Shown: in pieces, positions 1-42,369 of the stretch
How the letters are laid out: each line of letters begins with the position of its first letter
How positions within the stretch are numbered: position 1 is the first letter of the stretch
Source of the DNA: an uncultured delta proteobacterium
GTDB lineage: Bacteria > Desulfobacterota > WTBG01 > CAIYCZ01 > CAIRTM01
Assembly: GCA_903881505.1 (NCBI GenBank)
Contig: CAIRTM010000064.1
Span: 1-42,369, forward strand
Length of the DNA: 42,369 bases
Reading direction: 5' to 3'
Program-made: the position numbers and the translations under genes
Notes under the pieces: generated by a model
What the model saw: only the letters and a program-made list of their open reading frames with translations
What the model was told of the DNA's origin: nothing
Databases searched by the model: none

Positions 1-531
1 GATATTCCCACCACCGTGGCCCTGGCCGGCTGCGAGGCCGCGCGCATGGGCGTGTTCATGTTCAACGTGCACGCCCTGGGCGGCAGCGCCATGATAGCCC
101 AAACCGTTAAAGCCGTGCGCAACCTGGCGGAAAAAGCGGAGACACCCGCTCCGCTGATACTGGCGGTGACCGTGCTGACCAGCATGGCGCAGTCCGACCT
201 TGCCGAGCTCGGGCTGCACGATCGGGTTGAACAGGTGGTTGTGCGCCTTGCGCGTCTGGCCCGTAATGCCGGAGCCGACGGTGTGGTGGCCTCGCCCCGT
301 GAAATCCGCCTGATAAAAGAAGCATGCGGGCCGGATTTCGCGGTGGTCACACCCGGCATCCGCCCGGCCGCGGCAGCGCAGGACGACCAGAAACGCTCCA
401 TGACCCCGGCAGAGGCGCTTGCAGCCGGAGCTGATTTTCTGGTCATCGGACGACCCGTAACCCATGCTCCTGACCCGCGTGCGGCCGCGACCGCGATCGC
501 ATCCGAACTGGAAGCCTGCCAGCGATGCTGA
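1..531 (+). CDS. pyrF: Orotidine 5'-phosphate decarboxylase, C-terminal part (5' end outside window)
   Basis: This is the last 176 residues of OMP decarboxylase, which makes UMP from OMP in the final step of cytosolic de novo pyrimidine synthesis. The reading frame is open from base 1, where it reads DIPTTVALAGC. That matches the segment just after the catalytic Lys/Asp cluster (family pattern K.HDIPNTV), so the missing N-terminus holds the catalytic residues. Later family segments are clear: NVHALGG, the VVASPREI loop, VVTPGIRP, and the phosphate-binding ADFLVIGRPVTHAPDP near the end. The full protein is usually about 230-240 residues, so roughly 60 are missing. The stop overlaps the rlmB start by 7 bases, which suggests translational coupling. 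Only the window edge truncates it; I see no damage. Confidence 0.93.
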   Translation, partial: DIPTTVALAGCEAARMGVFMFNVHALGGSAMIAQTVKAVRNLAEKAETPAPLILAVTVLTSMAQSDLAELGLHDRVEQVVVRLARLARNAGADGVVASPREIRLIKEACGPDFAVVTPGIRPAAAAQDDQKRSMTPAEALAAGADFLVIGRPVTHAPDPRAAATAIASELEACQRC

Positions 532-1274
532 CGCTTTACGGCATACACCCGGTCCTTGAAGCGCTCAAAAAACGACCGCGCGCCGTCAAATCAATCCACC
601 TTGCCCGGCAGGGCAGCGACGAATCCCTGACGCAGGTCAGAGAACTTGCCCAGAAGCACGGCATTGGCCTGCGTGCCGTTACCCAGCAGGAACTCATCCA
701 GCTGACCGGAAGTTCGCAGCATCAGGGCATTGCCGCGCAGGCGGAGCCGTTTCCCCTAAGTGATATCGACGATGTTATAATGCGCGCGCGCCGCAAAAAT
801 GAGCGCTGTTTTTTTCTTGTGCTTGACTGCGTGCAGGATCCGCAGAACACGGGCTCGCTCATCAGAAGCGCGGTGTGCTGCGGGGCGCAGGCCGTGATAT
901 TCCCGAAAGACCGCGCCGCCGGCCTGACCCCGGCGGTCGCCAAGGCTTCGGCCGGAGCAATCGAGCACATCAGCCTGTGCCGCGTGGTCAATATCGCCCA
1001 GACCCTGGACACCCTGCGCAGCAGCGACATCTGGGTCGCCGGGACCGTGCCCGAAGCAGGCCAGTCGATTTACGGCTTCGATTTCAAGCGCGACCTTGCG
1101 CTCGTGATCGGCGCCGAGGGGCCGGGCATGCGCCGCCTTGTGCGCGAAAAATGCGACGCGCTGCTCTCAATTCCCATGCCGGGCGGGTTTGAATCCCTGA
1201 ACGCTTCAATCGCCGGCGCAGTGGTCATGTTCGAAGCCCTGCGGCAGACACAAAGTACAAAGTTCGACGCATAG
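525..1274 (+). CDS. rlmB: 23S rRNA (guanosine-2'-O-)-methyltransferase RlmB, SPOUT/TrmH family
   Basis: The 249-residue length fits RlmB, which methylates the 2'-OH of a guanosine in the 23S rRNA peptidyl-transferase region using S-adenosylmethionine. The N-terminal substrate-binding domain (about 1-75) begins LYGIHPVLEAL and contains the SSQHQGIAAQ segment. The SPOUT methyltransferase domain follows with its three motifs: LDCVQDPQNTGSLIRSA (motif 1, with the catalytic-type N..R), LVIGAEGPGMRRLVREKCD (motif 2) and IPMPGGFESLNASIAGAVV (motif 3, which builds the knotted cofactor site). The ATG lies inside the end of pyrF (7-base overlap). A related TrmH-family 2'-O-methyltransferase with another rRNA or tRNA target cannot be excluded, but the N-terminal domain favours RlmB. 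Confidence 0.9.
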   Translation: MLTLYGIHPVLEALKKRPRAVKSIHLARQGSDESLTQVRELAQKHGIGLRAVTQQELIQLTGSSQHQGIAAQAEPFPLSDIDDVIMRARRKNERCFFLVLDCVQDPQNTGSLIRSAVCCGAQAVIFPKDRAAGLTPAVAKASAGAIEHISLCRVVNIAQTLDTLRSSDIWVAGTVPEAGQSIYGFDFKRDLALVIGAEGPGMRRLVREKCDALLSIPMPGGFESLNASIAGAVVMFEALRQTQSTKFDA

Positions 1275-1342
1275 GGGCAACCCCCTGTGATTGCCCGTTG
1301 ATTAACGGTTTCAAGGTTTAACCCACTACCCGGGGTTATTAC

Positions 1343-1987
1343 ATGTCTGAAAATACCGACGATTTCAACGAATGGGCTGCGTCAGTAATAAAGGCCGAGA
1401 ACCGATTTTGCCAGAAGGCCGTTGTTACAGGGGTTTCAGGCATCTGCCCGTTCGGGCATTGCGCGGGCGACAGCTTCACCCTGACCGCCCTGAACGCCGG
1501 CGGGATGTGCGGCGCCCTGCTCACGGCCGTCATTCCAGAAATCGTAGCCCTGCATTATGGCGGAAGCCTTGTGTGGGAAAACCGGAAGGACGGCTTCACC
1601 GGCTGCTGCCCTGAGGGCGGCCGGGTCACGGTCGAAGTCCAGCGTCAGGAAAACAGCAGCGGGGAAATGGTCAGGGAGGATTTTGCCTGGCGCGACATGA
1701 CCGGCAAGGGCTATCCTGCCCTTGATAACTATCGCGTGTTTGTTGATGTCGAGCATATTGAGGGTACCTGCATGTGGGGCCACAGCGTCGGGGACCGCAT
1801 CGAGATCGACCCGTTCAACGTGAACGGCATGTGCTGCCTGCTCTACAACCAGCTCTACCCGTACCTGCACGTGCTGCTGTCGGGTAAAACCCCGCCCTGG
1901 GCAGCGCGCGAGCACAGCTTTGCAGGAGAGTGCCCCGACACCTTCAACCGCCTTTCCTTCCGCCTGAGCGTCGAGCCGCGGTGCTGA
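1343..1987 (+). CDS. Tandem TIGR04076-family protein (two copies of one domain)
   Basis: This 214-residue protein has no signal peptide or membrane segment and is made of two copies of one small Cys-containing domain. Copy 1 (about 20-98) and copy 2 (about 115-210) share the same skeleton: V....G.C..GH..GD, then N.GGMC or NVNGMC, an aromatic/hydrophobic helix, a G....W turn, F.G.CP and a final beta strand. I recognise this as the uncharacterised family often named TIGR04076, normally one domain of about 80-100 residues. Its conserved Cys/His residues (G.CP.GH, G[GM]C, CP) suggest a metal or cluster site, but no activity is known to me. GGGG lies seven bases before the ATG. It sits between rlmB and a ferredoxin-type aldo/keto reductase, which fits a redox setting without proving one. 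Confidence 0.72.
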   Translation: MSENTDDFNEWAASVIKAENRFCQKAVVTGVSGICPFGHCAGDSFTLTALNAGGMCGALLTAVIPEIVALHYGGSLVWENRKDGFTGCCPEGGRVTVEVQRQENSSGEMVREDFAWRDMTGKGYPALDNYRVFVDVEHIEGTCMWGHSVGDRIEIDPFNVNGMCCLLYNQLYPYLHVLLSGKTPPWAAREHSFAGECPDTFNRLSFRLSVEPRC

Positions 1988-1991
1988 ATAG

Positions 1992-2020
1992 TTGACCTTC
2001 GCTCCCGGAAAGCATAAGAT
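1992..2020 (+). promoter_or_regulatory. Predicted sigma70-type promoter for the aldo/keto reductase gene
   Basis: TTGACC (1992-1997) and TAAGAT (2015-2020) are separated by exactly 17 bases, just after the stop of the upstream gene. Transcription would begin near 2027, leaving a leader of about 85 bases before the chosen ATG at 2112. This is a match by eye to the consensus, with no experimental support. Confidence 0.5.
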
Positions 2021-2111
2021 AGCTCCCAGGCAATAATCAGCCAGCGGTGCCGGCATTAACACATAGAGTGTTCAAAACGACACAACCTTGATGGATACAT
2101 CAGGAGTTCAC

Positions 2112-3161
2112 ATGGAAAAGATCAGGCTGGGTACAACAGGACTGATGGTTACCCGCATCGGGTTCGGCGGCATTCCTATCCAGACCCCACCTGAGGATGA
2201 GGCCATAGCGCTTGTGCGCGACAGCCTTGACCGGGGCGTCAACTACATTGACACCTCGCGCGTGTACACCACCAGCGAAGAGCGCATCGGCAAGGCGATT
2301 GCCGGACGCAGGGCGGACGTAATCCTTGCGACCAAGAGCGTTTCGCGCACCCCTGAGGCGATTCTGGCAGACCTTGACCAGAGCCTGAAAAACCTGCAGG
2401 CCGGCTATGTCGATCTGTTCCAGTTCCACAACGTAAGCACCGAACAGGATTTGAAAACCGTGCTTGAACCCGGCGGACCGCTTGATGCGGTTCGCACAGC
2501 CCGCGAGCAGGGCCGCATCCGCCATATCGGCGTCACATCACACCGTTTGAGCGTAGCGCGCGACGCTGTGATGAGCGGCGCGTTCGAGACCGTCATGATC
2601 GGGCTCAATTTCGTCAACACCGAGGCGGCCGATGATCTGATCCCCCTTGCCCGTGAACGCGACCTTGGCATTATCGTCATGAAGCCCATGGCCGGCGGCA
2701 TGCTTGACAACCCTGCACTTTCCTTCAAGTATTTGAACGCGTTTCCGGACCTGCTGGTGCTGGTGGGCATTGCGAAGCTGGGCGAAATGGAGCAGAACAT
2801 CAAACTGCTTGATTTCAAAGGAGAGCTGACCGCAGAGGAAAAACGCGACATGGAGCGCATCCGCGACGAACTCGGTAACGGATTCTGCCGCATGTGCAAC
2901 TACTGCCAGCCCTGCCCCCAGAAAATCATGATTTCAGCCATCATGTATACCGAGGTCGCCCTGAAGCGCTTTGACCCCAAGCGGATTTTCGAGGGCGACT
3001 GGGACACATTCATGGATAAAATTCCGGACTGCATCGACTGCGGCGAGTGCGAAAAACGCTGCCCCTATGAGCTGCCGATCCGGTCGCGCATCAGGGCTGC
3101 CTTTGAGCGTTACAATAAAGCCAAGGACAAGTACCGGCAGGGCAAGCCCGTCAACCCTTAA
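2112..3161 (+). CDS. Aldo/keto reductase with C-terminal 2[4Fe-4S] ferredoxin-like domain
   Basis: This 349-residue cytosolic oxidoreductase starts with an aldo/keto reductase TIM barrel: LGTTGLMVTRIGFGGIP, then the catalytic Asp/Tyr region NYIDTSRVYTTSEERIGKA, DLFQFHNVS and IIVMKPMAGGML. The last 80 residues hold two Cys clusters, CRMCNYCQPCP and CIDCGECEKRCPYELPI, which look like [4Fe-4S] ligands. This architecture is common in anaerobes. The physiological substrate is unknown; electrons may pass between an NAD(P)H or carbonyl site and ferredoxin-like partners. I chose the ATG at 2112 because AGGAG (2102-2106) lies five bases upstream. The earlier ATGs at 2088 and 2091 have no ribosome-binding site and would add only eight residues. 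The Tyr of RVYTTSEE is probably the catalytic one. Confidence 0.88.
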   Translation: MEKIRLGTTGLMVTRIGFGGIPIQTPPEDEAIALVRDSLDRGVNYIDTSRVYTTSEERIGKAIAGRRADVILATKSVSRTPEAILADLDQSLKNLQAGYVDLFQFHNVSTEQDLKTVLEPGGPLDAVRTAREQGRIRHIGVTSHRLSVARDAVMSGAFETVMIGLNFVNTEAADDLIPLARERDLGIIVMKPMAGGMLDNPALSFKYLNAFPDLLVLVGIAKLGEMEQNIKLLDFKGELTAEEKRDMERIRDELGNGFCRMCNYCQPCPQKIMISAIMYTEVALKRFDPKRIFEGDWDTFMDKIPDCIDCGECEKRCPYELPIRSRIRAAFERYNKAKDKYRQGKPVNP

Positions 3162-3226
3162 GCTTTTGCCGGGTTAGGCTGTGCTGGCCTGACGCGTTGC
3201 TCACTTCCTCAGGGCATTCAATACAA

Positions 3227-3259
3227 AAGCGCCGCGGCCTTTTGAAGGCTGCGGCGCTT
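3227..3259 (-). terminator. Strong hairpin between convergent genes; terminator for the minus-strand Vor/nitrilase operon
   Basis: A 13-base-pair stem (3227-3239 with 3247-3259, one G-T pair) encloses a 7-base loop. Read on the minus strand the stem is followed by TTTTGTAT, which suits rho-independent termination of the nitrilase gene ending at 3314. On the plus strand the downstream bases are CGTGTT, so termination of the aldo/keto reductase transcript would be weaker. Confidence 0.7.
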
Positions 3260-3313
3260 CGTGTTCTCAAACAGACGGCTTTCACCCGGGCAGGCACAAC
3301 CTGCCTTGTATGC

Positions 3314-4231
3314 TTACCACTCTTCTTCTTCCGGATAGTAGCCCAGAAACTCGTCGTAGAGGTCGGTGCGGCGGTCGGTGTGCGGATTGTTGAAAGCCGA
3401 CCAGTGGCGGTAGCGGGCCGCCATGACGTTGATCTCGGCGATGACCACTTCGGGTTTGTTCGGATCGGCCGGGCCGGCGACGAAACCGCCGCCCGGATCG
3501 GTGATGCAGCTGTTGCCGATATAGACGCAGCCGCGCTCTTCTCCGACGCGGTCGGCGCAGATGCTGAACACCGCGTTCATAAGCGACATCTGCGCGGCCG
3601 AGGTCGCCGCGGTGGGTTTCTCCTTGGTCTGCAGCGGATCGACCACGACCCAGTTGGTGCTGTCGCAGATGATGTCGGCGCCCTGCGCGGCCAGGATGCG
3701 GGTCACTTCCGGAAACCAGACGTCATAGCATACGCGGCAGCCGATCTTGCCGAACGGCAGGCTGAACACGGGAAAACCCAGGTTGCCGGGCTCAAACCAA
3801 AGCTTTTCCTCGTTCCACAGGTGCGTTTTGCGGTACGTGCCGATGTAGCCCTCCGGACCGACAACCACGACGCTGTTGTAGAGATGATTGCCCTCGCGCT
3901 CGTTGATGCCGGCGCAGATGTAGGCATTATGCTTCTGGGCGGCCTTGATCCACTCCTGGGTGGTGGGGCCCTCGGGCACCTCTTCGCTCAGGGCGAAGGC
4001 TTCTTCGCGCGAGTTGAAAATATAGCCGGTGTTGCACAGTTCGGGCAGCACCATCAGGCGTGCCCCCTTGGCGCCGGCCTCATCAATAATTTTCAGCGTG
4101 GCCTCGACATTGTGGTCCTTGTCGCCGATACGGGGCTCCATCTGCAGCGCGGCCACTTTTACGAGGCTCTCCTTGCCGGGAACGCGCTCACCGGGATAGG
4201 GCGGTACGGGAATCTGCTGGAATTTTGACAT
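3314..4231 (-). CDS. Nitrilase-superfamily carbon-nitrogen hydrolase (amidohydrolase)
   Basis: This 305-residue cytosolic protein carries the nitrilase catalytic triad: Glu64 in LPELCNTGY, Lys135 in YRKTHLW and Cys168 in GCRVCYDVWFPE. It should cleave a non-peptide C-N bond (amide, carbamoyl or nitrile). The motif set resembles amidases and N-carbamoyl hydrolases more than true nitrilases, but the substrate cannot be read from sequence. An N-terminal extension of about 22 residues precedes the core, and an acidic tail ends in EEEEW. AAGGAG lies seven bases before the ATG. It is the last gene of the operon that starts with vorD, 24 bases after the Cys-rich protein. This suggests a role in supplying or clearing an amide or 2-oxoacid linked to the oxidoreductase, for example an omega-amidase-like step. 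That link is inference. Confidence 0.82.
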   Translation of the reverse strand: MSKFQQIPVPPYPGERVPGKESLVKVAALQMEPRIGDKDHNVEATLKIIDEAGAKGARLMVLPELCNTGYIFNSREEAFALSEEVPEGPTTQEWIKAAQKHNAYICAGINEREGNHLYNSVVVVGPEGYIGTYRKTHLWNEEKLWFEPGNLGFPVFSLPFGKIGCRVCYDVWFPEVTRILAAQGADIICDSTNWVVVDPLQTKEKPTAATSAAQMSLMNAVFSICADRVGEERGCVYIGNSCITDPGGGFVAGPADPNKPEVVIAEINVMAARYRHWSAFNNPHTDRRTDLYDEFLGYYPEEEEW

Positions 4232-4255
4232 GGTCGTTCTCCTTCCGTGAATTGT

Positions 4256-4561
4256 TTAATGGAACATCCGCTCAGCGGCCGGGCGGGTTGTGAGCATGCC
4301 GCGCCCCCGGTTGAAAGGGTCCTGGGTAAACCGCTGCCGGCATTTATTGCACAGGACAAATGACAGCTCCTGGTAGAGCTCGTCATCGTAATTTTCAGCA
4401 TCGCTGCCGGCGCAGTCCTGCATGCTGAAGCAGGCATGGTCGCACTCCTCGCCGTCGCACACCATGCCGGCGACATCGGACACGACCTGCACATGCACGG
4501 TAAAGCGCTCTGATCCCTCGGGCAGATAGGCCCCGCAGCGATCGCAAAAACAATCTGACAT
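4256..4561 (-). CDS. Small Cys-rich putative metal-binding protein, unknown function
   Basis: I do not recognise a named family for this 101-residue protein. Its cysteines are grouped: CFCDRCG at the N-terminus, CDGEECDHACFSMQDC in the middle and a late CNKC pair. CDRCG with CNKCRQRF resembles a split zinc ribbon. The middle is acidic (DAENYDDELYQEL). There is no signal peptide or membrane segment. AAAGG lies seven bases before the ATG. It sits between the ACT-domain gene (29 bases upstream) and the nitrilase gene (24 bases downstream), so it is probably co-transcribed with the Vor operon. A zinc-ribbon regulator or a metal/Fe-S accessory protein are both possible. Confidence 0.7.
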   Translation of the reverse strand: MSDCFCDRCGAYLPEGSERFTVHVQVVSDVAGMVCDGEECDHACFSMQDCAGSDAENYDDELYQELSFVLCNKCRQRFTQDPFNRGRGMLTTRPAAERMFH

Positions 4562-4590
4562 AAAAAAACCTTTCTCGTATCAACAGCCGG

Positions 4591-5019
4591 CTACAACGAA
4601 TATATTTCCTTGCCCAGGGTCTGTACCCAATTTTTCTGCAGCACTTCCTGAGCCTGCTCGATTTTGTCGACCCCGAGGATGACAATGGCCTGCTCGCTCA
4701 CGCGGCCCAGGTACGGATACAGGTAATGTATGTTGACGCCGGCGTTGCGCAGGGGCCGCACTACGGCATTGAGACCGCCCGGGTGGTCAGGCGTTTCAAC
4801 TGCCAGGACGTCTGTTTCATAAGCCGACAGGTCCTGGCCCTTCAAAATATTCATGGCCTTCTCGGGATCATCGACCACGAACCGGACCGTGCTGACCTCG
4901 GAGGTGTCGGCTACCGATATCGCCCGGATATTGACACCCTCCTTGCCGAGCAGTTCGCTCAAGTCGGCCAGCTGGCCGGGAATATTTTTCAAAAGGACTG
5001 AAATCTGCTTAATCACCAT
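4591..5019 (-). CDS. Tandem ACT-domain protein
   Basis: The 142 residues form two ACT domains: 1-68 (IKQISVLLKNIPGQLADLSE and the VNIRAISV strand) and about 70-142 (a second PGGLNAVVRPLRNAGVNIHYLY unit). ACT domains bind amino acids and transmit allosteric signals. With no catalytic domain attached, this is probably a stand-alone regulatory or ligand-sensing protein. Such proteins often lie beside 2-oxoacid:ferredoxin oxidoreductase or aryl-CoA ligase genes. Its start overlaps the end of the gamma-subunit gene by 11 bases, which implies translational coupling with the Vor complex. The ligand may be the amino acid whose 2-oxoacid the complex oxidises; that is inference. Confidence 0.83.
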   Translation of the reverse strand: MVIKQISVLLKNIPGQLADLSELLGKEGVNIRAISVADTSEVSTVRFVVDDPEKAMNILKGQDLSAYETDVLAVETPDHPGGLNAVVRPLRNAGVNIHYLYPYLGRVSEQAIVILGVDKIEQAQEVLQKNWVQTLGKEIYSL

Positions 5020-5556
5020 GTTCGTGCTCCTCGATAAAATGATATCCCCGCTCGAACGCTTCCTGGTTGGCCTTGAGCAGTTTGGCTTTGCCAGCCCCCA
5101 GGATATCGGGCAGGTGTTTCAGCATCCGGTCGAAGGACAGCAGGCTGCTGACCGCGATAAAAGCGCCCAGCATGATCATGTTGGCCACTTTCACATTGCC
5201 GATCTGCCGCGCAAGCTCGGTAATCGGAACCCCCCTGGTCTCGATATCGCCTCGCACAAACGAGGGCTCGACCAGTGAAGAATTATACAGCAGAAAACCG
5301 CCTGAATGAAGCAGATTCTGGAAGCGGGAAAACGACGGCTGATTGAGCGCCACCACAAACTCGGGCTCCGAGGCGATCGGGGAGGCAATCTCCTCATCGG
5401 ATATGGTCACGGTACAGTTGGCCGTCCCGCCGCGCACTTCGGCGCCGTATGAGGGCAGATAGGTGACAAATCTGCCCTGCAGCATGGCGGCCTGCGCCAG
5501 GATCTGCCCGGTTGACAGCACCCCCTGGCCGCCGAATCCCGAAAAAATGGTCTTGA

Positions 5557-5563
<7 letters not shown>
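5009..5563 (-). CDS. vorC: 2-oxoacid:ferredoxin oxidoreductase, gamma subunit (VorC/KorC type)
   Basis: This 184-residue protein is the gamma (catalytic-domain-III-like) subunit of the ferredoxin-dependent 2-oxoacid oxidoreductase family, which forms acyl-CoA, CO2 and reduced ferredoxin. Family hallmarks are the N-terminal FSGFGGQGVLSTGQILAQAA loop, SYGAEVRGGTANC and EPEFVVALNQPSF. The length matches free-standing gamma subunits of four-subunit enzymes. It overlaps the beta-subunit gene by 7 bases and the ACT-domain gene by 11. Substrate class (branched-chain 2-oxoacid versus 2-oxoglutarate) cannot be fixed from this subunit. I use vor from the overall similarity of the alpha subunit to VorB proteins. 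Confidence 0.87.
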
Positions 5564-6293
<730 letters not shown>

Positions 6294-6297
<4 letters not shown>

Positions 6298-7379
6298 TGT
6301 TTGCGTTTCCTTATGGCCTGATAGTAGCGCCGGGCAATGCTGCGGCCGAGTTCGCGCGCAGAAGGCACAACGCCGCCGGGACGTCCGTAGAAATGAATCG
6401 TGCCCTGCCCTTCAAGCGCCAGGCGTACGTCATCCACCATCTGGCCCGTGCTCATCTCAAATACGAAAAAATCCTTAATCGTCTGGGCCGCCTCGCGGAT
6501 CGCCTTGACCGGAAACGGGCTGACGGTAATGGGCCGGATCATACCCACGCGCAGGTTGGCATCCTCGCGGCGCAGGCGGTTAATGGCCCCCTTCGCGATG
6601 CGGGCCGCTGTTCCATAGGCGATCACCACCATGTCGGCGTCATCGAGCATGTAGCCTTCCCAGCGGGTCTCGCGCTCTTCAATACGCTTGAATTTCCTGA
6701 CCAGCTTCCAGTTATGTTCTTCCATGTCCTTGGTGTCGAGAATCAGCGATTTCACCAGGCGCGCCGGGCGGCCCCTGGCACCGGTCAGGATATAGTCCTT
6801 CTCCGGCATTTTTTTGCCCTTGCGGGGCTTTGGAATAATTACCGGCTCCATCATCTGGCCCAGCATGCCGTCGCCCATGATCATGACCGGCGTGCGGTAC
6901 TCATCGGCAACGTCAAAAGCGTGAAAGGTCAGATCGGCCATTTCCTGTACCGACGCGGGCGCAAAAACCACCAGCCGGTAATCGCCGTGCCCGCCGCCGC
7001 GCGTTGCCTGAAAATAATCCGACTGGGCCGGGGCGATATTGCCCAGGCCCGGACCGCCGCGCATGATGTTCACGATGACCGCCGGCAGCTCCGATCCCGC
7101 CAGAAAGGAAATGCCCTCCTGCTTGAGGCTGATGCCGGGGCTGCTCGACGATGTCATGGCGCGCGCGCCGGCAACGCTTGCTCCCAGCACCATATTGATG
7201 GCGGCCAATTCACTTTCAGCCTGAATAAATACGCCGCCGGGAACTTCAGCAAGGCGCTGCGACATATACTCCGGCAGCTCATTCTGCGGGGTGATGGGGT
7301 AGCCGAAATAGCAGGTGCAGCCGGCCTGAATCGCCGCCTCGCCGATGGCATGCGTGCCGTACATGAGTTTTTTATTCAC
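6294..7379 (-). CDS. vorB: 2-oxoacid:ferredoxin oxidoreductase, alpha subunit (VorB-like)
   Basis: The 361 residues match alpha subunits annotated as VorB (3-methyl-2-oxobutanoate dehydrogenase). The N-terminus has GTHAIGEAAIQAGCTCYFGYPITPQNE, the pyrimidine-domain pattern with the YPITP motif that contacts TPP and substrate. Next come FIQAESELAAINMVLGAS, the TSSSSPGISLKQEG loop, and a C-terminal domain with VVIAYGTAARI and GMIRPITVSPFP. The stop overlaps the beta-subunit start (ATGA), and the start lies inside the delta gene. Together with the ACT protein this points to oxidation of an amino-acid-derived 2-oxoacid such as 2-oxoisovalerate, but motifs do not exclude 2-oxoglutarate. Confidence 0.85.
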
Positions 7380-7581
7380 GATACACCTCGATAATCGCTT
7401 CCGGGCACATCAGGGCACACGTTCCGCAGCCGGTACACGGCTTGTCAGGATCACACTCGGCATAGGCATAGCCCTTTGCATTGAGCTTCGCCGATACCCG
7501 AATGCAGCCCTTGGGGCAAAACGTCATGCACAGGCGGCAGCCTTTGCATTTTTCATGGTGAATGAGTATCTTTCCCTGCAT
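7372..7581 (-). CDS. vorD: 2[4Fe-4S] ferredoxin-type delta subunit of the Vor complex
   Basis: This 69-residue protein contains two complete [4Fe-4S] motifs: C12-x2-C15-x2-C18-x3-C22 (CKGCRLCMTFC) and C49-x2-C52-x2-C55-x3-C59 (CTGCGTCALMC). It would carry electrons from the TPP active site to external ferredoxin. It is the first gene of the delta-alpha-beta-gamma order, overlaps the alpha gene by 8 bases, and ends in a short EVYRE tail. GCAGGG-like bases lie close upstream of the ATG but the ribosome-binding site is not strong. The 146 bases before it separate it from the GatB/YqeY gene and are AT-rich near the start (7590-7620), a likely place for the operon promoter, though I see no convincing -35/-10 pair. 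Confidence 0.9.
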   Translation of the reverse strand: MQGKILIHHEKCKGCRLCMTFCPKGCIRVSAKLNAKGYAYAECDPDKPCTGCGTCALMCPEAIIEVYRE

Positions 7582-7727
7582 AATTCAACCGAAATAATAA
7601 AGTTTATAATTTTAACAGTAAACGGCGGCATGCGTCAATGAATATATTCGGCGCAGAGCGCGCCTGGCACGGCGCATATGCCGGAAAAACCGGCGCGCGC
7701 GCGAACACACGCATATCTGAGGGGGGC

Positions 7728-8177
7728 CTAGGCCTGAAGCAATTGCAGTTCCTGCTTGACGATGGCGCTGACCGTGCTGCCGTCGGAGCGCCCGGCGACT
7801 TTGGGCATGCAGCACTTCATCACCGCACCCATCTGCTGCACGCCGCGGGCTCCGCTTTCGGCAATGGCCGCGCGCACCAGGGTGCGCAGTTCATCTTCGG
7901 CGAGCTGCTGCGGCAGATATGACTCGATCACGGTAATTTCGTCCAGCTCTTTGCGGACCAGGTCCTGGCGCCCGCCTTTTTCAAACTGCTCGGCTGCATC
8001 ACGGCGCTTGCGCACCATGCTTTGCAGAACCTGCACTGCCGCCTGCTCATCAACGGCAATGCCCTTCTCCTTTTCCTTGTACTGCAGCTCGGACAGCATC
8101 ATCCTGAGCGTGGAAAGACGCTCGGCGTCCCTGGCTTTCATGGCTGTTTTCATATCCTGACTTATGCGATTCTTCAT
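7728..8177 (-). CDS. GatB/YqeY domain-containing protein
   Basis: This 149-residue YqeY-family protein resembles the tRNA-binding tail domain of the amidotransferase subunit GatB. Family features: KNRISQDMKTAMKARDAERLSTLRMMLSELQYKEKEKG at the start, the Arg/Lys-rich SMVRKRRDAAEQFEKGGR helix, IESYLPQQLAEDELR, and GRSDGSTVSAIVKQELQ at the end. Its role is not firmly established; a link to tRNA-dependent amidation is usually proposed. I chose the ATG at 8177 because AGAGG lies seven bases upstream. Longer in-frame starts (GTG at 8201, ATG at 8192 and 8183) lack a properly spaced site and add residues before the conserved core. It may be the first gene of a transcript reaching the Vor operon. Confidence 0.87.
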   Translation of the reverse strand: MKNRISQDMKTAMKARDAERLSTLRMMLSELQYKEKEKGIAVDEQAAVQVLQSMVRKRRDAAEQFEKGGRQDLVRKELDEITVIESYLPQQLAEDELRTLVRAAIAESGARGVQQMGAVMKCCMPKVAGRSDGSTVSAIVKQELQLLQA

Positions 8178-8644
8178 GGACATGCCTCTCATGTGCGGCA
8201 CGGTTTATTTCCCCCGGTGCCGGCCTGCGTGTTCGCCGTTTAAACCCCTCTTATATGTCGAGCAATGTTAAGCATAAAACAAATCCCTGTATGATGTCAA
8301 GCGTACCGCCCGCGCACATAACACGAGACAAACAAAACACGCATGCATGCGCAACAGCATGTCTGCATCGATGCTTTTTGTTATTTCAGGATCCGGTCTG
8401 TCCGGTTTGCGTTGCAAGAGCCGGGGGGCAAGCCCTCTGGTCCGTTCACGGCATAGTGGAGACTCCCGGATCCGGAGAATAAGCCATTAAGCGCGCATTG
8501 AAAAAAACTCAAAAAAAGTTACAATACACACACGGCCCGATGGCCGCGCAATCGCTGGTTTCCGGAAAAGTACGGCAGCACATGCAAGGTCGGCAGTAGT
8601 CCCTGTTTCCAGAAAACACGAGTAGCAAGCTATCAGGAGACGAT
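8178..8644 (+). other. Intergenic region upstream of the PAS-protein gene
   Basis: These 467 bases separate the divergent yqeY and PAS genes. Open frames here (for example 8255-8482) show no recognisable protein, lack ribosome-binding sites and have atypical composition. The right half carries an A-rich promoter (8498-8525) and a leader ending in AGGAGA before the PAS gene. I see no tRNA or obvious repeat. The left half, next to yqeY, should hold that gene's promoter but none is convincing by eye. Confidence 0.5.
8498..8525 (+). promoter_or_regulatory. Predicted sigma70-type promoter for the PAS-protein gene
   Basis: TTGAAA (8498-8503) and TACAAT (8520-8525) are 16 bases apart in an A-rich stretch. 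The predicted transcript would start near 8532 and carry a leader of about 110 bases to the ATG at 8645. This is a consensus match by eye only. Confidence 0.5.
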
Positions 8645-9127
8645 ATGTTCTGGCGCAAAAGCAGCACCGATATCCATGAGATGGAGATGAAGATTAAAAG
8701 TCTTCAAACGAACCTCAAACAGCTCGAAAGCGAAAATCGCCAGCTCAGCGGGCAGGTCACAATTTTCAAAGCTGCCAGAGACTACATGAACCTGCTCTTT
8801 TACGGCATTCCCGCATGCGTGCTGATTACCGACGACAAGGGGCGCATCATAAAGGCCAACCGGCGCATGCAGAACCTGATCGGCTTCACTGAGTCGGAAC
8901 TTGCGGGCAAGCACACCGTAGAGATCACAGCACGGCCGGAGGAAATGATCAAAACACAGGAAGCCGCCTTTGAACGCAAGTCCCGCAAGGAAGATATTGC
9001 CGACTTCGAGAGCTTCCTGAGACACCGTGACGGAACAGAGGTCCCGGTTCTTTCGGAAATAACATTTGTTCATGATGAAAACGGCAGGCATGTTGGTGCG
9101 GTTGCCGTAGTGCGCACACGTACCTGA
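8645..9127 (+). CDS. Single PAS-domain protein with N-terminal coiled coil
   Basis: This 160-residue soluble protein begins with a heptad-like coiled coil (about 8-45, MEMKIKSLQTNLKQLESENR). A PAS domain follows (about 48-158): IPACVLITDDKGRIIKANRRM, IGFTESELAGKH and a C-terminal GRHVGAVAVVRTRT strand typical of a PAS/PAC core. No output domain (kinase, GGDEF, HTH, methyl-acceptor) is attached, so it would act by dimerising or binding a partner. AGGAG lies about six bases before the ATG. The closest recognised context is PAS sensors that modulate another protein; neither ligand nor partner is evident. The next gene, 160 bases downstream, has its own strong promoter, so this gene is probably monocistronic. 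Confidence 0.8.
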   Translation: MFWRKSSTDIHEMEMKIKSLQTNLKQLESENRQLSGQVTIFKAARDYMNLLFYGIPACVLITDDKGRIIKANRRMQNLIGFTESELAGKHTVEITARPEEMIKTQEAAFERKSRKEDIADFESFLRHRDGTEVPVLSEITFVHDENGRHVGAVAVVRTRT

Positions 9128-9211
9128 CCGGTGTTTCCGCCGCCGCCCACCTGTGCATGCGCAGGGCATCCCGCACCATGCCGGAAGCCCTCTTGAAAAG
9201 CCCGTTTTCTG

Positions 9212-9240
9212 TTGACACGCACCTGTGCTGAGCCTATAGT
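9212..9240 (+). promoter_or_regulatory. Strong predicted sigma70-type promoter for the retropepsin/transglutaminase/ATP-grasp operon
   Basis: A perfect TTGACA (9212-9217) is followed after exactly 17 bases by TATAGT (9235-9240). Transcription would start near 9247, 40 bases before the first ATG at 9287. This is one of the two best consensus promoters in the window. Confidence 0.65.
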
Positions 9241-9286
9241 TACACAATTTTTGAGAGCCGTTTCCGCCGAATGAAAGACGCCTATC

Positions 9287-10075
9287 ATGAAGCCTCCGAT
9301 CACTTCTCTCAGAGCGATACCCCTGCTTTCTATCACCCTGCTTGCCGGCTGCGCCTCCACGGAAAAAGGTCCTGCCTCCCTGCCGGCAACCCTTGACGAG
9401 ATCAAGGCCGAATTACGACTGACCGCTCAGCAGCTCCGGGATGCGGATGACCTGCGGCATACCCAGTACACCCGTGAGCAGGCTGCCATGGAGGCACAGC
9501 TCACCGCCGAACTTAAAAACATGTCTGAAAAATTCAGCGCGCTCAGCGCCAGGCTGAACGCACCGCAGGGCAGCGGCCCGGAACCGGTTGTCATCAGCGA
9601 TGAGAAGTGCCCGCCGCCGCCGCAGGGCCAGACCGCGGACGGCAAGCTGCTGGTCGGAGAAACCGAGTGGCTGTGGCTGGACGCAGCCGGCCAGGCCTTT
9701 CAGGCGCGGGTCGACACAGGCGCTGCCACATCCTCCATCAGTGCCGCGGACATTACCATCTTCGAGCGCGACGGCAAGGACTGGGCACGCTTCTTTATGA
9801 GTCACCAGGGCATGGACGACCGCATCCAGATCGAAGCGCCGCTTGTGCGCCACGTGCGCATCAAGCAGGCCTCGGCCGAGGACATCGACCGCAGGCCCGT
9901 CGTGCGGCTTTCCGTGCGCCTGGGCGATATGCATGAAAAAACCCAGTTCTCGCTTACCGACCGTAAGCACATGACGTTTCCGGTGCTGCTGGGCCGTGAT
10001 TTTCTCAAAGACATCGCAGTGGTCGATGTCGGCCGCACGTTTATCCAGCCCACACTCCTCAAGGACAAACGCTGA
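9287..10075 (+). CDS. Lipoprotein with retropepsin-like aspartic protease domain ('ATP-dependent zinc protease' family)
   Basis: This 262-residue protein is predicted to be exported: a hydrophobic signal ends in LLAGC, giving a lipobox with Cys22. A helical, Gln/Glu-rich linker (about 30-95) is probably a coiled coil. The C-terminal domain (about 118-258) is the family historically called 'ATP-dependent zinc protease' and now regarded as retropepsin-like. It has VGETEWLWLD, the active-site-type triad D143-T144-G145-A146 in RVDTGAATSS, and a late LLGRDFLKDIAVVDVG. It would sit in the periplasm on a membrane anchor. The next two genes follow at gaps of 3 bases and 1 base, an arrangement seen in other bacteria and linked to amide-ligase biology. 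The substrate is not known to me. Confidence 0.82.
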   Translation: MKPPITSLRAIPLLSITLLAGCASTEKGPASLPATLDEIKAELRLTAQQLRDADDLRHTQYTREQAAMEAQLTAELKNMSEKFSALSARLNAPQGSGPEPVVISDEKCPPPPQGQTADGKLLVGETEWLWLDAAGQAFQARVDTGAATSSISAADITIFERDGKDWARFFMSHQGMDDRIQIEAPLVRHVRIKQASAEDIDRRPVVRLSVRLGDMHEKTQFSLTDRKHMTFPVLLGRDFLKDIAVVDVGRTFIQPTLLKDKR

Positions 10076-10078
10076 GCG

Positions 10079-11605
10079 ATGGTGTCGCGCAAATCATTCT
10101 ACCTGCTCGTTGCGCTGCTTGCCTGCACCGGAATCGGCATGACCGTGTACAATAACGTTGTCATGGGCGTGCCCCTTACGCCGGGTGAAAAACGCCAGAT
10201 ATGGTCAATCGAAGCCAAAATGGAATTTACTGCCACGGGTGAACCGGTGATCGCCTCAATGGCTGTCGCCGGCACGCAGAAGGGCTTTACCCTGCTCAGC
10301 AGGACCGCTGCGAGCCCCGGTTACGGGCTCGCCTTCATCGAAAAAGACGGCGCGGAGCGTGCCGAATGGTCGATCCGGGCAGCCACCGGCCGCCAGCGCC
10401 TGTACTATCAGATCGACATGCTCGTGGATCCTTCAGCGCGGCCGGCCGAACCTCCCGTGCCGCCGCCCGTCGTAAAGGACTTCGAGCGCGAGCCCTATGC
10501 CACTGCCATGGCCCAGATTCTGGGCCGGGCCCAGGAGCGCTCCGCCGACCCGTATACCCTCACCCGCGAAATCATCAGGGAGATAGACAATCAGGCCCAG
10601 AATGCCGAACTGCTGAAGGGGTATATGCCCCGGGCAGGACTGGTCGCACGGCTGCTGAACAACGCGGATGTTCCGGCCCGCACCGTCTACGCCCTGATGC
10701 TCGAAGACGGCCGGCGGCGGCAGCAGCTGATCGAATACCTGCAGGTATTCAAAGACGGCGGCTATGAGCTGTTCAACCCCCAGACAGGCGAGCAGGGCCA
10801 GCCCCGCAACATGCTGCTGTGGGAGTACGGCTCAGCCCCCCTGCTCGACATTGCCGGCGGCCGCAATTCGCGGGTTACCTTTTCCATGATCGTGCAGAAG
10901 CAGCCGGTCAGCGTGGCGCTGGCAAAAAAAAACGAGCTCTCTGAGCGGGTCACCATTTCAATCCACGGCCTGCCGCTTGAGGAGCAGGCTCTGTTCAAGG
11001 GGCTGCTGCTGATACCTATCGGCGTGGTGATACTGGTATTCCTGCGCCTGATCATCGGCATCAAAACCTCGGGAACCTTCATGCCGGTACTGATCGCCAT
11101 GGCGTTCATTCAAACGCAGCTCCTCACCGGCCTGGTCGGATTCGTGCTGATCGTCGGCAGCGGCCTTGTCATCCGCGCCTACCTGTCCCGGCTCAACTTG
11201 CTGCTGGTTGCGCGCATATCGGCGGTGATCATCATGGTTATCATGATGATCGGCATCTTCTCGGCCCTGGCCTTCAAGCTGGGCCTGACCGACGGCATGA
11301 AGATCACGTTCTTTCCCATGATCATTCTGGCCTGGACCATTGAGCGCATGTCCATCCTGTGGGAGGAGGAAGGCCCCCGCGAGGTCATGAAACAGGGCGG
11401 CGGCTCACTGCTTGCAGCCGTGATCGCCTACCTGGCCATGGACAGCGAGCTGATACGCCACCTCACCTTCAACTTCCTCGGCCTGCAGCTGGTACTGATG
11501 GCGGCCGTGCTGCTGCTGGGCAACTACACCGGCTACAAGCTGAGCGAACTCAAGCGCTTTAAACCTCTGGCTGACGATATGAACGCCGGCAGAAACGGGC
11601 TCTGA
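10079..11605 (+). CDS. Inactive transglutaminase-like protein fused to a multi-helix membrane domain (7TM type)
   Basis: This 508-residue membrane protein has an N-terminal anchor (about 5-25, FYLLVALLACTGIGMTVY). A large extracytoplasmic domain (about 30-295) resembles the transglutaminase fold; PRAGLVARLLNNADVPARTVYALML corresponds to the region where active enzymes have their catalytic Cys, which I do not see here. The C-terminal half (about 305-490) has about seven hydrophobic helices, for example LLLIPIGVVILVFLRLIIG, LLTGLVGFVLIVG and ISAVIIMVIMMIGIFSALAF. This is the known 'inactive transglutaminase with 7TM' architecture. The gene starts 3 bases after the protease gene and ends 1 base before the ligase gene, so the three are surely one operon. 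It probably binds rather than cuts a peptide-like ligand; that is inference. Confidence 0.82.
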   Translation: MVSRKSFYLLVALLACTGIGMTVYNNVVMGVPLTPGEKRQIWSIEAKMEFTATGEPVIASMAVAGTQKGFTLLSRTAASPGYGLAFIEKDGAERAEWSIRAATGRQRLYYQIDMLVDPSARPAEPPVPPPVVKDFEREPYATAMAQILGRAQERSADPYTLTREIIREIDNQAQNAELLKGYMPRAGLVARLLNNADVPARTVYALMLEDGRRRQQLIEYLQVFKDGGYELFNPQTGEQGQPRNMLLWEYGSAPLLDIAGGRNSRVTFSMIVQKQPVSVALAKKNELSERVTISIHGLPLEEQALFKGLLLIPIGVVILVFLRLIIGIKTSGTFMPVLIAMAFIQTQLLTGLVGFVLIVGSGLVIRAYLSRLNLLLVARISAVIIMVIMMIGIFSALAFKLGLTDGMKITFFPMIILAWTIERMSILWEEEGPREVMKQGGGSLLAAVIAYLAMDSELIRHLTFNFLGLQLVLMAAVLLLGNYTGYKLSELKRFKPLADDMNAGRNGL

Positions 11606-11606
11606 G

Positions 11607-12572
11607 ATGCTGTTTTTGAAAAACTACGCCTGGCCCTGGGCGCTTGCGCGCGCAGGCATCCTCGGCATGAACCGGCGCAACCACTCCTACATCAGCCGCT
11701 ATAACCCGCGCCGGCTCTACCCGCTGGTTGACGACAAGCTCAAGACCAAAAGGATCGCCATGGCGGCCGGGGTTGCGGTACCGGAGTTGATCGGCATCAT
11801 TCGCGAGCAGCACCAGGTAAGCCGTTTCTCGGAGATGGTCAAAGACCGGCCGGGATTCTGCATCAAGCCCGCACGCGGTTCCGGCGGCAGGGGCATCGCC
11901 GTGATCGTGCGCCATCAGGAAGGCTTCTACTACAAACCCAGCGGCAGGCCGGAAACAATTCAGGACCTTGAGCGCCACATCTCCAACATTCTGGCAGGCC
12001 TGTTTTCACTCGGCGGCAAGCCCGATACTGCCATCGTCGAAAACCTGATACACTTTGACGATGTATTCGCCGGCTACTCATTCGAGGGCGTGCCAGACAC
12101 GCGCGTGATCATTTTCAGGGGTTTCCCCGTGATGGCCATGATGCGCCTGTCCACCGCCGCATCAGGAGGCAAGGCCAATCTGCATCAGGGCGCGGTGGGC
12201 GTGGGCCTGTGCCTGCGCACCGGGCGGGCGCTCAGGGCCGTGCAGTTCAATCGGCCTGTCCGCCGCCATCCGGATACCGGGCTTGACCTGCATGCGCTGA
12301 GGGTACCCGGCTGGGACACCCTGCTCCGCCTTGCCGCATCCTGCTATGAAATGTCGGGGCTTGGCTATATCGGAACCGACCTGGTGCTTGACAAGCAGCA
12401 CGGACCCCTGCTGCTGGAGCTCAACGCCCGCCCGGGCCTGTCAATCCAGATCGCCAACGGCCGCGGCCTGCTGCCCAGCCTCAGCGCGGTGGAGGAATTT
12501 GGCGACACCGCACTGAATGTCGCCCGCCGCATCGAATTTGCACAAAAGCGCTTCGGCGTGTTTGAACCGTAG
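11607..12572 (+). CDS. Alpha-L-glutamate-ligase-like ATP-grasp protein (RimK-related)
   Basis: This 321-residue cytosolic protein belongs to the ATP-grasp amide ligases related to RimK. The N-terminal part has GMNRRNHSYISRYNPRRLYPLVDDKLKTK. The ATP-binding region has FCIKPARGSGGRGIAVI, the glycine-rich loop that grips the nucleotide phosphates, and the metal-ligand region ends in LLELNARPGLSIQIAN. The reaction is probably ATP-driven amide-bond formation between a carboxylate and an amino acid such as glutamate; the acceptor is unknown. It completes the protease-transmembrane-ligase operon, starting 1 base after the preceding gene. The stop codon lies inside a short hairpin (12565-12579). The 192 bases to the next gene hold no other recognisable gene. 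Confidence 0.84.
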   Translation: MLFLKNYAWPWALARAGILGMNRRNHSYISRYNPRRLYPLVDDKLKTKRIAMAAGVAVPELIGIIREQHQVSRFSEMVKDRPGFCIKPARGSGGRGIAVIVRHQEGFYYKPSGRPETIQDLERHISNILAGLFSLGGKPDTAIVENLIHFDDVFAGYSFEGVPDTRVIIFRGFPVMAMMRLSTAASGGKANLHQGAVGVGLCLRTGRALRAVQFNRPVRRHPDTGLDLHALRVPGWDTLLRLAASCYEMSGLGYIGTDLVLDKQHGPLLLELNARPGLSIQIANGRGLLPSLSAVEEFGDTALNVARRIEFAQKRFGVFEP

Positions 12573-12764
12573 CACGGTTGCGCGTCGCGTGTCCGGTTGG
12601 AGCACCTGTCCAGTTCAAGGGCCGCATACGGAGCACAGACATCATACTGCCATGCATAGAGCCGCCGCCGATGCAGGCGATTCAGGAGACGCTGTTCGAT
12701 TAAACCTGTTATAAGAAGGTTAACAGCGGTCTGCGACACCCTTACATTTTGGACCACAGTCCCT

Positions 12765-13334
12765 ATGCCCAAGGCCCTCTGGAAGCCCGGAACCATGATC
12801 TACCCCGTGCCCGCCGTGCTGGTAAGCTGCGGCACGCAGCGCGAGGGATTCAACATCATCACCATTGCCTGGACCGGCACCCTGTGCACGGATCCGCCCC
12901 TGTGCTACATCTCCGTGCGGCCTGAGCGCCACTCACACGCCATCATCAGCAGGAACCGGGAATTCGTCATCAACCTCACCACCGAACGCCTGGCGCGCGC
13001 AACCGACTGGTGCGGCGTACAATCAGGCCGTGATGTGGACAAGTTTAAAGAGATGCACCTGACGCCGCTGAAGGCCTCGAAGGTCAAAGCGCCGCTCATC
13101 GCGGAGTCGCCCCTGAACATAGAATGCCGCGTCGTTGACATCCGGCCCCTGGGATCGCACGACATGTTTATCAGCGAGGTCGCGGCCGTGCACGCCGACG
13201 AGTCGCTGATCAGCCCCGCGGGCGCCTTCAAGCTTTCACACTCCCGGCCACTTTGCTTTGTGCACGGCCACTACTTCGGCCTTGGCCGCATAATCGGTAA
13301 ATTCGGCTTTTCCGTGCGCAAAAAAAAGCGCTAG
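12765..13334 (+). CDS. Flavin reductase-like (FMN-binding split-barrel) family protein
   Basis: This 189-residue soluble protein fits the flavin reductase/flavoredoxin-like family that binds FMN in a split barrel. Typical segments are YPVPAVLVSCGT, FNIITIAWTGTLCTDPPLCYISVRPERHS, REFVINL and a basic tail FSVRKKKR. Members transfer electrons between NAD(P)H or a redox protein and flavin; in anaerobes many act as flavoredoxins. The electron donor is unknown. No ribosome-binding site is clear before the ATG. The 192-base gap before it contains no gene I can support. The downstream recO gene has its own promoter. Confidence 0.85.
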   Translation: MPKALWKPGTMIYPVPAVLVSCGTQREGFNIITIAWTGTLCTDPPLCYISVRPERHSHAIISRNREFVINLTTERLARATDWCGVQSGRDVDKFKEMHLTPLKASKVKAPLIAESPLNIECRVVDIRPLGSHDMFISEVAAVHADESLISPAGAFKLSHSRPLCFVHGHYFGLGRIIGKFGFSVRKKKR

Positions 13335-13364
13335 GCGCGGCGCCGGTTCCTGATTTTTTTTATT

Positions 13365-13392
13365 TTGTTTTTTTGCGCGCCGGCCGTATAAT
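13365..13392 (+). promoter_or_regulatory. Predicted sigma70-type promoter for recO
   Basis: TTGTTT (13365-13370) and a perfect TATAAT (13387-13392) are 16 bases apart. A start site near 13399 would leave only about 10 bases before the ATG at 13410 but 34 before the one at 13434, which supports the later start for recO. Confidence 0.5.
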
Positions 13393-13433
13393 ACCGCCGC
13401 AGAAAAAAAATGCACCCCGACACGATTCTGTTC

Positions 13434-14183
13434 ATGCCGCAGCACACAACCCAGGCTGTCATTTTACGCACATTCGACTTCGCTGAATCCGACCGGCTGG
13501 TCTCTTTTTACACCAGGGACTTCGGCCTGCTGCGCGGTGTTGCCAAGGGCGCCAAGCGCAGCCTCAGGCGCTTCGGCAGCGCGCTCGAGCCGTTTACCCT
13601 GAATGAAGTCACCTTTTTCGCACGCGAGCACCAGGAACTGGTGCGGCTTGAGCGCTGCCGCATCGTGCGTGCTTTTCCTGAAATCGCGCACAACGTGCGC
13701 CGGGTGGCGCTGGGTGCCTACCTGCTTGAACTGGTGCTGGGGCTGAGCCCGGAACGCGAAGCGCATCCCGAGGTCTACCGCCTGCTGGTATACTACATCG
13801 ACCAGCTCACCCAGACCGCGTTTCGGGAATCCATGATACACCTGTTCGAGCTGCGCCTGTTCGGCCTGCTGGGCTATGAGCCGCAGTTCATGTGCTGCGT
13901 TGCCTGCAACAGCCCGTTTGATATCAGCGCGGCCTACCATTTCTCGATTCAGCGCGGCGGCATCGTGTGTCCGCGCTGTGAGCCGCCGCTGCACAACATG
14001 CTGCCTGTTTCAAACGGCACCATCCGTTTGTTCCAGCAGGCGCGCAGCCTGTCGCTTTCCAGGCTCAACCGCCTCTATTTTTCTCGCGACTCACAGGAAG
14101 AAACCCACAAGCTGTTCACCCGTTTCCTTGAGTACCACATGGGAAGGCGGCCCCGCTCGCTCGAAATACTCAATCAGCTGTAA
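13434..14183 (+). CDS. recO: DNA repair protein RecO
   Basis: These 249 residues match RecO, which works with RecF and RecR to load RecA on SSB-coated single-stranded DNA and anneals complementary strands. The N-terminal OB-fold begins TTQAVILRTFDFAESDRLVSFYTRDFG and continues LLRGVAKGAKRSLRRFGSALEPF. The helical domain follows, with a zinc-binding-type set CCVAC...CPRC (about 156-190). Two in-frame starts exist, 13410 and 13434; neither has a good ribosome-binding site. The later one fits both the family N-terminus and the promoter spacing; the earlier one would add MHPDTILF. The gene ends 672 bases before nuoN, which is transcribed towards it. Confidence 0.9.
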   Translation: MPQHTTQAVILRTFDFAESDRLVSFYTRDFGLLRGVAKGAKRSLRRFGSALEPFTLNEVTFFAREHQELVRLERCRIVRAFPEIAHNVRRVALGAYLLELVLGLSPEREAHPEVYRLLVYYIDQLTQTAFRESMIHLFELRLFGLLGYEPQFMCCVACNSPFDISAAYHFSIQRGGIVCPRCEPPLHNMLPVSNGTIRLFQQARSLSLSRLNRLYFSRDSQEETHKLFTRFLEYHMGRRPRSLEILNQL

Positions 14184-14704
14184 GATGCATAGCGTTCAGC
14201 CGTTGCTGAAAAGCTCATTTCAGGCCGCAATCAGTACGGTTTCTGATGGCCGCCATGGATGACGGAGCGCGTTCGATCCCGAATTGAGCAGCCGAAAAAC
14301 AGAAAAAAGCTATCAGGAGCTTTCTCATGGTGCGGCCGCCTGCCGCCAGATGGGCGCATTGGTCCGATCTCATGCTGGGCCCTTAAGCCGTTTGCGCTCC
14401 ATGCGGCAGTCCGGCGTCAAATGCCGATTATGCGCTGGAGCGCGGAGCGCAGGGCCTGACGGGTGAGCATGGTATGCGGATTGTTAGTCCAGGCCGCAAG
14501 CGTATGCACCCGCTCCGGCAGATGCTTCTGTTGCTTTGCAATGAACGGGCAGGGATAACAGGCGGCCGGATCGGTCCTGCGGCTGGCGGACAGCACAACC
14601 GGGGGCTGTGCAGCATCAATGAACACGGACTGAAGCGACGAAGGCATGGCGCGGCTTCATACATGCATATGCTGTTTTCGAGGTGCTTACAACATCCTTT
14701 TTTA
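14184..14704. other. Decayed intergenic stretch between recO and nuoN
   Basis: No intact gene is visible. The only protein-like signal is the DUF1848 remnant at 14417-14647 on the minus strand. The rest (14184-14416 and 14648-14704) gives only short frames without family signals, ribosome-binding sites or terminators I can defend. A GTTCGATCCC-like string near 14269 is not part of a tRNA. Confidence 0.55.
14417..14647 (-). pseudogene. Truncated DUF1848-family protein remnant
   Basis: The 76-residue minus-strand frame reads PPVVLSASRRTDPAACYPC and later PERVHTLAAWTNNPHTML. This closely follows the start of DUF1848 proteins, whose N-termini carry a SASRRTDIPA(C/F)Y motif and, about 30 residues later, a V.T.V.WTKNP motif. 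Full members run to roughly 270-300 residues; here the frame stops after about 75, and the 230 bases beyond show no continuation in any frame I could match. The spacing after SRRTD is also one residue short. I conclude this is a dead 5' fragment, not a functional gene. The match is from memory of the family pattern. Confidence 0.55.
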
Positions 14705-14850
14705 GAGACTGCTCAAAAATGTCCCTCCTGTGCAGCAGTCCTGCGGCGGAGGGCTGGTTGAGATGCAGGGCACGCCCCGTCCACGAGGAATGAGGCGTAC
14801 TTTTCTGTGCGCCGTGTGTAGCGCACCGCGGCAGGCGAGTGGTGTGGGGC
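14705..14850. repeat. Dispersed repeat, copy 1 (degenerate palindromic-type element)
   Basis: The block opens with GAGACTGCTCAAAAATGTCC (14705-14724), which I recall as the terminal sequence of short palindromic elements in Geobacter-like genomes. It contains GGAATGAGGCGTAC (14787-14800), repeated exactly at 35431-35444. The expected inverted right end is degenerate. It abuts the 3' end of nuoN. The boundaries are approximate. Confidence 0.5.
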
Positions 14851-14855
14851 AGTCC

Positions 14856-16283
14856 CTACGGCATGATGGCCAGCAGCCCGCCACGCGCAAGGCTCAAAAA
14901 ATTCTGCGGCAGAAGACCGCCTGCAATAATTGCGACGATAATCAGGAGGCACATGAGCCTGGCGGCCGCGCCGAGCTCTATGTGTTCGGTTTCCTGCTCG
15001 ACATTGCTGTAGGCTGCGCGCACGAGGCGCAGATAATAAAAGGCGGAAATGCACACGTTGAAAACCGCAAGGCCGACCAGCCAGTAATGCTTCTGCTTGA
15101 GCGCCGCGGCGAATATCATGAATTTGCCGGTGAAGCCGATGGTCGGCGGAAGGCCCGCCAGGCCGATCGCACCCAGCACCAGTACGCCCGCCATTATGGG
15201 GGAGCGCTTGTAGAGGCCGCGCAAATCGCGAAAGCGGATATTGCGGCCGTCGTCTGAGAGATTGTAAATAACAAAAAAACAGGCCAGGCTCATCCAGAGA
15301 TACCCGTAAATATAGTACATGGATGAAAGCAGGCCGAACGGCTCAATGCACAAAACACCGATGATCAGGTAGCCGGCATGCGCGATGCTGGAATAGGCCA
15401 GCAGCCTCTTGATGTCCTCCTGCGCCAGCGCAAGCAGGTTTCCCAGCGTCATTGACAGCACAGCCATGATGGCAAGCATGGTGCTCAACTGCTGGCTCGG
15501 CCCGCACAGCGTCACTACCCTGATCAGCAGGGCCGTGGCGGCAATCTTGGGAATGGTCGCCACGAAGGCGGTGGTTTCATGGGCCGCGCCCACGAAAATA
15601 TCGGGCATCCAGAAATGCATCGGAAACAGGGCCAGTTTGTAGAATATGCCGCACAGCATCATCACCAGGCCTATAAGCGCCAGCGGCTGGAGGCTCAGCG
15701 GCCGCGGCAGCGCCGCCATCATGGCAACAAGCTCGGTGGTGCCGGTCAGGCCGAACAGATAGCTCATGCCGTACAGGGTGATGCCGGTCGCAACCAGGCC
15801 GAAGAGGATATACTTGATGCCGGCCTCAAGCGGCGCGCGCTGCCCCACGCCGAAGCGCAGCGGTATGAGGATGTAGACCGCAAACGAGGATATCTCCAGG
15901 CTCAGCAGAATCGTCAGTAGCTCGGTTGCGCTGCACATCATCATCAGGCCCAGGCAGCTCAGGGCGAAGAAGAAATAATACTCGGGCCGCACACTGCGCT
16001 TGACGCCGCGCAGGCCGGTGCCCAGCCATACGACCAGGAGCATGCCCAGCGAGATAAGAATCTTGAATGTCTGTGAAAAAGAGTCGACCCGGTATGCGCC
16101 CGCAAACAGCACCCCGCCGGAGGCATAGGTGAATGTGGAGGCGATCAGAGCCATCAGCGCGAACGCCATGGCAGCCGCCTGCAGCAGCAGGGCATGCGGC
16201 CGCGTGAGGGCACAGGCGAAAAACACCACGGCCATGCCGGCCAGACTCAGCTCCGGGGAAAACAGCACAAGGGTATCAGCCAT
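14856..16283 (-). CDS. nuoN: NADH-quinone oxidoreductase subunit N (NuoN), antiporter-like
   Basis: This 475-residue integral membrane protein has about 14 hydrophobic helices and is one of the proton-pumping antiporter-like subunits of complex I. The conserved charged residues are present: Glu in the TM5 segment LLTILLSLEISSFAVYILI, Lys in the TM7 segment FVATIPKIAATALLI, the DIKRLLAYSSIAHAGYLIIG signature, and Lys in TM12 (GLPPTIGFTGKFMIF). These form the ion path in characterised complexes. It is the last gene of the cluster, 45 bases after nuoM. The downstream side runs directly into a dispersed repeat with no clear terminator. Length and residues look normal. Confidence 0.9.
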   Translation of the reverse strand: MADTLVLFSPELSLAGMAVVFFACALTRPHALLLQAAAMAFALMALIASTFTYASGGVLFAGAYRVDSFSQTFKILISLGMLLVVWLGTGLRGVKRSVRPEYYFFFALSCLGLMMMCSATELLTILLSLEISSFAVYILIPLRFGVGQRAPLEAGIKYILFGLVATGITLYGMSYLFGLTGTTELVAMMAALPRPLSLQPLALIGLVMMLCGIFYKLALFPMHFWMPDIFVGAAHETTAFVATIPKIAATALLIRVVTLCGPSQQLSTMLAIMAVLSMTLGNLLALAQEDIKRLLAYSSIAHAGYLIIGVLCIEPFGLLSSMYYIYGYLWMSLACFFVIYNLSDDGRNIRFRDLRGLYKRSPIMAGVLVLGAIGLAGLPPTIGFTGKFMIFAAALKQKHYWLVGLAVFNVCISAFYYLRLVRAAYSNVEQETEHIELGAAARLMCLLIIVAIIAGGLLPQNFLSLARGGLLAIMP

Positions 16284-16328
16284 AGTAGCTATCCTGTATA
16301 TCCGGGCCGCGGCCGCGGATGCCGAGGC

Positions 16329-17846
16329 TCAGGGTGCCGCGCAGTGCAGCAGCAGATGCTCGACGCTGCAGTTCATGATATCCAGCAGCGGGCCCGGATA
16401 CAGCCCGACCCACACGACCGGCGCGGCCAGCACGGCCATCAAACACCATTCCCTGGCGCTCAAATCTCGTAAGGTTACGTAAAAACCGTCACCGGCATGC
16501 ACGGGCAGGCAGTACACGCCGTCGCAGTCTGCCCAGATCAGCTTCTGCAGCAGGCGCAGCATATAGGCCGCACCAAGCACCACGCCCGGCACCAGCAGCG
16601 CGGCGGCTGGGGGGCTCACACCGAAGGCGGCCAGCATGATAAGGAATTCTCCCACGAAACCGTTGGTGCCGGGAAATCCCATGGCCGCCAGGCCGAACAG
16701 CGCCATAAAAGCCACGAAGGCCGGCATGAGCATACTCAAGCCGGAATTGTTGTGTATCTCGCGGCTGCCGGTGCGTTCGTAGAGCATGCCGACGCCGATA
16801 AAAAGGGCCCCGGTAACCACGCCGTGGTTGATCATCTGAAGCAGTGCGCCCCTGATACCCTGGCTGCTGAACAGGAAAATGCCCAGGGTGGCGAATCCCA
16901 TGTGCGCCACGCTCGAATAGGCGATCAGACGCTTGATATCGGTCTGCGCCAGGGCCAGGCAGCCGCCCAGCACGATGGAGACAAGCGCAAGGCCGATCAT
17001 CACCGGCGCGCAGAAACGGGCCGCATCCGGGGCAATGGGCAGTGCCAGGCGCAGAAAGCCGTAGCAGCCCATTTTCAGAAGCAGGCTCGCAAGAATCACG
17101 CTGCCGGCCGTGGGCGCCTCCACATGCGCAACCGGCAGCCAGGTGTGAAACGGATACAGCGGGATCTTGATGGCGAAGGCCACGGCGCAGGAGATGAAAA
17201 TCAGCATCTGCAGAGGAAACGTCAGTTCCGCCGACATCAGCTCCGGAATAAAGAACGTGTCCGTCTGAACGTACAGCACGATAAGTGCCAGCAGCAGGAA
17301 CACGCTGCCCGCAAGGGTGTAGAGAAAAAACTTGATGGAGGCATAGTCCTTGCGCGGGCCGCCCCAGACCGCGATCAGCAGGTACATGGGAACGAGCATG
17401 CCTTCCCAGAAGATATAAAAGAGCACCGTGTTCAGGCTGATAAACACGCCGATCATGGCCGCCTCCATGAGCAGCAGCACAATAATGAATTCGGCCAGGC
17501 GGTCGCGGATGAAGTGCCAGGAGCACAGAATGCACAGAGGCATCATCAGCGTAGTCAGCAGCACCAGCAGTACGCTGATGCCGTCCACGCCGACAACATA
17601 GTTTAAATCAAGGGCCGGAATCCAGGCGCGCACCTCGGCAAACTGATAGCGCGCGCTCGTGCGGTCAAACAGCATATACAGCGGCAGGGATGCAAGGGCC
17701 GTCAAAACGGTGACGATCAGTCCCCAGATTCTCAGCGCAAGGTCATCCCGCAGCACATGGCATACAAGCGCGCCGACGAGCGGCATCAGCATGATGTAGC
17801 TTAAGACCGGATAGCCGGGGCTGTTAAAAAGCAGGTACTCTTCCAT
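16329..17846 (-). CDS. nuoM: NADH-quinone oxidoreductase subunit M (NuoM), antiporter-like
   Basis: This 505-residue multi-helix membrane protein has typical NuoM motifs: LNTVLFYIFWEGMLVPMYLL (TM5 Glu), HVEAPTAGSVILASLLLKMG (the loop and TM7 Lys), DIKRLIAYSSVAHMGFATLG, INHGVVTGALF, and the TM12 segment GFPGTNGFVGEFLIML. There a Glu replaces the Lys of NuoL and NuoN, a known NuoM trait. It begins 25 bases after the NuoL-like gene and ends 45 before nuoN. The ion-path residues are intact, so it should be a working pump subunit. It is unusual only in its setting, a cluster with no peripheral-arm genes. Confidence 0.92.
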   Translation of the reverse strand: MEEYLLFNSPGYPVLSYIMLMPLVGALVCHVLRDDLALRIWGLIVTVLTALASLPLYMLFDRTSARYQFAEVRAWIPALDLNYVVGVDGISVLLVLLTTLMMPLCILCSWHFIRDRLAEFIIVLLLMEAAMIGVFISLNTVLFYIFWEGMLVPMYLLIAVWGGPRKDYASIKFFLYTLAGSVFLLLALIVLYVQTDTFFIPELMSAELTFPLQMLIFISCAVAFAIKIPLYPFHTWLPVAHVEAPTAGSVILASLLLKMGCYGFLRLALPIAPDAARFCAPVMIGLALVSIVLGGCLALAQTDIKRLIAYSSVAHMGFATLGIFLFSSQGIRGALLQMINHGVVTGALFIGVGMLYERTGSREIHNNSGLSMLMPAFVAFMALFGLAAMGFPGTNGFVGEFLIMLAAFGVSPPAAALLVPGVVLGAAYMLRLLQKLIWADCDGVYCLPVHAGDGFYVTLRDLSAREWCLMAVLAAPVVWVGLYPGPLLDIMNCSVEHLLLHCAAP

Positions 17847-17871
17847 ATATTCCGTTCTCGATCCTGCAGAG

Positions 17872-19653
17872 TTAGTGCAGCATAACGATGATCAGCAGCA
17901 GAAAAAAGAAAATAACCGCCCCGCCGATATAGTGCTGGATCTTGCCCGTCTGGATCAGGCGCAGGGACTCTCCCAGAACCAGGGCTGCCATGGCGAGCCC
18001 GTCGACACATCCGTCGATGCCGCTGCGGTCAAAACGGGTGAGCGCGCCGGAGGCCTTCTGCAGCGGACCGAGGCCGGCACGCTGATACAGCTCGCCGACC
18101 CATTCATTCACGCGGCCGAGCGGCTCTGCGCACAGGCGCACCACAAGCCGTGCACCGCGCCGGTACAGCCAGTCAACATCCAGCAGGATGCCGGCTTTGG
18201 GAGCGAGAAAGCGGCGCATGACATAGAATCCGAGCGCGGCGGCGGCCAGCAGCTGCAAGGTGTGGCTGACGTGCGCCGGCGTATAGACCCGGCATGCCTG
18301 CCGATACGGCAGCAGGGCCTCGAGCAGGCCTGGAAACATGCCGACAGCGAGGCTCAATGCGGCGGTCAGGGCCATGGCCAGCAGCATGTTCCATGGCGGG
18401 TCGCTGACAGTCTGCTCAGCGCCGTCACCGGCCTTCGCAGTGCCGAACCAGATGAACAGGGGCAGCTTGATGCCCACCGACAAAAACGTGCCGACCGACG
18501 CCAGCATCAGCATCAGCTCGAGACCCGGCCGGTGGGCCTGCTCGAGCGCCGTGATCACGAGCGATTTGCTGACAAACCCGCTGGTAAGGGGCAGCCCTGA
18601 AATGGCCAGGGCGCCGACCGCGGTCAGGGCCAGGGTGCGAGGCATCCAGTGCCTGAGGCCTCCCAGTTCATGCAGCCCCGCCCGGCCGGTCTGCAGCACA
18701 ACCGCGCCGATTCCCATGAATAAAAGCCCCTTGTTGAGTATGTTGGAAAGCGCATGCGCGCAGGCCCCGTTTACCGCAAGGTCCGTGCCGATACCGATCG
18801 CGCACACCATGTAGCCCACCTGGCTGATGATGTGATAGGCCAGGATGCGGCGCGCGTCGGTTTCAATCACGGCATAGGCCACGCCGATCAGGGCCATGGC
18901 CGCGCCCAGGGGAGCGAGGATGTCAAGGCCCGCAAAACCGCGCGCCAGGACATACACGGCCGCCTTGGTGGTGAATGCACACAGGAAAATAGCGCCGCCG
19001 GGCGAGGCTTCCGGGTAGGCGTCCGCCACCCACGCATGCAGGGGCGGCACTGCCGCATTCAGCAGAAAACCGGTCAGCATCAGGATGTCGGCAGCGCTCA
19101 GGCCTCCTGCACCCAGCTGCTCAAAGGCAACCGAGCCTCCGCCGCGGCAGCGCAGTACGATGCCTGCCAGCAGCACCAGGGCTCCGGCTGCGTGCACCAG
19201 CACGTAGCGGAATCCGGCTGCCGCCGAGCGGGGGCTTCCGCCCCAGACCAGGAACACGGATGCGAAGGCCATCAATTCCCAGAACACATACAGGCTCAGC
19301 AAATCGCCCGCCAGCACCACGCCCGTGCAGCCGGCCGCATAGGCGAAGGCGGCCGCATGCTGCGTGCGCGAACGCACCTGCAGGCTGTACATCGCCGCCA
19401 GGGCGGCCATGGCGATAAAGCAGTAGAGAAAAACCCTTGCCAGGGAATCGGCGCGGCCCATCAGCAGGTCCATGCCGAGATAGCGCATATGGCCGAAGCG
19501 CTCGGGCAGCGCTCCGGCGGCTGCCAGGGCAGCGCACGGAGCGCCCAGCAGCAGCACCCGCTGAGCACCGGGACTGCGCACGCAGGCCAGCGCAATTGCT
19601 GCGCACAGAAACAGCACGGCAGGATGCAGCGCCAGCTCAGAGATCATCGTCAT
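17872..19653 (-). CDS. NuoL/MrpD-like proton-conducting membrane subunit
   Basis: This 593-residue antiporter-like subunit resembles both NuoL and Mrp/Hyf-type subunits. The ion-path residues are present: TM5 Glu in LLSLYVFWELMAFASVFLVW, TM7 Lys in FLCAFTTKAAVYVLARG, the RRILAYHIISQVGYMVCAIG segment and TM12 Lys in LPLTSGFVSKSLVI. The last 120 residues have the NuoL-like tail: VDWLYRRGARLVV, then LRLIQTGKIQHYIGGA and a final membrane helix. That could form the lateral helix that braces the other pump subunits. It starts 17 bases inside the upstream small gene. I name it NuoL/MrpD-like rather than nuoL because the N-terminal part is divergent and the next large subunit upstream is of the same family. 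Confidence 0.85.
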   Translation of the reverse strand: MTMISELALHPAVLFLCAAIALACVRSPGAQRVLLLGAPCAALAAAGALPERFGHMRYLGMDLLMGRADSLARVFLYCFIAMAALAAMYSLQVRSRTQHAAAFAYAAGCTGVVLAGDLLSLYVFWELMAFASVFLVWGGSPRSAAAGFRYVLVHAAGALVLLAGIVLRCRGGGSVAFEQLGAGGLSAADILMLTGFLLNAAVPPLHAWVADAYPEASPGGAIFLCAFTTKAAVYVLARGFAGLDILAPLGAAMALIGVAYAVIETDARRILAYHIISQVGYMVCAIGIGTDLAVNGACAHALSNILNKGLLFMGIGAVVLQTGRAGLHELGGLRHWMPRTLALTAVGALAISGLPLTSGFVSKSLVITALEQAHRPGLELMLMLASVGTFLSVGIKLPLFIWFGTAKAGDGAEQTVSDPPWNMLLAMALTAALSLAVGMFPGLLEALLPYRQACRVYTPAHVSHTLQLLAAAALGFYVMRRFLAPKAGILLDVDWLYRRGARLVVRLCAEPLGRVNEWVGELYQRAGLGPLQKASGALTRFDRSGIDGCVDGLAMAALVLGESLRLIQTGKIQHYIGGAVIFFFLLLIIVMLH

Positions 19654-19885
19654 AATACTTCTCCGGGCGTTTTAAAAAACGGGCGGCCAGCTTGCATGCG
19701 CCCGCAAGCGAAAAACAGCCCAGCAGCCCGAACAGCGACCAGAAGCCGGGAAAAGACAGCGGGCCCTCGGGCGCATGGCCGGCAGCTGCCGCAATGTCGG
19801 CGGCGGCACCGGCCAGCATGACCGCGACGAGAGGCGTCACCGTACGGGCTTTTTTTACGGTGCGCACGCGGGTGTCATGATTCAT
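19637..19885 (-). CDS. Small two-helix membrane protein inside the nuo cluster, unknown function
   Basis: This 82-residue protein has a basic N-terminus (RVRTVKKARTV), a first hydrophobic helix (about 17-36, TPLVAVMLAGAAADIAAAAG), a short loop, a second helix (about 47-67, FWSLFGLLGCFSLAGACKLA) and an acidic tail YYDDDL. It does not match NuoA, NuoK, MrpE, MrpF or MrpG in any way I can defend. Its ATG overlaps the stop of the upstream NuoL/MrpD-like gene (ATGA), and its last 17 bases overlap the start of the next one, so it is translated with them. This strongly suggests an accessory subunit of the membrane complex. It is a good candidate for a lineage-specific subunit. Confidence 0.72.
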   Translation of the reverse strand: MNHDTRVRTVKKARTVTPLVAVMLAGAAADIAAAAGHAPEGPLSFPGFWSLFGLLGCFSLAGACKLAARFLKRPEKYYDDDL

Positions 19886-21390
19886 GGCAGCACCCGGGTT
19901 GTGATCAGGTCGATGGCCGCGTGCGGCCGCAGGCCCAGCACGACGGAAAGCGCGGCCGTTGCCAGCAGCGCAGCCAGCATGAGCGCCGTCACCGGGCTGT
20001 TGCCGTGCGCGCAGGTAATCGGAGCATGCACGGCAGCACGCCCGTAAAACGCGCGCACGACAACCTCGGCAAAATATACCGTATTCAGCAGGCTGCTCAG
20101 CAGCAGCCCTGCCAGCAGGACAGCATTGTGTATCTCAAGCGTGCCCAGCGCCAGGTACCACTTGCTGACAAAGCCCCCCACGGGCGGAACGCCGATCATG
20201 CTGAGGGCCGCAATGCCGAAAGCGGCAAACACCCAGGGTATCTGGCGTCCCAGGCCGCCCATTTCGCGGATATCCTTTTTACCGGTCATCGCAAAAATTA
20301 CGCCCGCGCAGAAAAAAAGCGTGATTTTTGCGGCTGCATGCGCCGGCATGTGGAACAGCGCTCCGGTAATTCCGCCCGGCGACAGCAGGGCAACCCCCAG
20401 AACGATATAGGAAAGCTGGCTGACGGTCGAATACGCCAGACGGGCTTTCAAATCGGTCTTGGTCATGGCGATAAGCGAGGCGGCAAGAATTGTGAAAAGC
20501 GCCGCGTACGCTGTGGGCAGGCCGAGGCTCAGACGTGCAAGGAGATCGGTGCCGAACACCGAAAGCATGATCCGGCAGATGCAGAACACGCCGGCCTTCA
20601 CCACCACCACGGCATGCAGCAGCGCGCTCACCGGCGCCGGTGCGACCATGGCGGCCGGCAGCCATCCGTGCAGGGGCATGAGCGCCGCCTTGGCGATGCC
20701 CAGCACAAACAGCACGTAGCATATCCTCACCAGCACAGGCGGGGCCGCAGCGGGCAGCATACCGGCTGCGATGTCATGCAGATTAAAATCCAGGGTGCCG
20801 CACTGAGTATAGAGAATCGCCATGGCCGGCAGCAGGCAGGCTTTTGAAGCGAACATCAGGTAGACAATATATGTTCGCGCGCCCGCATAGCTTTTGGCAT
20901 CCTGATGATGAGCCACAAGAGGATAGGTGCTGATCGTGATGAGTTCATAAAAAAGATACAGCGTAAACAGGTTGCCCGCGCAGGCAGCGCCAAGGCCGCC
21001 GCAGAGGGAAACCGCATAAAAAAAATAGAACCGGCTCTGGGCATGCTCGCTCAGGGCGCGCATGTAGCCTATCGAATACAGCGCCGCCGCCGCCCACATC
21101 GCCGCGGCGGTGGCTGCGAACAGCAGGCCGACCCCGTCAAGGCAGAAACGCAGCGAGATGCCGGGGTAGAGCGTGCATACGGTCAGTTCGGGCAGCGCCC
21201 CCTGCATGAAGCCTGCGCCCGCGGCCAGCACCAGCGCAAGCGTCAGCAGCGATCCGGCCACGCACGCGCAGTCGCGCAGGACCGTGTGCGTGCCTGCTGC
21301 CAGCACGGCTGCGGCGGTCGCGAGCGGTACACACGGAACCAGGGCCATGATCGGCGTGCTGTACTGAAGGAACAGTCCCGTCCCCGTCAC
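19882..21390 (-). CDS. Monovalent cation/H+ antiporter subunit D-like (MrpD/NuoL-related) membrane subunit
   Basis: This 502-residue multi-helix protein is a second NuoL/MrpD-like antiporter subunit, beginning with a GTG that overlaps the nuoK stop (GTGA). Ion-path residues: TM5 Glu in LFTLYLFYELITISTYPLVA, TM7 Lys in LLHAVVVVKAGVFCICRI, the DLKARLAYSTVSQLSYIVLG motif and TM12 Lys in GVPPVGGFVSKWYLAL. It lacks the long lateral-helix tail of canonical NuoL and is closer in size to MrpD. Its presence brings the antiporter-like subunits in the cluster to four, where standard complex I has three (L, M, N). A fourth pumping site or a Na+/H+ antiport role are both possible. Confidence 0.83.
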   Translation of the reverse strand: MTGTGLFLQYSTPIMALVPCVPLATAAAVLAAGTHTVLRDCACVAGSLLTLALVLAAGAGFMQGALPELTVCTLYPGISLRFCLDGVGLLFAATAAAMWAAAALYSIGYMRALSEHAQSRFYFFYAVSLCGGLGAACAGNLFTLYLFYELITISTYPLVAHHQDAKSYAGARTYIVYLMFASKACLLPAMAILYTQCGTLDFNLHDIAAGMLPAAAPPVLVRICYVLFVLGIAKAALMPLHGWLPAAMVAPAPVSALLHAVVVVKAGVFCICRIMLSVFGTDLLARLSLGLPTAYAALFTILAASLIAMTKTDLKARLAYSTVSQLSYIVLGVALLSPGGITGALFHMPAHAAAKITLFFCAGVIFAMTGKKDIREMGGLGRQIPWVFAAFGIAALSMIGVPPVGGFVSKWYLALGTLEIHNAVLLAGLLLSSLLNTVYFAEVVVRAFYGRAAVHAPITCAHGNSPVTALMLAALLATAALSVVLGLRPHAAIDLITTRVLP

Positions 21391-21770
21391 AGATGATCCC
21401 CCGGCCCGCCCGCTGCGAACGCATCATCGTCGGCGTCAGATTTCCGTCCGGGAATCTCCTCCTGCAGTTCGTTGAGCTGAATCGGATCAATCGTTTTGAA
21501 CTGCCGGTACACCGCCAGGATAAAGCTGACGCCGATTGCCGTTTCCGCTGCGGCGATTCCCATGATGATCAGGGTGAACACCTGGCCCACGGCCGGTTCC
21601 GGTGCCAGGAAGCGGTTGAACGCCATAAAATTAAGGCCGGCCCCGGCCAGGATGAGCTCGGCCGAAATCAGCATGCCGATAAAACTGCGGCGCTGCACAA
21701 CCCCGTAGACGCCGATAATCAGCAGAAAGGCCGCCACCACCAGATAGGTCTTCAGATCCTGCGAAAGCAT
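21387..21770 (-). CDS. nuoK: NADH-quinone oxidoreductase subunit K (NuoK), long form
   Basis: This 127-residue protein has three transmembrane helices and the two membrane-embedded glutamates typical of NuoK: in MLISAELILAGAGLNFMAF (second helix) and IAAAETAIGVSFILAVYRQ (third helix). The family norm is about 100 residues; here an extra hydrophilic, acidic tail of about 25 residues follows (IPGRKSDADDD and on). MrpC is a homologue, but the NuoJ neighbour favours NuoK. The start shares bases with the nuoJ stop (TGATG), and the end overlaps the next gene by 4 bases, so translation is coupled throughout. Confidence 0.87.
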   Translation of the reverse strand: MLSQDLKTYLVVAAFLLIIGVYGVVQRRSFIGMLISAELILAGAGLNFMAFNRFLAPEPAVGQVFTLIIMGIAAAETAIGVSFILAVYRQFKTIDPIQLNELQEEIPGRKSDADDDAFAAGGPGDHL

Positions 21771-22288
21771 CAGCGCGGGTCCTCCTTGACCGTTACCACG
21801 ATAATCGCGCCGATAATGGCGATCAGCAGCAGCACCGAGATCAACTCGAAGGCCAGCCCGTAGCGCTCAAGCAGCTGGCGCCCCACCGCCGCCAGTGAAA
21901 AGTCGCGCGCCGCATCAGGCGAGGCCGGCCAGACGGTTCGGCCCACGGCACCGCGCAGCAAAATGACTGCGGCGATACAGGCCGGCACGGCCAGCAGCAG
22001 GTTCTGGCTGCGGATGCCCTGCTCGGCCACCTGGCGCGGCGTATATCCCACCATGATGCCGAACACCAGCACAATGCAGATAGCGCCGAGATAGATCAGT
22101 ATCTGCATCATGCAGAGAAAAAGGCTGCCCAGGAACATGAACAGTCCCGCTATGCCCAGAAAGGCCAGCGCCGCCCCGAGCACGGTATACATCAGAATCT
22201 GCGTGCGCACCGCCAGGACGCCGCCGGCAACGGTCAGGGCGATAAACGCATAAAAAACAGCCTCAAGAAACACATCGGTCAATCCCAT
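21770..22288 (-). CDS. nuoJ: NADH-quinone oxidoreductase subunit J (NuoJ)
   Basis: This 172-residue membrane protein has five hydrophobic helices and the NuoJ pattern AVRTQILMYTVLGAALAFLGIAGLF, then MMQILIYLGAICIVLVFGIMV (the helix with the pi-bulge in known structures) and a final IIGAIIVVTVKEDPR. It is the first gene of the membrane-arm cluster. I chose the ATG at 22288 because GAGG lies six bases upstream on the minus strand; an earlier in-frame start at 22324 adds 12 hydrophilic residues without a better site. The 72 bases back to the kinase gene show no promoter I can defend, so read-through from the signalling genes is possible. Confidence 0.88.
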   Translation of the reverse strand: MGLTDVFLEAVFYAFIALTVAGGVLAVRTQILMYTVLGAALAFLGIAGLFMFLGSLFLCMMQILIYLGAICIVLVFGIMVGYTPRQVAEQGIRSQNLLLAVPACIAAVILLRGAVGRTVWPASPDAARDFSLAAVGRQLLERYGLAFELISVLLLIAIIGAIIVVTVKEDPR

Positions 22289-22360
22289 GATAGACCTCGC
22301 GCCGGCTCTGCCGTCACATGGCACATGCGGCTCCCCGGACAGCAGCGGCAGGAACGCGGT

Positions 22361-25351
22361 TCAATATCTGCCTTCAAGGCGCCTGCGCGCCATATTGACA
22401 ACGTCCATGATATGCGAAACCTGAAAGGGCTTGTTCAGGACAAAATCGATACGGTACTTCTCGATATTCTCCTGTTCGTAGTGGACATCCCAGCCCGTTA
22501 CCAGCGCAACCAGTACCTGGGCGCGGATGCGCTTGACTTCGCGGGCCACGTCCCAGCCGGACATTCCCGGCATGCCCAGATCGGTGAATACAAGGTCGAA
22601 CGGCTCTGCGCGAAACAGCTCAAGGCCTTCGGAGCCGTCAAGGGCGCTCTCCACACGATGGCCTTCGCCGGCCAGCATGTCGGCCAGCACATCGCGCACA
22701 TCCTCATCATCATCGATAACCAGCACGCGCAGCCTGGCGCCGGTCCCTGCGGGTGGGGTATCGCTGCGCAGGCGCTCCTGTATCCGGCCAAGCGGCAGCA
22801 CGACCGTCAGGGTCGTACCGCGGCCTTCCTCGCTCACAGCGCTGATGGATCCCCTGTGGCGCCTGATAATGCCGTAGGAAACGCTCATGCCGAGCCCGGT
22901 CGAGCGGGGGCCCTTGGTGGTGAAGAAAGGATCGAAAATGCGGTCGATGATCGACGGCGCAATCCCGATGCCCGTGTCCTGCACCGTGACCGTCGCCGCT
23001 GCCCCGTCGCACGCGGCGGCAAAGTAGAGGGTGCCGCCCCGGGGCATCGCGTCAAGGCTGTTATTGATGAGGTTGGTAAACACCTCGCGCAGCTCGGCCG
23101 CATTGCCCATGACCGGCACCGGGGCGCTGATCGTGTTCTCGATACGGTAGCGCAGCCCTTTCAGCTCAGCGTCATCCTTCCAGCGCACGCGGGTGTAATC
23201 AAGCGCTCCGCTGATAACGTCGGCCAGATCAACCGATGAGGAAAAACGCTGGCTTCTGCCGGCGCGCGAAAAGTCCTGGATACGGCGTACGGTTTCGGCT
23301 CCGTCCAGGGCCGCGCTCTCGATCACGGAAAGCCCCTTTTCAATCTCGGCCGGCCGTTCAGCGCCGGCCTGCTGCAGAACCGCGCCGATCATGCGCTTTA
23401 AAAGCTGTGCGCGCCCCAGAATCGCCGTCAGCACATTGTTGAAATCGTGCGCCACGCCGCTGGCCATTTCGCCGAGGGACTTTAATTTCTCGGTCTGCAG
23501 CAGCCTGTGTTCAATGGCGCGCCGCTCGGTTATATCGCGCACCGCCGCCACAGCTCCCGTGGCGTTGCCGTCGCGGTCGCGCAGAAAGGTGACATTGATT
23601 TCAACCGGCAGGCGGGATCCGTCCTTGCGGCACCAGTCCGTTTCCCAGTTCTGCACCGAACCCTCACGGCGCAGCAGCGCGGCCATTTCGAGCCCCTGAC
23701 GGCGGTAGTCGCCGCCTCCCGGAAAAAAATCAAGCGCCGAACGGCCGATCATTTCCCGCTCATCATAGCCCAGCATTTTTTCGATCGTGCTGTTGACCCG
23801 CAGTATCCGCCCGTCGGTATCGCTGACAACGATACCGTCATTGGTTGTCCTGAAGACATTTTCAAGAAATTCGCGGGCTTCGCGCTGCTGCTCGTTCAGC
23901 GCCACCAGGTCCGCCTCGGCCTTTTTGCGCTCCGTTATGTCGCGCACGATGAAGGCGCGCATGGTATCCTGCCCTGTGCCCCAGCGCGTTATTGAAAACT
24001 CGAGCGGAAAAAGGCCGCCGTTTTTCCTCTGCCCCATGCCCTCGGAAGTTGCCTGCATGCCGGGCATGGTATCGCGTGTGTCCATGGTCGCCAGCATGTC
24101 TGCGTGCAGCGGACGGTCTGCTTCCGGAACAAGCATGACTACCGGCCGGCCGAGGATTTCACCCGGGCGGTAGCCGTAAATCCTTTCAGCGCCCTGGTTC
24201 CAGAAGACAATATCGCCCCGCGCGTCGATAATAACGATTGCTTCATTGGCGAGCTGCACCACGGCGCGGAAGCGCTCTTCGCTCTCGCGCAGGGCCTGCT
24301 CGCCTGATCGCAGCTGGCGGTTGACGGCCTGCAGCTGCTCATTGGATGCGATAAGCTGCTGGTTCGCGGCCCGCAGCTCCTGCTCACGGGCCTGCAGTTG
24401 CGCGGTTTTGGCCTGCACCATCTCATGGAGGCGCGCGCGATGCTGTTCAAGTTCCTGCTCAATCACCCGTCTGCTGCTGATGTCGCGGATGATGGCCATG
24501 GCGCCGACTGTTTTCCCGTCCTCTCCGTGCAGCACGACGATATTGCCCTCGACCGGAACGAGCTGCCTGTCTTTGCGGACAAGGTAGTATTCCCATCCGG
24601 CTATGCGGCCTGTTTCGGATATCTCCCGCTGCAATGTCCGGGACTCGGCAATAGAGGCATCGTCAACCGTAAATGTCTGCCCGATGATGCTTCGGTATTC
24701 ACCGGGTTCAAGATGCGTGAGCAGAGCATGATTCTGGCCGATCAGCTCCTCCCGGCTGTAGCCGCTCAGTTCAAGCACGGCCCGGTTGACCCGCACGATG
24801 CTGCCGCCCTCGCCGGACACGACAATGCTGTCAACTGAGCTCTCAAAGACATTATCGGCAAAGCGCATCATCTCACGCAGCTGCTCCTCGGCGCTGCGGC
24901 GCTCCTCAACCTCGCCGCTGAGATCGCTGACGGTGCGCTGCAGACGCTGCTGCAGCCTGCGCATGTGGCCGACCAGCAGGGCGATGCCGATCAGGGAAGC
25001 GGTGCCCGGGATAAGGGCGCCCCGGACAACGACATGTTCCTGCCAGTCAATCCCGAAAGCCATGCACAGGGCGCTGTTGGCGGCAACGCTCAGCAGCGCC
25101 GCCAGCACGCCCCAAGGCATGCCGAACAGCCAGGCCGCAGCCACGACCGGGATAACGACAACAAGGGTCATGCCCCTGCCCACCAGCACATGCATCAGGT
25201 AAAAAATACCGGCATACGCCAGCAGGGCTGCTGTCATCACAACCGCGGGTTTTCTGAGGAACGGGGGCATGAACGAACGGCTCACGCCGGATATGCCGAT
25301 GCTTTCGCGGACCTTTGCGTCCGGCTGGGGCTTTGATGCGGGCGTGCTCAT
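22361..25351 (-). CDS. Membrane-bound hybrid sensor histidine kinase with three PAS domains and a C-terminal receiver
   Basis: This 996-residue inner-membrane signal protein has, in order: a hydrophobic N-terminal region (about 35-127, four or so helices, possibly an integral-membrane sensor); PAS1 (about 165-290, ending [12 protein letters not shown]); a long Gln/Glu-rich coiled coil (about 295-355); PAS2 (about 358-480, [13 protein letters not shown]); PAS3 (about 495-620, [13 protein letters not shown]); a HisKA domain with the phospho-acceptor in [16 protein letters not shown]; and an HATPase domain with the N-box [18 protein letters not shown] and [11 protein letters not shown]. It ends with a receiver (about 875-996) whose acceptor Asp is in [17 protein letters not shown] overlaps the upstream receiver gene by 4 bases, so they are co-translated. 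The stimulus is unknown; PAS domains suggest redox or small-ligand sensing. Confidence 0.9.
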
Positions 25352-25731
25352 GCGTCCCGGGCAAGGATAGTACGTATTTTTTGATCGAGCACGGCCACGC
25401 TGAAGGGTTTGAGCACATAGTCGCTCACCCCGGCCTGCACCGCCTCAAGCACTCTGGTTTTTTCGGCCTCGCCGGTCATGAAAAGGACCGGAATCTCCTG
25501 CAGGTCGGCGTCGGATCGTACGGCCCGCAGCAGATCGATGCCGTCCATGCCGGGCATATCAAGGTCGGTGATAACCAGCCCGACCGGGGTTGAACGGATC
25601 ATAGAGAGGGCCGTGTGGCCGTCAGGCGCTTCCAGCACGCGGTTGAACCCGAGATGCTTCAGGATACTGCGCACGGACATGCGCATCGCCTCCAGATCAT
25701 CGACAACGAGTATGCTGATATCCATGTTCAC
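25348..25731 (-). CDS. Single-domain response regulator (CheY-like receiver)
   Basis: The 127 residues form one receiver domain with all key positions: the acidic pair in ILVVDDLEAM, the phospho-acceptor Asp in LVITDLDMPGMDG, the switch Thr in VLFMTGEAEK and the Lys in YVLKPFS. No output domain is attached, so it works through protein contacts or as a phosphate carrier to the hybrid kinase encoded next (4-base overlap). It starts 73 bases after lpxA; no promoter is clear in that gap. A GGGGGTT stretch precedes the ATG at a workable distance. Confidence 0.9.
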   Translation of the reverse strand: MNMDISILVVDDLEAMRMSVRSILKHLGFNRVLEAPDGHTALSMIRSTPVGLVITDLDMPGMDGIDLLRAVRSDADLQEIPVLFMTGEAEKTRVLEAVQAGVSDYVLKPFSVAVLDQKIRTILARDA

Positions 25732-25803
25732 GGCAACCCCCGTTTGCGGTCACTGGCGCAGGTTTCTGCGGCCATACGCCTGCAGCGTTGCGTCCGGGCC
25801 GGC

Positions 25804-26604
25804 CTATTCATCCGCGCTGCCTGTAACGCGCGCCCGCACCAGCGGCCGGGATGACCCGGTGACAAAGGCGAGAAATTCCTGCGCTTCCTGGGTCGCAAAA
25901 GCGCAGGCCTGCATGCGCGCAATGGCCTCGGCGCGCAGCAGCCCCGAGCGAAACAGCAGCATATAGGCCTCCTTGAGCTCACGAACGGCCTCGCGCCCGA
26001 CTCCTGCGCGGCGCAGGCCGACCAGATTCAGGCCTGCCACGGAATTGCGCTCAAGCGCGCTGACAAACGGCGGGATGTTGCAGCTGAAACGGCTGTTGCC
26101 GCTCAGCATCGCCAGACGGCCGATTGCGCAGAACTGGTGCACGACGGCTCCGCCGCTTATGAATACCCGGTCGCCGACCGTGACATAGCCGGCCAGCAGG
26201 GCGTTGTTGGCCAAAATAACCCGGTCGCCGACCTGGGCATTGTGCGCAACATGCGCTCCGGCCATCAAAAAATTATGGCTGCCGATACGGGTTTCGCTGC
26301 CGGGCTTTGTGCCGCGGTGTATCGTGCAGTATTCACGGATGATATTATCGCTGCCGATGCGCACAAAACTTTCTACTGCGGGATCAAAGGCCACATCCTG
26401 CGGATCATGGCCGATGACCGCGCCCATGTGTATCCGGTTGCGCTCGCCGATGGTCGTGAATGCGCGCACGACAGCATGCGCCATGATCGTCGTGCCGCTG
26501 CCGATTGCGACATGATCATCAATAAGAGCATACGGGCCGACCTCGACATCGTCGGCAAGGCAGGCGCCGGCCGCAATCAGGGCCGTTGGGTGAATCCGGC
26601 TCAC
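25804..26604 (-). CDS. lpxA: UDP-N-acetylglucosamine O-acyltransferase LpxA
   Basis: The 266-residue length suits LpxA, the first enzyme of lipid A synthesis, which transfers a hydroxyacyl chain from acyl-carrier protein to UDP-GlcNAc. The N-terminal left-handed beta-helix shows hexapeptide repeats (IHPTALIAAGACLADDVEVGPYALID), then GAVIGHDPQDVAF, REYCTIHRGT and NFLMAGAHVAHNAQVGD, which includes the catalytic-type His. A C-terminal helical domain follows. The start is GTG at 26604, with AAAGGGA eight bases upstream. It is divorced from the usual lpxD-fabZ-lpxA-lpxB group and is followed by signalling genes. It confirms an outer membrane with lipid A. Confidence 0.92.
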   Translation of the reverse strand: MSRIHPTALIAAGACLADDVEVGPYALIDDHVAIGSGTTIMAHAVVRAFTTIGERNRIHMGAVIGHDPQDVAFDPAVESFVRIGSDNIIREYCTIHRGTKPGSETRIGSHNFLMAGAHVAHNAQVGDRVILANNALLAGYVTVGDRVFISGGAVVHQFCAIGRLAMLSGNSRFSCNIPPFVSALERNSVAGLNLVGLRRAGVGREAVRELKEAYMLLFRSGLLRAEAIARMQACAFATQEAQEFLAFVTGSSRPLVRARVTGSADE

Positions 26605-26809
26605 GAAAATGTCCCTTTCATCGCATGCGCGTCACCGGGGGCATCCAGTCAGCCGGGCCTCCGGCAAAGCCAATTATCCTTTTGGTTTTGCGTGTAAATA
26701 TGATACATACAACAGGTCCGGAGCGCACTGGTTGTATGGCCCCGTGCGCCGGCCGCAGTCATCCCGTTATATACAATGCAGACGATGCAGAAAGCAAGCA
26801 TTTAAACAC

Positions 26810-28342
26810 ATGCGCACCCGGGCGACCACTCCGCTGCTGCTCACCCCGGCCCTGCTGAGCGGGGCCATGATGATCGTGATATTTCCCCGGGCCGGCCTGA
26901 ACGCTCTTGCCTGGGTCTGCCTTGTGCCGCTGATCGTGATGATGCTGTGGCGCCCGCAGGCCAGCCCCGTCCTGCAGGGCATCGCGGCAGGAACGCTCTA
27001 TCACATCGGCCTGGTATACTGGGTCGTTGTTTCCATGCATACCTACGGCGGCGTGCCGCGCCCGCTGGCAGCGTTGCTGCTCGTGCTGCTGTGCGCGGTG
27101 CTGAGCGCCTATGTCGCGCTGCCGCTGTGGTGCAGCAGCTATATCCATGAACGGACGGGCATCAGGATCACGCTGACGCTGCCTCTGTGCTGGGTGGCGG
27201 CCGAGCATCTAAAATCCTGGCTTTTCACCGGTTTTCCCTGGGAACTGCTGGGCTATTCGCAGTTTGAAAACCTGCGTCTTATCCAGATCGCCGACATCAC
27301 CGGCGTCTACGGCCTTAGTTTTCTTATCGTGAGCGCAAACTGCGCCATTGCGGCCTGCATGCATGCGCTTTTCACGCGCCGCCGGCCCCCCGTATGTGAG
27401 CTGTGCTGGGCGCTGGCGCTTGTTGGCGCCGCCCTGCTGTACGGCCGCATGCGCGTGCAGGAGTTCCGCGCCCCCGAGGGGCCCCGGTTTACCGCCCTGC
27501 TCGTGCAGCCCAATATCGCCCAGGACCTGAAATGGGACCCCGCCTTTCTTGATGAAACCCTGCGTAGGCTGTTTTCCCTGAGCACGCAAGCACGGCCGCA
27601 GCCGGCCGACCTCATCATCTGGCCCGAGTCGGCAACACCGTTTTTCTTTCAAAGCGAGCCGGGCTACCAGGCGCATGTCGTCGGCACCGTGCAGCGCAGC
27701 GGCTCCCGCCTCCTGTTCGGCAGCCCGTCCTTCGAAGAGTCGGCCTCCGGGCTGCGCTACTTCAACAGCGCCTTTATGCTTGAGACAGACGGCCGCGTGG
27801 CCGGGCGCTACGACAAGCTGCACCTGGTGCCCTGGGGCGAATATGTGCCCCTGCAGCGCCTGTTCCCGTTTATAAGCCGCCTGGTAGCGGGCATCGGCGA
27901 TTTCAGCCCCGGAGCCGGCATACGCCTGCTGCCGGCCGGCCAGACAGCGCTTGCTCCCCTTATCTGCTACGAAATTATTTTCCCCAGCCTCACGCGCATG
28001 TTCGTGCGGCTGGGGGGAACATGTCTTGTCAACATCACCAATGATGCCTGGTTCGGACGCACCTGCGCGCCTCACCAGCACCTTTCCATGGCCGTGCTGC
28101 GCGCGGTTGAAAACAAGCGCTTCCTGCTGCGCGCCGCCAACACGGGCATCAGCGCGGTCATTGCGCCCACCGGGCAGATCCTCGCGCAGACAGATATCTT
28201 TACGGAAGCGGCCCTGCCGGCCGAGGTAACGGCGATGCATGAAATGACCCTGTACACGCGTATCGGTGATATATTCGCCTGGCTGTGCGTGCTTGCCTGC
28301 GCGGCTCTGCTGCTGGCCGCACGCCGCAGAAGGATCGATTGA
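26810..28342 (+). CDS. lnt: Apolipoprotein N-acyltransferase Lnt
   Basis: These 510 residues match Lnt, the inner-membrane enzyme that adds the third acyl chain to the N-terminal Cys of lipoproteins. The N-terminal half is a run of about six membrane helices (for example GAMMIVIFPRAGLNALAWVC). The periplasmic half is a nitrilase-like domain with the catalytic triad Glu in LIIWPESATPFFF, Lys in YDKLHLVPWGEYVP and Cys in APLICYEIIFPS. A final membrane helix lies at the C-terminus. The frame is open back to 26609, but that extension is hydrophilic with no family match; the ATG at 26810 gives a normal N-terminus. It is divergent to lpxA, and the cytochrome gene follows after 3 bases. It fits the several lipoproteins in this window. 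Confidence 0.9.
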   Translation: MRTRATTPLLLTPALLSGAMMIVIFPRAGLNALAWVCLVPLIVMMLWRPQASPVLQGIAAGTLYHIGLVYWVVVSMHTYGGVPRPLAALLLVLLCAVLSAYVALPLWCSSYIHERTGIRITLTLPLCWVAAEHLKSWLFTGFPWELLGYSQFENLRLIQIADITGVYGLSFLIVSANCAIAACMHALFTRRRPPVCELCWALALVGAALLYGRMRVQEFRAPEGPRFTALLVQPNIAQDLKWDPAFLDETLRRLFSLSTQARPQPADLIIWPESATPFFFQSEPGYQAHVVGTVQRSGSRLLFGSPSFEESASGLRYFNSAFMLETDGRVAGRYDKLHLVPWGEYVPLQRLFPFISRLVAGIGDFSPGAGIRLLPAGQTALAPLICYEIIFPSLTRMFVRLGGTCLVNITNDAWFGRTCAPHQHLSMAVLRAVENKRFLLRAANTGISAVIAPTGQILAQTDIFTEAALPAEVTAMHEMTLYTRIGDIFAWLCVLACAALLLAARRRRID

Positions 28343-28345
28343 TCG

Positions 28346-30181
28346 ATGAAAAAACAGATGCTTTTATGCGCCATGGCTTTTTCCCTGGTCTGCTGTCCGG
28401 GAACGCCTGTATGCGCGAATCCCCCGGTATCGCCCTCCGCCGCCGATGAGCTTGCGGCGGTTGTGAGCAGCGTCGCGCTGAAAGGCAGCCGCCTGGTACT
28501 TTTTTTCTACAGCATTGACGATGCACGTTCCCCGGATGCTGCGGCGTTGATGCAGCAGCTGTACCCGCAGAGGCGCCAGTATAATTTTGATATCGCCGGC
28601 ATCGCTCTCGACGGCGCACGCCCTGATGCGGTGCGGTTATTTAACGCTGAACACGGGATCACCTTTCCCGTGCTGATTGACACCGACGGCACCCTGGCAC
28701 GGCAGCTGAGCGTTGAAAGCACGCTCGGCTTTGTCCTGCTCAACGAGCGTTCACAACGGATCGGTTTCCGCCTGGCCTCGAACACGCCCGCCCACATGAA
28801 CCTCAGGCAGCAGTGGCAGGCATACCTGAGCGCACTGCTGGATATGCCGTATGTACCCGCCGACCGGCCCGTGCTCGGGCTCAATCCAGCCGCCCCGTCG
28901 TTTGAAGCCGTGTGCGTGGACGGCAGAAAGGTTGCAACCTCGTCGCTGCACCGCCGTAAACCGCTTGCACTGGTCATTTTCTCCCCGCGCTGCTTCAACT
29001 GCATCAATGAGCTGAACTTTCTGAACAGCCTGTATACCGGCGAATTGAAGGACCGCTTCGAAATTCTCGGCCTGAGCCTGCTGGACGCCGAGCAGACCGC
29101 TGCCTGTATGCGCGACAACGGCTATGCGTTTCCGGCAATTGCCGACCCTGAGTGGCGCATTGTTTCCCGGTTTGAGTCCTTCACCGGCCCTGTCCCGTGT
29201 GCGTTTTTCATCAACACCCGCGGCGCTATTGAATACGTGCATATCGGATTTCCCGAGCGCGCCAAGGACGTCTACCGCATGCAACTGCGCAAACTTGCCG
29301 GCATGGAGAACCCACCGTTGCTCATCAAAGACGGCTATTCCGGTGAACAGCGCTGCATGATATGCCATGAAAAACAGCATGCGCAATGGATGCTCACCGG
29401 CCATGCCTCGGCCTTCGCGTCCCTGCAGCGCAAGGCGCAAGCCAACAACCCGGACTGCATCGGCTGCCACGTAACCGGCTACGGCAGTCCGGGGGGCTAC
29501 CAGCGCGGCCACGGCCCTCCTGATCTGGAAAACGTGCAGTGCGAATCATGCCACGGCCCGGGATATCAAAGCTGCAGCGCCTATGCAGGCCGCAAGGCCG
29601 GGAAGAAAAATGCCGTGCAGTGGCGTGAGTTGTGCACCGGATGCCACACGGAAAAAGAGTCGCTCAACTTTGTCTTTTCCCGGCGTTTCATGCAGGTGCG
29701 CCACAGCGCCATGCCCGACCTGGAGGCGCTCGACCGCGCCGGCCGCATTGCGCTGCTTGACCGCACGGGCAGGCGGCAGGACAATCCTTTTGACAACCCG
29801 GCCCGCTACGTGGGCGCAGATGCCTGCCGGGCCTGCCATGCCGGGCAGTACCGTCACTGGCTGTCAACCGCCCATGCCTCGCTGCAGCCCGACAGCGCCG
29901 CAGACAGGGGCAAGCCATACCGATTTGTGACCGGCATCAATGCCGCGGGCGGCTACCCTGAAGAGGGCCGTACGGGCGTACAGTGCGAGGCCTGCCACGG
30001 TCCCGGCGAGCGCCATGTACAGCAGCCTGAGGCCAAAGGGCACGGCTTTATCGTCGGCCTGGGCGCCGAATGCCCGAGCTGTGTCGTGGAGCAGATCTGC
30101 CGCAGCTGCCACGGCGCCGCCGACGACCCTGAATTTGACTTCGACCGGGCAATTGAACGCGTCCGTCACCCCGCATCCTGA
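28346..30181 (+). CDS. Exported fusion of two thioredoxin-like domains and a seven-haem cytochrome c
   Basis: This 611-residue protein is exported (signal to about residue 24, VCANPPV). Domain 1 (about 35-165) has a thioredoxin/peroxiredoxin-like fold but no CxxC at the active-site position (FFYSIDDARSPD). Domain 2 (about 183-320) has the redox pair C216-F-N-C219 in FSPRCFNCINE. The C-terminal part holds seven CxxCH haem sites at 337, 371, 399, 430, 494, 548 and 585, with CESCHGPG/CEACHGPG blocks like cytochrome c554-type proteins. The haem part is an internal duplication of four plus three sites: CRACH, CEACH and CRSCH match CMICH, CESCH and CTGCH, while the second-unit equivalent of CIGCHVTG is RFVTG. 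It probably acts as a periplasmic electron carrier coupled to thiol chemistry. The gene follows lnt by 3 bases. Confidence 0.87.
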   Translation: MKKQMLLCAMAFSLVCCPGTPVCANPPVSPSAADELAAVVSSVALKGSRLVLFFYSIDDARSPDAAALMQQLYPQRRQYNFDIAGIALDGARPDAVRLFNAEHGITFPVLIDTDGTLARQLSVESTLGFVLLNERSQRIGFRLASNTPAHMNLRQQWQAYLSALLDMPYVPADRPVLGLNPAAPSFEAVCVDGRKVATSSLHRRKPLALVIFSPRCFNCINELNFLNSLYTGELKDRFEILGLSLLDAEQTAACMRDNGYAFPAIADPEWRIVSRFESFTGPVPCAFFINTRGAIEYVHIGFPERAKDVYRMQLRKLAGMENPPLLIKDGYSGEQRCMICHEKQHAQWMLTGHASAFASLQRKAQANNPDCIGCHVTGYGSPGGYQRGHGPPDLENVQCESCHGPGYQSCSAYAGRKAGKKNAVQWRELCTGCHTEKESLNFVFSRRFMQVRHSAMPDLEALDRAGRIALLDRTGRRQDNPFDNPARYVGADACRACHAGQYRHWLSTAHASLQPDSAADRGKPYRFVTGINAAGGYPEEGRTGVQCEACHGPGERHVQQPEAKGHGFIVGLGAECPSCVVEQICRSCHGAADDPEFDFDRAIERVRHPAS

Positions 30182-30315
30182 CACCGGATTGTTACGCCTG
30201 CCGTTGCCAGACATCGTCGCGAAGCACCCGTTTGTACGACCCCCTGATACCTCTTGCAATTATTTCCTTAAAAATGTAATGTTTGCAAAATGATATCCGA
30301 AAAATCCTGATAAGC

Positions 30316-30334
30316 ACAACCGTGGCACGGTTGT
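30316..30334. promoter_or_regulatory. 19-base palindrome just upstream of the Hpt-like gene
   Basis: ACAACCGTGGCACGGTTGT (30316-30334) is a perfect odd palindrome centred on G30325, ending 12 bases before the ATG at 30347. It could be an operator or an mRNA hairpin near the translation start. A weak -35/-10-like pair, TTGCAA (30254-30259) and TAATGT (30277-30282), lies 17 bases apart upstream. No regulator can be named from sequence. Confidence 0.4.
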
Positions 30335-30346
30335 TACGGATTATGT

Positions 30347-30811
30347 ATGGAAAATGAAACACTGAGGGTATTTCTGCAGGAAGCCCAGGATCTGATCAGG
30401 GACCTGAAACGGCTGGGCGCATCGCTGCGCACTGTGGATATCCCGAGCGATGAAGAATACGCCCGGCTCACTGAGCTCACCAACAAGCTCAACCGGCTGA
30501 TCGGCGGAACCGCCTCCATGGGTTTCAGCATGTTCACCCCGCTCGCCCGCAAGACGTCCGTGCTGGCCGCCCGCACCACGATATCCCGTGAGACTTCGAT
30601 CCGGGAGGTTATCCTGAACCTGAATGCGCTGATTTCGGTCTGCTCGATGTACTATGGATCGCTGGAGGATATTCAGGAGCTGGAACTGCGCCTTGCCGAT
30701 GTTGAAAAAAGAATCGACGTATGCATGCAGCTGCTTGAAATCACCAAAACGCTCGACATCAAAGACCAGAAAGATGTCGACGACATCCTGTCTATGTTCC
30801 GCGACGTTTAA
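30347..30811 (+). CDS. Hpt-like helical protein lacking the phospho-acceptor histidine
   Basis: This 154-residue, mostly helical soluble protein resembles an Hpt (CheA P1-type) domain. The segment LTNKLNRLIGGTASMGFSM aligns with the Hpt core pattern HTLKGSAATLGF, but Asn49 stands where the phosphorylated His should be and Ile52 where the Lys should be. GG.ASMGF keeps the fold signature. A second helical part (about 78-150, REVILNLNALISVC and ADVEKRIDVCMQ) is coiled-coil-like. If correct, it is a docking or inhibitory partner rather than a phosphotransfer protein. The gene is convergent with a receiver-ATPase gene (54 bases between stops), a natural candidate partner. It lies behind a 19-base palindrome. 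The Hpt assignment is from pattern only. Confidence 0.6.
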   Translation: MENETLRVFLQEAQDLIRDLKRLGASLRTVDIPSDEEYARLTELTNKLNRLIGGTASMGFSMFTPLARKTSVLAARTTISRETSIREVILNLNALISVCSMYYGSLEDIQELELRLADVEKRIDVCMQLLEITKTLDIKDQKDVDDILSMFRDV

Positions 30812-30864
30812 CCCCGCTGCTTTCAGCCGGTCGGGCAGATCGGCGATACCGTCCCTGATTGCCG

Positions 30865-31698
30865 CTACTGCAGCACCCGCTTGACCTCGGACGTCAGGTA
30901 TTTCACCATGGTCACCTTGTTGCCCCTGTCGTTGAACACGACCTCATCCATCAGATAATGCACGATAAAAAGACCGCGCCGCTCAGGCAGCATGTCGGCA
31001 TTGGATGTGAACTCTTCAAGCATCTTCCTGTGGTCGAAGCCCTGCCCCTGGTCCTCGACACTGATCATGGCTTTTTCCTGGTCAAACGTCAGCGCAACGG
31101 AAATGCTGCGGCTCTCATCGAGATCGTTGCCGTGGAGCAGGGCGTTGTTGAGCAGCTCATCAACGCAGATGGAAATATTGCTCAAAACGGCTTCATCTTC
31201 AATGCCGCGCCACTGGCATTCACGCACCACATAGAGCGCGACCGAAGGCAGCAGGTGCGGATAGCTCGGCAGCGTCATGTCCGTGCTGTTGCGCACCCCC
31301 TCGAGCAGGCGGTGCGTGCCCAGCGAAAATTCCCTCAGCCGCAGGCCGCGCTTGACGATGGTTTCAATCTCCCTGATCGTAAACGGCTTGGTAATGAAAT
31401 TGTAGGCCCCCTGGGTAAGCGCGCTGACGACATTGCGCACCTCGCCGTGGCCCGAAATGACCGCTATGGGTATGTTCACGTTCAGCCGGCGCGTGTGCTG
31501 AATGAGCTCAAACCCGTTCATATGCGGCATCATCAGATCGGTAATCATCAAATCAATTTTTCGCGTTCTGAGAACGTCGAGGGCCTCGTGGCCGTTTTCG
31601 GCGGACACGGGGTTGAGCCGCAGTTCGGCCAGTATTTCCGTCAGCGTACTTAAAACATCGCGATCATCGTCCACCACCAGAACGGTTATCTGTTTCAT
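30865..31698 (-). CDS. Response regulator with C-terminal HATPase (RsbW/SpoIIAB-like) domain
   Basis: This 277-residue protein starts with a receiver domain (about 1-122): TVLVVDDDRDVLSTLTEIL, the acceptor Asp in LMITDLMMPHMNGFEL, VISGHGE and FITKPFTI. After a linker, the C-terminal ATPase (about 150-277) has an N-box VDELLNNALLHGN, a G1 box VEDQGQGFD and the RGLFIVHYLMDEV segment, as in anti-sigma-factor kinases of the RsbW type. It probably gates a partner, for example an anti-anti-sigma factor, in response to phosphorylation; the partner is not in the window. I chose the ATG at 31698 because the receiver core begins there; the open frame upstream has no domain signal. The start is divergent from miaA. 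Confidence 0.86.
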   Translation of the reverse strand: MKQITVLVVDDDRDVLSTLTEILAELRLNPVSAENGHEALDVLRTRKIDLMITDLMMPHMNGFELIQHTRRLNVNIPIAVISGHGEVRNVVSALTQGAYNFITKPFTIREIETIVKRGLRLREFSLGTHRLLEGVRNSTDMTLPSYPHLLPSVALYVVRECQWRGIEDEAVLSNISICVDELLNNALLHGNDLDESRSISVALTFDQEKAMISVEDQGQGFDHRKMLEEFTSNADMLPERRGLFIVHYLMDEVVFNDRGNKVTMVKYLTSEVKRVLQ

Positions 31699-31747
31699 CT
31701 GCGGGGCACCCCCGGGGGAAAATGGGACTACGGCCTGTATATCTTTT

Positions 31748-31777
31748 TTGTTTTTTCGTGTTTGTTCGTTATATAAT
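31748..31777 (+). promoter_or_regulatory. Predicted sigma70-type promoter for miaA
   Basis: TTGTTT (31748-31753) and a perfect TATAAT (31772-31777) are 18 bases apart in a T-rich stretch between the divergent receiver-ATPase and miaA genes. The leader to the miaA ATG would be about 75 bases. Matched by eye only. Confidence 0.45.
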
Positions 31778-31858
31778 GCCGTCTGCGGGCGCGTCAAGGG
31801 AAAAGAACCCTGCGCCGCAAACCGCATATGCCTGCCGCACACGCACCGGGAATCGTTC

Positions 31859-32782
31859 ATGCAGGAACATGGAAAAATCACGATCGTGGTTATGCAGGGC
31901 CCGACCGGTGTCGGCAAAACCGAAGCAGCGCTCGAACTGGCGCGGCTGCTCCCCGTGGAAATCATCAATGCCGACTCGATGCAGGTGTATCGCGGCATGG
32001 ACATAGGCACATCAAAACCGGACGCAGCGCAGCAGGCCCTGGTGCCGCACCATCTTTTTTCCATTGCCGAACCCGCTGAAGATTTCAGTGCCGCCGACTA
32101 TCTGCGGCTGGGACGCGCGGCTATTCAAGATATCGCCTCCAGGTGCCGCATCCCGCTTGTGGTCGGCGGCACCGGCCTGTACATACGGGCCCTGCTGCAC
32201 GGGCTCTCCGGGGCTCCGGGCGGCGACAGCAGCAGCCGTGAGCTTTTGCGGAAGCAGGATCCTGCGGCGCTCTATGCGCGCCTGCAGGCCTGTGATCCGG
32301 AATCGGCCGCCAGAATTCATCCCCGGGATACGCTGCGCATCGTGCGCGCCCTGGAGGTATTCATGCATACCGGCACCCCCCTGTCATCGCATCATGCCGC
32401 GCACCGGTTCCGGCCCGCGCCCTTCAATGCCGTGCGGCTGTGCCTGAGCCGCCCACGGGAAAAACTCTACGAACGCATCGATAAACGGGTCGAACAGATG
32501 TTTGCCGAAGGATTCATCCAGGAGGTGCGCGGCCTGCTTGAGCACGGTATTGCCGCAGATACAAAGCCGATGCAGGCGATCGGATACCGCCATGCGATCA
32601 TGTATCTCAGCGGCGCATGCAGCCTTGATGAAGCGGTATGCTGCATGCAGAAGGATACACGCAACCTGGCAAAACGCCAGCTCACCTGGCTGCGGCGCAT
32701 CCCGCAGGCGCACTGGTTCGATCTGCCCGAGGGCCAGGAACGCATATTAGACTTCGTAAAAAAAGCCTTGAATAACATCTGA
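31859..32782 (+). CDS. miaA: tRNA dimethylallyltransferase MiaA
   Basis: The 307 residues match MiaA, which transfers a dimethylallyl group to A37 of tRNAs reading codons that start with U. The P-loop GPTGVGKT is at 14-21, followed by the family motifs INADSMQVYRGMDIGTSKP, VPHHLFSI, FSAADY, VVGGTGLYIRALLHG, and KPMQAIGYRH then KRQLTWLRR near the end. The frame is open upstream to 31502, but that part overlaps the opposite gene and has no family match; the ATG at 31859 gives the normal length. No strong ribosome-binding site is visible. The next gene starts 20 bases after the stop and may be co-transcribed. Confidence 0.93.
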   Translation: MQEHGKITIVVMQGPTGVGKTEAALELARLLPVEIINADSMQVYRGMDIGTSKPDAAQQALVPHHLFSIAEPAEDFSAADYLRLGRAAIQDIASRCRIPLVVGGTGLYIRALLHGLSGAPGGDSSSRELLRKQDPAALYARLQACDPESAARIHPRDTLRIVRALEVFMHTGTPLSSHHAAHRFRPAPFNAVRLCLSRPREKLYERIDKRVEQMFAEGFIQEVRGLLEHGIAADTKPMQAIGYRHAIMYLSGACSLDEAVCCMQKDTRNLAKRQLTWLRRIPQAHWFDLPEGQERILDFVKKALNNI

Positions 32783-32802
32783 ATCTTGTCTATCATGGCA
32801 CA

Positions 32803-34020
32803 ATGTCGAATAAAATAAGGAATATTAAAAGGTTAAATATCGCCCGGGCCGCTGTCCTGCTTGCGCTGGCCATACTGCCGGCCGCAGCCGCCGCGCAGGA
32901 GCAAAGCCCGGTCATTGCCCGCACAGCCCGCGGGTTCGCGACGGTAAACGGCGGCAATATGCCCGAGGCCCGCGCAGCCGCGCTGACTGACGCGCAGCAA
33001 AAAATTATTCTGGCGGCCCTGGCCGATCAGATGCCCCTTGACAAGCTGAATGGTTCATCCGGGGCCCTGCAGCCTCTTTTTTTCAACAAACCGGATGTAT
33101 ATCTGCAGCGTTTCAAAATCGTCAGCGAAACCACGGTTGCCGGCATCCACCAGATTGTGATTGAAGCCGCTGCCAACGACGATCTGATACGCAGCGACCT
33201 TGCCACGATCGGACTGTACAAGCCCCCGCAGCAAAAAAGCCGGGTGCTGCTGATGGTGGCAGAGGCCGGACCATCCGGCGGCAGCCATGCCTGGTGGGCG
33301 GCTGATCCTGCGCAGCGGATCATGCCGTTCGATGTCGGCGGCCGCATGGCGGCGATTCTGAGGGAGCGCGGCATCGATGTGCTCGATCCTGGCGCTGTTG
33401 CGCGCGAGCAGCTTGCGCCGAACCCTGGCGAGGCCTTTCCCTCCCGCGATGCGCTGCTGGAGGCTGCGCGCCGCGCAGATGCCGCGATCGTGGTGATGGC
33501 CCGGGCCGCCGTGAACCCTGCCGCTTCCCCGGCCGGCTCAACCGTTGCCCAGGCGCAGTGCGACATGCAGGCCGAGGCGCTTGACGTTCGCACCCGCGAG
33601 GTGCTGCTGCACAGCTCCGCCAATGCGCTCGGCACGCACATCGACCAGGACGCCGCCGCCCAGGATGCCGTTGAAAAGGCCTGCTCCCGCATTGCTGACT
33701 ACATCATTGACCGGATGCCTGCTGCAGACGCAGACAACCACCGGTATTCGATCCGCTGCGCGTTTCCCGGCCCGCTCCCGGAAGCGACCGTTGATGGTTT
33801 TTTCAAGCTGCTGCGCGAGGCGCTGCCTGAAGCCGTCCGGCTGACGGTTCGTGACACCGGAGAGGCAAACGTGCGCATGGTCGACATCGTGAGCAGCCTT
33901 GAGGCCGCAGCGCTTGTTCAAAAAGCCCAGCGTGCAGACCTGAAGGGATACACTATCGCACCCGGCGCAGCAGACGGCAGCGTGACCAGCCTGTATGTTA
34001 CGGCGCCTGCGGCACGCTGA
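32803..34020 (+). CDS. Exported protein with FlgT-like N-terminal pattern, function unknown
   Basis: This 405-residue protein has a signal peptide (about 1-31, ending LPAAAAAQEQ). The segment ARGFATVNGGNMPEARAAALTDAQQKIILAAL resembles the start of FlgT and related periplasmic proteins, where an A.G.A.......AR.AA..DA pattern is common. The remainder shows several beta/alpha segments (VLLMVAEAGPSGG, AAIVVMARAAVNP, LTVRDTGEANVRMVDI), perhaps repeated domains with a curli/LpoB-like fold, but I cannot name them. No flagellar gene is nearby, so a flagellar role is doubtful. It lies 20 bases after miaA and 66 bases before coaBC. The annotation should be 'conserved exported protein' unless a search places it. 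Confidence 0.72.
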   Translation: MSNKIRNIKRLNIARAAVLLALAILPAAAAAQEQSPVIARTARGFATVNGGNMPEARAAALTDAQQKIILAALADQMPLDKLNGSSGALQPLFFNKPDVYLQRFKIVSETTVAGIHQIVIEAAANDDLIRSDLATIGLYKPPQQKSRVLLMVAEAGPSGGSHAWWAADPAQRIMPFDVGGRMAAILRERGIDVLDPGAVAREQLAPNPGEAFPSRDALLEAARRADAAIVVMARAAVNPAASPAGSTVAQAQCDMQAEALDVRTREVLLHSSANALGTHIDQDAAAQDAVEKACSRIADYIIDRMPAADADNHRYSIRCAFPGPLPEATVDGFFKLLREALPEAVRLTVRDTGEANVRMVDIVSSLEAAALVQKAQRADLKGYTIAPGAADGSVTSLYVTAPAAR

Positions 34021-34086
34021 CATCGGGCGCGCAGTTTATACAGACGCAGCCGGTTGCCCAGCAATCCGGTGCAGGAGACCGCCACA

Positions 34087-35286
34087 ATGGACACGATACT
34101 TGCAGGACGAACTGTCGTGCTGGGAATTTCCGGGGGCATCGCGGCCTACAAGGCCGCCGAGCTTGTGCGGCTGCTGGTCAGGGCCGGGGCCGGCGTGCAC
34201 TGCATCATGACCGCTGCCGCACGCGAGTTTATCGGGCCGCTGACCCTGCAGACGCTGACCAAAAATCCCGTGGCGACATCGCTTTTCGATCTCTGGGATG
34301 AGCAAGAGATAGGCCATATCTCCCTGGCAGAACGCGCCGATCTGTGTATCATCGCGCCCGCGACCGCCAACTGTATCGGCAAAATTACGCTGGGCATCGC
34401 CGACGACATGCTTGCAACCGTTGCGATGGCAACCCGGGCGCCGATGCTGATTGCCCCGGCCATGAACGTGAACATGTGGAACAGCCCCGCCGTGCAGGAA
34501 AACATTCGAATTCTGCGGGGACGCGGTGTGCATATCATCGACCCCGAATCCGGGGAACTCGCCTGCGGCACTGAAGGCACGGGCCGGCTTGCCGATATCA
34601 CGGCAATTTTTGAGCGCGCCGCAGCGCTGCTGCAGGTTCAGGATTACCGCGGTGTCAAGGCGCTGGTCACTGCCGGCCCGACCCGCGAATTTCTCGATCC
34701 CGCCCGGTTTCTCAGCAATCCATCATCAGGCAAAATGGGCTATTGCCTGGCAAGGGCCCTGCAGTGGCGGGGTGCGGACGTGACGCTGGTGAGCGGCCCT
34801 GTTGCGCTGCAGCCGCCCCGGGGCGTCAGGCATATCGCGGTGACCAGCGCACGCGACATGGAAGCGGCCGTTAAAGAGCACGCCGGCCAGGCCCGCCTGA
34901 TCATCAAATCCGCGGCCGTTGCCGATTACCGGCCCCGTGAGCAGCTGCGGCAGAAGCAAAAAAAGCAGGGCGGGGCGCTCACCCTCGAGCTTGAGCGCAA
35001 CCCCGACATCCTGGCAGACCTTGGCGCGCGCAAGGGTGATCGCGTGCTTGTCGGGTTCGCGGCGGAAACCGAGAACATGCTGAAGCACGCGCAGGACAAA
35101 CTGCGCGCGAAAAAACTTGATATGATCATTGCCAACGACGTCAGCAGCCCGGGGGCCGGCTTTGCATGCGACACAAACCAGGTCTGCATCCTTACGCCCG
35201 GCGCCGAGCCGGAGCATCTGCCCTGCATGTCGAAGGATCTGCTGGCGCATGCGATCCTTGACAGGATACAAAGGCTGCTGAGCTGA
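34087..35286 (+). CDS. coaBC: Bifunctional phosphopantothenoylcysteine decarboxylase / phosphopantothenate-cysteine ligase CoaBC
   Basis: This 399-residue cytosolic protein performs two coenzyme A steps: ligation of cysteine to 4'-phosphopantothenate and decarboxylation to 4'-phosphopantetheine. The CoaC half (about 1-185, FMN-dependent) has VVLGISGGIAAYKAAELVR, PATANCIGKITLGIADD, APAMNVNMW and GELACGTEGTGRL. The CoaB half has VTAGPTREFLDPARFLSN, SSGKMGYCLARA and IKSAAVADYRP. The ATG at 34087 is preferred because AGGAG lies 8-9 bases before it; an in-frame ATG at 34054 adds 11 residues without a site. The pair coaBC then uracil-DNA glycosylase is familiar from other deltaproteobacteria. Confidence 0.94.
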   Translation: MDTILAGRTVVLGISGGIAAYKAAELVRLLVRAGAGVHCIMTAAAREFIGPLTLQTLTKNPVATSLFDLWDEQEIGHISLAERADLCIIAPATANCIGKITLGIADDMLATVAMATRAPMLIAPAMNVNMWNSPAVQENIRILRGRGVHIIDPESGELACGTEGTGRLADITAIFERAAALLQVQDYRGVKALVTAGPTREFLDPARFLSNPSSGKMGYCLARALQWRGADVTLVSGPVALQPPRGVRHIAVTSARDMEAAVKEHAGQARLIIKSAAVADYRPREQLRQKQKKQGGALTLELERNPDILADLGARKGDRVLVGFAAETENMLKHAQDKLRAKKLDMIIANDVSSPGAGFACDTNQVCILTPGAEPEHLPCMSKDLLAHAILDRIQRLLS

Positions 35287-35409
35287 ACGGAATGGTTATT
35301 ATGCCCGGCGCACAATCCGTTTCGTCCGGACGCCGCATTTTGAACTTTGATGAAGCAATAAAAAGTCAGAAAAACACATATTTCAGACGCGCCCATACAA
35401 CAGTTCGAG

Positions 35410-35512
35410 GGTGAGGCGTGCACATCTGAAGGAATGAGGCGTACATGCCGTACACCGCCATGACTGAGGATACAGCGCAGCGCAGTATCCGGACTTTGTA
35501 CGTATGCGTCAG
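35410..35512. repeat. Dispersed repeat, copy 2
   Basis: GGAATGAGGCGTAC (35431-35444) matches the element at 14787-14800 exactly. The bases around it (35445-35508: CATGCCGTACACCGCC, then CAGCGCAGCGCAG and GGACTTTGTACG) look like the rest of such an element. An imperfect GTGAGGCGTGCAC lies at 35411-35423. Boundaries are approximate. It occupies most of the 256-base gap between coaBC and the glycosylase gene. Confidence 0.45.
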
Positions 35513-35542
35513 CGTTAAACCCTCAACGTTGAACCTTGACCC

Positions 35543-36244
35543 TTGAACGACTCCGCCGCCTCCCTGCATGCGTGCATTGAAAGCCTGTGGCTGCACCTGC
35601 GCTGCCTGCAGCGCGCCGGCCTGAAGTTTGACGCCCTCGCAGCACAGAGCGGGCAGACTGCCTGCGCTCTGGCACCCGGGGAGCAGCTTGCGGCGCTTCG
35701 CAGCGAAACCGCTGACTGCCGGCGCTGCCGGCTGTGCTCAGCCCGCACCCATGTTATATTCGGAGAAGGCAGCGCACGGGCCCGGCTTATGTTTGTCGGC
35801 AGCGCGCCCGACAGAGCCTCGGATGCACAGGGGCGGCCCTTTGCCGGAGAAAGCGGAGAGCTTCTGACCCGTATTATCGAGGCCATCGGACTGCAGCGCT
35901 CACAGGTATACCTGACCGATGCTGTCAAGTGCCTCGCCCCGCAGCAGGACGACCCCGGCGATGATGCCGGTGAGGCCTGTTTCCCGATTCTCAAGCGGCA
36001 GATCGAAATCATTCAGCCCGACATCATCTGCGCGCTCGGCCCGGCTGCCGCACGCACGTTCCGGGAACAGGCATCCGGTGCAGGTCCCGCGCGGGGACAA
36101 TTCCACCGGGCCGGAACGATGCTGGTGATGCCGACCCATCACCCTGAACTGCTGCTGCGCAGGCCGGAGCTGAAGCGGGAAACCTGGATAGATGTGCAGA
36201 GGATACAGCGGGAACTCGAATCCGCGCCGCTGCGGGAAAGATAG
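35543..36244 (+). CDS. Family-4-like uracil-DNA glycosylase with divergent active-site motifs
   Basis: This 233-residue protein has the layout of family 4 (Fe-S) uracil-DNA glycosylases, which excise uracil from DNA. Candidate cluster cysteines are C62 and C65 (RCRLC) with C130 and C146. The HPELLLR block late in the protein is the second catalytic region. The first region is unusual: GSAPDRASDAQGRPF (86-100) where canonical members have GEAPG.EED..GRPF, so both Glu positions are Ser and the Gly is Asp. In the VKC region an Asp (LTDAVKC) replaces the usual Asn. It may be a diverged repair enzyme or have shifted specificity. The start is TTG at 35543; an in-frame TGA at 35537 blocks anything upstream and no ATG precedes the core. 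Confidence 0.77.
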   Translation: MNDSAASLHACIESLWLHLRCLQRAGLKFDALAAQSGQTACALAPGEQLAALRSETADCRRCRLCSARTHVIFGEGSARARLMFVGSAPDRASDAQGRPFAGESGELLTRIIEAIGLQRSQVYLTDAVKCLAPQQDDPGDDAGEACFPILKRQIEIIQPDIICALGPAAARTFREQASGAGPARGQFHRAGTMLVMPTHHPELLLRRPELKRETWIDVQRIQRELESAPLRER

Positions 36245-36262
36245 GCTGTCATGAAGCGCCTG

Positions 36263-36610
36263 CTACAGCGGATCGGCCAGCTCCCGGTCGATGATGTCGG
36301 GGCTGCTGCTATTGTACTGGACAAGGCGCTTGAGGTGGTAGAAGGCGTCCTCATCCATGCCGGTGAAAAAGACGGCGGCTTCCTTTTCCGAACAGCGCAC
36401 GATGCGGCCGTCAATAGCAAACACAGCCTCCGCACCGAGGCTGCAGATTACGCGGCAGGCGGAACCCTCACTGAACCGGCGGTCAGGGCTGCAGCCCATG
36501 CCCCGCAGGCTCAAATCCCAGGTCTGCACGGAAACATCTTCGCTTCCGACAGTCACGGTAACGGAAATGCGCAACGGTACCCGGGTGCGCCTGCGCCGTT
36601 CAGCATCCAT
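36263..36610 (-). CDS. PilZ-domain protein (probable c-di-GMP receptor)
   Basis: This 115-residue soluble protein opens with RRRRTRVPL, matching the RxxxR c-di-GMP-binding motif. About 20 residues later comes DLSLRGMG, matching the (D/N)xSxxG motif, in a beta-barrel-like sequence. Together these predict a functional PilZ domain. There is no output domain, so it probably acts by binding a partner. GAGG lies about eight bases before the ATG. It is convergent with the glycosylase gene (18 bases between stops). The C-terminal tail (YNSSSPDIIDRELADPL) has no recognised feature. Confidence 0.82.
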   Translation of the reverse strand: MDAERRRRTRVPLRISVTVTVGSEDVSVQTWDLSLRGMGCSPDRRFSEGSACRVICSLGAEAVFAIDGRIVRCSEKEAAVFFTGMDEDAFYHLKRLVQYNSSSPDIIDRELADPL

Positions 36611-37054
36611 GCAGAGAGCCTCATTGTTGAGATGTGAATCTCCGGCAGCGGTGCCTGTACATGTTCCTGCCAGCTTCCGCAGACTATTATAAAATAGAAT
36701 ATCCGCAAATCAAACAACAATCTCTGACCGCCGGTTTAGGAAACAGGGCGAATCCGCAGAGGACGTCGGCATGTCTCAGCTCCGGGCCCCGGGGTGCGAG
36801 ACGCTTGACATGCAACCAGCTGTGCAGCCCCGGAAAAGCTGCCTGAAGGCTTTAAAAAATCATCAAGAAAACCCTTGCATTGACCGAACAGATAGACTAA
36901 ACTGAATTTGTTTTTTGGTGAATTCTCTATAAAACCTGATTGCTTTAGCACGCGTTTGTTAATAATACAAGTCGGCTGTGTGCCAAGCAAAGGGCCTGTA
37001 CGTATATACTATTTTCCGACATAACAAACATTAATGCGGCGAAAGGGGAATGAT
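36611..37054 (+). other. Intergenic region upstream of the outer-membrane protein gene
   Basis: These 444 bases contain no gene I can support; the 84-residue minus-strand frame at 36736-36990 has no family signal. The right half is AT-rich. A -35/-10-like pair, TTGCAT (36875-36880) and TAAACT (36898-36903), 17 bases apart, could serve the downstream gene, and a TATACT at 37005-37010 lies nearer the start without a good -35. The left half should hold the PilZ promoter, not evident by eye. Confidence 0.45.
36875..36903 (+). promoter_or_regulatory. Possible sigma70-type promoter for the outer-membrane protein gene
   Basis: TTGCAT (36875-36880) is followed after 17 bases by TAAACT (36898-36903). 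A start near 36910 would give a long leader of about 145 bases. A closer alternative -10 (TATACT, 37005-37010) lacks a convincing -35. Confidence 0.35.
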
Positions 37055-37957
37055 ATGGCCAAAACAATGCTGAAAACTATTCTGATTGCTGTGGTTATCG
37101 TAGCGACCCAGTTCGGGCTCAGCGAAGCCAATGACAATGACCGGGCCCGTTACCAGAAAATCAACACGGACTCGGCCTCGGTTGTCAAATCGGGCACATT
37201 CGAAGTTGACCTGGGCTATACATATATCGAGCAGATCGGCGGAAGAAACGCCGCTTTCAGCGACAGCTTCGGCAATACGAAACAGTCCAAAAGCAACACG
37301 AGATCCCATCAGGCGATGCTCGCCGTTACCTACGGCCTGATGGATAAGATGGATCTTACCGCCCGCATCGGCTGGGCCGACTTCAAGGACAAAGACTATC
37401 CGTATGCTGATTCTCACGGCAACGGGATCACGGACCTTGAAATCGAAACCAAGTATCTTTTCTATCAGGATGACAATAACGGCGTGAAACTGGCCTATGT
37501 GGCCGGCATCAGCGTTCCGATCGGCAGTGAATCGCGCACCCTGCATCTGAATGTCGGCAAAAACTACTGGGCTCTCCTGCAGCGCCTTGTCCTGACAAAA
37601 GACTTGGACAAACAGTGGAACATGAGCGCTGACGTCGGCTACCGCCTGCCCTTCGGCCGCCACCGCGACGCCTACTCACCCGAGTTCGGCCGACGGATGA
37701 CCGATACGCGGGGAACCCTTGAGAGCAACGTAGCGCTCGGCTATACCGGCATCGATTTCCTGCAGCCGATCGTCGAAACAAATTACGCGCATGAATGGCT
37801 CGGCTCAGCCAATGATTCCGACCTGCTGGGGTTCACCGTGGGCGCCGTCGTTCCGATCGACAAGCACTACCTGAGAGTAGGCGTGCAGCGAGACTTCTGG
37901 GGCCGCAATGCTATACGGTCCTACACGCTGAGCGCTGGCCTCACCCTGGCCTTCTAA
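37055..37957 (+). CDS. Outer-membrane beta-barrel protein of the transporter/phenol_MetA_deg type
   Basis: This 300-residue protein has a signal peptide (about 1-26, ending SEAND) and then alternating beta strands ending in the outer-membrane signature ...LTLAF with a terminal Phe. Strand-like segments such as GTFEVDLGYTYIEQ, AMLAVTYGLMDKMDLTARIGW, AYVAGISVPIGS and SADVGYRLPFGRH resemble the 'phenol-degradation MetA' group of predicted beta barrels, whose function is unclear. Substrate unknown. I chose ATG 37055 because AAAGGGGA lies five to eight bases upstream; an earlier ATG at 37034 adds seven residues without a site. A hairpin terminator follows at 37985. The gene looks monocistronic. 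Confidence 0.78.
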   Translation: MAKTMLKTILIAVVIVATQFGLSEANDNDRARYQKINTDSASVVKSGTFEVDLGYTYIEQIGGRNAAFSDSFGNTKQSKSNTRSHQAMLAVTYGLMDKMDLTARIGWADFKDKDYPYADSHGNGITDLEIETKYLFYQDDNNGVKLAYVAGISVPIGSESRTLHLNVGKNYWALLQRLVLTKDLDKQWNMSADVGYRLPFGRHRDAYSPEFGRRMTDTRGTLESNVALGYTGIDFLQPIVETNYAHEWLGSANDSDLLGFTVGAVVPIDKHYLRVGVQRDFWGRNAIRSYTLSAGLTLAF

Positions 37958-37984
37958 AAGCGCATTGTCCAGCATGAAACCACC

Positions 37985-38015
37985 AGCCGGCCCCCTCACG
38001 GGAGCCGGCTTTTTT
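37985..38015 (+). terminator. Rho-independent terminator after the outer-membrane protein gene
   Basis: AGCCGGC (37985-37991) pairs perfectly with GCCGGCT (38004-38010) around a 12-base loop that can pair further internally (CCC/GGG). A T run (38010-38015) follows, 28 bases after the stop codon. Confidence 0.8.
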
Positions 38016-38073
38016 GTGTCCCGGGGCACTCCGTAAAAAGCCCGGACCGACCCCCCCCCCCTGAACCGCATCA

Positions 38074-38496
38074 CTACTCTTCCATCACGACCCTCGTGCG
38101 GAGTTTTTTAACCCGGGAACGGATGCGCTTGCCGGTCAGGCGGCGGCGGAGTTCAGCCCGCGGTACCGTAGTCGCGCGGCGCGCACGCGGAGGCCGCTCC
38201 GCACGCGCGATCAGCGTGCTCAGACGATCAAGCGCGTCGCGGCGGTTGGCCTCCTGCGAGCGGAAACGCCGCGCCTCGATAATCAGATCACCGCCCTGGG
38301 TAAGGCGGCTGCCCGCAAGGCGGGCAAGCCTGAGCTTGATATCATCGCTCAGAGACGCCGAATCGCCGATATTGAAACGAAGCTGAACAGCCGTGGAGGT
38401 TTTATTGACATGCTGCCCCCCCGGGCCCGAGGATCGTATATAGGCAAGACTGATCTCAGACAACGGGATGCGGATTGACGGTGAGATGACAAGCAT
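38074..38496 (-). CDS. arfB: Alternative ribosome-rescue factor ArfB (YaeJ-type peptidyl-tRNA hydrolase)
   Basis: This 140-residue protein has the release-factor catalytic core: SSGPGGQHVNKTSTAVQLRF, with the GGQ tripeptide that hydrolyses peptidyl-tRNA in the ribosome. The C-terminal tail is strongly basic (RRRLTGKRIRSRVKKLRTR), as in ArfB, where it enters the empty mRNA channel of stalled ribosomes. I place the start at ATG 38496, which gives the usual ArfB length; the frame is open further upstream but that segment has no family match. It lies 35 bases after the HesB-like gene on the same strand, and probably shares its transcript. Confidence 0.9.
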   Translation of the reverse strand: MLVISPSIRIPLSEISLAYIRSSGPGGQHVNKTSTAVQLRFNIGDSASLSDDIKLRLARLAGSRLTQGGDLIIEARRFRSQEANRRDALDRLSTLIARAERPPRARRATTVPRAELRRRLTGKRIRSRVKKLRTRVVMEE

Positions 38497-38531
38497 CGGC
38501 TGACGGCACTCTGGAAACGCTCTGTGGGGGT

Positions 38532-38849
38532 TCAGGACCCGGAGCAGCCGCCGGCCGAGCCGCATCCGGAGCAGCCCTCGCCAAAGGAGACGGCCGCGCT
38601 GACCGTAAAGCTGTTATTGAAGAAATCAACTGTTACCGGCTTGATCTGTTCGAAAAACCCGTGTTCTACCACGTAGGTGATGCCGTCGACCACGAACGTC
38701 CGGTCGCCGTCGCGCCGCTCATCCATGCCGACAACCAGGCGGGGACCGCCGCAGGTATTGGTCTTTAAAAAAACACGCAGCGGCTGTGCGTCTTTGTCTG
38801 CAAAAAACTCCTTCAGCTCCTGCCGGGCACGTTCGGTGACCTCGAACAT
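38532..38849 (-). CDS. IscA/HesB-family Fe-S carrier-like protein
   Basis: This 105-residue protein has the HesB/IscA core: FEVTERARQELKEFF at the start, LRVFLKTNTCGGPRLVVGMDE (first Cys in NTCGGP) and a C-terminal Cys group CSGCGSAGGCSGS. Members scaffold or deliver Fe-S clusters. The Cys arrangement differs from standard IscA (C-x2-C in a Gly-rich tail instead of C-x-C), as in a subgroup common in anaerobes. GGGAG lies five bases before the ATG at 38849, which decides this start over longer in-frame ones. It sits 16 bases after the thioesterase gene and 35 before arfB. Confidence 0.84.
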   Translation of the reverse strand: MFEVTERARQELKEFFADKDAQPLRVFLKTNTCGGPRLVVGMDERRDGDRTFVVDGITYVVEHGFFEQIKPVTVDFFNNSFTVSAAVSFGEGCSGCGSAGGCSGS

Positions 38850-38865
38850 ACTGTCTCCCTGAATG

Positions 38866-39255
38866 CTATGCGCAGGCAAGCACATGCCGCTGCGGGGCAA
38901 AGCACGTAAACAAACCGCTGAACACCGCTTCGCCGCCGCGAAGCACGCTGACGCGCACCAGTATCTTTTTATCAATGCGCTGTTCCACGGCGGCCTCGGC
39001 GATCAGGCGCTCGCCGACCCTGACCGGCTTCAAAAAGCGCGCCTCGGCGCTGCCCAAAACCGTGGTGGGATGATTGACCGCGATCATGGCGGCATAATCA
39101 GCCAGGCTGAATACAAAGCCGCCATGGACAAGCCCGCTTGCGTCCGCGGCCATGCACTGCAGGGTAACAAGCTCAACCCGGCTGAAATCAGGCCCTGTCT
39201 CCAGTGCTGTGCCGCTCAAGGTGCAGTCAATGGCTTGATGCGTTGCGATGTTCAT
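38866..39255 (-). CDS. Hotdog-fold thioesterase (PaaI/4HBT-like)
   Basis: The 129 residues form a hotdog domain: LVHGGFVFSLADYAAMIAVNHP is the long central helix with the HGG entry, followed by strands GSAEARFLKPVRVGERLIAEA and KKILVRVSVLRGGEAVFSG. Members usually hydrolyse acyl-CoA or acyl-ACP thioesters; the substrate is unknown. AAGGAG lies eight bases before the ATG at 39255, which decides the start; the frame is open to 39330 but without a site. It heads the minus-strand cluster thioesterase, HesB-like, arfB, and is divergent from serC. On the minus strand a TATAAG-like -10 lies near 39303, without a good -35. Confidence 0.83.
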   Translation of the reverse strand: MNIATHQAIDCTLSGTALETGPDFSRVELVTLQCMAADASGLVHGGFVFSLADYAAMIAVNHPTTVLGSAEARFLKPVRVGERLIAEAAVEQRIDKKILVRVSVLRGGEAVFSGLFTCFAPQRHVLACA

Positions 39256-39368
39256 CACGCTGCTCCTTTTCGGTGCCTGCCCGACGGTAAGGTGTTTCGT
39301 CTTATACCAGAAAAAAAGCTCCTGCGCCACAAAATAGGTCTGCAGCAGGTGCGTATTCCTGTTTTAAT

Positions 39369-39398
39369 TTGACAATTTTACCCTGTCTGCAGTATACT
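39369..39398 (+). promoter_or_regulatory. Strong predicted sigma70-type promoter for serC
   Basis: A perfect TTGACA (39369-39374) and TATACT (39393-39398) are 18 bases apart. The predicted start near 39405 gives an 84-base leader to the serC ATG. No riboswitch-like structure is evident in that leader. Confidence 0.62.
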
Positions 39399-39488
39399 TT
39401 TAAATTTTCGACCCTGCCGCTGCCAGCCTGAAACAGAGCGCCGCGGCAGGACCGGATACGCACAGCCTACACAACAAGGAGAGCACCC

Positions 39489-40577
39489 ATGGCACGCATC
39501 TATAATTTTTCAGCCGGGCCGTCAACCCTGCCGGTCGAAGCGCTCGAGGAAGCCGCCGCCCTGCTGGTTGATTATGAAAACTCCGGCATGTCCCTGGTGG
39601 AGATGAGCCATCGCGGCAAGCAGTATGACGCGGTGCACAACGAAACCATAGCCCTGCTGCGCGACGTCCTGCAGGTGCCCGAAGGCTATCATGTGCTGCT
39701 TCTGCAGGGCGGCGCGACGCTGCAGTTCGGCATGATACCGATGGCCTTTCTAAAGCCCGGCATGAGCGCCGACTATGTCATGACCGGCTCATGGGCCAAA
39801 AAGGCAGCCGAGGACGCACGCGTCGTTGGCTCGGTCACGGTCCCCTGGGACGGCAAAAGCTGCAGCTATACACGCATGCCTTCACAGCAGGAACTGAGCC
39901 TGAATGCGGAAGCCGCCTACGCGCATATCTGTTCCAATGAAACAATCGGCGGCATACAGTGGCAGACCATGCCTGATACCGGCGGCGCGGTTCCGCTGGT
40001 GTGCGACATGTCCTCCGAGATCCTGTCGCGGCCGCTTGACTGGGGGAAAATCGACATGGTCTATGCCGGAGCGCAGAAAAACCTGGCGCCGGCCGGCATG
40101 GCCCTGGTAATCATGAGTGAACGCATGGCATCCATGGCCCGCACGGACCTGCCCGCCTACCTGCGCTATGACCTGCACATCAAGGAAAATTCGCTCTACA
40201 ACACGCCCCCGACATTCGTGATCTGGATGACGCAGCTCACGCTCAAATGGATAAAAAAGATCGGTGGCATGGCCGAGATAGAGCGCCGCCGCGATGAGAA
40301 GGCCGGCATGCTGTACAAGGCAATCGACGGCAGCGGCGGCTATTACCGCTGCCCGGTAGATCCTGCCAGCCGATCGGCCATGAACGTGGTGTGGCGCCTG
40401 CCCGGCGAAGAGCTGGAAAACCAGTTTATCAAGCAGGCACAGGCACAGGGCCTGAGCGGCTTGAAGGGCCACCGCTCCGTGGGCGGATGCAGGGCGTCAA
40501 TCTACAACGCCATGCCGCTCGAGGGCGTCAGGGCCCTGACTGATTTCATGGGGACCTTCATGAAAAAGAACGGCTGA
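39489..40577 (+). CDS. serC: Phosphoserine aminotransferase SerC
   Basis: The 362 residues match SerC, a PLP enzyme that makes 3-phosphoserine from 3-phosphohydroxypyruvate and glutamate. Motifs: YNFSAGPSTLPVEALEEA at the N-terminus, LVEMSHRGKQYDAVHNE, LLLQGGATLQFGMIPMAF, CDMSSEILSRPLDW and DMVYAGAQKNLAPAGMALVI, whose Lys forms the Schiff base with PLP. The tail GLSGLKGHRSVGGCRASIYN binds substrate phosphate. AAGGAG lies eight bases before the ATG, and a strong promoter is upstream. serA and serB are not in the window. Two hairpin terminators follow in the same orientation. Confidence 0.95.
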   Translation: MARIYNFSAGPSTLPVEALEEAAALLVDYENSGMSLVEMSHRGKQYDAVHNETIALLRDVLQVPEGYHVLLLQGGATLQFGMIPMAFLKPGMSADYVMTGSWAKKAAEDARVVGSVTVPWDGKSCSYTRMPSQQELSLNAEAAYAHICSNETIGGIQWQTMPDTGGAVPLVCDMSSEILSRPLDWGKIDMVYAGAQKNLAPAGMALVIMSERMASMARTDLPAYLRYDLHIKENSLYNTPPTFVIWMTQLTLKWIKKIGGMAEIERRRDEKAGMLYKAIDGSGGYYRCPVDPASRSAMNVVWRLPGEELENQFIKQAQAQGLSGLKGHRSVGGCRASIYNAMPLEGVRALTDFMGTFMKKNG

Positions 40578-40585
40578 AAAAAACA

Positions 40586-40611
40586 AGGGCCGGCCCATCG
40601 GGGCCGGCTCT
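40586..40611 (+). terminator. Hairpin terminator 1 after serC
   Basis: GCCGGCCC (40589-40596) and GGGCCGGC (40601-40608) form a perfect 8-bp stem with the loop ATCG. It extends outward to 40586/40611 with A-T and G-C pairs and one G-T. It is followed by only a short T run (TTTG). Stop codon to stem is 8 bases. Confidence 0.72.
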
Positions 40612-40631
40612 TTGTATGCGGTTTGCTCGAT

Positions 40632-40663
40632 CGGCGCTCATCTAAGGGGCGCCGTATTTTTTT
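40632..40663 (+). terminator. Hairpin terminator 2 after serC
   Basis: CGGCGC (40632-40637) pairs with GCGCCG (40649-40654) around an 11-base loop, followed by TATTTTTTT (40655-40663). It is plus-strand oriented and lies 21 bases after the first hairpin, so it is either a back-up terminator for serC or protection for the opposite RRM gene. Confidence 0.6.
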
Positions 40664-40692
40664 GCAGTCATGCAGGCAATACCGCCCGCCGT

Positions 40693-40971
40693 TCAGCGCC
40701 GGCTGCGGCCCTCTGCGCGGGAACGCGGCGGCTGGGCTTCGCTCACAATAATGCCGCGGCCGTAAATCGCGGTGCGGTTCAGCTGACGGATCGCTTCGCG
40801 TGCGTCGTTTTCAGTGGCCATCTCGACAAACGCAAACCCCTTGGACTGACCGGTAAACGTATCAAGGACGATTTTCGCGGAAAGGCATTTTCCGGCCTCG
40901 GAAAACTTCGCCACGAGGTCTTCCTCGGTAGCGCGGTATGATACATTGCCTACGTATAATTTGGTCGGCAT
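40693..40971 (-). CDS. RRM-domain RNA-binding protein
   Basis: This 92-residue single RNA-recognition-motif protein has RNP2 (KLYVGNVSY) near the N-terminus and RNP1 (KGFAFVEM) in the middle, followed by a basic tail (RSRAEGRSRR). The aromatic residues that stack on bases are present in both motifs. Bacterial proteins of this type bind RNA and are often cold- or stress-linked, but no target is evident. It starts 5 bases after the rpsU stop, so it is probably translated with ribosomal protein S21. The ribosome-binding site is weak and lies in the 3' end of rpsU. Confidence 0.9.
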   Translation of the reverse strand: MPTKLYVGNVSYRATEEDLVAKFSEAGKCLSAKIVLDTFTGQSKGFAFVEMATENDAREAIRQLNRTAIYGRGIIVSEAQPPRSRAEGRSRR

Positions 40972-40976
40972 GATAC

Positions 40977-41156
40977 TCAGTATTTTTTGCGTTTGCGCTT
41001 GGCGGCTTCGGCCTGCTTGCGTTTTTTCTTTATGCTGGGCTTCTCATGGAACCGCCTGCGGCGGAGCTCTTTCTGGAGCCCGTCACGCTGCACCTTGCGC
41101 TTCAGGACCCTGATGGCTTTTTCTATGTCACCGTTTACCCGCACATCAATCGACAT
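40977..41156 (-). CDS. rpsU: 30S ribosomal protein S21
   Basis: This 59-residue very basic protein is S21, a small-subunit protein near the mRNA/anti-Shine-Dalgarno site. It reads MSIDVRVNGDIEKAIRVLKR at the start and continues with the family pattern Q.DG...ELRRRRFHEKPSIKKKRK, ending KRKRKKY. The usual E. coli-like protein is about 70 residues; this shorter form is common outside gamma-proteobacteria. AAGGAAG lies about seven bases before the ATG at 41156. It sits 45 bases after the ppiC-type gene and 5 bases before the RRM gene on the same strand, so the three may be one transcript. Confidence 0.92.
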   Translation of the reverse strand: MSIDVRVNGDIEKAIRVLKRKVQRDGLQKELRRRRFHEKPSIKKKRKQAEAAKRKRKKY

Positions 41157-41201
41157 AATGCTTCCTTCTCTTCATGGATATGGCGTATTGGGATACCTGT
41201 T

Positions 41202-42221
41202 TTATTTTTTGGCATATTCTATCTGCGCGCCCTGCCGCAGATTTTGTAAAAACGATTCAAAAGCCGCCTCTTCCCTGCTGTTTTGCAGGTGCGCGCTGAT
41301 TTCCTGCTGCACCTCCTGCAGCTCGACAGCGCGGGGCTTGTTGTGCTCGGCCACTTTGATTATATGATAGCCGAACTGCGTTTCAACAACCGGGCTGATT
41401 TCACCCGGGGCCAGGCTGAACGCGGCGTCATCAAACTCCTTGACCATGCGGCCGCGCTCGAAAAGCCCCAGGTCGCCGCCCTGCTCCTTGCTGGGGCAGT
41501 CGGAGACTTCCTTGGCAATCTCGGCGAACGAAGCCCCGTCGACAATCCGGGCGCGCACCTTTTCAAGTTCCTGTTTCTTCATATCACGTGTTTCAGCGCT
41601 GGCATCCTGCTCAACCCTGAACAGGATGTGGCTTGCGCGCACCTGTTCGGGAACCTTGAATGTTTCTGCATTCTCTTTATAAAAAGCTTCGATCTCCTTC
41701 TGGGTCACCGGCTGCAGCCCGGCGATCGCCCGGGCGTATACGCCTTTGACCTTCAAATGCTCCCGGATGTCGCTGCGCAGCTGCTCCGGGCTGATACCCA
41801 TTGTGGTCAGCTGTTCCTGAAACATCTCCGGTGAAGGGAACTGGGCGGTAACCGTTTGGATCTCGGCATCGATCTGCTGGGCGTCCGGCTGAATGCCCTG
41901 CCGGTCGGCCTCCTGGAGGATCAGGCGCTTGCTGACCAGATTCTCAAGAGCCTGTTCGCGCATGCGCGGCTCAAGCTCGGTCAATTGTTCAGGCGCAACG
42001 CCCTGACCGAACCGGGCGAGCAGCCCCTTCATCTCCTGATCGACATCGCCGGCCGTCACTGCCTGGCCGTTCACGCTGGCCGCCATCGCGCCGGGGTCTT
42101 TCGGTCCGGCAGGCTGCTGAGGAGCGGCTGCTTCTTCAACCTCAGCCTGCTTGGGACCGCAGGCGCACAGCATGCAGCCGCACAGCAGCGTCATTACTGA
42201 CAGGCACAACCTTGATTTCAT
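41202..42221 (-). CDS. Lipoprotein peptidyl-prolyl isomerase, SurA/PpiC (parvulin) type
   Basis: This 339-residue protein has an N-terminal signal ending in LCAC, a plausible though non-ideal lipobox. A SurA-like N-terminal helical domain follows (about 45-200: VNGQAVTAGDVDQEM, LENLVSKRLILQEAD). A parvulin domain (about 215-310) has VRASHILFRV, FAEIAKEVSDCPSKEQGGDLG and VVETQFGYHIIKV, the classic parvulin blocks. It would help fold exported proteins in the periplasm. I chose ATG 42221 because GGAGA lies seven bases upstream and it gives a clean signal peptide; longer in-frame starts exist to 42278. The 148 bases beyond are AT-rich and probably hold the promoter, but no pair is convincing. Confidence 0.88.
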   Translation of the reverse strand: MKSRLCLSVMTLLCGCMLCACGPKQAEVEEAAAPQQPAGPKDPGAMAASVNGQAVTAGDVDQEMKGLLARFGQGVAPEQLTELEPRMREQALENLVSKRLILQEADRQGIQPDAQQIDAEIQTVTAQFPSPEMFQEQLTTMGISPEQLRSDIREHLKVKGVYARAIAGLQPVTQKEIEAFYKENAETFKVPEQVRASHILFRVEQDASAETRDMKKQELEKVRARIVDGASFAEIAKEVSDCPSKEQGGDLGLFERGRMVKEFDDAAFSLAPGEISPVVETQFGYHIIKVAEHNKPRAVELQEVQQEISAHLQNSREEAAFESFLQNLRQGAQIEYAKK

Positions 42222-42369
42222 AGCGCTATCTCCAGCAAAAAAAAAGTGTCCGCCTTTCATCAAAACTCCCGGGGACACTCGTCTAAACTGACTGTAGTAG
42301 GAATTTTAATAGCGTCTTTTTTAATCACCACACTGCATCAATTTTGTGCATAATTACATACTATTCACA

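Follow-up and report, generated by a model that had tools for sequence, protein, structure and literature searches.

A probable membrane-arm operon of a four-antiporter complex I with two MrpD-like subunits in an uncultured Desulfobacterota bacterium

A block of seven genes in an uncultured member of the Desulfobacterota is, with high probability, the membrane-arm operon of a complex I that has four antiporter-like subunits, two of them MrpD-like (D1 and D2), and that assembles with NuoABCDHI, from which the operon has been split in this genus. The window, i.e. the whole stretch of DNA that was analysed, is the complete contig C64 (42,369 bases) of a draft genome of 3.16 Mb (149 contigs, 97% complete).

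As given in a preliminary description of this DNA, nuoJ, nuoK, the genes for 502-, 82- and 593-residue proteins, nuoM and nuoN are open reading frames on the same strand, and their Pfam and NCBIfam identities agree with these names (Table 1). The spacings were re-measured with the same result, that is, overlaps from nuoJ to the 593-residue gene (nuoJ/nuoK -1, nuoK/D1 -4, D1/small protein -4 and small protein/D2 -17) and gaps of 25 and 45 bases before nuoM and nuoN. The ATG of nuoJ at 22288 is preceded by a GAGG ribosome-binding-like site, and a GTG at 22324 is a possible alternative start. The best NCBIfam match of D1 (NF006236, 606 bits) is under the cut-off of that model (663), and the match of D2 (NF009310, 618 bits) is over its cut-off (564). 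Downstream of nuoN, the neighbouring gene is convergent.

Table 1. Features of the block and of the genes upstream of it (positions in the window)
Feature	Position	Strand	Length and basis
nuoN	14856..16283	-	475 aa; TIGR01770 337.9 bits, cut-off 332.6
nuoM	16329..17846	-	505 aa; TIGR01972 554.8 bits, cut-off 263.8
D2, MrpD-like antiporter subunit with C-terminal lateral helix	17872..19653	-	593 aa; tree, residues
Lateral helix (HL), D2 residues 494-570	17944..18174	-	Motif spacing; low-confidence model
Codon of D2 Asn199 (TM7 Lys site)	19057..19059	-	Gapless alignment to E. coli NuoL
Small two-helix membrane protein	19637..19885	-	82 aa; between D1 and D2
D1, MrpD-like antiporter subunit	19882..21390	-	502 aa, GTG start; PF00361, tree, residues
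nuoK	21387..21770	-	127 aa; PF00420 1.6e-20; NF004320 above cut-off
nuoJ	21770..22288	-	172 aa; PF00499 1.7e-26; NuoJ models
Hybrid sensor kinase (PAS, HisKA, HATPase, REC)	22361..25351	-	996 aa; stop 72 bp upstream of nuoJ
Response regulator and hybrid kinase	22361..25731	-	Overlapping genes

No promoter-like match was found in the 72 bp between the kinase gene and nuoJ, and the membrane-arm genes may be co-transcribed with those for the kinase and the response regulator. The same kinase/regulator arrangement is present upstream of nuoJ in the sister genome G104.

The rest of the enzyme and the nuoI/nuoJ split

The preliminary description had regarded the block as a membrane arm alone, perhaps a platform for another electron-input module encoded elsewhere. 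It is true for contig C64 that the block has no nuoA-I, hydrogenase or formate module beside it. At the genome level, however, the arm has company: nuoA, B, C, D, H and I lie in that order on contig C67 (~C67:25916-29904), in the interior of this 55-kb contig and with unrelated genes on both sides. Thus, the rest of the enzyme is indeed encoded elsewhere, literally on a different contig rather than just outside the window in the same transcript, and the partner is an ordinary nuoABCDHI set and no foreign module. NuoI of C67 has two CxxCxxCxxxCP motifs, and NuoB has its Cys set.

Searching the genome one family at a time, we found a single complex I-type NuoD and a single NuoH, both on C67, the second matches to each (on C136) being members of a Hyf-type hydrogenase cluster. 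The antiporter-like genes detected genome-wide were the four of the block and two in the same cluster on C136; no second nuoJ-N set, which had been considered as a possible supplier of these subunits, no canonical NuoL, no MrpE and no match for MrpA was present. The C136 locus (L012, 1771-9152) is hydrogenase-4-like and encodes a 49-kDa-type subunit along with its two antiporter-like proteins. No complex I was detected in this genome besides the one that would combine the J-N block with the nuoABCDHI of C67. Since these two sets are each other's sole partners, we infer, on strong grounds, that they would form one enzyme.

nuoEFG are absent from both sets (J-N on C64 and A-I on C67), and the enzyme was therefore classed as a headless form under the wider two-MrpD kind. 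Three NuoF-domain proteins of the genome were considered as the missing NADH module and set aside: all are on contigs other than C64 and C67, and one of them, on C60, adjoins an [FeFe]-hydrogenase catalytic protein. At that place (L083, 996-5351), NuoE-, NuoF- and [FeFe]-hydrogenase-type proteins are encoded in a row and represent a soluble NAD-linked hydrogenase set. Most loci of Desulfobacterota and Verrucomicrobiota also had no EFG in the stretch read, and EFG were present at the loci of rhizobia, Photobacterium and one member of Nitrospirota.

The synteny comparison covered 19 loci of the phylum and another 80 taken from named genomes. The relatives' contiguous cluster has the order nuoABCDHIJK-D1-small-D2-MN and was seen, among others, in another genus of the same family (L053/G034). 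The order J-K-D1-small-D2-M-N was found in nearly all loci, and nuoI directly adjoins nuoJ in the 76 loci that have nuoJ and upstream sequence, the exceptions to this adjacency being the sister species G104, rhizobia and one Ruegeria. G104, the one other genome of the genus, is cut likewise between nuoI and nuoJ; its J-N genes are collinear with those of the window, with 5.8 kb of non-nuo sequence upstream, and the J-N flank is shared at 82-83% DNA identity. The nuoCDHI contig of G104 is only 3.3 kb long, so that the split can be seen in full, on both sides, in one genome only. By synteny, the ancestral cluster was a single operon, and the break between nuoI and nuoJ arose in this genus.

A different reading would make the block an autonomous ion-translocating platform, or the partner of some other electron-input module and not of NuoABCDHI. 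Such a role could be suggested by the location of the genes apart from nuoA-I and beside a sensor kinase, as well as by the D1-small-D2 triplets of certain Mrp-type operons (see below). However, nuoABCDHI would then have no J, K, M and N partner in the genome, the cluster is intact and contiguous in the 76 loci mentioned above, NuoM, NuoN, D1 and D2 fall in the same clades as their intact-cluster counterparts, and MrpE and MrpA are missing, so that we consider this reading improbable. An assembly or binning artefact that divided a really contiguous cluster is still less probable since, although the genome is a draft and most relatives have contiguous nuo clusters, each of the two pieces lies within a contig and is flanked on either side by unrelated genes, and the sister genome has the same J-N flank.

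Identity of the two MrpD-like subunits

In a phylogenetic tree of 86 antiporter-like proteins, built by a quick method with SH-aLRT as the only measure of support, D1 and D2 each formed a clade of their own (17 rows each, support 100) that included the proteins of S. meliloti and excluded canonical NuoL, MrpA, ordinary MrpD, NuoM and NuoN. The tree of the 502- and 593-residue proteins proposed earlier thus yielded two MrpD-like clades, neither of which is canonical NuoL or ordinary MrpD, and the fourth antiporter-like subunit that had been noted in the membrane arm is corroborated by the tree, by NCBIfam and by the S. meliloti block. That the 502-residue protein is an ordinary MrpD was ruled out by the tree and by the absence of MrpA and MrpE. 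In a structure search, D2 grouped with MrpA/NuoL/NdhF chains.

Two MrpD-like subunits have been reported to replace NuoL in the so-called green complex I (PMC9040806; PMC7415380), and a passage of PMC9040806 cites the four-antiporter architecture as that of the green complex I of rhizobia. The S. meliloti genome contains an identical seven-gene block, annotated as nuoJ, nuoK, antiporter D, hypothetical, antiporter D, nuoM and nuoN, in which the hypothetical protein between the two antiporter genes has 84 residues. Its proteins resemble those of the window in their D1 and D2 clades, in an HL spacing of 76 and in a TM7 Asn (N195). In S. meliloti, this block is followed by nuoABCDEFG, whereas in the window genome nuoABCDHI is at another locus and nuoEFG, which the rhizobial version encodes with the complex, is lacking. 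Four-pump enzymes such as the 2M complex I of Nitrospira (Chadwick et al. 2018, as cited in PMC9040806 and PMC7419157) likewise combine four antiporter-like subunits with a lateral helix of increased length; there, an extra NuoM is found beside NuoL, whereas here D1 and D2 replace NuoL. In Complex_I_3 of Ca. Manganitrophaceae, a pair of MrpD-like subunits akin to the green type is present as well, but an additional NuoM brings the antiporter-like subunits to five, and HL of MrpD2 is longer by another insert of 26 residues (PMC9040806).

The canonical 14-subunit complex I has one NuoL and NuoEFG; here, the former is absent from the genome and the latter from both gene sets. The features of the two-MrpD kind are all present, namely four antiporter-like subunits, the J-K-D1-small-D2-M-N order and NuoABCDHI in the genome. 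The four-antiporter gene content is therefore of an already known kind and no surprise given green complex I. Among other members of the same family, L180, L181 and L182 have a canonical complex I including NuoL (in L180 and L181, a protein of ~655 residues with only a weak NuoF match lies between nuoD and nuoG), and G185 has both types of complex I.

It is very unlikely that D1 (and D2) are free Mrp-like Na+/H+ antiporters inserted by chance into a nuo operon, leaving a complex I minus its distal subunit. NCBIfam does label both as 'Na+/H+ antiporter subunit D', and related triplets occur in Mrp operons, but a Mrp Na+/H+ antiporter combines MrpD with MrpA, B, C, E, F and G, and none of MrpB, C, E, F and G is encoded in the block. 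The preliminary description had named a free Mrp antiporter with MrpE-G nearby as a finding that would speak against it; neither MrpE nor a match for MrpA turned up in the genome, nor did Mrp small subunits in the block. Moreover, D2 carries a lateral helix and a terminal QTG-x-[IV]-QHY helix that free Mrp versions lack, and in Desulfobacterota, Verrucomicrobiota, Nitrospirota and Proteobacteria alike, D1 and D2 keep their place between nuoK and nuoM.

The Mrp-type operons in question, L192 (703-7141), L193 and L194, are from the same phylum and encode three antiporter subunits as D0-D1-small-D2. Their triplet is homologous to that of complex I: the small protein is present, and D2 has Asn at the TM7 position. 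Unlike the block, it adjoins MrpG/MbhD/MbhE/MnhB/MrpC genes, and the HL end that is present in complex I D2 is unconserved in these free Mrp D2 proteins.

The small protein, of 82 to 90 residues, is predicted to form two helices, carries an [ED]-[YF]-Y motif at its C-terminus and was found between D1 and D2 in 98 of the 99 loci, the exception being a contig that starts after the site of this gene. It is covered by no Pfam or NCBIfam model, and scattered matches of single members to such models were set aside as chance matches. Its predicted structure (helices 13-34 and 48-71; mean pLDDT 70, pTM 0.42) was considered too weak to search for related folds. The protein probably serves D1 and D2 specifically, as a subunit or as an assembly factor.

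Lateral helix and ion path of D2

D2 ends with a NuoL-like lateral and terminal helix that includes the QTG motif. Of the 94 D2 sequences measured, 83, among them those of S. meliloti and the window, have a distance of 76 residues from a D-x-x-Y motif to this terminal motif (most outliers were slips of the pattern, which were inspected by eye when printed, and the pattern had no match in some sequences). In canonical NuoL the same distance is 51 in most of the phylum and 47 in E. coli. HL of D2 is thus 25 residues, or ~37 angstroms of helix, longer than in canonical NuoL (76 vs 51), which is the lengthening known as a hallmark of four-pump enzymes. Comparison with S. meliloti only had suggested no insertion, a reading ruled out by comparison with canonical NuoL of the same phylum and of E. 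coli. An AlphaFold model of D2 has a continuous helix at 495-592, with low confidence in the HL part (pLDDT 50-60). Complexes that have gained one antiporter are reported to carry an insert of 26 residues (PMC9040806). The excess of 25 residues in D2 is close to this value, supports a place for D1 between NuoM and D2, and would fit a helix that spans a fourth antiporter.

All four large subunits had been described as keeping a TM5 acidic residue, a TM7 Lys and a TM12 Lys or Glu. This holds for TM5 (E149, E126, E148 and E130 in D1, D2, NuoM and NuoN, respectively) and TM12 (K410, K363, E400 and K387), but not for TM7, where Lys is present in D1 (K234), NuoM (K227) and NuoN (K216) and D2 has N199. 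A TM8 Lys is present in D1 (K265) and D2 (K230). The D2 segment NAAVPPLHAW aligns without gaps with KSAQLPLQTW of E. coli NuoL at the K229 site. Asn occupies this position in 99 of 100 D2 homologues from Desulfobacterota, Verrucomicrobiota, Nitrospirota, Alpha- and Gammaproteobacteria, and Ser in one; the sole D2 with Ser (L152, 9962-11773) is from a locus with a nuoM-nuoN pair just upstream of its nuoA. The TM7 Lys was present in all 93 D1 sequences, and in NuoM and NuoN in all but two motif mismatches. Invariant in D2 (100/100) were Glu126, Arg149 and His154 of TM6, Lys230 of TM8, Lys308, Lys363 of TM12 and Lys396.

LysTMH7 has been described as absolutely conserved and essential, and as the coupling point with GluTMH5, in a structural study of Mrp (PMC7419157). 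In PMC4938563, K229 is called 'universally conserved' and a severe loss of complex I activity in K229A is cited, although the mutation had little effect in the Bacillus complementation test of that study. A search restricted to open-access papers returned no report of an Asn at TM7 in D2. With Asn in place of the TM7 Lys, D2 represents a natural exception to the Lys rule, and the fixation of its other key residues argues against a decayed pump; changed gating appears more likely than no pumping. The fourth ion channel suggested earlier is thus retained as a fourth antiporter-like subunit, but, as D2 is without the TM7 Lys, not as an established channel of the usual kind.

We put at about even chances the broader proposal that D2 is a rewired antiporter in all two-MrpD complexes I, those of rhizobia included, and that the two-helix protein belongs to the enzyme as a subunit dedicated to D1 and D2. 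In such a rewired D2, TM7 Lys would be replaced by Asn throughout, TM6 His154 and Lys396 would be D2-specific invariants, and TM5 Glu, TM8 Lys and TM12 Lys would be fixed.

Putative mechanism and implications

In the proposed mechanism, electrons would be passed directly to the NuoBCDI arm, there being no NuoEFG head, and quinone would be reduced at NuoB/D/H; by analogy with other headless complexes I, ferredoxin might be guessed as the donor of the headless form. A change in charge would then run through H, A, J and K to N, M, D1 and D2, with D2 farthest out (the order of subunits in the arm is based on HL length and homology). The lateral helix of D2, with its 25 residues beyond that of NuoL, would tie all four antiporters together. 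N, M and D1 would each move one proton in the usual way. The coupling of D2 would have to differ, with Asn for the TM7 Lys and TM5 Glu, TM8 Lys and TM12 Lys kept, and judging from these residues a normal fourth proton via D2 would not be assured.

Four-antiporter complexes I have served as an argument that five protons are moved per two electrons and that energy-poor and nitrogen-fixing bacteria save energy efficiently. Because D2 is without the TM7 Lys, a fifth pumped proton should not be assumed. If the rewired-D2 proposal is true, D2 either pumps by a different gating or serves as an anchor without pumping; if it is a non-pumping anchor, the enzyme would move 4, not 5, protons per 2 electrons. 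On the genetic side, the block-wise separation of J-N from A-I, found in rhizobia too, shows that the membrane arm acts as a genetic module, which has parted from A-I at least twice. The invariant Asn of D2, the matching HL length and the nameless small subunit would be of interest to specialists, and the D2 family, which has all key residues but the TM7 Lys, offers a test of the indispensability of this Lys and of pumping by extra subunits.
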